From the NCBI GenBank assembly GCA_002428805.1, contig DIXX01000047.1, positions 8,581 to 58,290 on the forward strand: a DNA stretch of 49,710 nucleotides, in the 5' to 3' direction. Shown piece after piece: positions 1-49,710 of the stretch. This DNA is from Cetobacterium sp. UBA6069. GTDB lineage: Bacteria; Fusobacteriota; Fusobacteriia; Fusobacteriales; Fusobacteriaceae. The position numbers and the translations under genes are program-made. The first letter of the stretch is position 1, and every line of letters starts with the position of its first letter. The notes beneath the pieces are model-generated. The model was not told where the DNA came from. It ran no database searches and saw nothing but the letters and a program-made list of their open reading frames with translations.

Positions 1-381
1 AATCTTTCAGTGAATGGTGAAATTTCTTTAAAAGATTTAAAAAGTGAAAATTTCATATTGCCATCAAAGCATATAAAAATTCGTGAAAAAATAAATTCTG
101 TATTTTATAACAATCATTTTTTTCCACAGATTTACTTAGAGATAGAAATACAAGAAGCAATTTTATCTCTAATAAAAACTGGATTAGGAATTGGATTTAC
201 CTCAAATATGAGTCTAATACATAAAAATTGGAAAAATGATTTCTATATTTTTTCATTAAAAGAGGAAAAAATACTTAGAGATTTTGCGATTGTTTATAAA
301 AAAAATCGACTATTAAATGAAGTTGAAAATATGTTAATAGAAATAATTTTAAATATTTTTAAAGGTGAGGAGTTCTCATGA
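1..381 (+). CDS. LysR-family transcriptional regulator, C-terminal part (cut by window start)
   Basis: The reading frame is open from base 1, so the apparent GTG at 10 is internal and the gene begins outside the window. The visible part is the end of the effector-binding domain of a LysR regulator, with the motif GLGIGF near the middle. It aligns without gaps to the C-terminus of the complete LysR gene at 11904-12806 (shared stretches include IREK/LREK, FYNN, GLGIGF, KNWKND and KEEK), and by eye more than half the residues match, so the two are paralogues. The stop codon overlaps the start of the next gene (ATGA), suggesting co-translation with the MerR gene. Its target genes would lie upstream, outside the window. 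Confidence 0.85.
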   Translation, partial: NLSVNGEISLKDLKSENFILPSKHIKIREKINSVFYNNHFFPQIYLEIEIQEAILSLIKTGLGIGFTSNMSLIHKNWKNDFYIFSLKEEKILRDFAIVYKKNRLLNEVENMLIEIILNIFKGEEFS

Positions 382-1202
382 AAAAAACTTTAATTGGAAA
401 ATACTGTACAATTAGTGATATGGCTAAAATATTACATGTCGGAAAACATACTTTAATTCATTATGAAAAAGAAAATTTGATTTCCCCTGTATTCAGAGGT
501 GAAAATGGATATCGCTATTACTCTGGCGAACAAATTTCTGATTTTAAAAAAATTTTATATTTAAGAGAGTTAGGATTTTCTATCTCTGATATTAAAATTT
601 GCTTAACTGAATCTAACTATTCTAATACATTATCTCAAACAGAGGAACGATTAAAAGAAAATCTTTTTGAAATAAGAGCTCTACTTGAAAAAAGAGCTCA
701 ACTTATCGAACGAAAAAAAATATTAACTCATCTTAAAAAAAACGAACAAAAAAAGGGAACACCCTATATTGAATATTTCGATAAAAAAGAGTTTGTATAT
801 TTAAAGCAAAAATCTCTAGATTTAAACTCTACAGTTAAAAGCATGAAACAGTTTGATAGTGTTTTAAAAAATGTTACTTGGACAGAAAAATATTGTTTCG
901 GCTTTATAGTTCCTATTGAAAATTTAAATAACAATAATTTTGAGATTGATAAATTTGTCTTAGAAGCAAATATTGAAGATTATGAGTATAAATATCTTTT
1001 CCCTGCGTCTGACTATGCTATTTTATATACAGAATCAAAAGAGCAACACGAAGATATTATAAAAGTTTTATTTGATTGGATTAAAAATAATGACTTCTTA
1101 ATCAATGGAGATCTTTTTATTGAAGACTCTACGAGTTATTCTATTTCAAATAAGTATAACATCGGTACTAAAATTTACAAAATTCCTGTAAAAAAAGCTT
1201 GA
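378..1202 (+). CDS. MerR-family transcriptional regulator
   Basis: 274 aa. Residues about 12-80 form a MerR winged helix-turn-helix (SDMAKILHVGKHTLIHYEKENLI, cut here by position, then the wing with NGYRYY and the helix LRELGFSISDIK). A coiled-coil linker follows (about 85-125), then a C-terminal domain of about 140 residues resembling the GyrI-like ligand-binding domain of multidrug-responsive MerR proteins. The start overlaps the preceding LysR stop by 4 bp and has a GGTGAGG ribosome-binding site within it. A promoter with a 19-bp spacer begins at its stop codon and drives the downstream reductase, which fits MerR-type activation. The ligand is unknown. Confidence 0.85.
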   Translation: MKKTLIGKYCTISDMAKILHVGKHTLIHYEKENLISPVFRGENGYRYYSGEQISDFKKILYLRELGFSISDIKICLTESNYSNTLSQTEERLKENLFEIRALLEKRAQLIERKKILTHLKKNEQKKGTPYIEYFDKKEFVYLKQKSLDLNSTVKSMKQFDSVLKNVTWTEKYCFGFIVPIENLNNNNFEIDKFVLEANIEDYEYKYLFPASDYAILYTESKEQHEDIIKVLFDWIKNNDFLINGDLFIEDSTSYSISNKYNIGTKIYKIPVKKA

Positions 1203-1229
1203 CCTCTGTGTAACCCTGAAGTTTAAAAT
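1199..1229 (+). promoter_or_regulatory. MerR-type promoter of the flavoprotein gene
   Basis: TTGACC (1199-1204) and TAAAAT (1224-1229) are separated by 19 bp, longer than the optimal 17 bp. Such spacers are typical of promoters that MerR proteins untwist and activate. The -35 box overlaps the stop codon of the MerR gene. Imperfect dyad bases lie in the spacer. The regulator assignment is inferred from adjacency. Confidence 0.55.
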
Positions 1230-1265
1230 ACTCTCATACTACTAATTTGAAAAGGAGATTACATT

Positions 1266-2207
1266 ATGAAAGTATTAGGAATAACTGCAGGTAGAAAAAA
1301 TTCAAATTCTGAAATTTTATTAAAAGAAGCACTTTTAGCTTGCCAAAATGAAGGCGCTGAAGTAAAAATGATCAATCTTAAAGATTACAATATTCAAGAT
1401 TGTACTGGTTGCACAATTTGTACACATGGAATGTCTGTTGGAAAAAAAGTAGATTGTATGCTTACGACAAAAGATGACAAAGATGCTCTTATGAAAGTTT
1501 TCTTAGAGCAAGATGCGATTATATTTTCAGCACCAACTTATGATTTAATGCCTAGTGCAACTTTCTTAAAGTTTATGCATAGAAATCTAAGTTATGAAAC
1601 TGCCTTTCTTGGTTCTATAGGAGCTATTGAGCCTAAATATCCAGTTGCTGGTCTTATTGCTGTTGGAGGATCTACTCGTTCATGGCAATCTATGGCATTA
1701 GAAGCAATGGCTGCAACAACATTTACAACATCTTTAAAAATTGTAGATATGATTCTAGCTAAAAGAGTTCCTGCTCCAGCACAATGTCTTCTTCAAGATG
1801 ACTTAATAGAAAGAGCAAGTCTTTTAGGAAAAAATATTATCAAAGCAATAAATACAGAACCAAGTAAGAGAACATGGTTAGGAGAGTCTGAATTTGGTTG
1901 GTGCCCTAATTGTCATTCGAATGCACTTATTAAAGGAGAAGTTCAATGGGATGGGACTTTCTGGCCTATAGAATGCCAAGTTTGTGGTGCTGGTGGAGAC
2001 TTAGAAAAAGACTCAAATGGTAATTGGAAATTTATTATAGCAGAAGATGGACTTAAAAGAGATAGAATGACTGACGAAGGTAGAGAACATCATTTAGATG
2101 AGATTAAAGCTACTCAAGGAGGATTCTATACTCCTGAAAATAAAAATATTGTTGGATTAAAACTAAAAAAATATCTAGATTTAAAATTCCCTGGAATTGA
2201 CGTTTAG
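1266..2207 (+). CDS. NAD(P)H-dependent oxidoreductase, iron-sulfur flavoprotein-like, with C-terminal zinc ribbon
   Basis: 313 aa. The N-terminal half is a flavodoxin-like NADPH-dependent FMN reductase domain (GITAGRKNSNSE phosphate loop, SAPTYDLMPSA FMN region). A cysteine motif at residues 46-64 (C-x2-C-x2-C-x11-C) resembles the compact cluster motif of archaeal iron-sulfur flavoprotein (Isf). An unusual C-terminal extension (about 210-250) carries two CxxC pairs (CPNC, CQVC) separated by a Trp-rich segment, like a zinc ribbon or rubredoxin. AAAGGAG precedes the ATG. It lies directly downstream of the MerR gene, so it may respond to a drug, quinone or nitro compound. The physiological substrate cannot be told from sequence. 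Confidence 0.75.
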   Translation: MKVLGITAGRKNSNSEILLKEALLACQNEGAEVKMINLKDYNIQDCTGCTICTHGMSVGKKVDCMLTTKDDKDALMKVFLEQDAIIFSAPTYDLMPSATFLKFMHRNLSYETAFLGSIGAIEPKYPVAGLIAVGGSTRSWQSMALEAMAATTFTTSLKIVDMILAKRVPAPAQCLLQDDLIERASLLGKNIIKAINTEPSKRTWLGESEFGWCPNCHSNALIKGEVQWDGTFWPIECQVCGAGGDLEKDSNGNWKFIIAEDGLKRDRMTDEGREHHLDEIKATQGGFYTPENKNIVGLKLKKYLDLKFPGIDV

Positions 2208-2217
2208 TTAAAAAAAG

Positions 2218-2250
2218 AAAAGATTAAGCTTTTTTATCGCTTAATCTTTT
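2218..2250. terminator. Bidirectional intrinsic terminator
   Basis: A 12-bp perfect stem (AAAAGATTAAGC at 2218-2229 with its complement at 2239-2250) encloses a 9-nt loop. A and T runs flank it, between the convergent reductase and esterase genes. Confidence 0.85.
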
Positions 2251-2255
2251 TCTTA

Positions 2256-4211
2256 TTAAAATAGTATTTCTAATATATCTTTTGTTGGAATATATATATC
2301 TTCTCCATAAACATATGGAGCTTTTGAGAATTTAGGAGCGAAATCAAGTTTATCTTCATCTTTTGTTCTTTCATTTGAATCCTCTTTATAACGCTCAAAA
2401 TTTCTTCTGTATTTTAACTCTCCTGGAGTTAAATTAATACAAATATTTTTATAAATAATCGTTATATAATCAATAGCTTTTTCTGGGTTATTATCATATG
2501 AATTTATATTGTAATATTTAAATTTATCTCCTAAAACATCTTTTAATGTTCTTAAAGAAACAAACTCTTTATTTTCTAAAAATTTCATATCTACAACGCT
2601 TTCTTTCTTTTCCTCTTTTAAATTCTCCTCGAAGAATTCAAAAATAATATCTAAGATACTTCCCCAGTTCTGAGAATGATTACCTCTTTCCACTGCTATA
2701 TATTTTGCATTTGACAGTATAGGAACAACATTTTTGGTTAGCCAACCTAACTCCTCTTTATTTCCTACTTCTGTTTTAAATGAGAATGTTTTATCTAGAG
2801 TTCCTATTCCTATTAAACTAGGTAAATCTTTAATATCTTGAACTGAATATCTAGACTGTTCCCACTTACTATGCTCTTTAACTCCCCAAGCTGGTGCTGT
2901 AGAAACCATCGCTTTAAATAGCTTTGGATAACGCATTGTTATATCAAAAGCTCCTCTTCCACCTAACGAATTACCCATAATAAAAATTTTATTTTTATCT
3001 ACAGGATATTCTTTTATAATTGAATCGAAAGATTTTTCAAACGAGTATAACGCTTGTCTATGCATCCACATCGGATTTTGAGTCCATCCGTTTGGAGAAA
3101 CTAAAATGTAGTTATACTTCTCTGCATAAACATCTAGATTATATCCTCTTTCCATTGTTCTATATAATGAGGCATTTTCATTTCCTGTTCCACCGTGCAA
3201 TATATAAGCTAAACGACTTTCATTTTCTGAATAATTTTTAGGAATATACATAGTATAAGGAACTATTCTATTTGCTTCTAAAGTGATTTCATTTCCATCT
3301 GCATCTTTAAAATGGCTTCCAGATGGTATATATATCCCTTTCCATTTCCATCCGTAATTTCTTTTACCAGCTATTATATCATCCATATAATCTGACCAAG
3401 TATAACCATCTAGTTTCTCGACATTTCCACTTCTCCATAGATTTGAAGCTGCGGGTATAATTATTTTAGAAGCAACTTCTTCTCTTTCTATATTTTCTGT
3501 AACATCTGCAAGATTTTTAATTTGAATACCTGCATAACCATTTTCATTTATAGTTTTTATATTCGTCAATCCCATAATTTCAGATACAGATATGTAGTGT
3601 TTATTATCTTTTATTTCTATAGCATCACCATTCAATACAAATTCAAGATTTTTAAACCCTTTATCTTTTGATATTTGAACATTATTATCAAAAGGCTTAT
3701 TTCTCCCTCCTAATGCAGGCTCGTATTCAGTATAACTATACTTTCCAACTGTTTTTAAAATATCTTTTTTCAAATCTATTTTTATATTCCAAGTTTTTTT
3801 TGTATATTCTATAGATGTTGATCTTTTACCAAATCCTTGAACAATTTTTTTATCGTAATATGTATATTTTATCTCTAAAATATCTTTTGAAATCTTATAA
3901 TCAAAATAGGGATCATAAATTTTCTTCAAATCCTCTATTTCAACCATTAAATTATTATTTTTATTAAAATAATAACTATTTTCCAATTCAAAAGATACTA
4001 ACGGATCAAAATGCTTAACTTTTACAGTCGGATCAAATGGCGAGAAAAAGTCTGAGAAAATAATCTTATTGTTTTCTACCAATTTGAAAAACCATGTCGA
4101 CCGATCCGTTGAAAAATCTATATAATCCTGCTTTGGAAAACCATCTGCAGAAATTATATTATATAGATTTAAAATAAAATATAAAATACAAACCCATTGC
4201 TTTTTTCTCAT
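2256..4211 (-). CDS. Secreted esterase-like alpha/beta hydrolase with extra flanking domains
   Basis: 651 aa. A signal peptide spans about residues 1-22 (KK charge, hydrophobic core, ISADG end). The central part (about 290-530) is an alpha/beta hydrolase with oxyanion segment LHGGTGN, nucleophile elbow GNSLGG (Ser about 415), a candidate acid in GTLDKT and a candidate His in RGNHSQNW, most like PHB-depolymerase/feruloyl-esterase type enzymes. The regions before and after it contain short repeats of the form 'YISVSEIMGL', 'FVSLRTLKDVLG' and 'IYIPTKDILEIL', which resemble copper-amine-oxidase-N-like (stalk) domains of secreted proteins. It is divergent from the TonB receptor gene and shares its 181-bp control region, so a role in processing the imported ligand, such as siderophore ester cleavage, is possible but unproven. 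Confidence 0.75.
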   Translation of the reverse strand: MRKKQWVCILYFILNLYNIISADGFPKQDYIDFSTDRSTWFFKLVENNKIIFSDFFSPFDPTVKVKHFDPLVSFELENSYYFNKNNNLMVEIEDLKKIYDPYFDYKISKDILEIKYTYYDKKIVQGFGKRSTSIEYTKKTWNIKIDLKKDILKTVGKYSYTEYEPALGGRNKPFDNNVQISKDKGFKNLEFVLNGDAIEIKDNKHYISVSEIMGLTNIKTINENGYAGIQIKNLADVTENIEREEVASKIIIPAASNLWRSGNVEKLDGYTWSDYMDDIIAGKRNYGWKWKGIYIPSGSHFKDADGNEITLEANRIVPYTMYIPKNYSENESRLAYILHGGTGNENASLYRTMERGYNLDVYAEKYNYILVSPNGWTQNPMWMHRQALYSFEKSFDSIIKEYPVDKNKIFIMGNSLGGRGAFDITMRYPKLFKAMVSTAPAWGVKEHSKWEQSRYSVQDIKDLPSLIGIGTLDKTFSFKTEVGNKEELGWLTKNVVPILSNAKYIAVERGNHSQNWGSILDIIFEFFEENLKEEKKESVVDMKFLENKEFVSLRTLKDVLGDKFKYYNINSYDNNPEKAIDYITIIYKNICINLTPGELKYRRNFERYKEDSNERTKDEDKLDFAPKFSKAPYVYGEDIYIPTKDILEILF

Positions 4212-4268
4212 AAATATTTACTCCTTATAATATTATCATTTTTTTATATAAATATTTATATCACAATA

Positions 4269-4285
4269 TTGTTAAAAAATAAACA
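4269..4285. repeat. Degenerate copy of the receptor-promoter palindrome
   Basis: TTGTTA (4269-4274) and TAAACA (4280-4285) form an imperfect dyad resembling the perfect palindrome at 4355-4374. It lies between the esterase start and the receptor promoter, so one regulator could bind both sites. Low information content makes this tentative. Confidence 0.3.
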
Positions 4286-4307
4286 TTTTTATAATCAAAA
4301 TATTAAC

Positions 4308-4336
4308 TTGACTTTTTTTATTTGAAAATGTATACT
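4308..4336 (+). promoter_or_regulatory. Promoter of the TonB-dependent receptor gene
   Basis: TTGACT (4308-4313), a 17-bp spacer and TATACT (4331-4336) make a near-consensus sigma-70 promoter. Transcription would begin about 4343, just upstream of the palindrome at 4355-4374. Confidence 0.75.
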
Positions 4337-4354
4337 AAAACTCTAGTTTATATT

Positions 4355-4374
4355 GTTGTTAATTTTTTAACAAC
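4355..4374. repeat. Perfect 20-bp palindrome in the receptor 5' leader (operator or RNA hairpin)
   Basis: GTTGTTAA (4355-4362), four T, then TTAACAAC (4367-4374): eight perfect dyad pairs. It lies just after the predicted transcription start and 8 bp before the GGAGG ribosome-binding site. It could be a repressor operator or a weak stem-loop in the mRNA. It does not match the usual Fur box. Confidence 0.5.
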
Positions 4375-4392
4375 TATCAAAGGAGGAATTTT

Positions 4393-6429
4393 ATGAAGTT
4401 AAAGTTTGCAGCTATCGGAACAATTTTAGTCTCACAAATTTATGCATCAGAATCTTTTTTTACAGATAATTTTGAATTTGATGAAAATTCTGCTGTCAAA
4501 TTAGAAGAATCAGTTATAACAACAACAGGGTTCGAAACAAGTATTAGAAATACTACTTCAAATATAGCTATTATAAATAGTAAAGAGATTCAAGAAAAAG
4601 GTTATAAATCTGTTGAAGAGGTTTTACAAAGCCAACCTACAATAAATATTACAAAAGATGCTTTTGGAAGCAGAATTGATTTAAGAGGACAAGGTGGAAA
4701 CAAAGCTAGAAGTAATGTTAAAATCTTAGTTGATGGAGTTTCTATTGTTCCTTTAAATAAAAGTCACTCAAGCCTTCCACTAGATATGATTAATGTTGAT
4801 AATATTGAGTCAATTGAAGTTATTCCAGGTGGTGGAGCTGTTTTATATGGAAGTGGAACTTCAGGAGGAGTTATAAATATAATAACTAAAACTGGTTCTG
4901 GACTAAATCCTATAAATAAAATAAACTTTGAAGCTGGTTCATATAACAGAGGGAAAGTTGCTGTTTCTAGTGGTGCTTTATTAAATCCTAACACATTACT
5001 TCAAACAAATGTTGTTTATGAAAAATCGGATTCATATTTAGATGAAAAAGATAGTAAAGTTGTAAGTGCTGATATTCTTACTAAATACAAAATTTCTAAC
5101 GACTCTGATATTAGCTTTAAATATGAAAAATATAACAATAAATCTCATGACCCTGGTGCTTTATTAACAGCCAAGGAGTATGAAGAGGATAGAACTCAAG
5201 TTGGAAGTAACGCTGATAAAAATCAATTTACTACAACTGAGAAAGATTTAATCAATTCAACATATAACAAAAAAATAAATGATAATTTAAAGTTTAGTAT
5301 ACAAGGTACTTATCAATTAAAGAAAGATGAGTTTGATTCTGATAATGGAGATAGATCAAAAGAGTTTACAAATAATAACGTTAGAGAAGAACAGATAGAT
5401 TTTAAACCTAAACTTCAAATGAAATATGGAAATGACAATATTCTAGTTTTAGGATATGACTATAACTACATAACTTCTACAAGAGATGTATCATCTTTAG
5501 CTCCAAAAAGAACTCAAGAAAATAGAGATAATAGATCTACTGAAAGTCATTCTATATACGCTTTAAATACATATAAAATTAACAAATTAGAATTAACTCA
5601 AGGAATTAGATTCAATCATACTGAAAACACTTATGAAACAAAAGATAAAATCTCTTCTTCAAGCAGTACTCCAAAAACTACAGGAAAGATGGATAACCTT
5701 GCATATGAGTTAGCAGCGAACTATCTTTATTCAGATACTGGAAATATCTATTCAAAGTGGGAAAGAGGATTTAACACACCTAATCCAACAAGTTTATTTA
5801 ACAATCCAGATTCTACTCAAATTCAAGATGGTTACACATACGGTTTATCAGATGTAAAAGAGGAAACTTATAACTCTTTTGAAGTTGGAGTAAGAGATTT
5901 CATTCTAGGATCTTATATCAGTTTATCAGCTTTCTATAGTAAAACTGATGATGAAATTTATAGAGATGGAACATCCAAAAACTGGGTTTCATATAATGTT
6001 GATGAAACTGAAAGAAAAGGAGTCGAACTTTATTTAGAGCAATATTTTGGAAAACTAACTTTATCAGAAAGCTATTCTTATATTGATGCAGAAATCACAA
6101 AAGGAAAATATGAAGGCAGTAAAGTCCCTGATGTTTCTCAAAATAGCTTTACTTTAGGAGTAAAATATGAGTTTACACCTAACTTTAATGCGATTGCTAC
6201 TACAATTTACAAAGATGCCGTATATATTGATAATGAAAATGATGGTGGTAAAATCAATGAGCATGTTGTTACAAATTTAGTTTTCAATTATAATATAAAA
6301 GAAAATATGAGAGTATACGCCGGAATCAACAATCTATTTAATGAACTTTATGCTAACCAATACAGAACTAATATGTATAGAGCTGCTAACGAAAGAAACT
6401 ATTTTGCTGGTTTAAATTATACGTTCTAA
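4393..6429 (+). CDS. TonB-dependent outer-membrane receptor
   Basis: 678 aa. A signal peptide ends near residue 19 (QIYASES). A TonB-box-like segment EESVITTTG lies at about 38-46. The plug domain (about 50-165) has the usual landmarks: VEEVLQSQPTINI, RIDLRGQG, ILVDGV, IESIEVIPGGGAVLYGSG and GGVINIITK. The rest is a 22-strand-type beta barrel ending in an aromatic residue (GLNYTF), the normal outer-membrane signature. The family imports iron siderophores, haem or cobalamin with TonB-ExbBD; the ligand here is not determinable, though the plug resembles siderophore receptors. AGGAGG precedes the ATG. No TonB/ExbBD genes are nearby. The MarR gene follows after 77 bp with no terminator in between. 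Confidence 0.93.
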   Translation: MKLKFAAIGTILVSQIYASESFFTDNFEFDENSAVKLEESVITTTGFETSIRNTTSNIAIINSKEIQEKGYKSVEEVLQSQPTINITKDAFGSRIDLRGQGGNKARSNVKILVDGVSIVPLNKSHSSLPLDMINVDNIESIEVIPGGGAVLYGSGTSGGVINIITKTGSGLNPINKINFEAGSYNRGKVAVSSGALLNPNTLLQTNVVYEKSDSYLDEKDSKVVSADILTKYKISNDSDISFKYEKYNNKSHDPGALLTAKEYEEDRTQVGSNADKNQFTTTEKDLINSTYNKKINDNLKFSIQGTYQLKKDEFDSDNGDRSKEFTNNNVREEQIDFKPKLQMKYGNDNILVLGYDYNYITSTRDVSSLAPKRTQENRDNRSTESHSIYALNTYKINKLELTQGIRFNHTENTYETKDKISSSSSTPKTTGKMDNLAYELAANYLYSDTGNIYSKWERGFNTPNPTSLFNNPDSTQIQDGYTYGLSDVKEETYNSFEVGVRDFILGSYISLSAFYSKTDDEIYRDGTSKNWVSYNVDETERKGVELYLEQYFGKLTLSESYSYIDAEITKGKYEGSKVPDVSQNSFTLGVKYEFTPNFNAIATTIYKDAVYIDNENDGGKINEHVVTNLVFNYNIKENMRVYAGINNLFNELYANQYRTNMYRAANERNYFAGLNYTF

Positions 6430-6442
6430 AATACTTGACTTT

Positions 6443-6483
6443 TATTTTAATCAAATATTACAATGTATATTATGATTAAAATA
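6443..6483. promoter_or_regulatory. Inverted repeat upstream of the MarR gene (candidate operator)
   Basis: TATTTTAATCA (6443-6453) and its exact complement TGATTAAAATA (6473-6483) are separated by 19 bp, ending 23 bp before the MarR start. A -10-like TATATT (6466-6471) lies between the arms. The placement suits an autoregulatory MarR operator, but the composition is AT-rich. Confidence 0.45.
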
Positions 6484-6506
6484 TTAAATCAATATAGGGA
6501 GTTTAA

Positions 6507-6932
6507 ATGAACATCGGTAAAATAATTTCAATTATTCATAGAAAAAGACAACATTTTATAAAAAAACAGATAAAAAACTTAAATTTAGATATCGCTATAA
6601 GTGATTACCCTATTGTTCTAATAGTTAATGCAAAAGGAAAAATGGGAACAACAGAAATTGCACATGACTATGCAATGACAAAAGCTCAAGTTTCACAAAG
6701 TACAAAAAAATTAGAAGAATTAGGCTACATCACTCAAAGCCGTAATGAAAAATACAGAAATAGAGTTGATATTGATATTACTCCAAAAGGTAAAATCTTA
6801 GCTGAAAAGTTAAGAGATATTCAAAAAGAATGGCAAGAGAGTAATGTTAAAAACCTTGATTCTGAAGCAATTTCTAACCTTTATCAAGTTTTAGAATCTA
6901 TAGCTTTAGCCACTGATAGTGAAGATATCTAA
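6507..6932 (+). CDS. MarR-family transcriptional regulator
   Basis: 141 aa, the usual MarR length. A winged helix-turn-helix spans about residues 35-100: GKMGTTEIAHDYAMTKAQVSQ (cut here by position, about 44-64) forms the recognition region, and RNRVDIDITPKGKILAEKL the wing and following helix. A short N-terminal and a longer C-terminal helix would build the dimer. No Cys residues are visible, so a thiol redox switch is unlikely. It follows the TonB receptor gene in the same direction and has an inverted repeat before its start, so it probably controls itself and perhaps the receptor. The ligand is unknown. Confidence 0.85.
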   Translation: MNIGKIISIIHRKRQHFIKKQIKNLNLDIAISDYPIVLIVNAKGKMGTTEIAHDYAMTKAQVSQSTKKLEELGYITQSRNEKYRNRVDIDITPKGKILAEKLRDIQKEWQESNVKNLDSEAISNLYQVLESIALATDSEDI

Positions 6933-6947
6933 ACATTTAATAAACGA

Positions 6948-6990
6948 AAAGAAGATTAAACCCTTAACGAGTTTAATCTTCTTTCTTTTT
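6948..6990. terminator. Bidirectional intrinsic terminator
   Basis: A 14-bp perfect stem (6948-6961 with 6971-6984) has a 9-nt loop and a T-rich tail on the plus strand. It ends the MarR transcript and also serves the convergent PrpF-family gene, whose stop codon lies at 6991. Confidence 0.88.
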
Positions 6991-8124
6991 TTATCTGTAA
7001 TAACCTACTCCATCCATAATGATTCTTGCTGTTCTATACCCATAAGCCCAAGGTACTTCAATCTCTCCATCTTTATTAATAGAAAAATCTACTCCTACTT
7101 GAATTATTCCACTTGGATGACCAATCTTTATTTCTGAAGGTTTAAAGTCCTTCTTTATAATCTTATTTACAATACTTCCCTCTATTATTGCAGCTGTAGC
7201 TGTACATAGAGCTCCTGTTAATGCATAAGTTTTGTGTGTAAGCTGCATTGACATCATTCTTCCAATCAAATCACTTTCACCTTCTTCAATGATCTCTGCA
7301 TTTACACTCTTATATTTTTTAGATTTACTAACAATAGTAAGCTTTGGAACTCCTGGACTTTCTTCAGCTGATTTTCTGTAGTCACTTATAAATCCTAACT
7401 TAACTGCTGCTACTCCCCTAATCTTTTCTAATAGAGCTAATAACTCTTTTGAACTATCTATCTCTTCTGGTAACTCTGTTCCATTCAGATTTACATCCTC
7501 TGCTTTTATAAAAACTAATGGATTTGATGAGTCTACAAATGAAACCTCTAATGATTTATAATCAGGTATATCTAAAATATCTGTTACATTTCCTGTTGGA
7601 AGTAATTTCCCTGTCATCGAACCTGCAGGCTCTTTAAAAGCAAGTTTTATTACTGATGACTTCCCTGGAACACCCGCTATTGAAAAATCACCATCATAGT
7701 TTATTTCACCATTAGGAGTTTCAACGTGTGAATAGATTATTTTTTTTGTATTTGTATTATAGATTCTAACCACTGTTACAGGTGAAGTTATTTCAACCAT
7801 ACCTTTTTCTATTGCATAGGGTCCAACCGCTGAAGATATATTCCCACAGTTTCCTTTATACGAAACAATATCCTTATCTATAGATACTTGAGCAAATGTG
7901 TAATCAACGTCATAATCTGATCCCTCTGCTTTTGATACTATAGCTACTTTACTTGTTGTTGAAGTTGCTCCTCCAAGTCCATCTATCTGACGTATATCAG
8001 GACTTCCCATTAAAGAAAGAAGAATTTTATCACACTTCTCTTTTTCAGAAGGTAAATTATTCTTATCAATAAATACACCTTTACTTGTTCCACCTCTAAA
8101 AATACTACATTCTAATTTTTTCAT
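6991..8124 (-). CDS. PrpF-family isomerase (aconitate/methylaconitate isomerase-like)
   Basis: 377 aa, a full-length PrpF-family protein. The N-terminus has the family motif FRGGTSKGVF, followed by GSPDIRQIDGLGGATSTTSKVA and GNCGNISSAVGPYAI (given by short motif, residues about 40-115), which hold the catalytic Cys/Lys region of the diaminopimelate-epimerase-like fold. Known members isomerise cis/trans double bonds of aconitate, methylaconitate, methylitaconate or oxalomesaconate. It sits downstream of an aconitase-family gene with a 19-bp gap. Together with the permease this points to uptake and conversion of an unsaturated or tricarboxylic acid. The exact substrate cannot be assigned. Confidence 0.82.
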   Translation of the reverse strand: MKKLECSIFRGGTSKGVFIDKNNLPSEKEKCDKILLSLMGSPDIRQIDGLGGATSTTSKVAIVSKAEGSDYDVDYTFAQVSIDKDIVSYKGNCGNISSAVGPYAIEKGMVEITSPVTVVRIYNTNTKKIIYSHVETPNGEINYDGDFSIAGVPGKSSVIKLAFKEPAGSMTGKLLPTGNVTDILDIPDYKSLEVSFVDSSNPLVFIKAEDVNLNGTELPEEIDSSKELLALLEKIRGVAAVKLGFISDYRKSAEESPGVPKLTIVSKSKKYKSVNAEIIEEGESDLIGRMMSMQLTHKTYALTGALCTATAAIIEGSIVNKIIKKDFKPSEIKIGHPSGIIQVGVDFSINKDGEIEVPWAYGYRTARIIMDGVGYYR

Positions 8125-8143
8125 AAAAATTTCTCCTTATTAT

Positions 8144-10423
8144 TTACTTGTTTTGAGAAGCATAAAAATTAATTAAACTTCCTTCTAAAATTATCTGCTC
8201 ATCCTCTTTTGAAAGCTCTCCTAAATGAAGTTCTATAGTTTTTGCTACGTCACCTCTAATTAAAGTAGCTTTAATTTTTGAAGATTTTTCTATAATTTCT
8301 TGTCTTATTCCTTCTATATAAATGTAATCATCTCTTTGTAACTCATTCATTAATTCTTCTGGAGCTGTAAAAGGAATCATCCCCCAATTTATAAGGTTTG
8401 ATCTATACCTTTTTGTTGCATACTCCTTTGATATATTCGCTACTCCACCTAATACTCTTTGACACGAAGCTGCTTGTTCTCTAGCAGAACCATCTCCAGG
8501 TTTCACAGCATAAATCACACTTCCAAATCCTGTTTTCTCTAAGAACCCTTCTTTTTCTATTCCCATTACTTTTGTTATTGTATTTGTTAAATTTTCCAAG
8601 TCATTTGATAAGTTTTCTTTGTTTGCTTTTACAATTTCCTGTCTTTCCAGCTCTAATTTTTGAATCTCTTTCGCTGCAGGTACATATTTAGGATCTCTTC
8701 TAGAAAGAGTATAATCAGACATTTTTTTAGGATTTGATCTAAGAGAAGCTGCATCTCCAGAAGGAATAAGCTCATCCGTTGTAGTTACTTCATCCTTTAT
8801 AACCGAAGCTACTTTTAATAAAATATTCTCTTGAAGAGATATCATATCAGGCCAATCTGTGATATTAGGTCCTAACTTTATAACTTCTTCCTCTTTAGGA
8901 TTTTTAAATCCATTATATACTCTTGCATATGGTTTTGTATCATACTCATATTCATAATCATTCTCTTCTTTTATTACATCAGTTGCCGCTGTTAAAAAAC
9001 CTCCATTTAATGCTGTTGCTGCAATCGATTTAGCATCCATTAAAGCGACATATGCTATTTGATTATCATTTGGTTTTGATCCCTCTCTATTCGGGAAATT
9101 TCTAGTTGTATGTCTTATCGATAAACTTTGATTTGCTGGAATATCTCCCGCTCCAAAGCAAGGACCACAGAAAGCTGTTTTTATGATTGCACCTGATTGT
9201 AAAAGAGACTTTGCACTTCCATCATCTAAAAGCTTAGAATATATAGGTGTACTTGCAGGATAAATATTCAGTGTAAAATAATCATCAGTTAAATTATGAT
9301 TATTCAGAATTTTAGCTGCATCGTGAATGTTTTCATAAGTTCCTCCTGCACATCCTGCAATTTCTGCTTGATCTACCTTCAGTTTTCCATTTACTATTTT
9401 ATCTTTTAAATTTATAACAATCTCTGGATTATCAATTTGTTGTCTGATCTCTTTTTCAGTTTCTGTTAATATCTTTTCTAAGTTTTCATTTAACTCTTTT
9501 ATAGAATAAACATTACTTGGGTGGAATGGAAGTGCAATCATCGATTCTACTTTATCTAACTCTATGTGAACCATTCCATCATAACATGCCATCTCTCCTG
9601 GAGTCAGTTGCTTATACTCCTCTACTCTTTTATGAGTTTCAAAATACTCTTTAACTTTTTCATCTGTTACCCAAATTGATGAAAGACATGTTGTTTCTGT
9701 TGTCATTACATCAATTCCATTTCTAAAGTCTATAGATAAATTGTGAATTCCAGGTCCCACAAATTCAAGAATTGTATTTTTTACAAACCCATTTTTAAAT
9801 ACTTTTCCTATCATTGCTAAAGCAACATCTTGAGGTCCAATTCCTAATTTTGGCTTTCCTTCTAAATATACTGCTATAACTTTAGGCATCGAAACATCAT
9901 AAGTATTGCTTAATAGCTGCTTTACTATCTCTCCTCCACCTTCTCCAATTCCCATAGTACCTAATGCACCGTATCTTGTATGGCTATCTGTTCCTAAAAT
10001 CATTTTACCGCATCCTGCCATTACCTCTCTCATATATTGATGAATTACAGCTTGATGTGGTGGCACATAAATTCCACCATACTTCTTTGCAGCTGTTAAT
10101 CCAAATAAATGGTCATCATCATTTAAGGTTCCTCCAACAGCACATAATGAGTTGTGACAATTTGTTAATATATAAGGGATTGGAAACTCTTTTAATCCAC
10201 TTGCTTTTGCTGTTTGAATAACACCAACATATGTTAAATCATGTGATGTCAAAGAATCAAATTTTAACTTTAATTCTTGATCACTATTTGAATGGTTATG
10301 ATTCATTAGTATTGAATAAGAAATAGTATTTTTTTTCCCAAGCTCTACTGATACCTCCACCGCATTCTCTAAAACCTCTTTATTATTTTTTAACCATATA
10401 GGTCCTTTTTTTAAAGTAATCAT
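8144..10423 (-). CDS. Aconitase-family hydratase (YbhJ-like)
   Basis: 759 aa. Landmarks of the aconitase superfamily are in order: GTDSHT (144-149), a first [4Fe-4S] ligand in GCAGGTYEN (Cys 358), the pair CGPC (Cys 419, 422), the substrate-binding NFPNREG (about 442-448), and a C-terminal swivel domain from about 550 with GDGSAREQAA and YRSNLINWGM. The Cys spacing and length fit the E. coli YbhJ branch rather than AcnA/AcnB. It likely hydrates or dehydrates a tricarboxylate handled by the neighbouring PrpF-family isomerase. It is in the operon permease, hydratase, isomerase, with a GGAGG 23 bp downstream of the permease stop. Confidence 0.85.
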   Translation of the reverse strand: MITLKKGPIWLKNNKEVLENAVEVSVELGKKNTISYSILMNHNHSNSDQELKLKFDSLTSHDLTYVGVIQTAKASGLKEFPIPYILTNCHNSLCAVGGTLNDDDHLFGLTAAKKYGGIYVPPHQAVIHQYMREVMAGCGKMILGTDSHTRYGALGTMGIGEGGGEIVKQLLSNTYDVSMPKVIAVYLEGKPKLGIGPQDVALAMIGKVFKNGFVKNTILEFVGPGIHNLSIDFRNGIDVMTTETTCLSSIWVTDEKVKEYFETHKRVEEYKQLTPGEMACYDGMVHIELDKVESMIALPFHPSNVYSIKELNENLEKILTETEKEIRQQIDNPEIVINLKDKIVNGKLKVDQAEIAGCAGGTYENIHDAAKILNNHNLTDDYFTLNIYPASTPIYSKLLDDGSAKSLLQSGAIIKTAFCGPCFGAGDIPANQSLSIRHTTRNFPNREGSKPNDNQIAYVALMDAKSIAATALNGGFLTAATDVIKEENDYEYEYDTKPYARVYNGFKNPKEEEVIKLGPNITDWPDMISLQENILLKVASVIKDEVTTTDELIPSGDAASLRSNPKKMSDYTLSRRDPKYVPAAKEIQKLELERQEIVKANKENLSNDLENLTNTITKVMGIEKEGFLEKTGFGSVIYAVKPGDGSAREQAASCQRVLGGVANISKEYATKRYRSNLINWGMIPFTAPEELMNELQRDDYIYIEGIRQEIIEKSSKIKATLIRGDVAKTIELHLGELSKEDEQIILEGSLINFYASQNK

Positions 10424-10446
10424 AATTTTGTCCTCCTAATTTACTA

Positions 10447-11715
10447 TTAATAAAATAATTTATATACTCCTAAAGATGATAATAATACATTTATAAGCAC
10501 ACATCCAATCGCTATACCAAATAGCTTTCCAAACAGCTTATTTTGTTCTTCTTGACTTGAATCCGTAGCTGCCATGTATGCTGCTAATATTAATCCCCCA
10601 CCTGTTGATGCAGGGCTGAATGCTGCTGAAAACGATGCAGTTATAACCACACTTTGAAGCTCAATAAAACTAACTGATGATGGGAAAGTATTTACTATAT
10701 TTGGAAGAGCAGGTATCATCGTCGGCATAACAACTCCCGTTGTAGAACTGAAGAATGATAACACACTACTCGTGATTGAAAGTATCGGAGCAACCGTTCT
10801 AGGTGTCATAATTGATAATAAAGAATCCGATATTATTTGAACTCCTCCTAACTCTTCAACAATGTTCATCAATACTCCAACTCCACAAATTAATATTAAT
10901 GTTCCCCATGGAACAGATGAAAGAGCTTTTTTTTCATTACACACTTTCAAAACCATCAATATATTTGCCACAAAAAATGATGCTAGTCCTACATTGATTC
11001 CAATCCCTATTACAAGTATCATCATCACTACTATTCCCATTAAAGTAATCTTTTGATTTTTATCAAACTTTTCAAGATCATCACTTTTTAGAACTTTAAT
11101 CTCTTCATTCTCTACATCATTTTTATTTCTATAAGAAAAAATAAATACTACAAATAAAATCGCTGACCATAATATAACATTTAGCATCACAGGAATTGAA
11201 AAGTTTGAATAACCTGCTCTTTCACCTAATGTAAGTCCTATTATTCCCGCTGGTGTTAATGGTGACATTGCAAAACCATTAGATGCCAATTTTGCTACAA
11301 GTGCTAATAAAATTGGATTTTGATTCATATAAACAGCTATTGTTACAGCAACAACTGTCATCAATGCTCCTATTGGGATATTTCCTGGTCCTATAGCTGA
11401 AAGAATCCCTGTTACTAAAAAGATAATTATTGGAACTAAAAATGTTTTTTTACCTACAAGTGCAACTGCTTTTTTAGCTAGTAATTCTAGAGTTCCATTT
11501 ATTTGAGCTATTCCAAATAAAAAAGTAACTCCTACTAATGTTATAAACATCGCTGCATCAAAACCACTTAATATCTGCTTATCACTTATTCCTCCAAGCT
11601 TTCCTAAAATGATAGAAAATCCAATTGCAAGAATACCTATGTTAACTTTTCTCCAAAAGCCTATTCCAACAACCATGATTAAAAAAAACAATGAAACTAA
11701 ACTTAAATTTTGCAT
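10447..11715 (-). CDS. Carboxylate permease of the ion-transporter (SLC13/MatC-like) superfamily
   Basis: 422 aa, with about 11-12 hydrophobic segments. Features include the hairpin SAIGPGNIPIGAL (about 110-122), a hydrophilic central loop (about 197-222, KNDVENEEIKVLKSDD by position), and a C-terminal repeat with SSTTGVVMPTMIPALPN and SAAFSPASTGGGL, which correspond to the re-entrant loops of dicarboxylate/tricarboxylate symporters. It is the first gene of the operon with the aconitase- and PrpF-family genes, so it probably imports their substrate. E. coli has a comparable set (ybhI with ybhH and ybhJ). The promoter lies in the 188-bp divergent region shared with the LysR gene. Confidence 0.75.
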   Translation of the reverse strand: MQNLSLVSLFFLIMVVGIGFWRKVNIGILAIGFSIILGKLGGISDKQILSGFDAAMFITLVGVTFLFGIAQINGTLELLAKKAVALVGKKTFLVPIIIFLVTGILSAIGPGNIPIGALMTVVAVTIAVYMNQNPILLALVAKLASNGFAMSPLTPAGIIGLTLGERAGYSNFSIPVMLNVILWSAILFVVFIFSYRNKNDVENEEIKVLKSDDLEKFDKNQKITLMGIVVMMILVIGIGINVGLASFFVANILMVLKVCNEKKALSSVPWGTLILICGVGVLMNIVEELGGVQIISDSLLSIMTPRTVAPILSITSSVLSFFSSTTGVVMPTMIPALPNIVNTFPSSVSFIELQSVVITASFSAAFSPASTGGGLILAAYMAATDSSQEEQNKLFGKLFGIAIGCVLINVLLSSLGVYKLFY

Positions 11716-11785
11716 ATTTTAACTCCTCTCACATATTTTTCTTCGTTTTTTGTTTATTTCAAATATTAACAAAACACTTTGTTTG

Positions 11786-11833
11786 ATTATATATCTTTTT
11801 TTGTTGCATTACCAATTCGTTTTATAGTATAAT
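11786..11833. promoter_or_regulatory. Overlapping divergent promoters of the carboxylate operon and its LysR gene
   Basis: Plus strand: TTGCAT (11804-11809), 18 bp, TATAAT (11828-11833), reading into the LysR gene. Minus strand: TTGGTA (complement of 11810-11815), 18 bp, TATAAT (complement of 11786-11791), reading into the permease operon. The two -35 regions abut at 11804-11815, the usual arrangement for a LysR regulator that represses itself and activates the divergent operon. Confidence 0.6.
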
Positions 11834-11903
11834 AGCTATAATATTTTCTTATCGTTTTTTGTTTTTAAATTATTATTTCTTATATTTATTGAAAGGAGAT
11901 TAA

Positions 11904-12806
11904 ATGGATTTAGATAAATTAAATTATTTTATTGTCATTAATGAAGAGAAAAACTTTACAAAAGCCGCCAAAAAACTTTTTATTACACAACCAGCTTTAA
12001 GCCAATACATTTCAACCGTAGAAAATGAATTAAATACTAAGTTATTTGATAGAAGTTCTCATCCAATAAAACTTACGACTTCTGGAGAAATTTTCATAAG
12101 AAATGCAAAAGAATTACTAAATATAAAAAGTAATATGATTAGAGAGATTAACAATGCCGGAAAAAATTATATCGGTACATTAAAAATTGGAATCTCTCCA
12201 TTTAGAAGCCCTTATATGCTTCCTAAGGTTTTGTCTAAAATAGCTAAAGATTATCCACGGATTAAACTTTTGATATTTGAAAAGAATTCAAAAGAGATAG
12301 AACAAATGCTAGAAACTGGAGAACTTGATCTTGCAATTCTCTCACTTCCTTTAAGCAGTAAAAACTTTTCTTTCACTGAGTTTTACAACGAGGAAACTTT
12401 TATTATCACTCCTAAAAATGATTTTTATTTGACAATATCTGAAAATGGATTTATATCTTTAGAGAAACTTAAAAATGAGATGTTCATTTTACCAAATAAA
12501 AAAATTAAATTAAGAGAAAAAATAGATTTTTTATTTTATAACAATAATATGGCTCCTAATATATTTTTAGAAGCTGAAACACAAGAATCTATTTTATCTT
12601 TTATTGAATCTGGATTAGGTATCGGTTTTGCTTCTAAAATGAGTTTAGATTATAAAAATTGGAAAAATGATTTATTACACTTTTCTATAAAAGAGGAAAA
12701 ACTCTTCAGAAGATTTGTTGTTGCTTTTAAAGCAGATAGGACATTAAATGAAATTGAAAATAAGTTTATTGACTTATTGATTGAAAGTTTATCAAATAAA
12801 AAATAG
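11904..12806 (+). CDS. LysR-family regulator of the divergent carboxylate operon
   Basis: 300 aa, standard length. The N-terminal winged helix-turn-helix is typical (LNYFIVINEEKNFTKAAKKL, then ITQPALSQYISTVENEL and LFDRS; residues 5-60). The effector domain begins near 90 (IGTLKIGISPF) and contains GELDLAIL and GLGIGF. AAAGGAG precedes the ATG. Divergent placement from the permease/hydratase/isomerase operon suggests that it senses the transported acid or its isomer and activates that operon. Its C-terminal domain is closely similar to the LysR fragment at the start of the window, so the two regulators may recognise related effectors. Confidence 0.9.
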   Translation: MDLDKLNYFIVINEEKNFTKAAKKLFITQPALSQYISTVENELNTKLFDRSSHPIKLTTSGEIFIRNAKELLNIKSNMIREINNAGKNYIGTLKIGISPFRSPYMLPKVLSKIAKDYPRIKLLIFEKNSKEIEQMLETGELDLAILSLPLSSKNFSFTEFYNEETFIITPKNDFYLTISENGFISLEKLKNEMFILPNKKIKLREKIDFLFYNNNMAPNIFLEAETQESILSFIESGLGIGFASKMSLDYKNWKNDLLHFSIKEEKLFRRFVVAFKADRTLNEIENKFIDLLIESLSNKK

Positions 12807-12832
12807 CCTCAAATTTACGAGGCTATTTTTTT
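12799..12832. terminator. Bidirectional intrinsic terminator overlapping the LysR stop
   Basis: A 12-bp stem (AAAAATAGCCTC at 12799-12810 with its complement 12819-12830) has an 8-nt loop and a T tail. It begins inside the last codons of the LysR gene and lies directly before the convergent DhaM stop at 12835. Confidence 0.88.
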
Positions 12833-12834
12833 GC

Positions 12835-13230
12835 TTAAATCTTACTTAAAATTTTAAAATCTTTTAATTCATCTACAAGTTCATGAATAGTAAGTTTCTC
12901 ATCATTTATAGCCATAGCCATTATGGCACCTTCAACTAGAGGAGCGTCCATAATTTTTATTTTATCTTTGTCGTAATCACCTTCTAAAAATTCTATAGCT
13001 AACTCTGAATTCATTATAGAGCTTCCTAAATCTCCAAAAATAACTACTCCATCTTTTGTGTAAGCTTTTTTTATTGCTTCAGCTATTATTAAAGGATCTG
13101 AACCTAGATGCTCTCCACTTGTTCCACTTCCATTAATTATAGGAAAATCATACCTTTTCATTTCATTACATAACTCTATTACCTCATGAGCTAATTTTTT
13201 ACTATGAGAAACAATTACAAATCCTAGCAT
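12835..13230 (-). CDS. dhaM: PTS-dependent dihydroxyacetone kinase, phosphotransferase subunit DhaM
   Basis: 131 aa. A mannose-family EIIA fold with the phosphorylatable His at position 9 (IVSHSKKLA), a GSGTSGEHLGSDP loop that matches DhaM rather than sugar EIIA domains, and VIFGDLGSSIMNSE. DhaM takes phosphate from HPr and passes it to ADP bound on DhaL, so that DhaK can phosphorylate dihydroxyacetone. The long multi-domain form of E. coli is absent; this is the single-domain form. No dhaK or dhaL is in the window, so this copy is an orphan with its own promoter (13275-13303) and GGAGG. Confidence 0.88.
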   Translation of the reverse strand: MLGFVIVSHSKKLAHEVIELCNEMKRYDFPIINGSGTSGEHLGSDPLIIAEAIKKAYTKDGVVIFGDLGSSIMNSELAIEFLEGDYDKDKIKIMDAPLVEGAIMAMAINDEKLTIHELVDELKDFKILSKI

Positions 13231-13274
13231 TTCTTCCTCCTAATTTTAAAGATATATCAGTTACCTATTATCTT

Positions 13275-13303
13275 TATATACTTCACTTTTTTTTCTTTGT
13301 CAA
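13275..13303 (-). promoter_or_regulatory. Promoter of dhaM
   Basis: On the minus strand, TTGACA (complement of 13298-13303), a 17-bp spacer, and TATATA (13275-13280). Confidence 0.65.
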
Positions 13304-13324
13304 ATAATTGTCTCTGAAAAAATC

Positions 13325-13355
13325 AAAAAAGAACCTGAATTTCAGATCCTTTTTT
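13325..13355 (-). terminator. Intrinsic terminator of the membrane hydrolase gene
   Basis: On the minus strand a stem of about 13 bp with two G-T pairs (GGATCTG with CAGGTTC, extended by A/T pairs) is followed by a T run. It begins 6 bp after the hydrolase stop codon. Confidence 0.7.
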
Positions 13356-13360
13356 CTTTA

Positions 13361-14770
13361 TTATTCCAACTCTTTTTTTATATCATTTTCTATATATTCA
13401 AAGAATTCATTATATCTAATTCTATAAAGAAGGTTCGGAGATAAATAGAGTGAATTATTTTCACCTTTCAATCTTAAATCACCCAAAATAGATTTTTGAC
13501 CATATATCAAATTATTTGGAGAGATTGGAATCGACACATGTGATAAAGAAAAATTAGATTCATTCCATTTTAAATTCGTATTTTTCTCGTCGGAAAATTG
13601 ACCATTACGATAATTTAATATCTCTACCTCATCATCTTTTTTAGTTTTATAATTGGAGATAAAAGAAACATCAAATTTAAAATCTAAATCAAGAGCTTCC
13701 TCTCTTAAATTTAGATTAATCAAATTAGGCTTAAAAAACTCTTCAAATTTTCTATTTATATCAAAGATAACTAGTTTATTACTCGGATTTTCAAATTTAA
13801 AAAAGATATCATAAAGATCTTTATCCAATACTGTTGAATCCACAAGTGAAGTATAGCTATATACTGGTGGTAAATCCATTTTTTCTTTTTTACTTAACTT
13901 CATAAAATTCATTTTAGCCTTTTTTATTAAATAATAAACTTGAATTCCAGAGTTTTTTGGAAACGAATTATATTTTGCTGGATCATACTCTGGATTTATA
14001 TCTAACCACTGAAATTTTTTAAATCCAGGAATTAAACTCACCCAAGAATCCAAAAAACCAAACTTTGCTGCTGGAGAAACTCCCATAGCTGGTGACAACC
14101 AAAATATTTTTTTAGGTTTTAATAAATCTTTATCTTTTTTTATACTACTAGTTACATATTGAAGAGTTGCAGCTGCTCCTGTTGAAAATCCAACCATATA
14201 AAAATCTGGATTTTTTACATCTTTCAACTTTTGCTTTATCATTTTCGAACCAAAAATAGCTACATCCTCAAAATCTTTTTGAGAAATTTTTACAAGCTCT
14301 CCAGGATATGTTCCATGATATTTATATCTCAAACCTAATACGTAATACCCATTTTCATAAAACACATTAGCGATATCTTTCATCATAAAAGGAGAATCTG
14401 TTAGACCATGTAACAGCAAAACTGCACCTTTTATATTTTCTGGTATCATTTGAAATGATGCATTAATATTGTTTCCTTCTTTGTCTAACGAAGATAAAAC
14501 TCCATTTTTGGAAAATCTTGTTAAATTATCTACAGAATCCACTTCAACCTCTGAAAATGCTTCTTTTAGAAAATTTTTTTCTGCATCTAAATACTCCTCT
14601 ATTGTTTTAAATTTTCTATAATCCGGTTCTTTATATGAGCTTTTATCATGCCATTTTTTTAACTCCGGTGCAAATCTATTATATATATAGGCTCTTATAA
14701 ATTGAATAGAAATTATTATAACAATTAAAAAAATAATTATTTTTCTTAAAACTTCAACTAATTTTTTCAT
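13361..14770 (-). CDS. Membrane-anchored alpha/beta hydrolase
   Basis: 469 aa. One N-terminal transmembrane helix (about residues 9-27, rich in Ile) without a clear cleavage site anchors the protein. The hydrolase domain starts near 110 with GAVLLLHGLTDSPFMM (oxyanion region) and has the nucleophile elbow GFSTGA (about residue 196). The layout is like monoacylglycerol lipase/lysophospholipase enzymes. The C-terminal third (about 330-469) is less typical and may hold the catalytic acid and His (SLSHVSIP is a candidate). It has no operon partners and is bracketed by terminators. Lipid or ester substrate is likely, but the specificity is unknown. Confidence 0.75.
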   Translation of the reverse strand: MKKLVEVLRKIIIFLIVIIISIQFIRAYIYNRFAPELKKWHDKSSYKEPDYRKFKTIEEYLDAEKNFLKEAFSEVEVDSVDNLTRFSKNGVLSSLDKEGNNINASFQMIPENIKGAVLLLHGLTDSPFMMKDIANVFYENGYYVLGLRYKYHGTYPGELVKISQKDFEDVAIFGSKMIKQKLKDVKNPDFYMVGFSTGAAATLQYVTSSIKKDKDLLKPKKIFWLSPAMGVSPAAKFGFLDSWVSLIPGFKKFQWLDINPEYDPAKYNSFPKNSGIQVYYLIKKAKMNFMKLSKKEKMDLPPVYSYTSLVDSTVLDKDLYDIFFKFENPSNKLVIFDINRKFEEFFKPNLINLNLREEALDLDFKFDVSFISNYKTKKDDEVEILNYRNGQFSDEKNTNLKWNESNFSLSHVSIPISPNNLIYGQKSILGDLRLKGENNSLYLSPNLLYRIRYNEFFEYIENDIKKELE

Positions 14771-14798
14771 TTTTAGCTCCTATTTAATTTTTTTATGA

Positions 14799-14846
14799 AA
14801 AGAAGGCTACCCACAAACTTTTTATAATTTGACAGTAGCCTTCTTT
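14799..14846 (-). terminator. Intrinsic terminator after the TSCPD gene
   Basis: A 12-bp perfect stem (14799-14810 with 14835-14846) encloses a 24-nt loop and is followed on the minus strand by a T-rich stretch. It ends the Rrf2-TSCPD transcript. Confidence 0.75.
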
Positions 14847-14878
14847 TTTATTTTCACTTCAATTTTTTAGTTAACTAT

Positions 14879-15118
14879 TTAAATTAACTCTCTCAATAAT
14901 TTAGCTAATTGATCTGGGCAAGATGTTCCTCTTGAAGAACAACCAATCCCTTCTAATCTTTTTATAACTTCCTCGATAGACATTCCTTCAACTAATTTTT
15001 CGATAGCAACTGTATTTCCGTCACATCCTCCAAAAAATTCTATTTTCTCGATAATATTCCCGTTTAATTCTACTCCAATCTCTTTTGCACAAACACCCTT
15101 AGTTTTTAAAATTTTCAT
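14879..15118 (-). CDS. TSCPD-domain protein (TIGR03905-like)
   Basis: 79 aa. The whole protein matches the short TSCPD-domain family, named for the motif near the end (RGTSCPDQLAKLL). Cys residues at 9, 32, 60 and 67 and the segment FFGGCDGNTVAI are conserved-looking. The same domain occurs at the C-terminus of some class II ribonucleotide reductases and as this stand-alone form, whose function is unknown; metal binding by the Cys residues is plausible. It lies 45 bp downstream of the Rrf2 gene in one transcript, so an iron-sulfur or cysteine-related role is a reasonable guess only. Confidence 0.82.
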   Translation of the reverse strand: MKILKTKGVCAKEIGVELNGNIIEKIEFFGGCDGNTVAIEKLVEGMSIEEVIKRLEGIGCSSRGTSCPDQLAKLLRELI

Positions 15119-15163
15119 TCCTAAAATCTCCCTTTTCTCTTCTTAATAAGTACTAAATATTAT

Positions 15164-15580
15164 TTAAACAGTGTATCCTGAACAATTATCTAACTTATCC
15201 ATAGTTATTTTTTCTAACTCTTCTTTAATTTTTAAATTTACTTCTTCTAATTTACATCTTAAGCCACATAAAGCCATTTTAGATCCTGTGCATGTTGTTT
15301 TGTCTTCAAAGCAACCATTAACTTTTACCCCACCCTCTAAAACTCTAACTATATCATACACGCTAATCTCTTCAGGTTTTTTTGCTGCTACATAACCACC
15401 TTTGGCACCACGAAATGATTCTACTAAATCAGATGAAGTTAATTTTCCAAGAATTTTCAGTGTAAATCTTATAGATACACCTGAAATTTCAGAAATCTCC
15501 TTTGCATCCATTTTCCTATTTGCTTCACACAGTAAAAGTACAATTCTTATACCATAATCAACTTCTCTACTAATTAACAT
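15164..15580 (-). CDS. Rrf2-family transcriptional regulator, probably iron-sulfur dependent
   Basis: 138 aa from the ATG at 15580. This start was chosen over an in-frame ATG 45 bp further upstream because GGAGG lies 4 bp before it and the protein then begins MLISREVDYGIR, the usual Rrf2 N-terminus. The winged helix-turn-helix (AKEISEISGVSIRFTLKILGKL, by position 25-46) is followed by FRGAKGGYVAAK, typical of Rrf2/IscR. Cys residues occur as C-x6-C-x7-C-x3-C (about 88-107), so an Fe-S cluster could be held, but the spacing differs from IscR. It is probably autoregulated and controls the TSCPD gene; its promoter is at 15614-15642. Confidence 0.87.
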   Translation of the reverse strand: MLISREVDYGIRIVLLLCEANRKMDAKEISEISGVSIRFTLKILGKLTSSDLVESFRGAKGGYVAAKKPEEISVYDIVRVLEGGVKVNGCFEDKTTCTGSKMALCGLRCKLEEVNLKIKEELEKITMDKLDNCSGYTV

Positions 15581-15613
15581 TATTCCTCCAAATTTTAAAA
15601 TTTCAATATTAAT

Positions 15614-15642
15614 ATTGTAGACCATTTTCCCTTATAAATCAA
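15614..15642 (-). promoter_or_regulatory. Promoter of the Rrf2-TSCPD operon
   Basis: On the minus strand, TTGATT (complement of 15637-15642), a 17-bp spacer and TACAAT (complement of 15614-15619). Transcription would start near 15607, placing the alternative upstream ATG (15625) before the start site, which supports the start at 15580. Confidence 0.65.
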
Positions 15643-15674
15643 TACATATTTTATATAAATTCAATAAAATCTAT

Positions 15675-15881
15675 CTAATTAAACAATATAAAAAAAAGTA
15701 CAACTATAAAATCAACTATAAACATTTTAGTAAATAAACTTTTTCTATACATAGGATTACTAAACAATCGTACGTAATCATCTATTTTTAAGTATCCTTT
15801 ATATTTTTCATTCATGAAAAAATATGTAAACGCATCGAAAGTTAGTACTATTAAGTTATATATTATTAGCCTTTGTACCAT
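15675..15881 (-). CDS. Small two-helix membrane protein of unknown function
   Basis: 68 aa. Two hydrophobic segments (about residues 5-22 and 53-67) flank a charged, aromatic middle (MNEKYKGYLKIDDYVRLF). The ATG is preceded by AGGAGGGG, and a good promoter lies upstream (15916-15944), so it is likely expressed. No family is recognised. It is divergent from the coiled-coil gene at 16060 and may or may not belong to that gene block. Both termini would face the same side if the segments span once each. Confidence 0.6.
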   Translation of the reverse strand: MVQRLIIYNLIVLTFDAFTYFFMNEKYKGYLKIDDYVRLFSNPMYRKSLFTKMFIVDFIVVLFFILFN

Positions 15882-15915
15882 GGTCCCCTCCTATAGTTTT
15901 CTTATTTATAGTAAT

Positions 15916-15944
15916 ATATTACTTTATGTATCATATATTGTCAA
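15916..15944 (-). promoter_or_regulatory. Promoter of the small membrane protein gene
   Basis: On the minus strand, TTGACA (complement of 15939-15944), a 17-bp spacer and TAATAT (complement of 15916-15921). Confidence 0.65.
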
Positions 15945-15970
15945 ATATTTGAAGAATCCTATATTTTAAA

Positions 15971-15999
15971 TTGAATTTTTGATTAAAATGAATTATAAT
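15971..15999 (+). promoter_or_regulatory. Promoter of the coiled-coil/HHH-protein transcript
   Basis: TTGAAT (15971-15976), a 17-bp spacer and a perfect TATAAT (15994-15999), 60 bp before the coiled-coil gene. Confidence 0.7.
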
Positions 16000-16059
16000 G
16001 TTAGCAGTTAGTATAATATCTATATATAAATAATCTATTAATATATAAGGGGGAGAGAA

Positions 16060-16752
16060 ATGAGTTTTTTATCTAAACTTTTTAACAATAAGAATATCAA
16101 GGAACTCGAAAAAATTAATCTAACTTTAAATGAGCAGTTATTAAACCTACAAAAAGAGTTACAAGAAAAAGAGATTCTTATTAATAACTACTCTTCTTTG
16201 CAATCTAAGCCAAATACTGACTACTCTAAACAATGGCAACTTATGGAAAAAAATCTTAGAAATTTACAGGAAGAAAATAAAGTTTTAAAAGATCATCTTA
16301 TAAACCTAAATAAAATAATTCCTAAACAGCAATGGCAATACTCTTTTTTAGTTGATTTACATCATTTCTATTCTACCAATAAATTTATTGGTATAAGAGA
16401 AAAATTAGCTGAATCAGGTATTAAATATCTTCAAGAAATTACAGAAGATGTTTTTTCTACAACTTTAAAAGATGATCGTTATGTTCAAGAGGGACTTCAG
16501 AAATTTTTAGATTATAAACGCGGAATTATTGATTGGGATGTGAAAACTTTCTTATTGAAAGGTGATAAAGTAACAAAAATATATCAAAAATCTAGAAGGT
16601 TTTTAAATATATTAGCTGATAAAAACATTGAGTTCATGGTAGATTTAGAGGCATTCAATTTCTATTCTCTAAAAGAATATGGATTCTCTGATGAAGATAT
16701 AAATAGTTTTAAAGAAAAATACGAATCGTACAATACCGAAAGAAAAATATAA
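16060..16752 (+). CDS. Coiled-coil protein of unknown function
   Basis: 230 aa. Residues about 12-92 are rich in Leu/Glu/Lys heptads (KELEKINLTLNEQL, LQKELQEKE, LRNLQEENKVLKDHL) and predict a long coiled coil. The C-terminal 130 residues are probably a compact helical domain (QWQYSFLVDLHHFY onward) with no motif I recognise. GGGGGAG precedes the ATG. It is the first gene of a block followed 51 bp later by the HHH/sigma-4-like gene, in the same transcript. The coiled coil suggests oligomerisation or partner binding, perhaps with the two downstream products. No function can be assigned. Confidence 0.65.
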   Translation: MSFLSKLFNNKNIKELEKINLTLNEQLLNLQKELQEKEILINNYSSLQSKPNTDYSKQWQLMEKNLRNLQEENKVLKDHLINLNKIIPKQQWQYSFLVDLHHFYSTNKFIGIREKLAESGIKYLQEITEDVFSTTLKDDRYVQEGLQKFLDYKRGIIDWDVKTFLLKGDKVTKIYQKSRRFLNILADKNIEFMVDLEAFNFYSLKEYGFSDEDINSFKEKYESYNTERKI

Positions 16753-16803
16753 TAGCTTTTACCTAGTTCAATATTAGGCTAGAGTTTTGGGGAGGGAATT
16801 TTG

Positions 16804-18636
16804 ATGAGTACATACAAATTATGGTGCAACTACCTTAGAATTGATAGATTTATATATCCTGATGAAAAGAAATTAAAATTTTTGAATTTTTGCGAGGAGA
16901 ACAATGCTATCTATCTTTCTGAAATAGATGAGGAGTTATTATCGAAATACTCCAAAGTACCTGGTGTTGGTCCTGGAAGAATTGCAGACATCAAAAACGA
17001 TCTGTCTGAAATTATTGAAAGATTTTCAAAACAAAAAACCTACAAAAAAATTGTTGATTGTCATTTAGACAAGATTATATTCAATATAAAACATATTGAG
17101 GGAATAACTATTGGAGAATTTTTAAGTTATACTCAAGATGATATCGATTCACTAAATCTTTCAAATAATGATTTAGAAAGAATTTACGAGATTTGTACAA
17201 CAACCCTTCCTTTAGAAGAAACTTTAAAAAAAATAAAAGCTACTCTATCGTCTGAAGATATTCAACTTTTAGTTGATAGACTTGAAAATAACAAAACATT
17301 AGAAGAGATTGGTAGTTTAAGAAATATAAGTCGTGAAAGAACTAGACAAATCGAGATAAAACTAAAGCAAACTATTGCAAATGTATTTAAAAATACAAAT
17401 TTAAATATTGCTTTAAAAATAGAGGCTGATTTTAAAGATGAAATCTCTTTAAACGAAATGTTCCATCTTTTTGGAAAAGACTATCGTTTTTTAGTTAGTT
17501 TCTTAAAAAGAAATGAGATTTTCTCGAGACCTTTTTACATTGATTTCTTAGATCTTTTCCTTTTCGATAGAAGAGAAAGATTCTTCAAAATATTTTATTC
17601 GTTAGAGTTTACAAATATTTTAACCACTGAAAACGTTAAAACTATTAGAAGTAGTTTTAAAAGCTTTAAGTGGATTACACAAGATGAGATTGAAAAAATT
17701 ATAACAAAATTAGGCTATGAAAAACATGGTAAATACTATGTACAAAATAGTGGTTATAAAGATATTTTAGAACTTTATTTTGTTAAATTGGTTTCTCATC
17801 CTTTAAGAGTTGATGAAAATACGATTAAATTAATAATCGAAGATATTAACTCAAAACTAGATTATAATCTTTACGCAGAAGAGATAAAAAATATAACTGA
17901 AAATACTACTGTATATTTAGCTCGTAGATTAGAAGGTCTACTTTCTAGAATTGATGGAATTATAATGACTGATTCTAGAACTTATATCCATATAAATAAA
18001 ATAAAATATAATGTTGAAGAGTTTTTAAATTTAAAAGATACAATATTATCTTTTAATGAAAACTATATTGATAGTATTGCTGTTTATAAAAACTTAGAAA
18101 ATATCTTAAATAACATTGGGATATACTCTGATCATGTTTTTTACTCTCTATTTAAGCACCACTTTGCTGCAGAATTAAATCTGAGCACAAACGGTAACAG
18201 TAGAGTGTTAACAATTGGAGAGCAAGGATTCAACAGAGTAGAGGAGCTTGAGAAGTTTATTGAGGGTGAAGCTAAAATTCTTGAAAAGAGTTACATCCAA
18301 GAAAAACTTAATTACTCAAACGTTTCTTTAAATAATGCCATCGATAATTCAAATAAAATTATAAGTTTTGATAGATCTTTTATAGGGCTTATCAATTTTG
18401 TAAATATGAACAACTCAGAAATCGATCTATTTAAATCTATGGTAATTTGGAATGAGAATGATGGAAATATCTCTATCCCTGAATTAATCAGTAAAATTAA
18501 TTTAAATAAAGGTTTCAAAAACTTTATTAAGAAAAATGAAATTAACAAATATTTTATTGCATCTTTAGTTAGATACTATTTCCCTGAATTTAAAGGTGGA
18601 TGTAACCTATTAAGCAAAAAAAATATTATAAAATAA
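16804..18636 (+). CDS. Helix-hairpin-helix and sigma-region-4-like DNA-binding protein, unknown function
   Basis: 610 aa from the ATG at 16804; a TTG one codon earlier is possible, but GGGGAGGG is better spaced (7 bp) for the ATG. Domains seen: a helix-hairpin-helix (YSKVPGVGPGRIADI, about 50-64), a second HHH-like segment resembling the RNA polymerase alpha-subunit C-terminal domain (IEGITIGEFLSYTQDDIDSL, about 97-117), and a sigma-70 region-4-like helix-turn-helix (about 148-195) with LEEIGSLRNISRERTRQIE, the core of which matches the sigma recognition helix. The remaining 400 residues are mostly helical and unrecognised. It could bind promoter or structured DNA, or RNA polymerase. It is too large and divergent to call a sigma factor. 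Confidence 0.6.
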   Translation: MSTYKLWCNYLRIDRFIYPDEKKLKFLNFCEENNAIYLSEIDEELLSKYSKVPGVGPGRIADIKNDLSEIIERFSKQKTYKKIVDCHLDKIIFNIKHIEGITIGEFLSYTQDDIDSLNLSNNDLERIYEICTTTLPLEETLKKIKATLSSEDIQLLVDRLENNKTLEEIGSLRNISRERTRQIEIKLKQTIANVFKNTNLNIALKIEADFKDEISLNEMFHLFGKDYRFLVSFLKRNEIFSRPFYIDFLDLFLFDRRERFFKIFYSLEFTNILTTENVKTIRSSFKSFKWITQDEIEKIITKLGYEKHGKYYVQNSGYKDILELYFVKLVSHPLRVDENTIKLIIEDINSKLDYNLYAEEIKNITENTTVYLARRLEGLLSRIDGIIMTDSRTYIHINKIKYNVEEFLNLKDTILSFNENYIDSIAVYKNLENILNNIGIYSDHVFYSLFKHHFAAELNLSTNGNSRVLTIGEQGFNRVEELEKFIEGEAKILEKSYIQEKLNYSNVSLNNAIDNSNKIISFDRSFIGLINFVNMNNSEIDLFKSMVIWNENDGNISIPELISKINLNKGFKNFIKKNEINKYFIASLVRYYFPEFKGGCNLLSKKNIIK

Positions 18637-18639
18637 TTA

Positions 18640-18667
18640 GAGCCTGGTTAAATCCAGGTTCTTTTTT
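18640..18667 (+). terminator. Intrinsic terminator after the HHH/sigma-4-like gene
   Basis: An 8-bp stem (GAGCCTGG with CCAGGTTC, one G-T pair) has a 6-nt loop and is followed by six T. It separates the first two genes of the block from the helicase gene. Confidence 0.8.
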
Positions 18668-18687
18668 ATCAATTATAGCTAAATAAC

Positions 18688-18716
18688 TTGAAAATTCAAC
18701 TAAAATAATATAATAT
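18688..18716 (+). promoter_or_regulatory. Probable promoter of the helicase-hydrogenase transcript
   Basis: TTGAAA (18688-18693) is followed by TATAAT at 15 bp (18709-18714) or TAATAT at 17 bp (18711-18716). It lies 30 bp upstream of the helicase start, beyond the terminator. No other promoter is evident before the hydrogenase gene. Confidence 0.5.
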
Positions 18717-18746
18717 TTAATTAAGTCTAATTTTGGGAGTATACCT

Positions 18747-21608
18747 ATGAAGTTTTTAATTACAGATTATTTTTTTAAAAGTATCCCCTCAGAAAAAAGT
18801 GAAAAAATTCTTAATAGATTATACTTTTTTTATAATTTAATAAAAAGTAATAATAGCTTATCTGGAAATCTTCCTAATGGCTTTTGGATAAAAAAAATAA
18901 ACGGCGCCAACTCTCTTTATGAATTTAGAGTTGATAGTGGAGATAGAATTTTCTTCCTTTTCAATACTATTTCTAGAGAGGATTCAGACGGAGTAATTAT
19001 ATTTTTAATATATTCTTCTCATGATATGGCTATAAAAAAAGCTAAAAGAAAAGAAGTCTTCGAAAGCAATCTAAAAGATTTTATTATTTTTGATAAAGAG
19101 GATAATATTGAAAGCGTTGATGAAACTTTCTTTAACTACAACAATCTAATTACATATGAAATTGTCGATGATTTAGATTTCATTAGCAATTTTTACGATA
19201 AAAAATATAAATACTACTATTTAAACGATGAACAGTACTCGTGCTTAATTGATGCTCCACCACACTTCATTGCTGGAAGTGCTGGAAGTGGTAAAAGTAC
19301 AATAACTCTTAGAAAACTTTTAAACTTAGAGGAAAACTCTGATTTTTATGGTTTCTCTAATATTTTATATCTTACATCTAATGTATACTTAAAAGATAGC
19401 TCATTTCAACAATATAGCGAGTTTCGAAAAGATGGAAAAGAGATAGCTGATTTCTTTACCTTAAAAGAATTTTTAAGTAATTCTCTTTCAGTACCTCTTA
19501 AAAGTATTGTTGAGTTTAATCACTTCAAAGAGTTTTTTAGATTCTCTTATCCAAATAGAAAAAAATTCAACCTCTCTGTTGAAGAGATCTATTCTGAGAT
19601 AAATGGTCTTATTAAAGGCTTAATGATTAAAGAAAATGCGGATAACTGGAATAGAGATCTTTCTAAAAATGTAATCCCTTTATGTGATTACCTAAACTTA
19701 AGTTCTAAATATTCAACTCTTGATAACGTTACACGTACGTCAATTTATGAGGTTTGTGAAAAATATAATTCTTGGCTTAAAAATAATAACCTATATGATT
19801 TAAACGATCTTTCAATAGCTCTTATCCAAAAGAAACTCTCTTTTGACTATCTTATTATTGATGAGGTTCAAGATTTAACTGAAGTCCAAATTTTCGCATT
19901 GACATCACTTGTTAAAAGCAAAGAAAACTTATTCTTAGCTGGTGATATTCATCAGATGATAAATGCTACATTTTTTAACTTTGAAAGAATGAGAAATCTT
20001 TTCTATACAAAATATAATCAAAGAGTAAATCTTAAAATCTTATCAAAGAACTATAGAAGCTGTAAAAAAATTGTGGATTTAGCTAATTATTTTGCAGATT
20101 TAAGAAGTTCGTATATTGGAAATCTAGGAAATGACGACTATAAAGAGATTGCTATCCAAAAAGAAGGAGAAGTTAATCTGACATCTATAAATCTTCCTCT
20201 TTTAGAAAAAGCTCAGCAGAGTCCTAATTCAGCGATTGTTGTCCCTGATGATTTTGTAAAATCAGAACTTCTTGATCAACTTAATAATAAACATAGAGTT
20301 TTTACCATTGCAGAAATTAAAGGTCTTGAATACAGTAACATAATTTGTTATAACCTATCTTCTAACTACGAAGAGCAATGGAATAAAATTTTTAAAAAAG
20401 AAACAAAGCACGATCAACGTTATAGAAAATACTTTAATATATTTTATGTTGGTATTACAAGAGCTCAGGAAAACCTGATTATTATGGAAAGTAACATCGC
20501 CAACAATAACGTTTTAAAAGAGCTAAAAAATTTCTTAACACAAAATGATAATATTATAATAAACAAAAGCAATGAAAACTTAGAGCTCGAAAAAGAGGAT
20601 TGGCTAAAAGAAGGGATTAAACTTTACAAGTTAGAACAAGTTGAAGAGGCTCAATACGCTTTCGAAAAAGCTGGTGAACCAACATGGATTTTAGAAAAAG
20701 AACTACAACAAGATATAACTAACCTTGATTTTAAAAATGCTCTTTTAAAAATTTCATTGAAAATACTAAAGAGTAAAGAGGTTTATTATAGAAAACTTAT
20801 AATTGATACTGCGATAAAACATAAATTATACTTTATAGCTACTGAATGTAATCACACTTTTGGAATAGCCTATAAAGATAAAGAGATTAAAGAGGGAATC
20901 AAAGAAGGAATCTCTGAAAATGCCTTCACTCAAAAAGAGCTACAAAAGATTATTCAATTTTATAAAGAAAGAAAAGATTCAAAATTTGTAGGAGACCTTC
21001 TTTTAAAAATGAAGCGATTCAATGAAGCTCTGGTATTTTATCAAAATCTAAACGATCCTATAGGTGTCAGATTAGCTCGTTCTGGTATTTTAGAACATAA
21101 TTTCAAGGATGTTTCTAACTTTAAAGAAAAAGTAGCCGAACTTGATGAAATAATAAAAAATAAAAATATAAATACATTTGATAAAAAAGATAAGCTTACA
21201 CCACTACACAGAGCTCTTCTAATAAAAAAAGACCCTGTTCTTTTTGAAATGATTCTATATCTTGGTGGAAACTTAAATACATATGTAAAAGGCAAAGAGT
21301 TTGTACCTTTCTATACAATCTCTAGAATAAAAGAACCAAAAGATTTAATAAAAAGCTTTCTTAACATATATATAAAACATAAATTTAACTTTAACAATAA
21401 ACAAAACTTTAATTTGTACGTAGAAAACATTGAGTATTTTAAATATCTTATAAACAAAGGAGCTTTGAGCTCTGAATTTGCTGAAGAGATCTTAGATGAA
21501 TATCTCGAATTTATAAAAGATATTCAGCACGCTGACCTAGAAAAAAGAAAATTAACTTTATGTAAGAATATAATTAAAAACTACAAAAGAAAAAAGGAGC
21601 GTTTATGA
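18747..21608 (+). CDS. UvrD/Rep-type helicase with RelE-like N-terminal and ankyrin-like C-terminal regions
   Basis: 953 aa. Residues about 1-100 resemble the RelE/ParE fold (GFWIKKINGANSLYEFRV, DRIFFLF, IIFLIYSSHDMAIKKA). The SF1A helicase core follows: Walker A GSAGSGKST (177-185), Walker B with DEVQD (372-376), LAGDIHQ (397-403), NYRS (435-438), the KGLEY motif (about 525-529) and YVGITRAQ (567-574). From about 620 there are TPR-like helical repeats, then an ankyrin-like unit LTPLHRALL (817-825). GGGAG precedes the ATG. The stop overlaps the hydrogenase start by 4 bp. The core is short for UvrD, so it is not the housekeeping enzyme. It may act in nucleic-acid quality control or defence, with the RelE-like part as docking or toxin domain; this is inference. 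Confidence 0.75.
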   Translation: MKFLITDYFFKSIPSEKSEKILNRLYFFYNLIKSNNSLSGNLPNGFWIKKINGANSLYEFRVDSGDRIFFLFNTISREDSDGVIIFLIYSSHDMAIKKAKRKEVFESNLKDFIIFDKEDNIESVDETFFNYNNLITYEIVDDLDFISNFYDKKYKYYYLNDEQYSCLIDAPPHFIAGSAGSGKSTITLRKLLNLEENSDFYGFSNILYLTSNVYLKDSSFQQYSEFRKDGKEIADFFTLKEFLSNSLSVPLKSIVEFNHFKEFFRFSYPNRKKFNLSVEEIYSEINGLIKGLMIKENADNWNRDLSKNVIPLCDYLNLSSKYSTLDNVTRTSIYEVCEKYNSWLKNNNLYDLNDLSIALIQKKLSFDYLIIDEVQDLTEVQIFALTSLVKSKENLFLAGDIHQMINATFFNFERMRNLFYTKYNQRVNLKILSKNYRSCKKIVDLANYFADLRSSYIGNLGNDDYKEIAIQKEGEVNLTSINLPLLEKAQQSPNSAIVVPDDFVKSELLDQLNNKHRVFTIAEIKGLEYSNIICYNLSSNYEEQWNKIFKKETKHDQRYRKYFNIFYVGITRAQENLIIMESNIANNNVLKELKNFLTQNDNIIINKSNENLELEKEDWLKEGIKLYKLEQVEEAQYAFEKAGEPTWILEKELQQDITNLDFKNALLKISLKILKSKEVYYRKLIIDTAIKHKLYFIATECNHTFGIAYKDKEIKEGIKEGISENAFTQKELQKIIQFYKERKDSKFVGDLLLKMKRFNEALVFYQNLNDPIGVRLARSGILEHNFKDVSNFKEKVAELDEIIKNKNINTFDKKDKLTPLHRALLIKKDPVLFEMILYLGGNLNTYVKGKEFVPFYTISRIKEPKDLIKSFLNIYIKHKFNFNNKQNFNLYVENIEYFKYLINKGALSSEFAEEILDEYLEFIKDIQHADLEKRKLTLCKNIIKNYKRKKERL

Positions 21609-23536
21609 ACAAGAAACAAAATTTACTTAGAACATCTTTAGGTTCTGTTTTTATTGAAAGTGACCTTATGGGAGGACTTGTTGGAGAAAATAGGCTTATC
21701 ACTATTTCGGGAAAAATAAACAACCCCGGAATATATGAAATTCCTGAAAATGCAACATTAAAAGATATCCTAGATATCGCTGGTGGAATGAAAAATGGAA
21801 AAGATTTCAAAGCTGCTCAATTCGGATTACCGTTTGGTGGTTTTGCTACAAAAGAGTCTTTAAATGATATTGTTGATTTTAACCACTTCTTTGATTCTAA
21901 CCATCCTAAAGCTTTAATTATTTTATCAGCTGAAAGCTGTATTGTTCAATTTGCTAAATACTACATTGAGTTTATTCTTGGAAAACTTTCTAAAGGAGAG
22001 TATAGAGAGTATCTAATCGCCAAATTTGAAATTGAAAGATCTTGGAGAGTTCTAGATAGAATCTCTAAAGGAAAAGGAAATATGAGAGATCTTTATCTTT
22101 TAAGACAACTTTCTCAAAATATAAAAGAGAGTACTGGACAAAAACATAATTTTATTGATGAGGCTATCGAAGCTTTCTATCACGAGTTTGAAGAGCATAT
22201 CGAAGAACACAGATGTTATACTGGTGAGTGTCCTCAACTAGTTAAATTCAGAATAACAAGCAAGTGTATTGGATGTACAGCTTGTGCTAGAGTTTGTCCT
22301 GTTCATTGTATTGAAGGTAAAATTAAAGAGAAACACCGTATTGATATTGAGAGATGTACTCACTGCGGTCAATGTGTCGCTGCTTGCCCTGTGAACGCAA
22401 TCAACGAAGGAGATAACAGTTTAAAATTCCTGAGAGATTTAGCGACTCCTGGTAAAGTTGTTATTACTCAAATGGCTCCGGCGGTTAGAGTTGCTCTTGG
22501 TGAGGCTTTTGGATTTGAAGCTGGTACGAATATCGAAAAGAAAATCAACGGTGCTCTTAGAATGCTTGGGGTTGACTATGTTTTCGATACAGCTTGGGCT
22601 GCAGATTTAACTATTATGGAGGAAGCAACTGAGTTCCAACATAGATTAGAAGCCTTTTTCAAAGGTGATGACAACGTTAGATTACCTATCTTGACTTCTT
22701 GTTGTCCAGCTTGGGTTAAGTTCATCGAACAAAGTTATCCTGATATGTTAGATGTTCCATCAACAGTTAAATCTCCTATGCAAATCTTCTCTACAATAGC
22801 TAAAGATATCTGGGCTAAAGAGAAGGGATATAAAAGGGATCAAATTACTGCTGTTGCAATTATGCCTTGTTTAGCTAAAAAATACGAGGCTTCTAGAGAG
22901 GAGTTTTCAAGAGGAGATAACTATGATACTGATTATGTTATCACAACAAGAGAGCTTATTAAAATTTTAAAAGAAACTGAAATAGATTTAAACAACGTTG
23001 AAGAAGAAGATTTTGATAATCCTTTAGGTGAATACTCTGGTGCTGGTATTATCTTTGGTAGAACAGGTGGAGTAATCGAAGCTGCTACTAGATCTACTAT
23101 AGAGATGATCACTGGTGAAAGAATTGAAGATATCGAGTTTGAAGCTTTAAGAGGTTGGGATGGATTTAGAAGTTGTGATCTTACTATTGGGCATATCGAA
23201 CTTAGAATCGGAATCGCTCACGGGCTTGAAGAAGCTAAGAAAATGCTTGATAAAATAAGAAGTGGAGAAGAATTCTATCACGCTATTGAAATTATGGCTT
23301 GTAAAGGTGGATGTATCGGTGGTGGTGGCCAGCCAAAAGCCATCAAAAAACAGGAAACTCTTGAGAAAAGAGCACAGGGATTAAACAACATAGATAAAAT
23401 TTCTGAAGTGAGAAGATCTCATGAAAATCCTCAAGTTTTAGCTATATATGATAAATATTTAGATTATCCTTTGAGTAGAAAAGCTCACGAACTTTTACAC
23501 ACTAAATATTTCCCTAAAATTAAAGCACATAGATAA
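21605..23536 (+). CDS. hydA: [FeFe]-hydrogenase catalytic subunit with degenerate NuoF-like N-terminus
   Basis: 643 aa. An SLBB-like domain (about 30-62, ISGKINNPGIYEIP) and a helical part resembling the C-terminus of NuoF come first, but the NuoF CGKCxPC cluster ligands are replaced (the segment after IEFILGKL has no Cys). Two [4Fe-4S] ferredoxin motifs follow (Cys 221/224/227/231 and 251/254/257/261). The H-cluster motifs are complete: TSCCPAW (364-370), MPCLAKKYE (420-428) and MACKGGCIGGGGQP (565-578 region). The C-terminus matches the iron-hydrogenase small-subunit domain (VLAIYDKYL...HELLHTKY). It interconverts protons and H2, likely with ferredoxin as partner. AAGGAGCG for this gene lies inside the helicase 3' end. 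hydEGF at 31-34.6 kb would mature it. Confidence 0.92.
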   Translation: MNKKQNLLRTSLGSVFIESDLMGGLVGENRLITISGKINNPGIYEIPENATLKDILDIAGGMKNGKDFKAAQFGLPFGGFATKESLNDIVDFNHFFDSNHPKALIILSAESCIVQFAKYYIEFILGKLSKGEYREYLIAKFEIERSWRVLDRISKGKGNMRDLYLLRQLSQNIKESTGQKHNFIDEAIEAFYHEFEEHIEEHRCYTGECPQLVKFRITSKCIGCTACARVCPVHCIEGKIKEKHRIDIERCTHCGQCVAACPVNAINEGDNSLKFLRDLATPGKVVITQMAPAVRVALGEAFGFEAGTNIEKKINGALRMLGVDYVFDTAWAADLTIMEEATEFQHRLEAFFKGDDNVRLPILTSCCPAWVKFIEQSYPDMLDVPSTVKSPMQIFSTIAKDIWAKEKGYKRDQITAVAIMPCLAKKYEASREEFSRGDNYDTDYVITTRELIKILKETEIDLNNVEEEDFDNPLGEYSGAGIIFGRTGGVIEAATRSTIEMITGERIEDIEFEALRGWDGFRSCDLTIGHIELRIGIAHGLEEAKKMLDKIRSGEEFYHAIEIMACKGGCIGGGGQPKAIKKQETLEKRAQGLNNIDKISEVRRSHENPQVLAIYDKYLDYPLSRKAHELLHTKYFPKIKAHR

Positions 23537-23547
23537 CTTTTAGTAAA

Positions 23548-23580
23548 ATAGAAGCCTTTTATAGGCTTCTATATTTTTAT
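23548..23580 (+). terminator. Intrinsic terminator after the hydrogenase gene
   Basis: A 10-bp perfect stem (ATAGAAGCCT at 23548-23557 with 23563-23572), a 5-nt loop and a T-rich tail. Confidence 0.85.
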
Positions 23581-23610
23581 TTTATTTTTTCTATCACTAT
23601 GGAGGTTTCT

Positions 23611-25056
23611 ATGAAATACAATAAAATAGCAGTAACTCTTATCGCATTAAGTTTAATTAATACTAACTTTATATATTCTGAAGAGAATATATCTAAAATA
23701 GATATAAATATCTCTTTAAAAAAATCTATTGTAGAAAATATTATTAATTCTCAACTTCCAAATACAATTGAAGACAGCGGATCTGGAAGTGAAATTTTCA
23801 ATGGTAAAAAAAACGGACTTCTTGAAACAGGCCTAAATCTTTTAGGAAGCCTTGATAAAAAATTTGCTCAATCTTCAGAAACATTTATTTGGGCTTATAA
23901 AATAAATAGATCTCCTATCACATTTAACGCTAAAGGACAAGAAGTTGGAGCTGTTACAGATATTGATGGTCTATTTAAAGCTAGCTGGAACAGAGAGAAG
24001 CAAGGAACTGAAATAAAATTAAATGGAACTGCTGGAATTAGAAGTATTATAAGTATATCCCCAGATTGGAATTTAGTTGCTAATAGCTCTCCTTTTTTAA
24101 ATATCTCAAATAACAATATTCCACTTGATTTAAATCTTTATGGTTTAAAGTTTAAAACAGATATAAATATTGGAGATAGCTTAGAGAAAAGTATTTCATC
24201 TAAACTGAAAAAAGCAACTAAAGAGATTGATTCTAAAATAGAATCTTTTAATCTTAGGGAACTTATAGAAAAATATTGGAGTAATCTAAAAGAGCCTATT
24301 CTAGTCAATAAAGACTATAATCTTTGGTTGACAATAGATCCCAAAGCAGCTCGGTACTCTGATTTAACAAGTTTTAATGATGATCTAGGAATCAAAGTCG
24401 GTGCGGATGCTAATCTTCATCTCTACTTAGGAGATAAGCCTTCTAACCTAAACTTAAACTCTCTTCCTAGTATGAACTTTGGTTTTGTCGATGATTCTTT
24501 TAACATCAACCTACCAATCTCTACAACTTATAAAAATTTAAATGAAATAATAAATAAAAATATTGTACAAAAAGAGTTTGATCTTTATTCTGGAATTAAA
24601 TATAGTGTAAAAAATGTAGCTTTAAGTTCAGAAAATTCTAATTTAAATTTCGAAGCTAATTTTAATTTATCTATATTCGGATTTTTAAAGCCTAATGGAT
24701 CTATAAAAGGAAGTTTAAAGCCTAAATTTGATAAAGAAACAGGGGTGTTTTTTGGAGAAAACTTTGATTACTCTCTAGAGAGTAATAGCTTTATTTTAAA
24801 TGTTTTAAACAAAATTATGAAAAATACTATAAAAAATAAAATTATGAAAAACTATCTAGCTTTTAATTCTAATAAAGAGATTGATTTAGCTAAAACTTTT
24901 ATTCAATCTAAAGTTGATAATATCGAATTAGATAAAAATATATATCTAAAATCTCAGATACACACATTTAAGCTAAGTGATTTTACTTTAGACAATAATT
25001 TTATTTCACTCGTAGTAAATACAACTGGGCAATCTACAATTATAATAGAAAAATAA
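23611..25056 (+). CDS. DUF4403-family secreted protein
   Basis: 481 aa from the ATG at 23611. An in-frame ATG at 23599 is rejected because the GGAGG ribosome-binding site lies inside its first codons. A signal peptide covers residues 1 to about 23 (MKYNKIAVTLIALSLINTNF). The pattern fits DUF4403, a family of secreted or envelope proteins in Gram-negative bacteria: an N-terminal KSIVENIINSQLP segment, WAYKINRSPI, IPLDLNLYG, and LKEPILVNKDYNLWLTIDP with GADANLHLYLGDKP. The fold is thought to be a lipid-binding tubular type, but the function is unknown. It stands alone between two terminators. Confidence 0.72.
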   Translation: MKYNKIAVTLIALSLINTNFIYSEENISKIDINISLKKSIVENIINSQLPNTIEDSGSGSEIFNGKKNGLLETGLNLLGSLDKKFAQSSETFIWAYKINRSPITFNAKGQEVGAVTDIDGLFKASWNREKQGTEIKLNGTAGIRSIISISPDWNLVANSSPFLNISNNNIPLDLNLYGLKFKTDINIGDSLEKSISSKLKKATKEIDSKIESFNLRELIEKYWSNLKEPILVNKDYNLWLTIDPKAARYSDLTSFNDDLGIKVGADANLHLYLGDKPSNLNLNSLPSMNFGFVDDSFNINLPISTTYKNLNEIINKNIVQKEFDLYSGIKYSVKNVALSSENSNLNFEANFNLSIFGFLKPNGSIKGSLKPKFDKETGVFFGENFDYSLESNSFILNVLNKIMKNTIKNKIMKNYLAFNSNKEIDLAKTFIQSKVDNIELDKNIYLKSQIHTFKLSDFTLDNNFISLVVNTTGQSTIIIEK

Positions 25057-25086
25057 AATCGAGGGCTAAAAGCCCTCGATTTTATT
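25052..25086. terminator. Strong bidirectional intrinsic terminator
   Basis: A 16-bp perfect stem (25052-25067 with 25071-25086, core CGAGGGCT) with a 3-nt loop lies between the convergent DUF4403 gene and the fchA end of the hut operon. Confidence 0.88.
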
Positions 25087-25129
25087 CATTTTTACCAATT
25101 CTAAAAACTAATATCACTTTTTTACAAAC

Positions 25130-25768
25130 TTATAAGTTATTATTAACAAAATTTAAAATTTCATCTTTCTGAAGTTGAGAACTCTTTAAAATATTTTCTA
25201 GAGTATTTAGTGTTTCTTTTTTAAAGACTTCGTCACTTAATCCACCTAGATTTATTTTTACATTTAAAACTCCACCTTCAATTCCTGAATATAATAAAAT
25301 TGCTGCTACTCCTAAGTCTGTAATTGCATTTTTATTTCCATATTCTAATATAATTTTAACTAGACTTAAAGTTTTTTCTGAAATTTTACAAATCTGTAAT
25401 GGTGTTTCTATTGCTAACTTTAAATTTTCTTCAATTCTATCTTTTCTAAACTCTTTTTCCTCTTCTGTTTCTTTTGGCAACTTGTATGCTGCCATAACTA
25501 AATTGTAAGCCTCTGTATCTTTATCAATTAACTCTTCTAAAAGATATCTATATTTTTCCATCTCTTCAAAACTATTTTTAAACTTCTCTTGCTCCTCTAA
25601 TGGTAGTTCTTTATACTTTTTCTTATCAAAAGTTAAATGTGCTACCATTCTTCCTAAAGTACACCCTAAAGCTGAAATTAAAGCTGAAACCGATCCTCCA
25701 CCTGGTGCTGGACTTTTAGAATCTACTATATTTAAAAAATCCCGAACCGATAAATCTACTAACTTCAT
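25130..25768 (-). CDS. fchA: Formimidoyltetrahydrofolate cyclodeaminase
   Basis: 212 aa. It matches the cyclodeaminase domain family: PAPGGGSVSALISALG near the N-terminus (about 21-36) and the helical bundle with KDTEAYNLVMAAYKLP (about 98-113). It converts 5-formimino-THF to 5,10-methenyl-THF plus ammonia, the last step after FtcD. In mammals the two activities are fused; here they are separate genes. Last gene of the operon, 9 bp after hutI, with a GGGAGG ribosome-binding site. Confidence 0.92.
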   Translation of the reverse strand: MKLVDLSVRDFLNIVDSKSPAPGGGSVSALISALGCTLGRMVAHLTFDKKKYKELPLEEQEKFKNSFEEMEKYRYLLEELIDKDTEAYNLVMAAYKLPKETEEEKEFRKDRIEENLKLAIETPLQICKISEKTLSLVKIILEYGNKNAITDLGVAAILLYSGIEGGVLNVKINLGGLSDEVFKKETLNTLENILKSSQLQKDEILNFVNNNL

Positions 25769-25777
25769 TTTCCCTCC

Positions 25778-27025
25778 CTATTTTTTATAAACCAAACACC
25801 CGTTTTTAAAAACTTTACTCACATGGTTTATTCCAAAATGATACAAGATATACTCTATATTTTTAGAGTCAAAAATTACAAAATCCGCTTTTTTTCCCTC
25901 TTCTATAGAACCTATTCTTTTCTCTCTTCCCAAAGATTTTGCAGCATTTATTGTCACTGCTTTAAAGATCTCTTTAGGCTTCATTTTTAATTTTAAAGCT
26001 GCTATTTGCATTATAAGTTGTAAGTTTTCAGTTGGACAAGAACCTGGATTATAATCTGTTGAAAGAGCTACTTGCACTCCTTCATCTATCATTTTTCTAG
26101 CTGGAGCATAATCTTTACCTAAACTAAACGATGTTCCAGGTAAAAGATTTGCAATAACATTACTATTTTTCAAGGCCTGAATCCCCTCTTCACTTATTGC
26201 CATCAAATGATCTGCAGAATACATTCCAAACTCTTTTGCCAACTCTGCACCTTTTGTATTTTGAATCTCATCTGCATGAATTCTAAGTTTAAAACCATAT
26301 TTTTGTGCCTCAGAGTACATTTTTCTACTCTCTTCATTTGAAAAAACTCCCTCTTCACAAAATACATCGAAAAATTCTGCAAGCTCTCTCTCTTTTATCA
26401 CTGGTAACAACTCTATAACTTTTTGAATAAATCCTTCTCTATTGTCTTTATATTCCTCAGGCAATGCATGAGCTCCCATAAAAGTTGAAACTATATCAAC
26501 TTCTTGTTCTAATTTTAGCCTCTCATTTACTCTTAATTGCTTTAGCTCTGTTTCACTGTCTAATCCATATCCACTTTTAGATTCAACTGTTGTAACTCCA
26601 AAAGATAACATTCTTCTTAAACTCTTTTTTGCTGCACTTAAAAGTTCCTCTTCAGAGGCTGCGGCTGTAGCTTTCACACTACTTAAAATCCCACCACCTC
26701 TTTTTAAAATCTCTAAGTAAGGTACACCTGCAATTTTATCTAAAAACTCATTCTCTCTAGACCCGCCATGAACAAGATGAGTATGAGAATCAATCATTCC
26801 AGGCGTCACCACACACCCCTCTGCATCTATCAATTTTGTTGTAAATTTTATCAATCTAGATGGTACATCTCCAGATCCCACTGCCATTATTTCATTTCTA
26901 GAGACAACAATATATCCATTACTTAAAACTTCTATATTCTCCATTCTAGTTTCTCCATCTTTTACTGGCAACTCTTTTCCTGTAACTAATTGTCCTATGT
27001 TGTAAATTATCAAATCTGCTCCCAC
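25778..27025 (-). CDS. hutI: Imidazolonepropionase
   Basis: 415 aa, the standard length. An amidohydrolase-fold enzyme with the metal-binding DSHTHLVHGGSRENEF (about 80-95), FGVTTVESKSGYGLD, RIHADEIQNTKGAELA, and STDYNPGSCPTENLQ, all typical of HutI. It hydrolyses 4-imidazolone-5-propionate to N-formimino-L-glutamate, the substrate of FtcD encoded 18 bp upstream in the same transcript. The enzyme that makes its substrate, urocanase (HutU), is not encoded in this window. Confidence 0.95.
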   Translation of the reverse strand: MGADLIIYNIGQLVTGKELPVKDGETRMENIEVLSNGYIVVSRNEIMAVGSGDVPSRLIKFTTKLIDAEGCVVTPGMIDSHTHLVHGGSRENEFLDKIAGVPYLEILKRGGGILSSVKATAAASEEELLSAAKKSLRRMLSFGVTTVESKSGYGLDSETELKQLRVNERLKLEQEVDIVSTFMGAHALPEEYKDNREGFIQKVIELLPVIKERELAEFFDVFCEEGVFSNEESRKMYSEAQKYGFKLRIHADEIQNTKGAELAKEFGMYSADHLMAISEEGIQALKNSNVIANLLPGTSFSLGKDYAPARKMIDEGVQVALSTDYNPGSCPTENLQLIMQIAALKLKMKPKEIFKAVTINAAKSLGREKRIGSIEEGKKADFVIFDSKNIEYILYHFGINHVSKVFKNGCLVYKK

Positions 27026-27043
27026 ACTCTCACCTCATAAGTT

Positions 27044-27940
27044 CTACTTTAATAGTTCGTTTTCAATTATTTTTTCTACACTAAATCCTTCTAGACCTAA
27101 ATAATACTCTATCGAATCTGAAAGTGCTTCCATAGGAACAGCCCCTATTATTTCACTTCCGATAACGTTAACGCCATATCTTTTAGCTTCCATTTTAACG
27201 GTTTCAAAAACTCTGTAGATTGGATTTTTTTTAAAATCTTTTATATTCATAGTCACTTGAACAAATCCTTTTTCTTTTATTTCAGCTGGCCCAGCTTGAA
27301 TAAACTTAAATCCTCCACTTGAGAATCTAATAGCTTTTGAGATTTCTTTAGCGATATTTATATTAGTTGTGTCTAGATTAATATTATACGCAATAAGTGG
27401 CATTCTTCCTCCTACTGCTGTTACTCCTGCTGTAGGATGAGGTGCACGCTCTCCAAAATCTGGCTTCCATTCTTCTAATTTTAATTTCTCCCTCATACCT
27501 TCAAATTCACCTTTTCTTATAGATGGTAACGATACTCTATTCTGAGCTGTTGCTGATTCCTCATATAAGAAGATCGGGATATTGAATTTAGAGGATATTT
27601 TTTCTGCTACAACTTTTGAAATCTCTACACATTCAGCCATTGTAATCCCTTTTATTGGAATAAATGGAACTACATCAGTAGCTCCCATTCTTAAATGTTC
27701 TCCTCTTTGAACATTCATATCTATTAACTCTGCAGCAATACCTACAGACTCTACCACGGCCTCTATTACATCTTCAGGTTCACCTATAACAGTTATAACC
27801 GTTCTATTATAATCAGCATCTGGCTCACATCCCATAAATTTTATATTTTTATTTTTTTTAAATGGTGCAGCTATTTTTTCTATTTTTTCTAAATCTTTTC
27901 CTTCACTATAATTTGGAACACACTGAACTAACTTTTTCAC
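27044..27940 (-). CDS. ftcD: Glutamate formimidoyltransferase
   Basis: 298 aa, corresponding to the formiminotransferase part only, without the fused cyclodeaminase. Recognisable segments: QCVPNYSEGKD at the N-terminus, GATDVVPFIPIKG (about 107-119), FLYEESA, and AVGGRMPLIAYNINL. It transfers the formimino group from formiminoglutamate to tetrahydrofolate, releasing glutamate for fermentation. It lies between hutH and hutI with gaps of 14 and 18 bp. A GGGGG-type ribosome-binding site precedes the ATG. Confidence 0.94.
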   Translation of the reverse strand: MKKLVQCVPNYSEGKDLEKIEKIAAPFKKNKNIKFMGCEPDADYNRTVITVIGEPEDVIEAVVESVGIAAELIDMNVQRGEHLRMGATDVVPFIPIKGITMAECVEISKVVAEKISSKFNIPIFLYEESATAQNRVSLPSIRKGEFEGMREKLKLEEWKPDFGERAPHPTAGVTAVGGRMPLIAYNINLDTTNINIAKEISKAIRFSSGGFKFIQAGPAEIKEKGFVQVTMNIKDFKKNPIYRVFETVKMEAKRYGVNVIGSEIIGAVPMEALSDSIEYYLGLEGFSVEKIIENELLK

Positions 27941-27954
27941 ACTTATACCCCCAA

Positions 27955-29487
27955 TTATATTTTTAGTTTACCTACATTTTCCTCAACTTTTTCTACAATC
28001 TTATTAGTTTTAATTAATTCCTCTACCTTTTCTATATCAATATACATCACTCTATCTTTATCATAAAATTCTACAACTTCACGCACTAAAGTATGAGCTT
28101 CATTCGTTCCTTTTCCTAATTTTTGAACATCTCTTAAATCTATTCCCTGACACGCTGCTAAAATTTCCATAGCTACAACTTTTCTAACATTTCCTAATAT
28201 CTCTGCTGCTTTTCTTGCTGCTATTGTTCCCATCGATACATGGTCCTCTTGATTTGCTGATGATGGAATAGAATCTACAGATGCAGGGTGAGCTAGCACC
28301 TTATTTTCTGAAACTAATGATGCTGCACTATATTGAACTATCATAAATCCTGAATTTACTCCACCATTTTCTACTAAAAATGCAGGTAATCCATTATTAA
28401 GGGACGGGTTAACCAATCTTTCAAGTCTTCTTTCAGACATATTAGCCATCTCAGCAAGAGCTATTCCTAAGAAGTCAAATGGTAATGCCATAGGTTGTCC
28501 GTGGAAATTTCCTCCTGATAAAACCTCATTCTCTGTTGGGAAAATAATTGGATTATCTGTCACAGCATTCATCTCTATCTCTACTTTTTCTTTTATATAA
28601 TTCAGTGCATCTTTACTTGCTCCATGAACTTGTGGTGTACATCTAAGAGAGTATGGATCTTGAACTCTTAACTCTCCCTGTTTAGTTATTGAAGAGCTGC
28701 TCTTTAAAATTTTATTGATATTTTTTGCTGTATTAATTTGTCCAGAGTGACCTCTTACTTCTTGAATTTTTGGATCAAAAGCACATATTATTCCTCTAAG
28801 AGCCTCCATAGATAAACTTGCTGCAACATCCAAATGTTTCATTAAGTTTATTGCATCGTAAGTTACATGTGCTCCTACCGATGTCATAACTTGAGTTCCA
28901 TTTATTAAAGCTAACCCCTCTTTTGATGACAGTTCTTTTATCGGCTTTAGTTTCGCTTTTTTCAAAGCTGTTTCACCCTCATAAAGAACATCCTTATAAT
29001 ATGCTTTTCCAAGTCCTAACATAACTAAAACCATATGAGATAGTGGTGCTAAATCTCCCGATGCACCCAAAGATCCCTTTTCAGGTATATAAGGAGTTAC
29101 ACCTTTATTTAGCATATCGACTAATAAATCCACAACTTTTTGACGTATTCCTGAATATCCTTGAATTAGGTTATTTACTCTCAATAACATAATTCCTCTA
29201 GACACATCTATCGGCAATGGATTTCCAACTCCACAAGCATGACTAATTATAAGGTTTTTTTGTAAAGTTGCTGTTTCATCTTTAGATATAACTTTGTCTG
29301 AAAATTTTCCAAATCCTGTTGTTATTCCATAAGAAACTTTTCCCTCTTCAACATAATCTTCAACTAATTTTCTCGCTTTAGCTATTTTTTCTTTAGCTTC
29401 ATCTGAAATTTTTACTACATAACCCCCTCTTGTTACATTGATTAAATCTTCTAAAGTTAGTTTTCTGTTCCCCATTAGTAGTTCCAA
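27955..29487 (-). CDS. hutH: Histidine ammonia-lyase
   Basis: 510 aa with a TTG start at 29487. TTG is preferred over the ATG four codons on because AAAGGAGG lies 10 bp before it and the resulting ELLMGNRKLTLEDL aligns with the ELVLDGNSLTLEDL-type N-terminus of the family. The Ala-Ser-Gly triad that forms the MIO electrophile is at 142-144 (GASGDLAPL), and YGITTGFG, GNFHGQP, SSANQEDHVSMG and the C-terminal region are typical. It deaminates histidine to urocanate. It follows the permease gene by 17 bp in the hut operon. Urocanase is not adjacent, which is unusual. Confidence 0.95.
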   Translation of the reverse strand: MELLMGNRKLTLEDLINVTRGGYVVKISDEAKEKIAKARKLVEDYVEEGKVSYGITTGFGKFSDKVISKDETATLQKNLIISHACGVGNPLPIDVSRGIMLLRVNNLIQGYSGIRQKVVDLLVDMLNKGVTPYIPEKGSLGASGDLAPLSHMVLVMLGLGKAYYKDVLYEGETALKKAKLKPIKELSSKEGLALINGTQVMTSVGAHVTYDAINLMKHLDVAASLSMEALRGIICAFDPKIQEVRGHSGQINTAKNINKILKSSSSITKQGELRVQDPYSLRCTPQVHGASKDALNYIKEKVEIEMNAVTDNPIIFPTENEVLSGGNFHGQPMALPFDFLGIALAEMANMSERRLERLVNPSLNNGLPAFLVENGGVNSGFMIVQYSAASLVSENKVLAHPASVDSIPSSANQEDHVSMGTIAARKAAEILGNVRKVVAMEILAACQGIDLRDVQKLGKGTNEAHTLVREVVEFYDKDRVMYIDIEKVEELIKTNKIVEKVEENVGKLKI

Positions 29488-29504
29488 ATTAATCCTGCCT
29501 CCTT

Positions 29505-30803
29505 TTAGAATAGTACTCCCCCAATAACACCTGCTATTATTAGAGGTATATTATAATGTATGAATGTTGGAATACATGTATCCCTTATATGATCATGCTG
29601 TCCGTCAGCATTTAATCCCGCTGTTGGTCCTAAAGTTGAATCTGAAGCTGGTGAACCTGCATCTCCTAAAGCTCCTGCACATGCAATTAAACATATTGTT
29701 CCTAACGGAGAAATTCCAAGCTCTATACATAAAGGTACATAAATTGCTGCTAAGATAGGTATTGTTCCAAATGATGTTCCAATTCCCATTGTTACAAAAA
29801 GTCCAACTAGTAGCATTACAAATGCTCCTAAAAACTTACTTCCTCCTACAACACCTACAACGCCTTGAACTAATGGTGCTATCGCTCCTGTTTCTCTAAT
29901 TACACTTCCATATCCTGCTGCTACAAGCATAATAAAAGCTATCAATCCCATTATACCAATACCACCACTAACCAAGTTATCTATGTCGCTCCACTTTATA
30001 ACTTTTGTCGCCACCATAAACGCTATTGCTACAATCGCTCCTAGTGGTAAAGAGCCTGTATAAAGTTGAATTCCAAAAGCTATTATTGCTGAAACTAGAG
30101 TATACCAATGTTTTAATTCCATTTTTTCAGGAATATCCTCTGTCATTCCTCCAACTGTTAAATCTTTATACTCTCTTGGCTTGCTGTATGTAACAAAAAC
30201 TGCAATTAGAAGTCCAATAAACATCGCTACTCCTAAAATCCAAGTTGATTGCCAAACTTGACTCAATTCAACATTTAGTCCGTTGCTTACAATTTGATCT
30301 CTTATTATTCCATGGAAAATTAATCCAAACCCAACTGGAAGAACAATATATGGCATCTTTAATCCAAATGTTAAAGAACAAGCCATACCTCTTCTATCCA
30401 TTTTTAATTCGTCCATTAACTTTAATAATGGCGGAATTAAGATTGGAATAAATGCTATATGAACTGGAATTAAATTTTGAGAAAATGATGCAATTAGAGC
30501 TACAATAAGTGCTAAAATCCATTTTTTACCACTCACTATTTTCGATATCTTTTTCGATAACAGTGCTGCTACTCCAGTACTATTTATAGCTACAGCTAGA
30601 GTTCCTAAAAGAATATAGCTCAAAGCTGTTTCTGAGTTACCACCCATTCCACCTATCAATGTTTTCATTGTTTCATTGATACCTATTCCTGAACTCACAC
30701 CTGCCACCAAAGCTGCCACTAAAATTGCTAGAATTACATTTAACTTTAATAAACTAAGTAGGATCATAGTAGTAACTGAAAGTATTACTGGATTAAAAAT
30801 CAT
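29505..30803 (-). CDS. NhaC/YuiF-type transporter, probable histidine permease
   Basis: 432 aa with about 11-12 transmembrane segments. It belongs to the Na+/H+ antiporter-like family to which YuiF, a predicted histidine transporter, belongs: NLIPVHIAFIPILIPPLL, MGIGTSFGTIPILAAIYVPL and a conserved C-terminal GALGDAGSPASDSTLGPTAGL (about 384-404, cut by position). Being first in the operon with hutH, ftcD, hutI and fchA, it very likely imports histidine. The promoter and a palindromic operator lie 60-80 bp upstream. GGGAGGG precedes the ATG. Confidence 0.82.
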   Translation of the reverse strand: MIFNPVILSVTTMILLSLLKLNVILAILVAALVAGVSSGIGINETMKTLIGGMGGNSETALSYILLGTLAVAINSTGVAALLSKKISKIVSGKKWILALIVALIASFSQNLIPVHIAFIPILIPPLLKLMDELKMDRRGMACSLTFGLKMPYIVLPVGFGLIFHGIIRDQIVSNGLNVELSQVWQSTWILGVAMFIGLLIAVFVTYSKPREYKDLTVGGMTEDIPEKMELKHWYTLVSAIIAFGIQLYTGSLPLGAIVAIAFMVATKVIKWSDIDNLVSGGIGIMGLIAFIMLVAAGYGSVIRETGAIAPLVQGVVGVVGGSKFLGAFVMLLVGLFVTMGIGTSFGTIPILAAIYVPLCIELGISPLGTICLIACAGALGDAGSPASDSTLGPTAGLNADGQHDHIRDTCIPTFIHYNIPLIIAGVIGGVLF

Positions 30804-30858
30804 AATTGCCCTCCCGTTTAATTTTTTAACTTCAATTTCAATATTCTAAGTGGTATTA

Positions 30859-30887
30859 ATATTACCTCACATATATAGTGAAGTCAA
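30859..30887 (-). promoter_or_regulatory. hut operon promoter with embedded palindromic operator
   Basis: On the minus strand, TTGACT (complement of 30882-30887), exactly 17 bp, and TAATAT (complement of 30859-30864). The spacer contains TCAC-ATATATA-GTGA (30867-30881), a 15-bp dyad between the -35 and -10 boxes, where a bound repressor would block RNA polymerase. No hut regulator gene is in the window. Confidence 0.65.
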
Positions 30888-30900
30888 TAGCAATAAATAA

Positions 30901-30941
30901 AAAATCCCTCATTAATATTTTTTATATTAGTAAGGGATTTT
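30901..30941 (-). terminator. Intrinsic terminator of the hydEGF operon
   Basis: On the minus strand the arms AAAATCCCT and AGGGATTTT (30933-30941 and 30901-30909) close a long stem that continues with A/T pairs and two mismatches, followed by TTATTTATT. It ends the transcript 4 bp after hydF. Confidence 0.8.
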
Positions 30942-30944
30942 AAA

Positions 30945-32132
30945 CTATTTAAATATTTCTAGAGATTTATCCAAAATCCCTGTTACTTCTGCTATAACTA
31001 AACCATAATTTGTGATAGGTACATTTAAACTCATCGATTCATCAATTCTACTTTGCATAAGCTTTTTATTTATCATGCAAGCACCACAGTGAATTACCAA
31101 AGAGTATTTAGAAAGATCTTCTGGAAAGTCTTTTCCTCCCATGAAATCGAACTCAATCTCTTTTCCACAATAGTTTCTTACTAACTTTGGAATCTTCACT
31201 CTTCCAATGTCCTCATGAGATGTGTTATGTGTACAAGTTTCCGCTATCAGTATTCTATCTCCGTGGTTTAAACTTTTTAACTTTTTAACTCCTCTAACTA
31301 AATCATTTAAGTCTCCTTTTTGTCTAGCAAAAAGTATTGAAAAGCTTGTGAGTTTAGCTCGATTATCTAAAATCTTATCTACATTTTTGAAAGCTTGAGA
31401 ATCAGTTATAACTAAATCGATATCTTTTATATCGTCTAGTGCACTTTGAAGTTCTGTGTCTCTTACTACATAACTTTTTATTCCATGATCAAGACACTCT
31501 CTTAAAAGTTGAACTTGTGGAAGAATCAGACGTCCTTTTGGTGCTTCAGAGTCCACTGGAACTACCATTATAACTTTTCCATTATAAGGAACTAAATCTC
31601 CTAAAAGTTTTGGTTCCTCATTTTCTTTTTGAATCTCTTTTAAAATTTCATTTTTTAAATTTAAAATACTGCTTCTCTCTTTTGTCGAAACAAAAATAGC
31701 CTTTGGAAAAATCTTTTTTATTGTAGATTTCATTTCCTCTGTCAACAAATCAGATTTATTTAATATCAATTGAAATGGAATATTATATTTTTTAAATTGA
31801 ATCTCTTGATCTTTATAAAACGCCATATCAATTTTTGTAGCATCCATAACTAATAAAGCAAAATCAGTTCTTTTTAGTTCTTCTAAACTTTTTTTTACTC
31901 TTAATCTACCTAAAGGTGTATTATCCTCTAAACCAGCTGTATCTATAAAAAGAACTGGCCCAAACGGTAAAAACTCCATAGCTTTTGTCACAGAATCCGT
32001 AGTTGTTCCTTCAATCTCTGAAACTATAGATATATCTTGTTCTGTTATAGCATTTAATAGAGAGGATTTTCCAGAGTTTGTTTTACCAAAAATTCCTATG
32101 TGTAATCTATTTGAATTGGGTGTATTTTTCAT
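30945..32132 (-). CDS. hydF: [FeFe]-hydrogenase H-cluster maturation GTPase HydF
   Basis: 395 aa. N-terminal GTPase with G1 GKTNSGKSS (about 16-24), G3 DTAGLED and G4 NKSD; then a dimerisation domain, and a C-terminal [4Fe-4S] domain with CTHN and HCGAC motifs matching the HydF signature CxH...HCxxC. HydF is the scaffold on which the 2Fe subcluster is assembled before transfer to HydA. Last gene of the asnA-hydE-hydG-hydF series, 11 bp after hydG. Confidence 0.95.
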   Translation of the reverse strand: MKNTPNSNRLHIGIFGKTNSGKSSLLNAITEQDISIVSEIEGTTTDSVTKAMEFLPFGPVLFIDTAGLEDNTPLGRLRVKKSLEELKRTDFALLVMDATKIDMAFYKDQEIQFKKYNIPFQLILNKSDLLTEEMKSTIKKIFPKAIFVSTKERSSILNLKNEILKEIQKENEEPKLLGDLVPYNGKVIMVVPVDSEAPKGRLILPQVQLLRECLDHGIKSYVVRDTELQSALDDIKDIDLVITDSQAFKNVDKILDNRAKLTSFSILFARQKGDLNDLVRGVKKLKSLNHGDRILIAETCTHNTSHEDIGRVKIPKLVRNYCGKEIEFDFMGGKDFPEDLSKYSLVIHCGACMINKKLMQSRIDESMSLNVPITNYGLVIAEVTGILDKSLEIFK

Positions 32133-32143
32133 AGTAACTCCTT

Positions 32144-33535
32144 CTAAAGATATAAATCTCTCTCTCCATTTTTTATTTTTTCTAATTTTTCAACTGTCAT
32201 TTTTTTTATATCATCTCTAACGAGATTTTTTAGCTCTCTTTCTATAACATCTTCAACTTTTTCTGTTAACTCTTTATCACCATAATCCATTGCATACTCC
32301 ATTAAAGTTAATAGAGCATTTGGTGAACATACATTTTGAATATTTCCACTTTTAGCTAACTGCATAAATCTATCTCCAGTTCTTCCCATTCTATAGCACG
32401 CTGTGCAGTAGCTTGGTACACAATCTGAATCTAACAGTTCTTTTAAAACTTCTAAAGGAGTTCTGTGATCGGCTAATTCAAACTGAGTTCTCGTTTTCCC
32501 CTCTTCTCTATCTGTATATCCTCCAACATCAGCCGACGATCCTGCACTCACTTGCGATATTCCATATTTTATAAGCTCTCTTCTAAGTTCGGCAGTCTCT
32601 CTAGTTGATAAAATCATTCCTGTAAATGGAACTGCTAGTCTTATAATAGCAACAATATTTCTAAAAGTATCATCATCGATTGCATCTGGATAATCCTCTA
32701 AATTCATACCATCAGCTTTTTTTATTCTTGGAACAGATACCGTATGGAAACCTACTCCGTACTCTTTTTCTAAATGCTCATTATGCAGCATAAGACCTAT
32801 TATCTCATATTTATAATCAGCTAATCCAAATAAAACTCCAGCACCAACATCATCAATTCCAGCTTCCATAGCTCTATTAAAAGCAGTTAAATGATATTCA
32901 TAGTCACCTTTTAAGCATTTCGGATGAACTCTTTCATAAGTTGGCTTATGATAAGTCTCTTGGAAAAGAATATATGTTCCTATATCTGCGTCTTTTAATT
33001 TTTTATAATTTTCCACACTTGTAGCAGCTATATTCACATTTATTCTTCTGATTGAGCCATTCTCAAATTTTGTAGTGTAAACAGCGTCAATTGCATCTAA
33101 AGTATACTCGATTGGAGTATTAACTGGATCCTCTCCTAATTCTAAAGCCAACCTTTTATGACCCATCTTCTCTAAAAGCCTTACCTCGTTTTGAATCTGT
33201 TCTCTTGAAAGCTTTTTTCTTTCAAATTTATTCTCTCTTTTATAACCACAATATGTGCAGTTATTTACACAATAATCACTCACATAAAGTGGGGCAAATA
33301 CAACAATTCTATTTCCATATATTGATTTTTTTAACTCTCCAGCGATCTCATAAAGCTTTCTTTTTTGCTTCTCATCTTTTATTTCTAAAAGAGATGCTAC
33401 CTCTTTATGAGTTAATCCCTCTTTATTTTTAGCTTTATTCAGAACTCTTTCAATCTCTTCATAACTAGTATTCTTTGAATTTTTTAATAAGTTTTCGATA
33501 TATTCCTGATCAATAAAGTTTATTTTCTTTTCCAT
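32144..33535 (-). CDS. hydG: [FeFe]-hydrogenase maturase HydG (radical SAM tyrosine lyase)
   Basis: 463 aa. The radical SAM motif C-x3-C-x2-C is visible in YCVNNCTYCGYKR (about 92-102), and the C-terminal auxiliary cluster motif in YCTACYRMGRTGDRF with a further Cys 22 residues on (NVCSP). HydG cleaves tyrosine to p-cresol and dehydroglycine and yields the CO and CN ligands of the H-cluster. The gene start overlaps the end of hydE by 16 bp, so translation is probably coupled. Confidence 0.95.
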   Translation of the reverse strand: MEKKINFIDQEYIENLLKNSKNTSYEEIERVLNKAKNKEGLTHKEVASLLEIKDEKQKRKLYEIAGELKKSIYGNRIVVFAPLYVSDYCVNNCTYCGYKRENKFERKKLSREQIQNEVRLLEKMGHKRLALELGEDPVNTPIEYTLDAIDAVYTTKFENGSIRRINVNIAATSVENYKKLKDADIGTYILFQETYHKPTYERVHPKCLKGDYEYHLTAFNRAMEAGIDDVGAGVLFGLADYKYEIIGLMLHNEHLEKEYGVGFHTVSVPRIKKADGMNLEDYPDAIDDDTFRNIVAIIRLAVPFTGMILSTRETAELRRELIKYGISQVSAGSSADVGGYTDREEGKTRTQFELADHRTPLEVLKELLDSDCVPSYCTACYRMGRTGDRFMQLAKSGNIQNVCSPNALLTLMEYAMDYGDKELTEKVEDVIERELKNLVRDDIKKMTVEKLEKIKNGERDLYL

Positions 33536-34566
33536 CTGATATTATCTCCTCTTGTTAGTATTGGTTCAAATCCTGCTTCTATAACTCCACTTTCTATTCT
33601 TACTTTCTCTTCTGCTGATTCCTTTCCAGAAAAAACTTTTCCATTATAAAGGGCATATTTTTTTCTGTACTCCATTGGAGAAAGATTTGGCATAATTACA
33701 TTCGCTCCAGCTCGGAATCCTTTTTCTCTACCTTTTGGATCTATTGTTCCTAAGGCTGTAGTCGCTGGTAATAATACATCTGGTAGCAGTAATCTTATAA
33801 CTGCAAGAAGTGTTATTGTGTCATATGCCGTTCCACCTTTTTCATTTTTTAAAGGTGTATCTTCATGAGGTATAAAAGGTCCAATTCCTACCATGTGAGG
33901 TTTTAGTTCTTTTAAAAATATTAAATCTTTTGCATAATCTTTCATTGTTAATCCAGGCAATCCTATTAAAAACCCGCTTCCTACTTGATACCCAATCTCT
34001 TTAAGAGTTCTTAAACAGTTTTTTCTATTCTTTAAGGACATTTTTGGATGTAATTCTTCATATAATTTTTCATTCACAGTTTCATGTCTTAAAAGATACC
34101 TATCAGCACCAGCTTCATAGAGTCTTCTAAAAGATTTTTCTCCTCTCTCTCCTAAAGAAAGAGTAATAGCTATATCTGGATATTCACTTTTTAAAGTCTT
34201 TATTATCTCTTCTAAAAGTTCATCTGTAAAATAACTATCCTCTCCCCCTTGGAAAACAAAAGTTCTATATCCTAATAAATATCCTCTGTGACAAGAGTCT
34301 AATATCTCGTTTTTAGATAATCTATATCTACTAGCTCTACAGTTAGATGCTCTGATTCCACAGTAAAAACAATCACATTTACAGATATTAGATATCTCTA
34401 TCAATCCTCTAAAAAAAACTGTTTTTCCATAGTTTTCTGCTCTAACTTCATAAGCTTTATCTATTAGATAATCTCTATCATCTTCATTTAAATTACAAAG
34501 TAGTTCTTCTAACTCAGATTGAGTTAAACTATTACTCTCGTATAACCTATCTATTAAATACCTCAT
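33520..34566 (-). CDS. hydE: [FeFe]-hydrogenase maturase HydE (radical SAM)
   Basis: 348 aa. The radical SAM cluster motif is NICKCDCFYCGIR (Cys at C-x3-C-x2-C), followed by FQGGEDSYFTDE, the SAM-binding GGED-like motif, and GFLIGLPG and GPFIPHEDTPL, typical of HydE. The enzyme supplies an intermediate for the azadithiolate-bridged 2Fe unit. GGAGG lies 6 bp before the ATG. The 74-bp gap to asnA contains a palindrome over a TATAAT box (34581-34606). Confidence 0.95.
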   Translation of the reverse strand: MRYLIDRLYESNSLTQSELEELLCNLNEDDRDYLIDKAYEVRAENYGKTVFFRGLIEISNICKCDCFYCGIRASNCRASRYRLSKNEILDSCHRGYLLGYRTFVFQGGEDSYFTDELLEEIIKTLKSEYPDIAITLSLGERGEKSFRRLYEAGADRYLLRHETVNEKLYEELHPKMSLKNRKNCLRTLKEIGYQVGSGFLIGLPGLTMKDYAKDLIFLKELKPHMVGIGPFIPHEDTPLKNEKGGTAYDTITLLAVIRLLLPDVLLPATTALGTIDPKGREKGFRAGANVIMPNLSPMEYRKKYALYNGKVFSGKESAEEKVRIESGVIEAGFEPILTRGDNIRWKRK

Positions 34567-34580
34567 CTCCCACCTCCAAA

Positions 34581-34606
34581 AGTATATAACATCTCAATTA
34601 TATACT
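34581..34606. promoter_or_regulatory. Palindrome between asnA and hydE (hairpin or operator over a -10 box)
   Basis: AGTATATAA (34581-34589) and its complement (34598-34606) flank an 8-bp loop. On the minus strand a TATAAT (complement of 34597-34602) lies within it, with a poor -35 (TTCATT, complement of 34620-34625) 17 bp upstream. It could be a regulated hydE promoter, or a weak hairpin between cistrons. No T run follows, so a full terminator is unlikely. Confidence 0.4.
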
Positions 34607-34640
34607 CTTTTGCTCCAGAAATGAAGTTATATTTTAGTTT

Positions 34641-35621
34641 TTATAATAATGGAATATCCTTCAATCTACACTCTTCTAATACCTCTTCTGGCCATAGAGA
34701 TGATTGAACCTCTCCAATGTGAAGTTTGTCTAAGAAGAATAAGCAAAGTCTCGATTGCCCTATTCCTCCACCTATTGTGTAAGGTAACTCTCCTGCTAAC
34801 AATTTTTTATGGAAATCTAAAGTTTTTCTATCTTCTGCTCCTGCAATCTCTAACTGTTTAGCTAGTGATTCTTCTGATACACGAATTCCCATCGAAGAAA
34901 GCTCTAATCCAATTTTTAAAGGTTCATAGTAAACAATTATATCTCCATTTAAATCCCAATCATCATAGTCTGGAGCTCTTCCATCATGTTTTTCTCCAGA
35001 AGCTAAAGCTTTTCCTATTTGACTTATAAATATCGCTCCATGCTTTTCTGCATGCTTATGCTCTCTTTCTTTTGGAGTTAATTCTGGATAAATAGTCTCT
35101 AACTCTTGTGAAGTTACAAATGTTATTTCCTCAGGTAATTTCTTTGACAATTGAGGATAAGCCTCTCTTATGTGAAGCTCTGTATCTTTTAAAGATGTAT
35201 ATATTTTTTTTACAGTTTCGTGTAATTTATCTGTTGTTCTATCCTCTTTTTCTAAAACTTTTTCCCAATCCCATTGATCAACATAGTATGAGTGTATCGG
35301 ACTTAAATCCTCGTCTCTTCTGATTGCATTCATATCTGTATAAAGACCTTTTCCTGAATCGAAACCATATTTATGAAGTGCCATTCTTTTCCATTTTGCT
35401 AACGAATGAACAATAACAGCATCTTGTTTGCATTTTGTATCAAAAGCTACTGCTCTTTCGATTCCGTTTAAATCATCATTTAATCCACTTTCTGGTGTTA
35501 CAAATAATGGTGCCGAAACTCTTGTTAAATCTAACTTTTTAGCTAAATCCCTTTCAAAGAAATCTTTTACCTTTTTAATTGCTACCTCTGTTTCAATAAC
35601 TCCTAATTTTGCTTTATACAT
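34641..35621 (-). CDS. asnA: Aspartate-ammonia ligase (asparagine synthetase A)
   Basis: 326 aa from the ATG at 35621. The ATG 15 bp upstream is rejected because GGAGG lies within its first codons and [12 protein letters not shown] matches the family N-terminus. The class II aminoacyl-tRNA-synthetase-like fold is recognised by [47 protein letters not shown] and [10 protein letters not shown]. It makes asparagine from aspartate, ammonia and ATP. Upstream lie an Asn-rich leader peptide and a terminator (35642-35887) with their own promoter, so expression is probably attenuated when Asn-tRNA is charged. The hydEGF genes follow in the same direction. Confidence 0.95.
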
Positions 35622-35641
35622 ATCCTCTACCTCCATATTTT

Positions 35642-35696
35642 TTATAAAAATAAAAAGCTCTTAACACTTCCATCAATGGAAATAGTTAAGAGCTTT
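35642..35696 (-). terminator. Leader terminator (attenuator) upstream of asnA
   Basis: On the minus strand AAAGCTCTTAAC pairs perfectly with GTTAAGAGCTTT (35685-35696 with 35654-35665), and TTCCA pairs with TGGAA inside. The tail TTTATTTTTAT follows, ending about 20 bp before the asnA start. There is no promoter between it and asnA, so it must be read through for asnA expression. Confidence 0.85.
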
Positions 35697-35749
35697 AATC
35701 TAACAAAATATAATATACCTATTTTTAGATATACTTATACTTACTTAAT

Positions 35750-35887
35750 TTAGTTAAATTTAAATTCTTTCTTATTTTCAGGGTAATGGAAATTACACAA
35801 TACAAATCTCAATAAATTATTATTGTTGTTATTATTATTATTCATATTATTAACACAATTATTATTATTATTGAAATTTATAAACAT
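35750..35887 (-). CDS. Asparagine-rich leader peptide of asnA
   Basis: A 45-codon frame too short for usual calls. ATG at 35887, stop TAA at 35750-35752. GGAGG lies 5 bp before the start (complement of 35893-35897). Twenty of the 45 codons are AAT or AAC: residues 4, 6-10, 13-14, 16-24 (nine in a row), 32, 38 and 45. It starts MFINFNNNNN and ends KKEFKFN. It sits between a consensus promoter and an intrinsic terminator in front of asnA. Such a peptide is expected of a translational sensor: a ribosome starved for Asn-tRNA would stall at the Asn run. The peptide itself probably has no other role. Experimental support is lacking here. Confidence 0.85.
   Translation of the reverse strand: MFINFNNNNNCVNNMNNNNNNNNNLLRFVLCNFHYPENKKEFKFN
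35784..35793 (-). promoter_or_regulatory. Antiterminator segment in the asnA leader
   Basis: On the minus strand ATTTCCATTA (leader codons 32-35) can pair with TGATGGAAGT of the terminator (complement of 35666-35675), ten pairs with two G-T. Nine bases, ATTTCCATT, recur in the terminator's own 5' arm (complement of 35675-35683). It lies 24 nt beyond the run of Asn codons, so a stalled ribosome leaves it free and a moving one covers it. Confidence 0.6.
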
Positions 35888-35927
35888 AACTTCCTCCTTT
35901 TTAAAAATTTATTTTTACTATGGGGTA

Positions 35928-35956
35928 ATAATAAAACTTTTTTGTATAAATGTCAA
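35928..35956 (-). promoter_or_regulatory. Promoter of the asnA leader transcript
   Basis: On the minus strand a perfect TTGACA (complement of 35951-35956), 17 bp, and TATTAT (complement of 35928-35933). The start site would be near 35921, about 34 nt before the leader ATG. It lies right after the stop of the HAD gene. Confidence 0.8.
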
Positions 35957-35964
35957 GATTTTTT

Positions 35965-36681
35965 TTATAAAATTTCTACATCAGCTGAAATTTTATAAAT
36001 TACATCTTTTCTTTCAACAAAAATTTCTGTCTTTTTTCTAAGATGTTCTTCTGTTTTTATTTTTAACAGTAACTCTCTCGAAGGGTTGATAGCTCTAGGA
36101 TTTCCTACTAAAGTTAACATACTATAATCTCCGTTTGTATCTCCATAAGCATAACTTTCATTTAGATCTATACCATACTTTTCACAGAAGTTATTTATCG
36201 CTATCATTTTATTTTTTGAATCCCACATCGGTGAAATATCTCCAGATAATTTTCCATCTTCATAGTGATAAACAGATCCACAATAATCATCAGCACCCCA
36301 TTTTTTAGCCATTCTAGATACTAAAAAGTCTGGGCTTCCAGATATAAATATAACTTTATGACCTTGTTCTTTATGCCACTTTATCATATCTCTTGTAAAC
36401 TTATAAACTCTATTTCCTTTAAGCTCTAAAACTTGATCTGAAATAAAATCGTTGTATTGTAATGATAATCCTTTTATTGCATCAACATATGTTGTTGTTA
36501 TCTCTTCAAGATACTTATCATAATCTCCAACTCTTTCATCCCAATTTTTAAAAGCGTCCTTTACTTTTAACTCATATTCTCTGATGTCTAAAAGTTCATA
36601 TTTTATAAGTTTTTTAAAGTGCTCTGTTAATAATGAATTTCTATAAATTGTTCCATCGATATCAAAAAATGCTGCCTTCAT
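35965..36681 (-). CDS. HAD-superfamily hydrolase, subclass IB (phosphoserine-phosphatase-like)
   Basis: 238 aa. HAD motifs are present: FFDIDGTIYRNS (motif I, Asp 7 and 9), FISGSPD (motif II), a Lys region (WDSKNKM), and YAYGDTNGDYSML (motif III/IV). The helical cap inserted between motifs I and II fits subclass IB, which contains phosphoserine phosphatase and related small-molecule phosphatases. The substrate is not predictable. It lies 22 bp downstream of the purine nucleoside phosphorylase gene, with which it is probably co-transcribed. Confidence 0.82.
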   Translation of the reverse strand: MKAAFFDIDGTIYRNSLLTEHFKKLIKYELLDIREYELKVKDAFKNWDERVGDYDKYLEEITTTYVDAIKGLSLQYNDFISDQVLELKGNRVYKFTRDMIKWHKEQGHKVIFISGSPDFLVSRMAKKWGADDYCGSVYHYEDGKLSGDISPMWDSKNKMIAINNFCEKYGIDLNESYAYGDTNGDYSMLTLVGNPRAINPSRELLLKIKTEEHLRKKTEIFVERKDVIYKISADVEIL

Positions 36682-36703
36682 AATTTATTACCTCCTATGA
36701 ATC

Positions 36704-37516
36704 TTATAACTCTTTTACTGTTTCAGCAATCCATTTACAGAATCTCTCTCCTGTCTGATTAGCTATCTCTACAACCTCTTCATGAGAATGTGGTTTTGTT
36801 GCGATTCCTGTTGCCATATTAGTGATACAAGAGATTCCTAATATTTTCATTCCAAGATAGTTTGCTACTATTGATTCTGGAACTGTAGACATCCCAACTG
36901 CTGATGCACCCATCGTCATCATCATACTTACCTCAGCCGCTGTTTCATAAGTTGGTCCAGAAGATCCTAAATAAACTCCCTCTTCAAACTCTATATTTAA
37001 TCTATTTGCAACAGACTTAGCTTTTTCTATTAAAGCTTTACTGTAAGTTTCTGACATATCAGGGAATCTAGGTCCAAATCTCTCATCATTTTTTCCAATT
37101 AAAGGATTAGTTCCAAAGAAATTAATATGATCATTTATAATCATAAGAGTTCCAGGTTTAAAAGCTCTATTAGCTCCACCAGCTGCATTACTCACTATCA
37201 TCGTCTCTATTCCGAATTTCTTGAATACATATTGAGGATAAGTAACCTCTTTCATATTGTATCCTTCGTAATAGTGGAATCTTCCTTTCATAACTAAAAC
37301 TTCTACATCATTTATAGTTCCAAACACAAGCTCCCCTGCATGACCAGCTACTGTTGAAACTGGAAAGTTTGGTATCTCCTCGTATGGTATCACTATTTTA
37401 TTTTCTACATAATCAACTAATCCACCAAGTCCAGAACCTAATATTATAGCTATCTTAGGTCTATTAGTTACTTTTGAATTTAAAAACTCTACAGTTTCCA
37501 TTACTTTATTATACAT
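36704..37516 (-). CDS. punA: Purine nucleoside phosphorylase (trimeric type, PunA-like)
   Basis: 270 aa, the length of the trimeric PNP class. Phosphate and purine site motifs are seen: GSGLGGLVD (about 27-35), VAGHAGELVFG, KGRFHYYEGY, SNAAGGANRAFKPG, GPTYETAAE and VGMSTVPES. It phosphorolyses inosine and guanosine to base plus ribose-1-phosphate. The gene is downstream of fabK, with a terminator-like hairpin just before its ribosome-binding site (AAGGGAG), so its expression may be lowered relative to fabK. The gate-domain membrane protein further upstream may be a nucleoside transporter, but this is uncertain. Confidence 0.92.
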   Translation of the reverse strand: MYNKVMETVEFLNSKVTNRPKIAIILGSGLGGLVDYVENKIVIPYEEIPNFPVSTVAGHAGELVFGTINDVEVLVMKGRFHYYEGYNMKEVTYPQYVFKKFGIETMIVSNAAGGANRAFKPGTLMIINDHINFFGTNPLIGKNDERFGPRFPDMSETYSKALIEKAKSVANRLNIEFEEGVYLGSSGPTYETAAEVSMMMTMGASAVGMSTVPESIVANYLGMKILGISCITNMATGIATKPHSHEEVVEIANQTGERFCKWIAETVKEL

Positions 37517-37541
37517 ATACTTCTCCCTTATTTTTTTAGAT

Positions 37542-37564
37542 AAAAAGGGTAGATTACTCTACCC
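37542..37564 (-). terminator. Terminator-like hairpin between fabK and punA
   Basis: On the minus strand GGGTAGA and TCTACCC (37558-37564 with 37547-37553) form a 7-bp stem with a 4-nt loop, followed by TTTTTA. Only about 25 bp separate it from the punA start, too few for a new promoter, so it is probably a partial terminator or attenuator. Confidence 0.65.
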
Positions 37565-37572
37565 CTCCATTG

Positions 37573-38529
37573 TTAAAAAGTTATTGTTGAAAATCTTTGA
37601 TCTAGTTTTATTTTTTCCTCTTTTAACTCGTTCATTAACTTATCTACAATCTCTTGGCAGCTTAAAGCTTCTTTAACTAATCCTGCAACTTGTCCAGACA
37701 TTACACTTCCGTTTTGAACGTCTCCGTCTACAACTGCTAATCTTAGTTTTCCTTTTCCTAACTCTTCGATCTCCTCTTTTGGAGCTCCTTTTTCCTCTAG
37801 CTCTAAAATAGCCTTAGAGAACTTATTATTTAAAACTCTAACTGGGTGCCCTGTGTAGTTTCCTGTTGTTACTGTTGATCTATCTTTTGCTTTTAATACT
37901 AAGTTTTTATAGTTTTCATGTACATCACATTCGTGAGCAACTATAAATATAGTTCCAACTTGAATTGCTTCTCCACCTAGTGCTAATCCAGCTAAGAATT
38001 GCTCTCCAGTAGCGATTCCACCAGCTACTATAACAGGAATTGAAACTTCTCTTGCAACTTGAGTAGCAAGTGCCATTGTTGTGATTTCACCAATATGCCC
38101 TCCTGCTTCTAGTCCCTCTGCAACTACTGCATCTGCTCCTATTTTTTCCATTCTTTTTGCTAAAGCAACTGATGCAACAACCGGTATAACCTTTATTCCT
38201 GCAGCTTTTAATTTCTCCATATATACCCCAGGGTTTCCAGCTCCAGTTGTAACAACTTTTACTCCCTCTTCTATACAAACATCTATTTGCTCAGCAACAC
38301 TTTCCATCATAAGCATTAAATTAACTCCAAATGGTTTTTCAGTTATTGTCTTTGCTTTTCTGATTTCTGCTCTTAAAATCTCAGGTGGCATTCCTCCACC
38401 AGCGATTATTCCTAATCCACCAGCTTTAGATACATGTCCAGCTAAGTTTCCGTTTGATATCCAAGCCATTGCTCCTTGGATAATCGGGTATTTAATTCCT
38501 AATAATTCACAAATTCTATTTTTTTGCAT
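37573..38529 (-). CDS. fabK: Enoyl-[acyl-carrier-protein] reductase FabK (FMN-dependent)
   Basis: 318 aa. A nitronate-monooxygenase-like TIM barrel with [13 protein letters not shown] at the N-terminus, [36 protein letters not shown] and the FMN phosphate site [21 protein letters not shown] (given by position about 166-186). The length and MLM segment fit FabK rather than true nitronate monooxygenases. It completes each elongation cycle of fatty-acid synthesis. The other fab genes are not here. It lies 19 bp after the PHP-hydrolase gene. Confidence 0.88.
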
Positions 38530-38548
38530 TTTTCTTTTCCTCCCAAAA

Positions 38549-39298
38549 TTAAGAGTCTACTTTTTTACTTCTCAACTCTTGTCTCAGTTTTAAAAATTCT
38601 TCAAAAGTTTCCTTTGAGTTATTTATAATTAACTCGTCTGGATACTCAACTTCATTTAAAAGTTGAACTGCTCTTTCAAAATTTCCAATATGACCAGAAT
38701 AATGAGCATCTGTGCCTAAAGCTATATAACATCTCTCTTCTTTTGCAAACTCTAGCATTGTTTTACAATTTTTTCTAGAACCAACTCTTGTAATAGTTCC
38801 CAAAGAGGTGTTATTTACTTCTAAAGCTACTTTGTTTTCTGCAGCTGCTTCAACTATTCTTTTATAATCTACTGGAAAAATCGGATTTCCCAGATGAACT
38901 ATTATATCAGCTTTTTGCTTTTTTATCAAACTCAATATAGCTCTAGTATTTTTCTCTATGTCATCTATCGCTCCATATTCATCAACTACATGAAATCCTG
39001 CTAGAACAAGTTCCATATGATCATAAACCCTCTGATTGATATCTAATTTCCCATTTTCATCAAGTATATTCGCTTCTACACCTTTAATTACTCTCACACC
39101 TTCTATTACCTCTGGTAAAATTGCAATGTTTACTAAATGCCACCAGTGAGGAGTATCTTGCAAAGCAGGACCGTGATTTGTAATTGCGATCACTTCCATT
39201 CCTTTTTTTGCTGCTGCAGATATATTTTCTTCTAATGTACTAAAAGCGTGTGGATTTACATTTGTATGAATGTGCAAATCAATTTTATAATCTCTCAT
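38549..39298 (-). CDS. PHP-domain phosphatase (YcdX-like)
   Basis: 249 aa. The PHP metal site residues are recognisable: [15 protein letters not shown] (motif I), [36 protein letters not shown] and [12 protein letters not shown]. This matches the YcdX-type trinuclear-zinc phosphatases, which act on small phosphorylated substrates. The natural substrate is unknown. It lies in a probable operon with the membrane protein upstream (gap 34 bp) and fabK downstream. Confidence 0.85.
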
Positions 39299-39332
39299 TT
39301 TTATCCCCCATAGTTTATATAAATTTATTTAA

Positions 39333-40493
39333 CTACATAAAAAGTGTATATAAAATGTTAGTTACTACTCCCGCTACAATTCCTCCGATTGTATGACTAA
39401 ATATAGCTTTTCCTGTTAGTTTTCTATATCCTAAACTATCCATCATAGCAACGTGTGTACTTAAATATCCACTCCAAGTCATTCCCATAGCTGTGAATAC
39501 AGCAATCTCTCTAGAAGTTATAGCCTTATCTGCTATAAATTGTGGTACAAGACCAAGTGCTGCTCCTACTGCTCCTAGTGATGTTATTGGAAAAGCTAAC
39601 GCTTTTGCACTTGTAAATCCAAATAGTGGCTTTAATATAAACTGTAGTTTTTCTCCTACATATGGTAATAGTGCAATCCCTTCATAAGCTGCTCCTGTAT
39701 ATCCATTTTCTCCAGCTCCATTTGTCAATAATAAAACTGTTGTACATATTATAAGAACTCCTGGGATAATCTCCATTCCCATCTTAACCCCGTTTTTTCC
39801 ACCTTCTAAAAGTGCCTCTAACAATCTTTCTAATGCATTTCCATCTCTTATATCTCTATATTCAAAAAAATTCGTTGCTGAATCATCTTTCTCCACTAAA
39901 TCTCCCTTTTCATGGAAAATCTTTTTAGTAAAGTTAATCATAAGATTTACACTCACAATACTTCCTATAAATGCTCCTAAATTTCCTAAGATAACTGGAA
40001 AAACAAGATTTTCATTCATGCTTCCACTTTGAGCTATCATAAATGTTGATACTATAAACCCCATTCCAAAAGATGTTCCTAAATTTGTTAATGCTGGCAA
40101 TTGATATTTTTTAAAATATTTTGTAAATCCTTTATCTGCAGATAAACTAAGTATTGCAGGGTTATCAGATATATAAGTAGTTAAAACTCCTATAGCTGCT
40201 GCTCCAGGCAATCTATAAAGAGGTTTCATCAAAGGAGATAACAATTTATTTAAAATTGCTATAACTCCAAATTCAGATAAAATACCTGCAAAAGCTCCCG
40301 CTATAACTGAAACTCCCATTATGAAAAATACTGTATTTAGTAACAAATCATGTGCTGTTTTTATAACTGTATTAATCATATTTATTCCACCCATTTTACT
40401 AGATAGAAGATAGATTAGTGTTGAAAGTATAGCTATACAAACAAAGCCTTCTAATCCTATCGCCTTTTTTCTTCTTATTTCATTTGTACTCAT
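39333..40493 (-). CDS. Nucleoside-recognition (Gate) domain membrane protein, CD0519/CD1768-like
   Basis: 386 aa with about 9-10 hydrophobic segments. The two halves both show gate-like motifs (AGAFAGILSEFGVIAILNKLLSPLM, by position 64-88, and TSLGAVGAALGLVP). TTYISDNPAILSLSADKGF is characteristic of a family annotated CD0519/CD1768 in clostridia. It may transport a nucleoside or ion, but no substrate has been shown. GGAG precedes the ATG, 41 bp after the MerR gene, with which it is probably co-transcribed. Confidence 0.7.
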   Translation of the reverse strand: MSTNEIRRKKAIGLEGFVCIAILSTLIYLLSSKMGGINMINTVIKTAHDLLLNTVFFIMGVSVIAGAFAGILSEFGVIAILNKLLSPLMKPLYRLPGAAAIGVLTTYISDNPAILSLSADKGFTKYFKKYQLPALTNLGTSFGMGFIVSTFMIAQSGSMNENLVFPVILGNLGAFIGSIVSVNLMINFTKKIFHEKGDLVEKDDSATNFFEYRDIRDGNALERLLEALLEGGKNGVKMGMEIIPGVLIICTTVLLLTNGAGENGYTGAAYEGIALLPYVGEKLQFILKPLFGFTSAKALAFPITSLGAVGAALGLVPQFIADKAITSREIAVFTAMGMTWSGYLSTHVAMMDSLGYRKLTGKAIFSHTIGGIVAGVVTNILYTLFM

Positions 40494-40534
40494 ATTTTTT
40501 ATTCTCCTTTTATTTATACTCCTTATAGAATATC

Positions 40535-41365
40535 TTAGTTTTTAGTTTTTTTCAATTCTTTTATTGGAATATATATGTCTACAATCCCTCCAACCCCGTT
40601 TTCAAGTGGAACAATAACCTCATTCCCAATCTCTATTGAATCTCCAGCAATTTGGAATTCATTTTCTTTGATGAATCTGTGAAGATTTTCATAGGTTAAT
40701 TTTATCATATCAAACGTTGCCTTATGTCTTAACATTACACATTTCTTACCTTCAATAAGCTCCTCTCCTTTGATACTACAGCCTTCAGGGATAAGCAACC
40801 CAATCTCACTTATAGGAATCTCAGAGTTTTCATAAATATCTTTTTGTTTTACTTTCGTAATATATAAAATTTCTTTTATGCCATTTTTATTTCCTAGCCT
40901 TTGCACTTTCCCATATGTTTCAGCTATCTCTTTTTCATCAAGAGGATTTTTTATTTTTATAAAACAAACCTTCATATCTTTAACTTCTACTAACTGAACT
41001 TTTTCCTCTAAATTTGAAGACATCTCTTTCAAGCATAAAATTTTCTCTTGAATAGAATTTCTACTTTTTTTTAACTCTTCTATTTTTTTATCGATATCAA
41101 CCACTTTTTCCTCTAAAAATTCTAAACTTTTTAAAGTAGTTTTTACTTTTGTATATTCTTTTATCTCTTCTAAAGAAAATCCGGCTTCTTTTAAAGTTAT
41201 AATAAAAAATAGATCCCAAATCTGTGAGTTTGAATAAAATCTATAGCCATTAGTGCTGTCAATATATTCTGGTATTAAAATCCCTTTTTTATGATAAAAA
41301 ATTAATGTTTGTTTTGATACATCACCTATTTTTGCTAACTCTGAAATTTTATATCTATTTTTCAT
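40535..41365 (-). CDS. MerR-family multidrug-type regulator
   Basis: 276 aa. N-terminal MerR winged helix (ISELAKIGDVSKQTLIFYHK and NGYRFYSNSQI, residues about 7-50), a coiled-coil dimer helix (about 75-120), and a C-terminal GyrI-like effector domain (about 125-272), as in BmrR. It is divergent from the MATE exporter gene, whose promoter has the 20-bp spacer expected of MerR-activated genes, so drug- or metabolite-induced efflux is likely. It is similar in layout to the MerR protein at 378-1202 but the two are not close in sequence by eye. Confidence 0.88.
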   Translation of the reverse strand: MKNRYKISELAKIGDVSKQTLIFYHKKGILIPEYIDSTNGYRFYSNSQIWDLFFIITLKEAGFSLEEIKEYTKVKTTLKSLEFLEEKVVDIDKKIEELKKSRNSIQEKILCLKEMSSNLEEKVQLVEVKDMKVCFIKIKNPLDEKEIAETYGKVQRLGNKNGIKEILYITKVKQKDIYENSEIPISEIGLLIPEGCSIKGEELIEGKKCVMLRHKATFDMIKLTYENLHRFIKENEFQIAGDSIEIGNEVIVPLENGVGGIVDIYIPIKELKKTKN

Positions 41366-41374
41366 AATTTCTCC

Positions 41375-41406
41375 TTGACATTATAGTTAAGTATATAGTT
41401 TATAAT
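41375..41406 (+). promoter_or_regulatory. MerR-type promoter of the MATE gene
   Basis: Perfect TTGACA (41375-41380) and TATAAT (41401-41406) are separated by 20 bp, too long for good unaided function. ATTATA and TATAAT form the outer arms of a dyad with 15 bp between. Such spacing is a hallmark of MerR-activated promoters. The -35 box begins 10 bp from the MerR start. Confidence 0.7.
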
Positions 41407-41454
41407 ATCATATATGATTGATTAATAATATTTTAATTTTATAAAGGAGAAAAA

Positions 41455-42771
41455 ATGTCACAAAACATTACCCTTCAAAATGGGTGCGTAAAAAAACTAT
41501 TTTTTAAATTTGCAATTCCTAGTATTTTAGGAATGCTTATCGTGTCTTTACAAATTATGGTCGATGGGTTATTTCTGAGCAAAGGAGTTGGCCCTTTAGG
41601 ACTAGCTGCTGTAAATCTATCTATGCCACTTATCAATCTTTTACTTAGTATCGCTTTAATGATTTGTATAGGTGGAGGAGTTTTAGTTGGAATAGCTTTT
41701 GGAAATGGAGATAAAGAAAAAGGTAAGAGTCTTACAAGCTTAACTTTAATTTTACTTCTTGGAGTTCTTCTTTTTATATCAGTATTTTTACTTTTAAACT
41801 TTAACACTGTTATGGGGCTTTTAGGAACAAACCCTGAAACTTATGAGCTTGTTAAAAAATATTTAGCAATTTTGATTCCTGGATCTATATTTTTTAGTAT
41901 GCCTATTTTCACTGAAACGTTTGTTAGAATTATCGGAAAACCAAATCAAGTTTTTGTAAGTGGTTCTATTTGTTTTTTAACAAATGTATTTTTAGATTAT
42001 ATTTTCGTTATTAAGTTAGGAATGGGTATGGAGGGTGCTGCTATCGCTTCATGTTTTGCTAATATGTTTGGAGCTCTTAGCTTATTTCACCATGTACAAT
42101 TTGGAAAAATCTCTGGAACTCTTAAAGAAATCAGAGATATCTTCTATAACGGAAGTTCAGAGATGTTAACTGTCGTTTCAAGTGCGATTACAACTTATAT
42201 TTTCAATATTATTATCATGAAAAATATAGGTGTTTTAGGAGTTTCTGCATTAACAATCGTATTTTATATTAACTCTATTGTTAACATATCTCTATACGGA
42301 TTATCTCAAGCACTACAACCTATTATCTCTTATAATTTAGGAGCTAAAAGAAATGATAAAATTCATGATGTCTTAAAGGTTGCTTTAAAATCCGGGGCTG
42401 CTATTGGAATTATTACTTTTATCTCTATGCATCTTTTAGGAGATAAAATTATTGCTCTTTTTTCAAATGGAAATAAAGAGCTCCAAGATTTAACAAATAG
42501 AGCAATTTTCTTCTTTACTTTTGCATATTTGTTATCATTTATTAATGTAATTTCAAGTAGTTTCCATACATCTATTGAAAAACCTTTTGAATCTGCATTT
42601 ATAGCCTGTGGAAGAGCCATTATATTTGTATTAATCCCTCTTTTCACTCTTCCTATGATTATTGGAGAAACTGGTATTTGGTTAGCCATTCCAATAGCTG
42701 AGCTTATCTGTCTTTCAATAAGTATTCCACTTATGAAAAAATCATTGAAAAAACTTTCTCTTAACATCTAA
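41455..42771 (+). CDS. MATE-family multidrug efflux transporter
   Basis: 438 aa with 12 predicted membrane segments in two similar halves. Features include FAIPSILGMLIVSLQIMVDG at the first helix (about 18-37), the DGLFLSKGVGPLGLAAVNL region and the second-half counterpart around NGSSEMLTVVSSAITTYIFN. These resemble the NorM/DinF-type and Firmicutes MepA-like members. It would export cationic drugs in exchange for Na+ or H+. AAGGAG precedes the ATG. The divergent MerR gene probably regulates it. The final codons are part of the terminator. Confidence 0.9.
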   Translation: MSQNITLQNGCVKKLFFKFAIPSILGMLIVSLQIMVDGLFLSKGVGPLGLAAVNLSMPLINLLLSIALMICIGGGVLVGIAFGNGDKEKGKSLTSLTLILLLGVLLFISVFLLLNFNTVMGLLGTNPETYELVKKYLAILIPGSIFFSMPIFTETFVRIIGKPNQVFVSGSICFLTNVFLDYIFVIKLGMGMEGAAIASCFANMFGALSLFHHVQFGKISGTLKEIRDIFYNGSSEMLTVVSSAITTYIFNIIIMKNIGVLGVSALTIVFYINSIVNISLYGLSQALQPIISYNLGAKRNDKIHDVLKVALKSGAAIGIITFISMHLLGDKIIALFSNGNKELQDLTNRAIFFFTFAYLLSFINVISSSFHTSIEKPFESAFIACGRAIIFVLIPLFTLPMIIGETGIWLAIPIAELICLSISIPLMKKSLKKLSLNI

Positions 42772-42786
42772 GGGAAAGTTTTTTTC
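42751..42786 (+). terminator. Intrinsic terminator overlapping the end of the MATE gene
   Basis: A 12-bp stem with one G-T pair (42751-42762 with 42770-42781), a 7-nt loop containing the stop codon region, and a T run. Confidence 0.82.
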
Positions 42787-42875
42787 ATTTTTTTTAATAA
42801 TATTTATTTTGTAATTTATAAAATTATGTGGTAATAATAATAACAATACTATTTATATTAAAAGGGGTGTTTAAA

Positions 42876-43931
42876 ATGAGCAGAGACGGTTTCATGGTAA
42901 AACTTGATAAAAATAACATTATACATAACTTTAATTATATTAAAAATTCTACTCAAAAAGAGATTATATCAGTTGTAAAAGCTAATGCTTATGGTCATGG
43001 TTTAAAAGAGGTAGTTTCTATTTTAGCCGAAGGTGGTTGCCGGTACTTTGCTGTTGCTCGGGAATCTGAAGCCATCGAGATTTTATCTTTAAATTTATCC
43101 GATGTGCAAATACTAGTCTTTGAAACAATTGGAAATCTTTCTCTTTTAAAAACTCATAAAAATTTAGAAATGTGTGTAAATAGCCTTTCTGAGCTTGAAG
43201 AATTACTTCTAAAAAATATAAATTTTTCTCAACTTCATTTAAAGTTTGATTTTGGTTTTGCTAGAAACGGTTTCACCAAGGATGAATTAAAATCAATTAA
43301 AAATATTATTACCCAAAACGACCTATATTTCAAAGGAGCTATGACACATTTTTTTAGCTCAAATCCAGAAGAAACAATTTTGATTCAAAAAGATTTCTTG
43401 GATTCTATTAACTTTTTAGGAAGAGAGCGTTTTGAAGTTATTCATTCACAAAATAGTGCTGCTACACTTCTTGGACTAGGTGAAGGATCTACTCATGTAA
43501 GATGTGGTATAAGTCTTCTTGGAATGTTAGATCCAGGTATTGAAAATGAAAATATTAGACGTTCTTGGAAGTTATCGGGTCCTATTTATAATATTAAAGA
43601 TTTCTCAGATATTGACTTTATAGGTTACATGAGAAAAGAGGATATCGATACAAAAGGTTTTAGTCGTGTTGGAAAAATTAAAATCGGTTATGGAGATGGG
43701 TTCTCTAAAAATAATACTAATCTTCTTTGTCACATAAATGACAAAGAGTTTCAAATCATCCATATCAGTATGGATACATCTTTTGTACTTATTGATGACT
43801 CAATCGAACTAGGAGATTCTGTTGAAATCTATCGAGATTTTGAGAAATCTAACTCTTTTCTTAAAATGGACCACTATGAATATACTACTCTATTAAACTC
43901 AAGAATCCCTAGAATTATTATTGAAGAATAA
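42876..43931 (+). CDS. Alanine racemase-like PLP protein (divergent)
   Basis: 351 aa from the ATG at 42876, preceded by AAAAGGGG; an upstream in-frame ATG at 42828 gives a hydrophobic extension without a ribosome-binding site. The fold-III PLP barrel is shown by VVKANAYGHG (Lys about 35), a barrel with HLKFDFGFARNGF, SAATL, HVRCGISLLG, and the C-terminal beta domain with IGYGDGF and ISMDTSFVLID. The segment that carries the second catalytic base in true alanine racemases (a GYGxxYTA-type motif) reads GYMRKEDID here, so the usual Tyr appears to be missing. It may have another substrate or have lost racemase activity. Confidence 0.75.
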   Translation: MSRDGFMVKLDKNNIIHNFNYIKNSTQKEIISVVKANAYGHGLKEVVSILAEGGCRYFAVARESEAIEILSLNLSDVQILVFETIGNLSLLKTHKNLEMCVNSLSELEELLLKNINFSQLHLKFDFGFARNGFTKDELKSIKNIITQNDLYFKGAMTHFFSSNPEETILIQKDFLDSINFLGRERFEVIHSQNSAATLLGLGEGSTHVRCGISLLGMLDPGIENENIRRSWKLSGPIYNIKDFSDIDFIGYMRKEDIDTKGFSRVGKIKIGYGDGFSKNNTNLLCHINDKEFQIIHISMDTSFVLIDDSIELGDSVEIYRDFEKSNSFLKMDHYEYTTLLNSRIPRIIIEE

Positions 43932-43987
43932 AAGGTTTTTTACATCTTTTAAGTATAATAGTTATAGTATATTTCGGAGGTGTTTAT

Positions 43988-44599
43988 ATGAATTTTAAAG
44001 ATGTTGTATCTAATAGAAGAAGCGTGAATTTTTTTGATCAAAATAAAGATTTAGATTTAAAACTATTTAAAGAGATTATCAACGAAGCTGTTTTAGCTCC
44101 GTCTTCATTTAACTTACAACCTTGGAAGATTATTGCAGTTCATTCTCCTGAGGCTAAAGAAAAATTATTTACTGCTTGTACTCAACCTAAAATAAAAGAA
44201 GCTGCCATGACCCTTATAATGGTTGGAGATACTTTTGGATATGGACGTGACAATCCAATGTGGAATACCAAAATTGAATTAGGTATGAGTGAAGAAAAGG
44301 TTAACCAACTTATCAATATGTGTGAAACTGTTTTATATCCTACGGAAGTTAAAAGAAATGCTATGGCTGTTAGAGATGTATCACTTCTTGCCATGAATAT
44401 AATGCTTTGTGCTAAAAATGTCGGTGTAGATACTCATGCTATGATTGGTTTTAATGAAGAGAAAGTTAAAGAAATTTTTGAAATAGAAGAGGATAAAACC
44501 GTTGTTATGCTGCTTTCTATTGGATACTTTGATGAAACTAAAACTCTTAATCCAAGAGAAAAAAGACTTCAATTCGATGAAATTTGTAGTGTAGTTTAA
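43988..44599 (+). CDS. Nitroreductase-family FMN oxidoreductase
   Basis: 203 aa. N-terminal VSNRRSVNFFD with the FMN-binding Arg pair, LAPSSFNLQPWKIIAVH, and the late LLSIGYFDETK are typical of the NfsA/NfnB-like superfamily. GGAGG precedes the ATG. It would reduce quinones, nitro compounds or enones with NAD(P)H; the natural substrate is unknown. It follows the racemase-like gene by 56 bp in the same direction and is followed by a strong terminator. Confidence 0.85.
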   Translation: MNFKDVVSNRRSVNFFDQNKDLDLKLFKEIINEAVLAPSSFNLQPWKIIAVHSPEAKEKLFTACTQPKIKEAAMTLIMVGDTFGYGRDNPMWNTKIELGMSEEKVNQLINMCETVLYPTEVKRNAMAVRDVSLLAMNIMLCAKNVGVDTHAMIGFNEEKVKEIFEIEEDKTVVMLLSIGYFDETKTLNPREKRLQFDEICSVV

Positions 44600-44601
44600 A
44601 C

Positions 44602-44640
44602 AAAAAACACGCAAGAACAGAAATCCTTGCGTGTTTTTTT
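44602..44640. terminator. Bidirectional intrinsic terminator
   Basis: A 14-bp perfect stem (44602-44615 with 44626-44639, core CACGCAAG), a 10-nt loop, and T and A runs. It separates the convergent nitroreductase and GNAT genes. Confidence 0.9.
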
Positions 44641-44643
44641 ATC

Positions 44644-45219
44644 CTAGTTTATTCCAAATTCTACTGGATACTCTACTGTTCCATTTATATTTTCTAAAGC
44701 TCCTGGATAGAGCTCAATAGCCATAAAATTTTCATCTGCAATCTCTAGCGGGAATTTGATATTCCATTTAGATGCGGGCTCATAACCAAATTTTTTATAA
44801 TATTCAGCATGCCCTAATACAACGATACCTTTATATCCTAAGTCTTTTGCTACTTTATGTCCTTTCTCTACTAAACTTTTACCTACACCCTTTTTCTGGA
44901 ATCTTGGTAAAACAGCTAACGGAGCTAACGCTAATAATGTTTCTTCGCCAACTTTAACTTTTGTGAAAAGAATATATCCTACTATCATGCCTTTAAATTT
45001 TGCAGTCAATGATAAATCTTTTATAAATGAATCACTTTTTAATAGAGCTCTAACTAAGTTATGCTCGTTGTGATCTGAAAATTTCTCTCTTAAAAAAGCT
45101 TTTTGTACAACTTCGACAACAAAATCTTCCTCTTTCATTTTTTTGAACCTTTTCTTTTGGAATATATAAACAGCTAAGCTTCCTAATATAAAAAACGTCA
45201 CTCCTAATATTACGTTCAT
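44644..45219 (-). CDS. GNAT-family N-acetyltransferase with N-terminal membrane helix
   Basis: 191 aa. A single hydrophobic helix (about 3-21) and a basic KKRFKKMK stretch suggest that the enzyme is tethered to the inner face of the membrane. The GNAT domain follows: LALAPLAVLPRFQKKGVGKSLV holds the acetyl-CoA pyrophosphate site (QKKGVG, about 108-113), and VVLGHAEYYKKFGYEPAS matches the small-molecule acetyltransferases annotated as YhbS-like. The substrate is unknown. The membrane tether is unusual for this subfamily. Confidence 0.82.
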   Translation of the reverse strand: MNVILGVTFFILGSLAVYIFQKKRFKKMKEEDFVVEVVQKAFLREKFSDHNEHNLVRALLKSDSFIKDLSLTAKFKGMIVGYILFTKVKVGEETLLALAPLAVLPRFQKKGVGKSLVEKGHKVAKDLGYKGIVVLGHAEYYKKFGYEPASKWNIKFPLEIADENFMAIELYPGALENINGTVEYPVEFGIN

Positions 45220-45359
45220 ATTCGTCCTCCTACATTGTTTTTACTTCATATTTATATATACAATAATATCAGATGAAATTCCTTTTTCCAAGCTGTTTTT
45301 TATTTGTAGTTCAAATCCTTTTTATAAACTTATATTTTATTTAATATAAAAAATAAAGT

Positions 45360-45388
45360 TTGACTTTATTGTAAAATCGTTGTATATT
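45360..45388 (+). promoter_or_regulatory. Promoter of the D-serine dehydratase-like gene
   Basis: TTGACT (45360-45365), a 17-bp spacer and TATATT (45383-45388), 29 bp before the ATG. The rest of 45220-45359 shows no other clear element. Confidence 0.65.
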
Positions 45389-45417
45389 TCTATTAGAAAT
45401 TTAATTGGAGGTTTAAA

Positions 45418-48692
<3,275 letters not shown>

Positions 48693-48693
<1 letters not shown>

Positions 48694-49565
48694 TATTTAT
48701 CACTCCCTGACTTTTTATTGATTATCATTATAATTATTGCTGCTATTAGTAACATTATAAAACTCACAACGTGTGGGGCACGAACTCCTAATAACATTAA
48801 ATCTTCTGCTCTAAAGAAGCTCACTATTATTCTATTTATACTGTAAATTATTATGTATGTCCACCATATTGTTCCTGTTCTATAATCTTTTTTTCTCATA
48901 TAAAAATACAAAAATATAAAACCTATAAAATTCAACCCTGCTTCATAGAGCATTGCTGGATGAAGTGGTAAATTTGGAAACTCCTCTCCTGCAGGAGAAC
49001 TAACTGGAAAAACCAGTCCCCAAGGAACTAACTCTTTATAGTTAGCTTTATTACTTAAACTTAAACTATTATAATAATTATACCATTCATAAAAGCTTGG
49101 TTTTAATTTAAAGATTATATTGAGTGGTGTAAACGTTGGTACTCCATGAACCTCTCCGTTAGCTAGATTTCCAAATCTTCCAATTCCTTGACCTAACAAA
49201 AGTAAAGGTGCAACCATATCTCCTAGTAAAAATGCATTTAACTTTTTCCGTTGAGCATATATTAACGTTCCTATAAATCCACCTAATATTCCACCATGAA
49301 TAGCCATTCCGCCCTTCCAAACAGCCAAAATATCAGCTGGGTGGTTTAAATAATATGGAAAATTAAATAAAACATAATATAATCTTCCTCCTAAAAGTCC
49401 TGAAAGCATAGCTACAAAAGCATAATCCTCTATCAAAGCCTTAGATATACTCTTTTTTTCTGCTTCTTTTTTTAAAAGTTCTATTCCTACAAAAAAAGCT
49501 ATAGCATAGCACAATCCATAGTAGCTCAATTTAAAGCTTCCTATCTCTAAAAATATTGGATTCAT
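48693..49565 (-). CDS. lgt: Prolipoprotein diacylglyceryl transferase
   Basis: 290 aa with seven predicted membrane helices. Family landmarks are YYGLCYAIAFFVG, LLGGRLYYVLFN, WKGGMAIHGGILGG and the signature GRFGNLANGEVHG (about 128-140), with HPAMLYEAGLNF near the end. It attaches diacylglycerol to the lipobox Cys of prolipoproteins, such as the product of the overlapping downstream gene. GGAGGGGG precedes the ATG. Upstream (49566-49710) only a weak promoter-like TATAAT (complement of 49637-49642) is visible. Confidence 0.95.
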
Positions 49566-49710
49566 TCCCCCTCCTTATGCCACATATTTATTTTTTAGTT
49601 AATTTTAAGCATATAATCAACCCTAACTTTTATTTGATTATATCACCACTTCTAATTTTCGTAAAACTTTTTTTACTTTTTCTAGATTTTTAATATCTTT
49701 CTATGTACTT

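What the first reader, a model, noticed from the sequence alone, without database searches (positions are those of the whole stretch)
35642..35956. Unannotated asparagine-codon leader peptide and terminator upstream of asnA
Seen: promoter TTGACA-17-TATTAT, Shine-Dalgarno GGAGG, a 45-codon frame with 20 Asn codons (nine consecutive at codons 16-24), then a 12-bp-stem terminator with T tail, then asnA. Known: his, trp, leu and ilv operons use leader peptides rich in the regulated amino acid, and asnA in Firmicutes is often under T-box control or, in enterobacteria, AsnC. I am not aware of a described Asn-rich leader attenuator for asnA. Inference: ribosome stalling on Asn codons when Asn-tRNA is scarce permits asnA transcription.
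Basis: partly seen in the sequence, partly recalled or inferred. Interest (0 to 1): 0.93.

Follow-up and report, generated by a model that had tools for sequence, protein, structure and literature searches.

The report
Asparagine-sensing leader attenuator of asnA
In a Cetobacterium-type bacterium and many of its relatives, a tiny gene packed with asparagine codons and a transcription stop signal sit just before asnA, the gene for making asparagine, and together they likely form a switch that would let asnA be copied only when asparagine runs short.

Summary
At 35956-35642 (minus strand) lie a promoter, a Shine-Dalgarno site, a 45-codon frame with 20 Asn codons (nine in a row), a 19-bp terminator with a T tail, then asnA. 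It is not a chance AT-rich repeat. Of 80 asnA loci in 98 Fusobacteriota genomes, 36 carry an Asn-rich leader, in seven genera of one family plus a weak case in another. By one automatic criterion 33 of 34 leader loci, but 1 of 45 others, have a terminator before asnA. Dense Asn tracts hold 290 AAT and 34 AAC codons and no AAA or AAG. Folding with a ribosome placed on the leader gives a predicted antiterminator (leader codons 36-45 with the terminator's 5' arm), free when the ribosome is on Asn codons and masked at the stop. Best read as ribosome-mediated attenuation sensing Asn-tRNA; no expression data exist here. Beyond it, Thr-rich leaders with terminators precede thrS in five related genera, and T-box matches in the phylum lie at asnS and asnB but at no asnA. 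Ten capped literature searches showed no earlier Asn leader for asnA; one relevant 2010 survey could not be read.

The parts
35928..35956 (-). sigma-70-type promoter TTGACA-17-TATTAT
   Evidence: 11 of 12; a promoter-like pair of at least 9 of 12 matches lies upstream of 32 of 34 leaders (best pick within 110 nt)
35893..35897 (-). Shine-Dalgarno GGAGG of the leader
   Evidence: sequence; GGAGG just before the start in the other nine complete g1 leaders too
35750..35887 (-). Asn-rich leader peptide ORF, 45 aa, 20 Asn
   Evidence: retained in relatives
35816..35842 (-). run of nine Asn codons (codons 16-24)
35868..35882 (-). leader hairpin 5' arm, pairs with 35815-35801
   Evidence: 96.9% of cells paired in 10 relatives, no compensatory change
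35801..35815 (-). leader hairpin 3' arm
35753..35793 (-). predicted antiterminator 5' arm in the leader tail: 35793-35784 with 35675-35666, 35780-35773 with 35684-35677, 35769-35753 with 35704-35688
   Evidence: constrained folding; inferred, not shown
35706..35742 (-). spacer hairpin enclosed by the predicted antiterminator (35742-35726 with 35721-35706)
   Evidence: two pairs with compensatory changes in relatives
35654..35696 (-). intrinsic terminator stem-loop, 19 bp
   Evidence: four pairs with compensatory changes in relatives
35647..35653 (-). T tail TTATTTT of the terminator
34641..35621 (-). asnA, aspartate--ammonia ligase (regulated gene)
   Evidence: TIGR00669; PF03590

Best explanation
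The region between the promoter and asnA is likely a ribosome-mediated transcription attenuator that would read the supply of Asn-tRNA through a 45-codon leader with 20 Asn codons. Shown by sequence: promoter-like site, ribosome-binding site, leader, terminator hairpin and asnA, in that order. Inferred: when asparagine is scarce a ribosome stalls on Asn codons 4-24; leader codons 36-45, still free, pair with GUUAGAUUAAAGCUCUUAACUAUUUCC (35704-35678) and take up the terminator's 5' arm, and RNA polymerase runs on into asnA. Inferred: when asparagine is plentiful the ribosome runs to the stop codon (modelled footprint 35770-35740), masks the antiterminator arm, the 35696-35654 hairpin forms and transcription stops. 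Predicted without any translation: the leader start pairs with 35796-35788 and the terminator is favoured. Relatives in other genera (g4, g5, g13, g14) are predicted to reach the same outcome with another helix chain: GGAUUUG (or AGGUUUG) just after the Asn run pairs with CAAAUCC, which otherwise pairs with a third segment that is itself the antiterminator.
For: Asn-rich leader at 36 of 80 asnA loci of the phylum: 34 by script, G005 with contig cut, G018 with an insertion between leader and asnA. Terminator before asnA by one automatic criterion in 33 of 34 leader loci against 1 of 45 others. Dense Asn tracts of 33 distinct leaders: 290 AAT, 34 AAC, no AAA or AAG. Compensatory changes: 16 cells in g4+g5 and 17 in g1 against 5.1 and 5.6 in shuffles, 0 of 500 as high, most of them in the terminator. 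The terminator's energetic advantage is weaker with the ribosome on the dense Asn tract than at the stop in 30 of 33 sequences. Pairing of the terminator's 5' arm with upstream RNA is on average 0.19 higher for stalling than for the stop; with everything between the Asn tract and the terminator shuffled it is -0.004, and 0 of 40 shuffle replicates (highest 0.04) reach the real mean; for the window 0 of 40. A covariance model from g4+g5 finds, beyond its 14 training sequences, G018, g13 and five of six g14 leaders. AsnS above cut-off is found in 33 of the 34 genomes that hold the 36 leaders (not in G061, 81% complete), and above-cut-off AsnB in none of them.
Against: No expression, ribosome-profiling or termination data. 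In the window the energy advantage on codons 14-22 (-15 kcal/mol) is close to that at the stop (-17); it is weakest on codons 4-10 and 23-28. In g14 the energy scan is flat, three of five slightly the wrong way, though the pairing test is positive in all five. G013, G031a and G034a go the wrong way in the pairing test. On the MAFFT alignment the 2:3 and 3:4 helices of the g4+g5 type show no covariation above shuffles; the swap test favours own partners for them but hardly for 1:2, and g4 binds others' segments as well. The counts of further pair types do not exceed shuffles. RNAalifold did not recover the g1 antiterminator. Half of g4, one of two g2, two of three g11 and all g3, g6 and f4 asnA loci have no such leader. 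GatB is also present, so Asn-tRNA might be made without free asparagine.
Confidence: 0.86

Rival explanations
1. The Asn codons are a slippage-prone AAT repeat without function, and the hairpin only ends transcription from the upstream HAD-hydrolase gene.
For: AAT repeats occur elsewhere in some relatives, and leader length varies between species.
Against: A promoter-like site lies between the upstream gene and the leader. 324 AAY codons and no AAR in the dense tracts. Terminator and leader co-occur, 33 of 34 against 1 of 45. (AAY)5ATG occurs only at asnA leaders in 61 genomes.
Confidence: 0.04
2. A T-box or an unknown riboswitch senses tRNA or asparagine directly, and the small ORF is incidental.
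For: T-box matches lie at Asn genes in the phylum (asnS, asnB), and at asnA in six of the 15 loci outside Fusobacteriota among the 20 scanned.
Against: No T-box at gathering level in the 60 of 80 asnA loci scanned (the matches there are tRNAs and, downstream of asnA in L023, a SAM riboswitch). None of the 27 T-box hits of the more lenient phylum search lies at an asnA (filters strict, weak ones can be lost). The feature shared across unlike RNA folds is the Asn codon run.
Confidence: 0.05
3. The leader controls translation of asnA or encodes a small protein with its own function.
For: The frame is kept over many species and has a good ribosome site.
Against: The leader ends 128 nt before the likely asnA start (113 nt before the upstream ATG) with a full terminator between; asnA has its own GGAGG; length and flanking residues differ between species, and a second leader type of unlike sequence has the same Asn run.
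Confidence: 0.03

Closest known systems
Ribosome-mediated attenuators of trp, his, leu, ilv and phe operons in Proteobacteria (recalled) and in Actinobacteria (PMC1262725: search listing, and a term search without a hit for asn or Fusobacteria)
   Same: Leader peptide with runs of the regulated amino acid, intrinsic terminator, predicted competing antiterminator, gene of that amino acid's supply downstream.
   Different: Asparagine as the sensed amino acid, asnA as target, Fusobacteriota as host; the g4/g5/g13/g14 type has one more helix in the chain than trp (recalled), so that the 1:2 helix would favour read-through.
Histidine leader peptides of hisS/hisZ in bacilli (PMC2965389, passages seen)
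   Same: Leader peptide found outside Proteobacteria and Actinobacteria, in place of a T-box.
   Different: Other amino acid, gene and phylum; a term search of its main text found no asparagine or Fusobacteria.
T-box leaders of asnA in Bacillota and of asnS/asnB in Fusobacteriota
   Same: Same presumed input (charging of tRNA-Asn) and output (read-through of a terminator before Asn genes).
   Different: T-boxes bind tRNA directly and need no translation (recalled); no T-box match here.
uORFC-8-2 cysS leader of Rhodobacterales (PMC8632094, passages seen)
   Same: Cognate-codon uORF plus attenuator-like structure found by comparative genomics.
   Different: Cysteine, cysS, alpha-proteobacteria. 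That study included a Fusobacteria genome; a term search of its main text found no asn; its supplements were not readable here.

Membership tests
Ribosome-mediated transcription attenuator (leader-peptide type) | Translatable short ORF rich in codons of the amino acid made by the downstream gene | tested here: met
   20 of 45 codons Asn before asnA; conserved in relatives. Translation itself not shown.
Ribosome-mediated transcription attenuator (leader-peptide type) | Intrinsic terminator between leader ORF and gene | tested here: met
   35696-35654 with T tail; 33 of 34 leader loci
Ribosome-mediated transcription attenuator (leader-peptide type) | Alternative antiterminator that excludes the terminator and is placed so that ribosome position decides | tested here: inconclusive
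   Predicted; direction as expected in 30 of 33 by energy and by pairing, 0 of 40 shuffle replicates as high; covariation of the antiterminator not shown
Ribosome-mediated transcription attenuator (leader-peptide type) | Ribosome stalling at the codons on amino-acid starvation raises read-through | not testable with these tools
   needs expression data
T-box leader | Match to the T-box family RF00230 (Stem I with specifier, antiterminator) | tested here: not met
   no match at the locus and none in the held part of this genome
Known riboswitch or other Rfam regulatory RNA | Match to a curated family | tested here: not met
   only chance-level matches (best E 1.3)

The most novel reading that the evidence does not exclude
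Fusobacteriaceae run a general leader-peptide attenuation system on a recodable RNA scaffold: Asn codons switch asnA, Thr codons switch thrS (12 thrS loci in five genera, one of them found by the asnA covariance model itself). It works side by side with T-boxes that read the same tRNA-Asn at asnS in the same cells, so that one tRNA's charging is read by two unrelated mechanisms for two genes of one pathway.
Probability: 0.5. Interest if true: 0.82.

Novelty: new member of a known kind. Interest (0 to 1): 0.7.

Why it matters
If true, it adds asparagine to the amino acids sensed by leader-peptide attenuation and brings the mechanism to Fusobacteriota. It also gives a clean comparison of T-box and leader peptide as interchangeable sensors of the same tRNA at the same gene (asnA) across phyla, and at neighbouring steps of one pathway within single genomes. 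The two unlike leader architectures that share little but the Asn run let one ask directly what selection keeps in an attenuator.

Tried and rejected
Scripts read 15 minus-strand loci in the wrong orientation and so reported no leader in the window's own genome; corrected, and only later counts are used. A first shuffle control (real 0.23, shuffled 0.09, 0 of 40 replicates as high, 28 of 33 above their own shuffle mean) shuffled only what follows the last Asn codon of the whole leader, which in g1 left most of the leader tail in place and used the best of three positions; it was replaced, which shuffles all between the dense Asn tract and the terminator and averages the positions. RNAalifold on alignment A2 without the terminator's 3' arm did not give the antiterminator seen in single sequences. 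The 2:3 and 3:4 helices counted on alignment A1 gave no covariation signal, in part because a GGGC group is shifted by one column. The swap test used 18 of 20 sequences of that type (G055 and G059 dropped because the motif search missed them). Asn-rich leaders upstream of asnB (13 loci, one of them only 335 nt) and asnS (6 loci): none found. Percent identities of whole regions were not informative and are not used. The ribosome scan on 12 thrS leaders is mixed: Thr codons weaker than stop in six, equal or the other way in six, all of those g14. Literature: ten searches of the open PMC library, seen as listings that were capped (for example 20 of 435, 20 of 87); no listed paper describes an Asn leader for asnA. 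Papers looked into by term search and passages only: PMC2965389, PMC1262725, PMC8632094, PMC9026213, PMC4448311, PMC4833913.

Full report
What is there. On the minus strand, between a HAD-family hydrolase gene (36681-35965) and asnA (35621-34641; TIGR00669), the sequence reads: promoter-like TTGACA-17-TATTAT (35956-35928), GGAGG (35897-35893), an ORF of 45 codons (35887-35750) with 20 Asn codons, nine in a row at codons 16-24, a spacer hairpin, and a 19-bp terminator (35696-35654) with a T tail. The simple scanner missed the terminator.

Where it comes from. The held genome G000 is a 1.73-Mb incomplete assembly. Its AsnA is 95% identical to that of an uncultured Cetobacterium sp. (L081), and contig lengths tie three other members of its genus (G010, G011, G013) to uncultured Cetobacterium records. 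I therefore call genus g1 Cetobacterium. 'Fusobacteriaceae' for family f1 rests on such titles.

Is it conserved. 78 of 98 Fusobacteriota genomes have asnA, at 80 loci. A leader with ATG, ribosome site and dense Asn codons was found by script at 34 loci. G005 shows the Asn tract but its contig ends inside the leader. G018 has leader and terminator about 900 nt upstream, with an insertion before asnA. So 36 of 80: g1 11 of 11, g2 1 of 2, g4 6 of 12, g5 9 of 9 loci (7 genomes), g11 1 of 3, g13 1 of 1, g14 6 of 6, g29 1 of 1 (another family; only four Asn, weak), g3 0 of 3, g6 0 of 2, family f4 0 of 30. Among the 80 best AsnA relatives of the named collection, four loci carry such a leader, all Fusobacteriota; none of the 71 loci outside Fusobacteriota does (L097 and L133 have under 200 nt of upstream DNA).

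Is it under selection as Asn codons. In the dense tracts of 33 distinct leaders there are 290 AAT and 34 AAC codons, and no AAA or AAG; interruptions are codons such as TGT, TAT, TTC and GGC. A bare AAT repeat would be expected to change at its third base to A or G as well. The sequences are related, so these are not 34 independent events. The pattern (AAY)5ATG occurs in 14 of 61 family genomes, once in each, always at the asnA leader; the reversed control pattern gave four sites.

Terminator. A hairpin with T tail follows every one of the 34 leaders except in G056, where leader and asnA are joined closely (a 62%-complete assembly, so possibly an artefact). By one automatic criterion within 260 nt, 33 of 34 leader loci and 1 of 45 other loci have a terminator (Fisher p 6e-20, relatedness ignored; G018 counts among the 45 and G005 was left out). 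Stems change with compensation: in g4+g5 four terminator pairs and one leader:spacer pair, in g1 four terminator and two spacer-hairpin pairs; the number of such cells exceeds all 500 shuffles, the number of further pair types does not.

How it would work. I folded each of 33 sequences with a ribosome footprint at every codon and compared ensembles with and without the terminator. The terminator's advantage is smaller with the dense Asn tract in the A site than with the stop codon in 30 of 33. For the window it is -7 to -15 kcal/mol over Asn codons 4-24 and -17 at the stop; it is weakest on codons 4-10 and 23-28, and -15 on codons 14-22. With the RNA cut before the terminator's 3' arm, pairing of its 5' arm with upstream RNA is higher on stalling than at the stop in 30 of 33 (mean difference 0.19). 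With all sequence between the Asn tract and the terminator shuffled, the mean is -0.004, and none of 40 replicate means (highest 0.04) reaches the real one; 30 of 33 exceed their own shuffle mean; for the window 0 of 40 shuffles reach it; G013, G031a and G034a go the wrong way. In the window the antiterminator is leader codons 36-45 with 35704-35677, topped by 35793-35784 with 35675-35666; a ribosome on Asn codons 4-24 leaves it free and one at the stop covers it. With no ribosome the leader start pairs with 35796-35788 and the terminator is predicted to form.

Second architecture. In g4, g5, g13 and g14 most leaders are short and end in an Asn run, Met (or Leu), one or two residues and often Gly-Phe. 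GGAUUUG (AGGUUUG in most g4) after the Asn run pairs with CAAAUCC in the spacer; that segment also pairs with a third one (GGUACAAAUC with GAUUUGUACC), and the third with the terminator's 5' arm (UUGUACCCGA with UCGGGUACAA). In a swap test over 18 of 20 sequences, own partners bind better than partners from other groups for 2:3 (-13.2 against -9.9 kcal/mol) and 3:4 (-13.6 against -10.2), and little better for 1:2 (-12.1 against -10.9). On the plain alignment 2:3 and 3:4 show no covariation. A covariance model from 14 g4+g5 loci finds these again, plus G018, g13 (E 1e-9) and the five terminator-bearing g14 leaders (E 7e-7 to 5e-9), so these are probably one family; it does not find g1 (strict filters). 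In g14 the energy scan is flat although the pairing test is positive in all five.

Setting. AsnS above its cut-off is present in 91 of 98 genomes and in 33 of the 34 that hold an Asn leader. AsnB above cut-off is present in 12 of 98 and in none of those 34. So there AsnA is the only recognised asparagine synthetase, and free asparagine can be charged directly. GatB is also present in G000.

Other sensors. T-box matches at E up to 1e-3 number 27 in 20 of 98 genomes, two of them over the gathering score. By coordinates against lie upstream of asnS, 12 upstream of asnB, 3 upstream of AsnS-like genes under the cut-off, and 2 are unassigned; none is at an asnA, and none of the 12 g1 genomes has one. 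The three alignments seen (G054 asnS, G042 asnB twice) read AAC where the specifier codon is expected (position recalled). In G053, G054, G055, G056, G057 and G059 asnS has a T-box match while asnA has the Asn leader. Outside Fusobacteriota six of 15 asnA loci scanned have a T-box (the other five of the 20 scanned are Fusobacteriota, none with a T-box).

Thr leaders. The model's one extra hit (G044, E 7e-4 for one genome, rough; 98 genomes were searched) lies before thrS and covers a leader MLGYFSSTTKTTI. Among 70 thrS upstream regions examined, 12 have a Thr-rich leader: g8 3 of 3, g9 1 of 1, g11 1 of 3, g13 1 of 1, g14 6 of 8; a terminator hairpin follows in all 12 (in G053 only by the looser criterion). 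The window's genus has none there (0 of 12). The ribosome scan supports the same direction in six of the 12, not in the six g14 ones.

Verdict. The mechanism is of a known kind; amino acid, gene and phylum appear new within the literature I could search (capped listings). A 2010 survey of attenuators in bacteria is not held, so an earlier mention is possible. What is shown is anatomy, conservation and a codon pattern that fits selection for Asn; stalling, read-through and the antiterminator are inferred.

Noticed in passing
L236, L255, L267, L270, L289, L297, L273, L274, L276, L279, L280, L284: Thr-rich leader peptides (for example MLYGVFFDTTTTLTNK, MRLLTTTTDTFI) with a terminator upstream of thrS in five Fusobacteriaceae genera: a likely second cognate-codon attenuator.
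   Followed up: partly
L166-L169, L182, L183 and coordinates: T-box matches, most below Rfam's gathering score, upstream of asnS and asnB in Fusobacteriota; in tandem before asnB in G042, G043 and G046.
   Followed up: partly
G024:C53, G040:C1, G044:C54 (coordinates): A T-box match before an AsnS-like gene under the cut-off, with a gatB nearby on the same strand; looks like a tRNA-dependent Asn or Asp/Asn charging operon.
   Followed up: no
L237 (G018): An insertion with a masked stretch separates the Asn leader and terminator from asnA, so asnA there is likely uncoupled from the attenuator.
   Followed up: no
L061, L064 (G031) and L050, L059 (G034): Two asnA copies per genome, each with its own Asn leader.
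   Followed up: no
L065 (G056): Asn leader followed closely by asnA without spacer or terminator; deletion or assembly fault.
   Followed up: no
L053 (G003) against L063 (G002): Two members of one genus differ: one has the Asn leader, the other a promoter-like site directly before asnA; likely loss or gain of the attenuator.
   Followed up: no
window 34566-32144: hydE and hydG ([FeFe] hydrogenase maturases) lie directly downstream of asnA on the same strand; they could share its transcript.
   Followed up: no
L201 (G008:C3 311490): A long poly-Asn repeat that appears to lie inside another small gene, the only other (AAY)7 place among the 12 g1 genomes.
   Followed up: partly
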